Source of the DNA: Phycisphaeraceae bacterium
GTDB lineage: Bacteria; Planctomycetota; Phycisphaerae; Phycisphaerales; Phycisphaeraceae
Length of the DNA stretch: 9,283 nt
Assembly: GCA_007119405.1 (NCBI GenBank)
Contig: SKPT01000049.1
Coordinates: forward strand, 1 to 9,283
Reading direction: 5' to 3'
This document shows, piece by piece, positions 1 to 9,283 of the stretch; positions within the stretch are counted from its first letter, which is position 1; every line of letters starts with the position of its first letter. The translations under genes and the position numbers were made by a program. The notes beneath the pieces were generated by a model. It was not told where the DNA came from, ran no database searches, and was given only the letters and a program-made list of their open reading frames with translations.

Positions 1-2097
1 GTGGTGGACTGGCGGCCGGTGGCGTCGCGCATCGTCGGCGCCGGGCAGCGGCCGGCCGAGCGGCCGATCGACGACCCCGCCGACGCCGTCGCGGCGCAGG
101 TGTGGAGCCAGATGCTGGTCTCCCCTCGCGTCACGTTCGAGCGCTTCATCGAGGCCGGCGGCGAGGCGCGCGACGAGCGGCGCGACCTGACGCGTGGGCT
201 GAACCAGGTGATCAACGAAGGCTGGCTGGCGCCGCCGGCGGCGCTGGACACCGGCGACTGGCCGGGCGAGGTGCGCGCGTTGCTCGACGAGGCCGAGCGG
301 CGCGAGCTGGATGAGTACGAGCGGGCGCGGGTCAATCGCTGGGTGCTGGTCAGCGCGTTTCCCGAGCAGGTGCTGGCCCCGCCGGCGGGCGGGCAGGTGC
401 TGATCGCCGGCAGCGATCGTGCCCGGCAGGCGGCGGAGCTGGCGACCGTGGGGCGCGGCGCGGCGGACGGCGAGCCGATCCTCGAGGCGGTGGACTGGCA
501 CACGTGGTGGCCGACGCTGCGGATATGGGTGACGCTGGGGCTGCTGATGGCGCTGGCGTGCCTGTTCCTGGCGCTGGTGGTGCATCCGCAGTGGTCGCGG
601 CGTGAGCTGCTGACCTATCCGCTGGCGCAGTTCGTCGCCGAGCTGGCGCGGCGCGACGAGGGGCGGGCCCTGCCGGCGATCGCGTACACGGGGCTGTTCT
701 GGGCGGGGCTGCTCGTGGCGGTGTCGATCCACGGGCTCAACGGGCTGAACACCTGGCTGCCGGACTGGCCCTTGCCCAACGTGCCGCGCAACCTGGACTT
801 CAGCGCGATGGCGACGCTGTTTCCCAACGCCAGCCGGGTGCACGGGGCGCACATGGTCTTCAGCCCGACGCTGCACCTGGCGGTGATCGCCTTCGCGTTC
901 TTTCTGAACACGAAGATTTCGTTTTCCGTGGGCATCGCGTTTCCGCTGTACATGGCCTTCGGCGCGTTGCTGATCTCCCAGGGCATCGCGGTGGATCGCG
1001 CCTACCTCGAGCCGACGCGCACGCACCTGATGCGCTTCGGCGCCTACGCGGCGATGGGCCTGATGATCATCTACATCGGCCGGCGCTACTACAGCCAGGT
1101 GGCGGGGCGGATGCTGGGACTGAGCGTCGGGGGGGAGCAGGTGCCGGGCTACGCGGTGTGGTCGGCGCGGGCGATGGTCCTGTGCTGCGCGCTGTCGGTG
1201 CTGGTGCTGACTTGGGCGGGGCTGGACTGGGTGCTCTCGAGCATCCTGGTGGCGATACTGATGCTGCTGTTTCTGATCCTGACGCGCATCGTCTGCGAGA
1301 CGGGGATGTTCTTCGTGCAGACGTCGATCGCGCCGGTGGCGGTGCTGGTGGCGCTGTTCGGGGTCGAGGCGATCGGGCCCACGTCGTTCGTGCTGCTGGC
1401 GCTGGCGAGCATCATGATCATCGGCGATCCGCGCACGACGTGGATGCCCTACTTCGCCACGGCCTTGCAGGTGTTCGACCGCTCGGACGCGGCGCGGCGC
1501 GGGGCGCTGGGGCGGCTGAGCTGGCCGATGATGGTGATGGTCGTGGCCGGCTGCGTGGTGGGCGGGGCGGCGACGTTCGCGATCATCAACCAGTACGGGG
1601 CGCTGAACACGGTGGGGCTGTGGGCGGCGGAGATGCTGCCGTCGATGCCCTACGACGGGCTGCAGCGCGCGCTGGCGGAGATGGACGCCCGCGGCACGCT
1701 GGTCGAGTCGACGGTGCACGACGGGCTGACAAGCCTGTGGGGCATTCGCCTGGCGCGGGAGCACTACCTGTGGATCGGCGTGGGCATGCTGCTGCTGGGG
1801 GGCACGGCGTGGGCGCGGCTGCGCTTCGCCTGGTGGCCACTGCACCCGGTGGTGTTCCTGATCTGGGGCACGATGCCGTCGTTCCGCCTGGCGGTGTCGT
1901 TCCTGGTCGGCTGGGCGATCAAGGCGGCGGTGACGCAGGTCGGCGGGGCGCGGGCCTACCACCGGGTGCTGCCGCTGATGGTCGGCGTGATCGCCGGCGA
2001 ACTGCTCGTGGCGCTGTTCTGGATCAGCTTCGGCACCGGGTACTACTTCTGGCACGAGGGCGAGGCCAGGCCCGAGAGCATCCGCCTGGGGCCTTGA
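1..2097 (+). CDS. Multi-pass membrane protein, DUF6785/DUF6784 (OPT-like) family, probably 5'-partial
   Basis: This polytopic inner-membrane protein has no established function. The match to the DUF6785 plus DUF6784 architecture of Planctomycetota, distantly related to oligopeptide transporters, is by recognition. The 698 residues visible begin with about 170 soluble residues, followed by hydrophobic segments near 173-194, 228-245, 289-303, 306-328, 346-360, 391-427, 441-475, 508-528, 589-603, 613-640 and 655-680. Two landmarks fit the family: QWSRRELLTYPLAQ (197-210) just after the first helix, and the C-terminal block from WWPLHPVVF (611) through GWAIKAAVTQVGG to GVIAGELLVALFW (662-674). 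Family members usually have further helices before the soluble part, and the frame is open at base 1, so the GTG at base 1 is probably internal and the true start lies outside the window. The secreted glycosidase-like gene starts about 100 bp downstream on the same strand. Transport of a glycan or peptide is a guess from that neighbour. Confidence 0.8.
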   Translation: MVDWRPVASRIVGAGQRPAERPIDDPADAVAAQVWSQMLVSPRVTFERFIEAGGEARDERRDLTRGLNQVINEGWLAPPAALDTGDWPGEVRALLDEAERRELDEYERARVNRWVLVSAFPEQVLAPPAGGQVLIAGSDRARQAAELATVGRGAADGEPILEAVDWHTWWPTLRIWVTLGLLMALACLFLALVVHPQWSRRELLTYPLAQFVAELARRDEGRALPAIAYTGLFWAGLLVAVSIHGLNGLNTWLPDWPLPNVPRNLDFSAMATLFPNASRVHGAHMVFSPTLHLAVIAFAFFLNTKISFSVGIAFPLYMAFGALLISQGIAVDRAYLEPTRTHLMRFGAYAAMGLMIIYIGRRYYSQVAGRMLGLSVGGEQVPGYAVWSARAMVLCCALSVLVLTWAGLDWVLSSILVAILMLLFLILTRIVCETGMFFVQTSIAPVAVLVALFGVEAIGPTSFVLLALASIMIIGDPRTTWMPYFATALQVFDRSDAARRGALGRLSWPMMVMVVAGCVVGGAATFAIINQYGALNTVGLWAAEMLPSMPYDGLQRALAEMDARGTLVESTVHDGLTSLWGIRLAREHYLWIGVGMLLLGGTAWARLRFAWWPLHPVVFLIWGTMPSFRLAVSFLVGWAIKAAVTQVGGARAYHRVLPLMVGVIAGELLVALFWISFGTGYYFWHEGEARPESIRLGP

Positions 2098-2152
2098 GGT
2101 CTCACCAGGCGAGAGCTCCCGCGCCGGCGTTTATCCGCGTCGGCGGGGCGGT

Positions 2153-2158
2153 TACACT
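2153..2158 (+). promoter_or_regulatory. Possible -10 element upstream of the secreted protein gene
   Basis: TACACT matches four of six positions of the -10 consensus and lies 40 bp before the preferred start codon. The hexamer 17 bp upstream (TTTATC, 2130-2135) is a poor -35. A 7-bp stem (2123-2129 with 2138-2144, one G-T pair) lies between, without a T-tract, so no terminator separates this gene from the preceding one. The gene may be co-transcribed with the membrane protein and also have this weak promoter. Confidence 0.25.
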
Positions 2159-2198
2159 CACCGGTGCATCGATCCTCCCGCTCATAAGGATGCCTGCC

Positions 2199-3578
2199 AT
2201 GATTGGACAGATGCGATTTCCCGCCGTGGTGATGGTGGCGGTGCTTGCGATGTTGACGCCGCCGGCCCTGGCGCAGGACGGCCTGGGTGAGCCGGACGAC
2301 GTGGATCGCCAGATCCTGGACGGCTTTCTCGAGCAGACGCGGCAGGTGCCGCAGCGCGTCAGCACCGCTCGCGTGCGCCAGCTCGTCGGCGAGGCGGCGG
2401 AGAACCTTCGCTGGCAGGTGCTGCCGTATCTGGAGATGCCCCTGGTGGCCTACGAGATCACGGGCGAGCGGCAGTACCTGGACCTCTTCGTCGAAGCGTT
2501 CGCCAACCTCGAAGCCGTGCTGACCGAGGGCCCGGACGGGTACCTGGGGTGGTTCGGCCCGGCGCTGGGCACGTTCCAGCACCCGGACCATCCGGACCGG
2601 CACGTGGACGTGCACATCAACAGCTTCGTGGCGGCGGGGCTGCTGGCGCGCTTCGTCGAGTTCATCGACGCCGACGACGCCCTGGCCGAGCGCTACGCCG
2701 ACGAGCGTGAGCGCTACCTCGACCTGGCGCGGAACCACCTGGTGCGCAAGTGGATCGAGCGGGGCAACTACGTGGAGCTGGGCGAGCGCGGGGCGATCTA
2801 CCGCACGCATGCGGACCTGGCGCCGACCAAGGGGCACCTGACGCAGCCGATCAACAAGCTCGAGGACGCGGTGACGGGGCTGCTGGCGCTGTACCGCGTC
2901 ACGGGCGAGCATGAATACATGGAGCAGGCGGTGCGCATCGGCACGTTCTTCAAGCGCACCCTGACAATGCCCAACGACCATTACACGTGGACGTACTGGA
3001 CGCCGGCCGGCGAATGGGACATTCACCCGGAGGACGACAACCGGTGGAAGCACTGGATCGGGGCCGAGCACCGGGCGGGGTACTACGGCTCGAGCGTGGC
3101 GCTGGCGGTGGAGCTGTATCACCACGGGGTCGTGTTCGACGAGACGGACATGCAGCGGTTTCTCAACACGCAGTTGCATCATGCCTGGAACGGGAGCCTG
3201 GATGATCCGCAGTTCAGCCGCGTCGACGGCTCGGACGGCCCGCAGTCGGGCAGCTACATCGCCACGCCCCTGGCGGTGTTCAGCGATCACCTGGCCGAGT
3301 ACATCTTCCGCGGGGCGCGTCGCGAGGCGCGGCTGGACAGCGCGACGCACCCGTGGCAGGGGGGGCCGGCGGCGCGGGGCTGGGTGTATGGGCGCTTCGT
3401 GTATCTGGACAAGGCGGCCGGCGGCGAGCGCACGCATGCGGAGGTGGGCGAGCGTTTCCGTCAGACGGAGCAGGGCCGGGCGCTGCTCGAGGAGTTGGCG
3501 TTCGAGGTCCAGCCGCCGGGCTATCGCCAGCCGCGCAGCCCGCGCGAGATGAGGCCGATGGTGCGCGAGCCGCGGTAG
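2199..3578 (+). CDS. Secreted alpha-helical (six-hairpin glycosidase-like) protein
   Basis: The 459-residue product is probably exported. It has a signal peptide (residues 1-25: MIGQMRF, a hydrophobic core, then PPALA before QDG). The mature part is built of helical repeats rich in aromatic and acidic residues, for example LPYLEMPLVAYEITGERQYL (76-95) and KLEDAVTGLLALYRVTGEHE (220-239). This resembles (alpha/alpha)6 toroid enzymes acting on uronic-acid polysaccharides or related glycans. Histidine-rich patches at HPDHPDRHVDVHIN (128-141) and acidic or Trp-rich stretches at 263-292 are candidate active-site surface. I cannot name a catalytic pair or a GH family. I chose ATG 2199 because AAGGA (2186-2190) lies 8 nt before it; the in-frame ATG at 2190 overlaps that site. 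The open frame extends far upstream only as an overlap with the preceding gene. A hydrolase, lyase or epimerase working with the upstream membrane protein is inference. Confidence 0.75.
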   Translation: MIGQMRFPAVVMVAVLAMLTPPALAQDGLGEPDDVDRQILDGFLEQTRQVPQRVSTARVRQLVGEAAENLRWQVLPYLEMPLVAYEITGERQYLDLFVEAFANLEAVLTEGPDGYLGWFGPALGTFQHPDHPDRHVDVHINSFVAAGLLARFVEFIDADDALAERYADERERYLDLARNHLVRKWIERGNYVELGERGAIYRTHADLAPTKGHLTQPINKLEDAVTGLLALYRVTGEHEYMEQAVRIGTFFKRTLTMPNDHYTWTYWTPAGEWDIHPEDDNRWKHWIGAEHRAGYYGSSVALAVELYHHGVVFDETDMQRFLNTQLHHAWNGSLDDPQFSRVDGSDGPQSGSYIATPLAVFSDHLAEYIFRGARREARLDSATHPWQGGPAARGWVYGRFVYLDKAAGGERTHAEVGERFRQTEQGRALLEELAFEVQPPGYRQPRSPREMRPMVREPR

Positions 3579-3587
3579 GCCACGCGA

Positions 3588-3605
3588 CGCCACGTCGCCG
3601 TGGCG
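3588..3605. other. Hairpin between convergent genes
   Basis: A perfect 7-bp stem, CGCCACG / CGTGGCG, with a TCGC loop lies 10 bp after the stop of the secreted protein gene, in the 97-bp gap before the convergent tetR stop. No T-tract follows on either strand, so it is not a canonical intrinsic terminator. It may still mark transcript 3' ends for both genes. Confidence 0.4.
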
Positions 3606-3675
3606 CGCGGCGCTCCCGCCCGCGCATTGCGTCGGTGACGATCGGCAGACCCGACCCGTCGCGCAACGGCGAAAC

Positions 3676-4350
3676 CTACAGCAGCGTCACGTCGTCGTCG
3701 GTGTCGCGATGCCAGCCTTGCCGGGATGTGTCGGCGGCGCCGTTGCTCGCGCCGGCGTGGGCGTTGCTTGACTTGATCTCGTCGAGCAGCGTACGGAGTG
3801 TCTCGTCGCCGTCGCGGCCGAGCATGAGGCTGCCGTGGAGCTGGCTCCAGAAGCGTCGGGCGGCGGCGTCGCCGAGCTGGGTGGCCCAGCCTTCGAGGAT
3901 GCGGCCGATGACACCGGGCAGCGTCGGCTCGCCGTGCGGGCCCGGGGCGGAGAGCCAGAACATCAGGCGGTAGTGATGCGGCGCCTCGGCGGCGGCCTGG
4001 AGATAGTGGCGCGCGGTGGCGGCGACGGGCTCGCCGGCCTCGACGCGCTCGGCGACGGGCTCGAAGCACTGCTGCGTCACGGCGTGCATCAGCGCCCGCT
4101 TGTCGGGGAAGAAGCGGTAGATCGAGCCCACCGCGCAGCCCAGGCGTGCGGCGATGCGGCGGATGGTCGCCCCGTCGTAGCCGAACTGCCGCAGGCACGT
4201 GTCGGTGACCTCGAGCATGCGCTGGCGGTGCAGGGGCGCGGCGGCGCTGGCGCTGGCGGGGGCGGCGCTGACGGGGGCGGCGCTGGCGGTTGAGGGGGCC
4301 GGGTCGGTCCCGGCGTGGGAGGTTACGGGATCATCCATGGCGTGCGTCAT
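3676..4350 (-). CDS. TetR/AcrR-family transcriptional regulator
   Basis: This 224-residue protein probably binds DNA as a dimer and releases it when a small ligand binds. The TetR-type helix-turn-helix is clear: RMLEVTDTCLRQFGYDG (44-60), then ATIRRIAARLGCAVGSIYRFFPDK (61-84), with the family's typical G.IY.FF.(D/N)K ending. The rest (about 88-195) is the helical ligand and dimerisation domain, with HHYRLMFWL at 125-133; the ligand cannot be read from sequence. The first 40 residues are low-complexity Ala/Ser/Pro and come from a 15-bp tandem repeat. The frame is open a further 63 codons upstream, but ATG 4350 is chosen because AAGGAGG lies 5 nt before it and a sigma70-like promoter lies just upstream. 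It is convergent with the secreted protein gene and divergent from the promoter at 4460-4487. The perfect inverted repeat at its leader suggests autorepression. Confidence 0.88.
   Translation of the reverse strand: MTHAMDDPVTSHAGTDPAPSTASAAPVSAAPASASAAAPLHRQRMLEVTDTCLRQFGYDGATIRRIAARLGCAVGSIYRFFPDKRALMHAVTQQCFEPVAERVEAGEPVAATARHYLQAAAEAPHHYRLMFWLSAPGPHGEPTLPGVIGRILEGWATQLGDAAARRFWSQLHGSLMLGRDGDETLRTLLDEIKSSNAHAGASNGAADTSRQGWHRDTDDDVTLL
4258..4287. repeat. 15-bp tandem repeat inside tetR N-terminal coding region
   Basis: Two adjacent 15-mers, GGGGGCGGCGCTGAC and GGGGGCGGCGCTGGC on the plus strand, differ by one base. A degenerate third copy lies at about 4240-4257. On the coding strand they give the Ala/Pro/Ser-rich tail before the helix-turn-helix. 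The 15-bp unit preserves frame, so copy-number change would lengthen or shorten the tail by five residues. Confidence 0.7.
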
Positions 4351-4368
4351 GTTCACCTCCTTGTGAAC
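4351..4368. promoter_or_regulatory. Inverted repeat over the tetR Shine-Dalgarno; possible operator or RNA hairpin
   Basis: GTTCAC (4351-4356) and GTGAAC (4363-4368) form a perfect 6-bp inverted repeat with a 6-bp spacer. It ends one base before the tetR start codon and contains the AAGGAGG ribosome binding site (4356-4362, minus strand). The predicted transcription start is near 4370, so the repeat sits at about +1 to +20. That position suits an autoregulatory TetR operator, or a short RNA hairpin partly masking the ribosome binding site. Confidence 0.5.
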
Positions 4369-4377
4369 GCGAGGGTT

Positions 4378-4406
4378 AGTGTGATCGCTGGCCGGGGCTG
4401 TGTCAA
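4378..4406 (-). promoter_or_regulatory. Sigma70-type promoter of tetR
   Basis: On the minus strand a perfect -35, TTGACA (plus coordinates 4401-4406), is followed after 17 bp by CACACT (4378-4383), which matches three of six -10 positions. The start point would fall near 4370, giving a leader of about 20 nt with the inverted repeat and ribosome binding site. The -35 lies between the arms of an 8-bp inverted repeat (4386-4393 and 4424-4431). Confidence 0.55.
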
Positions 4407-4431
4407 GCAGGGGAGCAATCCGGGGCCAGCG
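4386..4431. repeat. 8-bp inverted repeat flanking the tetR -35 element
   Basis: CGCTGGCC (4386-4393) and GGCCAGCG (4424-4431) are exact reverse complements, with centres 38 bp apart. They flank the tetR -35 in the space between two divergent promoters. The spacing is close to 3.6 helical turns, so if they are protein sites, looping or two separate dimers would need direct testing. This could be a control region for both directions. Confidence 0.4.
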
Positions 4432-4459
4432 GTTTGACGCAGGAAGTGGCAAAATCTGG

Positions 4460-4487
4460 TTGACCGGCCGCTCATGAAGCCGATAAT
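4460..4487 (+). promoter_or_regulatory. Sigma70-type promoter for the 4494-4843 transcript
   Basis: TTGACC (4460-4465; five of six -35 positions) and GATAAT (4482-4487; five of six -10 positions) are separated by 16 bp. This is the best promoter match on the plus strand in the window. Transcription would begin near 4494. It is divergent from the tetR promoter, with about 53 bp between the two -35 hexamers. Confidence 0.6.
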
Positions 4488-4688
4488 GAACATGCCGGCG
4501 AGGCGAGAGGAGACGGCCGGCGGGAAAACCCCGTCGCACCGCCTGGAGCCAACGCCGGCCGACCGCGGCGACGCCGTGGGCGCTGGGCCCCGTAAGACGT
4601 TATGGGGCGGTAATTCTCCGGCGGCCGCGCAGCCGGGACCGGCGCAACACCGGCCCGGGCCGGCGACGGCTGGAACGGTCCTTTGAAG

Positions 4689-4702
4689 AAGGAGGTGATC
4701 CA
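4689..4702 (+). promoter_or_regulatory. Exceptionally long Shine-Dalgarno sequence
   Basis: AAGGAGGTGATCCA is 14 nt complementary to the conserved 3' end of 16S rRNA (TGGATCACCTCCTT), and the next base G extends the match for 16S genes ending CTGGATCACC. GGAGG is 7 nt before the GTG at 4703, ideal spacing. Most genes have four to six paired bases. A full-length match should bind 30S subunits very tightly. Confidence 0.75.
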
Positions 4703-4753
4703 GTGGAATCTTCCTGTTGTTGTAGTCGTTGTCTCAGGAGCGAGCTGCGGTAG
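4703..4753 (+). CDS. 16-residue cysteine-rich mini-ORF (possible leader peptide)
   Basis: GTG start to TAG stop encodes MESSCCCSRCLRSELR, with four Cys among six residues (5-10). It is supported by the full-length Shine-Dalgarno 7 nt upstream. All four cysteines use TGT although the neighbouring genes favour G or C in third positions; Ser and Arg codons TCT, AGT and CGT continue the T-rich patch (4708-4735). The last codons (4742-4750) are themselves one arm of two competing RNA stems, so ribosome position could decide which forms. Polycysteine upstream ORFs that respond to cysteine supply are known in mycobacteria; a similar role here is inference. It might instead be a metal-binding or redox peptide, or not translated at all, with the region working as RNA. 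I do not recognise the peptide family. Confidence 0.5.
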   Translation: MESSCCCSRCLRSELR

Positions 4754-4804
4754 TTCAGCTCGACGGGGTTGCCCACTCCGCAGCTCCAACCAAAAGACGA
4801 CCCC
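4742..4804 (+). promoter_or_regulatory. Mutually exclusive RNA stems after the mini-ORF
   Basis: GAGCTGCGG (4742-4750), the end of the mini-ORF, can pair perfectly with CCGCAGCTC (4778-4786), or its first six bases with CAGCTC (4756-4761). In addition GGGGTTG (4765-4771) can pair with CGACCCC (4798-4804, one wobble), just before the terminator, and CGGGG/CTCCG (4764-4768 with 4775-4779 region) can form a 5-bp, 7-nt-loop hairpin. Several of these exclude one another, as in attenuators. Confidence 0.45.
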
Positions 4805-4810
4805 CTACGG

Positions 4811-4843
4811 CCCGCCCGGCGCATGCCCGGCGGGTCTTTTTCT
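4811..4843 (+). terminator. Rho-independent terminator
   Basis: The stem CCCGCC-C-GGC / GCC-C-GGCGGG (4811-4820 with 4825-4834; one C-C mismatch, GCAT loop) is followed directly by TCTTTTTCT (4835-4843). It lies 57 bp after the mini-ORF stop and ends the predicted 350-nt transcript. No gene follows for 320 bp, which argues for a stand-alone unit, though read-through into the downstream genes is possible. Confidence 0.8.
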
Positions 4844-5094
4844 GCGCCGCCAGGAACATTTGTGAGCCGGCCGAAGGCTGTTTTGTGCCGTGCAGGGCCG
4901 AAGCACACGGCACGCTGTCGGGATGCTGTGTGGCACGCGTCCCACCCGCCTTGCAAGGCAAGGCCGCAGTGACACGGACAAACCGCAACGCCAGCGGCCG
5001 ATGCGCCGGCGGCGCGTTTGCCCGGGGCACATCTGCTGCGGTGCGCCCCGGTACGGGCCTGGGCGAGAAACTTGAAAATTTTTTCCCCAGATGC
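4844..5094. other. Gene-free spacer
   Basis: I see no credible gene here: the frames open across it are antisense shadows or lack ribosome binding sites. It holds an 8-bp inverted repeat, GTGCCGTG / CACGGCAC (4885-4892 and 4906-4913, 13-bp loop), with no T-tract. Near its end lies the AT-rich tract GAAAATTTTTTCC (5074-5086), which stands out in GC-rich surroundings and sits about 18 bp upstream of the next proposed -35. Confidence 0.5.
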
Positions 5095-5132
5095 CCCGGG
5101 CCCTTCCCAGGAAGCTCCCCGGGCTTTAGAAT
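5095..5132 (+). promoter_or_regulatory. Promoter with nested palindrome upstream of the small membrane protein and sigma factor
   Basis: TAGAAT (5127-5132; five of six -10 positions) is 17 bp downstream of TTCCCA (5104-5109; four of six -35 positions), giving a start near 5139. The -35 is centred in CTTCC-CA-GGAAG (5103-5114), flanked by CCCGGG on each side (5095-5100 and 5118-5123). A nearly symmetric arrangement over a -35 suggests a binding site for a dimeric regulator. The AT-rich tract ending at 5086 may act as an UP element. Confidence 0.45.
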
Positions 5133-5137
5133 GGGCC

Positions 5138-5170
5138 GCGTGCACCCAACGGAGTGTGGCTCGTGCACGC
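5138..5170 (+). promoter_or_regulatory. Start-codon hairpin in the leader of the small membrane protein gene
   Basis: GCGTGCAC (5138-5145) and GTGCACGC (5163-5170) are perfect 8-bp reverse complements. The right arm begins with the proposed GTG start (5163), and the 17-nt loop contains the GGAG ribosome binding site (5151-5154). The left arm falls almost exactly at the predicted transcript 5' end, so the mRNA would begin with a hairpin burying its own start codon. Confidence 0.5.
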
Positions 5171-5498
5171 CAGGTTCGTTTCGAGCAAAGGAGTGCTCGC
5201 CATCCCTTCCCGCGTCATTGCAGCCAGCTTCGCGCTCACCAGCTTCGCCGCCGCGGCGCTGGCGGGTATCTACGTCGGCAACGCGGCCACGACCATACTC
5301 TGGCGCGCCACGTTGGTGATGATCGCCGCCTGGTTCATCGGGCTGCTGATCGGCAGCATCGCCCAGCGCGTCGTCGCGCTGCACGTCGAACGTCACAAGC
5401 ACGCGAACCCCATCCCCCAGCCCGAGCCGGAGCAGCAGGAAGCGGACTCCGACGGGCAGCGTCAGGATCAGGACCCGGCCCCGGCCGCGGCGTCCTGA
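5163..5498 (+). CDS. Small two-helix membrane protein upstream of the sigma factor
   Basis: The 111-residue product has no family I can name. After about 17 residues with positive charge, two hydrophobic helices are visible (about 18-40, VIAASFALTSFAAAALAGIY onward, and 48-70, RATLVMIAAWFIGLLIGSIA). A basic patch (HVERHKH) follows, then a 30-residue tail rich in Pro, Gln, Glu and Asp, probably disordered. GTG 5163 is chosen because GGAG (5151-5154) lies 8 nt before it; GTG 5154 is in frame but overlaps that site. The FliA-type sigma gene starts 60 bp downstream on the same strand, so the two are probably co-transcribed. In Planctomycetota fliA is often beside other flagellar genes, so a membrane role in motility or in controlling the sigma factor is possible, but unproven. 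It does not resemble the soluble anti-sigma factor FlgM. Confidence 0.65.
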   Translation: MHARFVSSKGVLAIPSRVIAASFALTSFAAAALAGIYVGNAATTILWRATLVMIAAWFIGLLIGSIAQRVVALHVERHKHANPIPQPEPEQQEADSDGQRQDQDPAPAAAS

Positions 5499-5512
5499 GC
5501 TGCGCTGACGGG

Positions 5513-5533
5513 AACCGCCGAGGCCCGGCGGTT
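5513..5533 (+). other. Hairpin between the membrane protein and sigma factor genes
   Basis: AACCGCCG (5513-5520) and CGGCGGTT (5526-5533) form a perfect 8-bp stem with a 5-nt loop, 14 bp after the upstream stop and 13 bp before the sigma factor's ribosome binding site. No T-tract follows. It may stabilise or process the shared mRNA, or give partial termination that lowers sigma factor expression. Confidence 0.45.
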
Positions 5534-5558
5534 GGTCAGCTAAGTCAAGGAGCAGACG

Positions 5559-6374
5559 ATGGCCAGATACCGACAACCGGCTCAATCCGCCACCGCCACG
5601 CAGCAGGCCTCCGTCGAGGAAGTGTGGGAGGAGTACCGCAAGACCGGCGACGAGCAGCTTCGCAACAAGCTCATGGAGCACTACCTGCCGCTGGTGCGCT
5701 ACAACGCCGAACGCATCCACGCCAAGCTGCCCGACGAGGTCGACGTCGAGGACCTGATGTCCGCGGGGATCTTCGGCCTCATGGACGCGATCGACGCGTT
5801 CGACCGCGACCGCGGCGTGAAGTTCGAGACCTACTGCGCCCCGCGCATCCGCGGCGCGATCCTCGACGAGCTGCGGGCGATGGACTGGGTGCCGCGCCTC
5901 GTCCGCTCGCGCTCCAGCCAGGTTGACCAGGCGCGCAAGCGACTGGAGATGCGCCTCGGCCGCACGCCCACGGACGACGAGCTGGCCAGGGAGATGAAGC
6001 TCTCGCCGGACGAGTACGCCAAGGTGCGCAAGGACGCCGGGGCCACGGGCGTGGTGTCGCTGTCGCGCAAGTGGTTCGAGACGGACTCGAACAAGGACGT
6101 GCGCGAGATCGACGTGCTCGAGGACGCCAAGCAGGCCAATCCCTTCAAGGCCGTGTCCAAGCGGGATCTGAAGAACCTGGTGACCAAGGGCCTGAGCCGC
6201 GCCGAGCGGTTGATCGTCATTCTCTACTACTACGAGGAGATGACGATGAAGGAGATCGGCGTGACGCTGGACCTGTCCGAGTCGCGGGTGAGCCAGATGC
6301 ACAGCTCGATCCTGGCGCGCCTGAAGGCGCAGCTCCAGCACCGGGACAAGGACCTGCAGACGGAGGATCGGTGA
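5559..6374 (+). CDS. fliA: RNA polymerase sigma factor, FliA/WhiG family (sigma-28 type)
   Basis: This 271-residue alternative sigma factor directs RNA polymerase to a dedicated promoter set, classically late flagellar genes. Region 2 spans about 34-118: LRNKLMEHYLPLVRYNAERI, then DLMSAGIFGLMDAIDAFDRD and VKFETYCAPRIRGAILDELR, ending in MDWVPRLVRS. Region 3 is about 119-165 (RLEMRLGRTPTDDELAREMK). Region 4 is about 206-260, with YYYEEMTMKEIGVTLDLSES and SRVSQMHSSI, the family's promoter-recognising helix-turn-helix. Length and domain order are normal for the family. ATG 5559 has AAGGAG 6 nt upstream (5547-5552). No flagellar structural gene lies in the window and no flgM-like gene is adjacent, so the regulon is inferred from family. 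Sporulation- or development-type paralogues (WhiG, SigF) are an alternative. Confidence 0.9.
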   Translation: MARYRQPAQSATATQQASVEEVWEEYRKTGDEQLRNKLMEHYLPLVRYNAERIHAKLPDEVDVEDLMSAGIFGLMDAIDAFDRDRGVKFETYCAPRIRGAILDELRAMDWVPRLVRSRSSQVDQARKRLEMRLGRTPTDDELAREMKLSPDEYAKVRKDAGATGVVSLSRKWFETDSNKDVREIDVLEDAKQANPFKAVSKRDLKNLVTKGLSRAERLIVILYYYEEMTMKEIGVTLDLSESRVSQMHSSILARLKAQLQHRDKDLQTEDR

Positions 6375-6413
6375 GCGCGGCGTCGCCCCGCGCCACTCGG
6401 GGAGAACCGCGAA

Positions 6414-6469
6414 GGGGCGAAGGGGGCGATGAGCGCGAAGGGGGGAGACAGGTGGGGGACAGGCGGGGG
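6414..6469 (+). repeat. G-run cluster (potential G-quadruplex) after the sigma factor gene
   Basis: Five runs of four to six G lie within 56 bp on the plus strand: 6414-6417, 6422-6426, 6440-6445, 6454-6458 and 6465-6469. The spacing is irregular (4-13 bp). Parts look duplicated: GCGAAGGGG-like units recur, and GACAGG(T/C)GGGG occurs twice. It begins 40 bp after the sigma factor stop and ends 4 bp before a strong hairpin. Confidence 0.5.
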
Positions 6470-6472
6470 TGC

Positions 6473-6500
6473 CACGGCTTGTCCCGAAGGGCAAGCCGTG
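6473..6500. repeat. REP-like hairpin element
   Basis: CACGGCTTG (6473-6481) and CAAGCCGTG (6492-6500) form a perfect 9-bp stem, extended after one bulged T by CCC/GGG around a GAA loop. The neighbouring GGGTGC fits the 'GGGTGCCAC...' dispersed hairpins I associate with Planctomycetota intergenic regions; that link is from memory. No T-tract follows on either strand, so it is not a typical terminator, though it lies between convergent genes. Confidence 0.55.
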
Positions 6501-6619
6501 CGAATCGCGACAACATTATCTTTGCACCGTGTCAGCCCCCCGCCAGGGCGCGCCGCGATCGGATGGGTCAACGTTGCGGTGATGAGCAGGCTTGGGGATG
6601 GTGTTGACGCCTGCGAGGA

Positions 6620-7459
6620 TTAGTCACCGGCGGTGGCGTGCTCGAAGATGCGATTGATCATCACGCCTATTTCGGCGTAGAAGGCGGCCTCATCGGCCTG
6701 AGTGCCGACGATGTAGGGGAGTTCGATCCTGTCGTTTGCCGGCCAGACCCGGATCGCGCCTCGGTCCAGCGGGCGCACCCTGACCGGCTCACCCGATCTA
6801 ACGTAAACAGCCCCCGCGTGATGACCTTGGGAACCAAACGGGATCACCTCGCCGTTGGCATAGCGCACCTGCATCGCCCCATGCTCGGGCCAAGGATGCA
6901 ACTCGCGCCACAGCAGCGGCGGTGCATCGACACGCACGTACCCCGCGTCGTTTGGCCGGGCAACGAACCCGCGCTCGCCGGCTTGAGCGTCGGCCGATTC
7001 ATCGAGGTGAAGATCCACGAACAACGGCCCGCGGTAATCGTCCGGCAAAACGATCGCCAGCTTTGGCGCCGGGCCACGATACAGCGGCACCCGGCGCACG
7101 GTCTGGCCATCGACCTGCTCCTCGACCAGCCACCGCTGCGCCTCGTCCGTGCCCAGCCAGAGGGTCAGGTCTATGTAGCCCTCGGCTTTAACCGCCACTC
7201 GCGAGGAGCCGTGGCAACGCGGCAACACGCGCACGAGCGCATGGCCGGCCTCGTCGCTCGTTGTCCTCTGCGTACGTGAGAAGTCCAGCGCACGCCAGCC
7301 GCTGTTTCTGATCTCCACCTCCGCCCCCGCCAGAGGCTCGCCCGTCTCACCGTCGACGACGAGCAACGGGTAGTCGTCCATCGCGTGCAACGCCACACAG
7401 CCGCCACCCAGGCTCATCACGGCGCCGAGCAACCCACACGTGATCAGGCATCTCAACAT
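6620..7459 (-). CDS. Probable lipoprotein with a carboxypeptidase regulatory-like domain
   Basis: The 279-residue product starts with a signal sequence, MLRCLITCGLLGAVMSLGGG, and Cys21 in a lipobox-like SLGGGC. The residue three before the Cys is Gly rather than the usual Leu, so lipidation is likely but not certain. Residues about 30-100 resemble a carboxypeptidase regulatory-like (Ig-like beta) domain: YPLLVVDGETGEPLAGAEVE (30-49), TSDEAGHALVRV (67-78) and RVAVKAEGYIDL (87-98). The remaining 170 residues show no motif I recognise, and no catalytic residues are apparent. Start ATG 7459 has GGGAGG (7465-7470) 5 nt upstream. The nadB stop is 27 bp upstream on the same strand, so read-through from nadB is plausible. 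A role on the cell surface or periplasmic face is inferred; nothing ties it to NAD synthesis. Confidence 0.75.
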   Translation of the reverse strand: MLRCLITCGLLGAVMSLGGGCVALHAMDDYPLLVVDGETGEPLAGAEVEIRNSGWRALDFSRTQRTTSDEAGHALVRVLPRCHGSSRVAVKAEGYIDLTLWLGTDEAQRWLVEEQVDGQTVRRVPLYRGPAPKLAIVLPDDYRGPLFVDLHLDESADAQAGERGFVARPNDAGYVRVDAPPLLWRELHPWPEHGAMQVRYANGEVIPFGSQGHHAGAVYVRSGEPVRVRPLDRGAIRVWPANDRIELPYIVGTQADEAAFYAEIGVMINRIFEHATAGD

Positions 7460-7486
7460 CGCCGCCTCCCGACTGGTGAACGCCGG

Positions 7487-9253
7487 CTAACGCGCCGCCT
7501 CTTCATTGTGCATCGCCGCCGCTCCCGCCACCTCGCGCATCTCCGCCGCGCCCGCGCCGCGCCGCCAGACGTCGTGCACGCGGTAGGCCTCGAGCGTCTC
7601 GGGGCAGTCCACGCGGTAGTGCGTGCCGCGGCTTTCGCAGCGCCACGCGGCGGCGCGCGTCATCAGCGCCCCGACGGTGAGCATGTTCTGCACCTCCCAG
7701 CCTGCCTGGTCGTCGAAGATCTTGTCCATGGTGTAGCGGGCCCAGAAGGCGAACATTTCGGCCACCTCCTCCAGCCGCTGGCCCTCGCGCTCGATGCCCA
7801 CGTGCCGCCACATCACGCTGCGCAGGCTGGATCGCACGTCGGCAAGGTCCAGCTCCGAGCGGTCGGAGGGGCGGATGTCGGAGACGACCTTGATCGGCGA
7901 GGCGGGGCGATCGCCGCGCACCTCGCCGGCTGCCTCGGCGCCGGCGACGGCGCCGTAGACCAGGCCTTCGAGCAGGGAGTTGGAGGCCAGACGGTTCGCC
8001 CCGTGCAGGCCCGAGCAGGCGACCTCGCCGCAGGCGTGGAGCCCGGGGATGCTCGTGCGGCCGCGGTCGTCGGCGAGCACGCCGCCGATCATGTAATGGG
8101 CCGACGGATGCACGGGGATCGGCCGCGTCGCCGGGTCGATGTCGAACTCGGCCAGGAGCTTGCACAGGCCGGGGAAGCGCTGGGCGAAGCGCTGCTGGTC
8201 GAGGTGGCGCACGTCGAGGTAGACGTGCGAGTGGCCGGTGGCTTTCATCTGGCGCAGCATGGAGCGGGCGACGATGTCGCGCGGGGCGAGCTCGGCCCGC
8301 TCGTCGTGGTCGGGCATGAAGCGATGGCCGTCGCGGTCCACGAGGTGGGCGCCTTCGCCGCGCACCGCCTCGGTGATGAGTGCGCGGGACGCGCCGGCGA
8401 CGTAGAGCGTGGTGGGGTGGAACTGCATGAACGCCAGGTCCATGACGCGGGCCCCGGCGCGGTACGCCATCGCCAGGCCGTCGCCCGTGGCGACGCGCGG
8501 GTTGGTCGATTCGCGGTAGACCTGCCCGCAGCCGCCGGCGGCGAGGATGGTGGCCTGGGCCCAGATCACCTGGAGCCCGTAGCGCGGATGGTGGGTGATG
8601 GCGCCGAGGCAGCGGGCGGGCGAGCCGTCGGCGTCGTCGTGGGTGATCAGGTCCAGGACGAAGCACTGATCGAAGATGCGGATGCCGGATTGCCGGCGCA
8701 CGCGGCTTTCGAGCGTGCGCACGAGCGCCCGGCCGGTGGCGTCGCCGTCGGCGTGGAGGATGCGAAAGTGGCTGTGCCCGCCCTCGCGGCCGTACGCGAA
8801 CGCGCCGCCCTCGGTGTCGCGGTGGCGTGCCGGCGAGCTTTCGTGCCCCCGGTCTCGGTCGAAGGGCATGCCCCAGTCGATCAACTCCTGCATCCGCGCC
8901 GGCGCCGCCTCGACGACCTGCCGAACGACCGGCTCGTCGCAGAGCCCGGCCCCGGCGACGAGGGTGTCGCGGACGTGGTTCTCGAAGCTGTCCTCGGCGG
9001 TGAGCACCGCGGCGATGCCGCCCTGGGCCCGCCAGGTGCTGGATTGGTGCATCTTGCCCTTGAGCGCCATGATCACCTCACCCCCGCCCCCGCCACCCGC
9101 ACCCCCGCCGTCCACGGCCTCGCCGGCGGCCTCCAGCGCCGCGCGCATGCCGGCGACGCCGCCGCCGACGACCAGCACATCGGTGAAGATCTGCGGCAGC
9201 AGCGTGGCGCGGAAGGGGATCAGGTATCGCCGTTGCTCGAATGCACCATCCAT
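7487..9253 (-). CDS. nadB: L-aspartate oxidase (first step of de novo NAD synthesis)
   Basis: The 588-residue flavoprotein oxidises L-aspartate to iminoaspartate, which NadA condenses to quinolinate. The Rossmann FAD site DVLVVGGGVAGMRAALEAA is at 25-43; SSTWRAQGGIAAVL (71-84) and REGGHSHFRILHADGDATGR (156-175) follow. Active-site landmarks match E. coli NadB closely: MQFHPTTLY (276-284, His279), EAVRGEGAHL (295-304, Arg298), ERAELAPRDIVARS (318-331), AHYMIGGV (385-392, His386) and GLHGANRLASNSLLEGLVYG (415-434, Arg421). The C-terminal helical domain is at about 465-565. Between the first helix and the next strand is an unusual Gly-rich insertion (about 44-58). ATG 9253 is the first start possible, because an in-frame TGA lies 15 bp upstream; the ribosome binding site is weak. 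nadA and nadC are not in the window. Succinate dehydrogenase or fumarate reductase flavoproteins are relatives, but the motifs favour NadB. Confidence 0.93.
   Translation of the reverse strand: MDGAFEQRRYLIPFRATLLPQIFTDVLVVGGGVAGMRAALEAAGEAVDGGGAGGGGGGEVIMALKGKMHQSSTWRAQGGIAAVLTAEDSFENHVRDTLVAGAGLCDEPVVRQVVEAAPARMQELIDWGMPFDRDRGHESSPARHRDTEGGAFAYGREGGHSHFRILHADGDATGRALVRTLESRVRRQSGIRIFDQCFVLDLITHDDADGSPARCLGAITHHPRYGLQVIWAQATILAAGGCGQVYRESTNPRVATGDGLAMAYRAGARVMDLAFMQFHPTTLYVAGASRALITEAVRGEGAHLVDRDGHRFMPDHDERAELAPRDIVARSMLRQMKATGHSHVYLDVRHLDQQRFAQRFPGLCKLLAEFDIDPATRPIPVHPSAHYMIGGVLADDRGRTSIPGLHACGEVACSGLHGANRLASNSLLEGLVYGAVAGAEAAGEVRGDRPASPIKVVSDIRPSDRSELDLADVRSSLRSVMWRHVGIEREGQRLEEVAEMFAFWARYTMDKIFDDQAGWEVQNMLTVGALMTRAAAWRCESRGTHYRVDCPETLEAYRVHDVWRRGAGAAEMREVAGAAAMHNEEAAR
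9080..9109 (-). repeat. Glycine-coding low-complexity tract inside nadB
   Basis: Codons 49-58 of nadB read GGGAGGGGGG, from a C-rich plus-strand stretch of CCCCCGCC-like units (9080-9109). It lies where NadB proteins normally have a short turn between the FAD-binding helix and the following strand. Confidence 0.7.
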
Positions 9254-9283
9254 CGATCGGTTCCATCACCCCCCCCGCCACTA

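Follow-up and report, generated by a model that had tools for sequence, protein, structure and literature searches.

The DNA analyzed here, hereafter the window, is the whole 9,283-nt stretch from a Phycisphaeraceae bacterium, of which positions 4460 to 4843 hold the RNA unit under study. Judging from its sequence, this unit is with near certainty one copy of a structured RNA family that many Planctomycetes possess, almost always as a single copy, and that other bacteria may have as well. The window carries the four elements by which the family is defined in our models R2 and R3, namely an extended Shine-Dalgarno (SD) sequence, a mini-ORF, an outer stem and an inner hairpin. Our searches of openly licensed papers turned up no description of this RNA family.

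Anatomy of the RNA unit in the window

The unit comprises the following features, from promoter to terminator.

4460-4487, + strand: sigma-70-like promoter TTGACC-16-GATAAT with 10/12 matches, the -10 element lying at 4482-4487
4588-4607, + strand: P2 hairpin CCCCGTAA-GACG-TTATGGGG, capped by a GACG tetraloop (pair probabilities 0.88-1.0)
4618-4673, + strand: P3 region, with arms CCGGC (4618-4622) and GCTGG (4669-4673) flanking a variable stem (from a 14-homolog alignment)
4689-4702, + strand: extended SD AAGGAGGTGATCCA, an exact 14-nt complement of the 16S 3' tail
4703-4753, + strand: mini-ORF, GTG to TAG, 16 codons encoding VESSCCCSRCLRSELR, with the TAG stop at 4751-4753
4742-4786, + strand: outer stem of 9 bp, GAGCTGCGG (4742-4750) with CCGCAGCTC (4778-4786) (probability 1.0)
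4756-4771, + strand: inner hairpin CAGCTC-GACG-GGGTTG, 6 bp, starting two bases 3' of the stop (probability 0.99-1.0)
4809-4841, + strand: intrinsic terminator, stem of 8 + 3 bp with a C.C mismatch, then TTTTT (minimum-energy fold)

A preliminary description of this DNA had proposed a promoter with five-of-six plus five-of-six matches, a 14-nt perfect complement to the 16S tail, inverted repeats and an intrinsic terminator. All of these were recovered. The outer stem and both GACG-capped hairpins, P2 and the inner one, had ensemble probabilities of 0.88-1.0. The proposed structured RNA, with its own promoter and terminator and a mini-ORF behind an extreme SD, is supported. Transcription is predicted to start near 4494, and the transcript would span ~4494 to 4841, about 345 nt. 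A promoter scan revealed two promoter-like sites between 4300 and 5600, against a mean of 0.1 in shuffled sequence, and the fold of 4494-4850 had a z score of -3.5, with equal stability reached in none of 100 dinucleotide shuffles. The terminator at 4809-4841 was missed by a simple terminator scan, probably on account of its C.C mismatch; the sole site listed by that scan, 4868, was no better than chance. One alternative hairpin, tested in the window with regard to a terminator/antiterminator arrangement, had an ensemble probability of 0. The P3 region, which contains a GGCGGC...GACGGC motif, also had a probability of 0 in the window's own single-sequence ensemble, which counts against P3.

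The predicted duplex between the SD of the window and the 16S tail amounted to -31.9 kcal/mol. The longest SD match among seven other start sites of the window was the 10-nt match of the TetR gene, a divergent gene with AAGGAGGTGA before its ATG at 4350 (window 4348-4362, minus strand). The 5' arm of the outer stem is exactly the last three sense codons of the mini-ORF, and the stop falls between the end of that arm at 4750 and the start of the inner hairpin at 4756. Because homologs share the same anatomy, we judge the arrangement of the window to be far beyond chance.

In agreement with the preliminary description, which had recognized no known RNA family, an Rfam 15 search of the window yielded no match at the RNA unit up to E = 5. 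The only match up to that value lay elsewhere in the window (MIR2109, 20 bits vs a cut-off of 100), and the Rfam covariance models of tmRNA and 6S RNA gave no match in the window. At the nucleotide level, plasmid sequences gave a single match, which covered 12% of the query and was uninformative.

Homologs in Planctomycetota and covariation of their stems

Genome contigs were scanned with a first pattern, consisting of the 16S-tail complement and three Cys codons, which yielded 15 loci. Two of these (L002 from Pirellulales and L008 from Planctomycetota) displayed the intergenic layout of the window, one (L004) proved to be a different element, one (L013) was truncated by a contig end, and 11 looked like chance or ordinary sequence. 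A sequence-only model, R1, was built from four rows (the window, L002, L004 and L008), of which L004, from an Oligoflexia genome, was later rejected as belonging to a different, multicopy element. In the phylum to which L008 belongs, titled Planctomycetota, R1 matched 27 of 294 genomes. On judging 26 new R1 loci, 18 were scored as members, four as antisense 16S ends and four as other; L041, L052, L054 and L056-L060 were rejected after inspection. The antisense-to-16S reading of L052, L057, L058, L059 and L021 was itself dropped, these loci being plain 16S 3' ends, and they were used only for reading the planctomycete 16S tail.

R2, a structured covariance model built from nine members, matched 57 of 248 genomes of one class at E ≤ 0.01, with a single match in 56 of the 57, and 84 of the 294 genomes of the phylum Planctomycetota, with a single match in 82 of the 84. 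R3, built from 86 matches and run at E ≤ 0.01 with a laxer filter, matched 16 of 40 Planctomycetota genomes, the E-values of both models being rough. The R2 searches used a restrictive filter, with 14-17 candidates scored per genome out of up to thousands; the lack of an R2 match in 210 of the 294 genomes does not equate to absence of the RNA, and incomplete recall may or may not explain it. For the analyses of the SD, the reading frame and the neighborhood, 125 loci (86 + 39), chosen as matches of R1, R2 or the first pattern, were fetched and re-scored. The window scored 64 bits with the family model, but it is a member of the training set.

Other small-ORF elements were met in these searches. 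The multicopy element of the Oligoflexia MAG, of which 14 copies were inspected (L004/L017, L020, L022 and L024-L035), has two copies in tandem, 399 bp apart. In most copies AAGGAGGTGATCC is preceded by a TACCTCC stretch resembling an anti-SD, and there is an ORF of ~44 aa, hydrophobic in its C-terminal half, together with the arms GCCAAACCAAGC/GCTTGGTTTGG. The sequence suggests a repeated small-ORF RNA, either type-I-toxin-like or mobile. L060, from a Planctomycetota-phylum genome, has at its center two tandem mini-ORFs with strong SDs, encoding the near-identical basic peptides VKKSKPSPKK and VKKGKGCSPKK. In L007, a first-pattern match from an Armatimonadetes MAG with a layout unlike that of the present family, an extended SD precedes a very hydrophobic ORF of 16 codons (MIFLLLLIALFLLAAR) at about 5070-5150.

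The stems of the 3' domain covary. In a MAFFT alignment of nine members, which leaves out L045, L048, L050 and L051 of the 13 then known, 91.0% of the cells of the outer stem and inner hairpin were paired, against a shuffled mean of 73.8% and 26-44% for slid versions, a control that flatters the helices because these were drawn by eye on the same sequences that were later counted. Ten of the 12 pairs were changed on both sides (5/7 homologous pairs in the outer stem and 5/5 in the inner hairpin), and the covariation score of the domain was reached by none of 500 shuffles, which do not correct for the relatedness of the sequences. A similar picture was obtained for P2 and the closing arms of P3 in a MAFFT alignment of 14 members of the window's group, with 96.6% of cells paired vs 83.1% in shuffled and 26-56% in slid versions and 8/13 pairs double-changed, subject to the same caveats on helices drawn by eye and on relatedness. 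P2 accounted for double changes in 6/8 pairs, with 94.5% of cells paired, and the P3 arms for 2/5, with 100% paired. This alignment leaves out L067, L072, L073, L081, L082, L086, L087 and L091 of 22 upstream regions viewed, most of which have a P3 that deviates or is of another length. The preliminary description had named a covariance search as the check on the stems, with a lack of compensatory changes in relatives as the finding that would speak against them; compensatory changes were seen in the homologs.

The P2 loop was GACG in 14/14 members of the window's group, and the inner loop GACG in 8/9 members and GGCG in one. Loops of other clades vary around ACG or GCG, and several planctomycete groups beyond that of the window have an upstream domain of different appearance. 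Pairing of the GACG loops with 16S RNA near the decoding site was also considered, and was weakened as a candidate by the variation of the loops between clades.

Reading frame, neighborhood and look-alikes in other phyla

The extended SD is a feature of the whole family. Its contiguous complement to the planctomycete 16S tail had a median of 13 nt and reached at least 12 nt in 88/125 homologs, or 106/125 when one A>G wobble was allowed, compared to a median of 4 nt, with one case reaching 12, in 447 neighboring ATG ORFs of at least 150 aa, a control weakened by the fact that some of these starts are surely mis-called. Median duplex energies were -30.3 kcal/mol in the homologs vs -9.0 kcal/mol in the 447 neighboring ORFs, and all 125 homologs fell below the first percentile of the latter; since the models themselves select for the SD, these figures describe the family and do not test it.

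The start codon following the SD was GTG in 80 loci, ATG in 27 and TTG in 18, a start being found in 125/125 loci by a looser rule and missing from 10/125 by a stricter one. The position of the stop was scored on alignment columns taken from R2-fitted alignments, the models being ignorant of the reading frame. The first in-frame stop fell between the 5' arm of the outer stem and the inner hairpin in 112/125 homologs (80/86 + 32/39), as opposed to 3/125 in each of the other two frames (+1 and +2: 1 and 2 of 86; 2 and 1 of 39), counts in which related sequences are not independent, L146-L149 being nearly identical. The 13 deviating homologs include very short ORFs that end slightly earlier (L079, L080, L084 and L181) and two, L167 and L168, in which the reading frame runs on. 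This test replaced a naive one that found the loops in only 74/125 loci, several of them misplaced, and in which the distance from stop to loop was 4-22 nt for 76% of cases in frame 0 and for 3% and 9% in the other frames.

Peptide lengths across the 125 loci had a median of 12 residues, a minimum of 6 (e.g. VKGDKR), a 95th percentile of 16 and a maximum of 41. Among the 113 distinct peptides under 30 residues, median pairwise identity was 12.5%, and hydropathy was low (median GRAVY -0.66, with 12/113 above 0.5). Since lengths differ and identity is this low, the peptide is not what is conserved across clades; as far as the sequences tell, the mini-ORF is conserved by position and not by sequence. 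Peptides are similar within clades, e.g. YDCSSQRGGTA and NCDCTKGLHA, and given this similarity a role for the peptide is possible. The short polycysteine ORF of the preliminary description held up as an ORF and not as a polycysteine trait defining the family: Cys occurs in 61 of the 113 distinct peptides and is not conserved, and the polycysteine, or cysteine-attenuation, reading was dropped upon finding homologs devoid of Cys.

Upstream of 64/124 homologs lay a promoter pair with at least 9/12 matches, vs 6% of mononucleotide shuffles, and downstream of 59/123 a terminator, scored as a T-run behind a stem of 7 or more, vs 1.9% of mononucleotide shuffles; 60/124 and 64/123 loci, respectively, were without one by these criteria. 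The window's neighboring proteins, annotated with Pfam domains, are a TetR regulator, a 114-aa protein and a sigma factor. Relatives of these three were found at E ≤ 1e-4 at 0/124 other loci, within 1.7 kb, and at 0/22 others in a second set, most with up to about 7 kb of flanking sequence. Two earlier suggestions, that the RNA might be a leader and that the divergent TetR gene might control it, thus find no support at the other loci. Neighbor families, from ORFs called by simple rules, recur only within lineages, the largest at 13/125 loci. The nearest conserved downstream ORF was on the same strand in 38/55 cases and on the opposite strand in 17/55, and the nearest conserved upstream ORF on the same strand in 48/70 and on the opposite one in 22/70. 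The conserved co-directional target gene expected of an attenuator or leader was not found at the homolog loci, mostly within 1.7 kb. The upstream neighbor in one group is presumably, from its sequence, a metal-type ABC transporter operon, and in other groups we take the neighbors to be a Der-like GTPase or a polyphosphate-kinase-like gene. A conserved protein of ~65 aa (e.g. MKAETFLAELNRLRKDLDEDPTDIEWLTLHHVFCFVSYKMGDFQKYIDEQ...) lies upstream of the RNA in L094, L096, L100, L103, L104 and L106, adjoining the metal-transporter operon in five of these six loci.

Outside Planctomycetota, R3 at E ≤ 0.01 matched 23/41 genomes of a phylum in which a MAG bearing the title Gemmatimonas phototrophica is provisionally placed. 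Of 20 loci fetched from this phylum, all but L229 were inspected, and fifteen of these 19 (L205, L211-L223 and L225) displayed an extended SD, a 9-13-codon ORF and inverted repeats around its end, the latter judged by eye, and four did not; peptides include VSSCIPLRRSTT, LSSTCTAGRLIT and MSEMTSGGGCR, and L213, L216 and L223 sit just after a gene that we take to be ABC-permease-like. At E ≤ 0.001, R3 matched 3/40 genomes in the phylum of a proteobacterial MAG, with a similar layout in 3/4 matches, 3/40 genomes of the Aminicenantes-containing phylum (presumably Acidobacteriota), with a similar layout in 2/3 matches, and 0/41 genomes of the Armatimonadetes-containing phylum; 13 assorted genomes gave three weak matches. 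The Pseudomonadota loci L230-L232 and L019 carry ACGAAAGGAGGTGATCC with the short ORFs VSYLKRCHLAGIAR, MSHGSAKGSVQFVGETRR and VSHCLNQPLTSAYRTWNVASGAHA, of which L230 has a terminator-like repeat behind it and L019 is truncated by a contig end. These cross-phylum look-alikes may share a common descent or may be a product of convergence.

Proposed mode of action and alternatives

Throughout the family the SD, the start, the place of the in-frame stop and the stems are kept, and the peptide and the neighbors change; read most simply, this points to translation itself as what counts. We propose, with confidence about evenly balanced, that the unit is a stand-alone gene whose product is a structured RNA acting in trans and not a messenger for a functional peptide. 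This RNA would capture a ribosome, and a short, obligatory round of translation would open its 3' domain. The near-maximal SD would capture a 30S subunit, upon which the ribosome would start at the GTG (ATG or TTG in others) and make a throw-away peptide, mostly of 6-19 residues. With the end of the ORF forming the 5' arm of the outer stem, the ribosome would have to move into this stem and unwind it on its way to the stop, and would then halt against the GACG-capped inner hairpin. The RNA would therefore adopt two states, ribosome-occupied with the stem open or free with the stem closed, and may in this manner report on or buffer free ribosomes in trans, with the 5' GACG-capped domain as its probable partner-binding part. 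Transcription, translation, stem opening, trans action and a ribosome-sensing role are what we infer from the conserved pattern, and we favor a ribosome-responsive trans-acting RNA over fixing its exact role, be it sensing ribosome supply, sequestering 30S subunits or exposing a pairing or protein-binding surface.

The kept reading frame (112/125 by the stop test), the similar residues within clades, such as YDCSSQRGGTA and NCDCTKGLHA, and the presence of Cys in 61/113 distinct peptides would also suit a small mRNA or dual-function RNA with a microprotein as its product. We consider this unlikely, as length (mostly 6-19 aa) and sequence (12.5% median pairwise identity) differ between clades and some of the residues, for example KGL, overlap with the sequence of the outer stem; the conserved functional peptide of a dual-function sRNA was not found across clades. 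If the tail pairing alone mattered and translation were incidental, the RNA might be a 30S/16S decoy or a 16S-maturation guide, with which the length of the complement agrees (13 nt in the median; 12 nt or more in 88/125 homologs, or in 106/125 with one A>G wobble); a start codon and an in-frame stop position are unneeded for pure pairing, however, and their retention renders this proposal quite improbable.

The succession of mini-ORF, stem and terminator is like that of attenuators, and the next gene is co-directional in the window, as is the nearest conserved downstream ORF in 38/55 loci. That the RNA is a leader or attenuator of a downstream gene, here of the 114-aa protein and sigma factor (5154-6374), is nonetheless very unlikely, with relatives of these genes at 0/124 other loci, the largest recurring neighbor family at 13/125 loci and the nearest downstream ORF on the other strand in 17/55. 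A strong SD and stable mRNA structure are typical of some type I toxins, and a type I toxin-antitoxin unit would combine these with a small toxic peptide; we give this hardly any credence, given peptides that are mostly hydrophilic (median GRAVY -0.66, 12/113 above 0.5) and one match per genome in most positive genomes.

Among described systems, the cysS-associated uORFC-8-2 motif (PMC8632094) is an example of a translation-coupled attenuator with a leader peptide. Attenuators of this type resemble the family in combining a short ORF, an RNA fold for which ribosome position can matter and a terminator; the family differs in being stand-alone, without a shared downstream gene or conserved regulatory codons, and in its extended SD. 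The dual-function sRNA rnTrpL/peTrpL (PMC10117765), in which rnTrpL is described as leaderless, is akin to the family in being an independent sRNA; its ORF, of 14-15 codons, is translated, as that of the family would be; in the family, unlike rnTrpL, the peptide is not conserved, the stop is tied to RNA structure and the SD is extended. Spot 42, which appears among the references of that source, is grouped here with the dual-function sRNAs with mini-ORFs. Proteobacteria and Planctomycetes are the groups listed for the Rhodopirellula-1 motif (Weinberg 2010, PMC2864571), which has no Rfam accession in that table and is entered as an ambiguous, probably cis-regulatory RNA; judged by this entry, the motif is a candidate earlier glimpse of the family. 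Finally, initiation with extended SDs in Staphylococcus aureus, as presented in PMC13009471, involves start-codon-proximal SD pairing and many unannotated small ORFs; the extended, start-codon-proximal pairing is alike, whereas it is a general initiation feature there and belongs to a dedicated RNA family here.

tmRNA (RF00023) is likewise a structured RNA with a short reading frame that acts on ribosomes, as the present RNA would; the family differs in having its own SD and start codon, and the tmRNA model did not match the window. As separate tmRNA genes scored over the cut-off in 14/16 member genomes, the family RNA does not replace tmRNA there. 6S RNA (RF00013) occupies RNA polymerase, and the likeness to it lies in a possible logic only, that of a single-copy RNA occupying a core machine, which here would be the ribosome. 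The Rfam 6S model scored over its cut-off in 1/16 member genomes (L209 in G028, a clear 6S RNA at 59.5 bits), gave a weak 6S-like match in another (L210 in G081) and none in the 14 others, lineages that the model may simply miss; the family as a functional stand-in for 6S RNA is possible. A wider proposal, which we regard as rather unlikely, is that ribosome-occupancy RNAs form a pan-bacterial class that would be for the 30S subunit what 6S RNA is for RNA polymerase. These stand-alone RNAs would capture initiating ribosomes by a near-perfect SD, force one short round of translation and switch fold at a fixed stop. Besides Planctomycetota, the class would span the Aminicenantes phylum, Pseudomonadota and a fourth phylum, in which the look-alikes of similar anatomy were seen.

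Even if the RNA has a role other than that proposed, it is unusual for a reading frame to be constrained through the place of its stop and not through its peptide. Should the ribosome-responsive reading hold, a dedicated RNA that engages the ribosome by an extremely strong initiation signal, but has no conserved product, would be widespread in a phylum whose cell biology is itself unusual. Translation capacity would then be sensed or buffered by a new means, for which 6S RNA offers a parallel in transcription.
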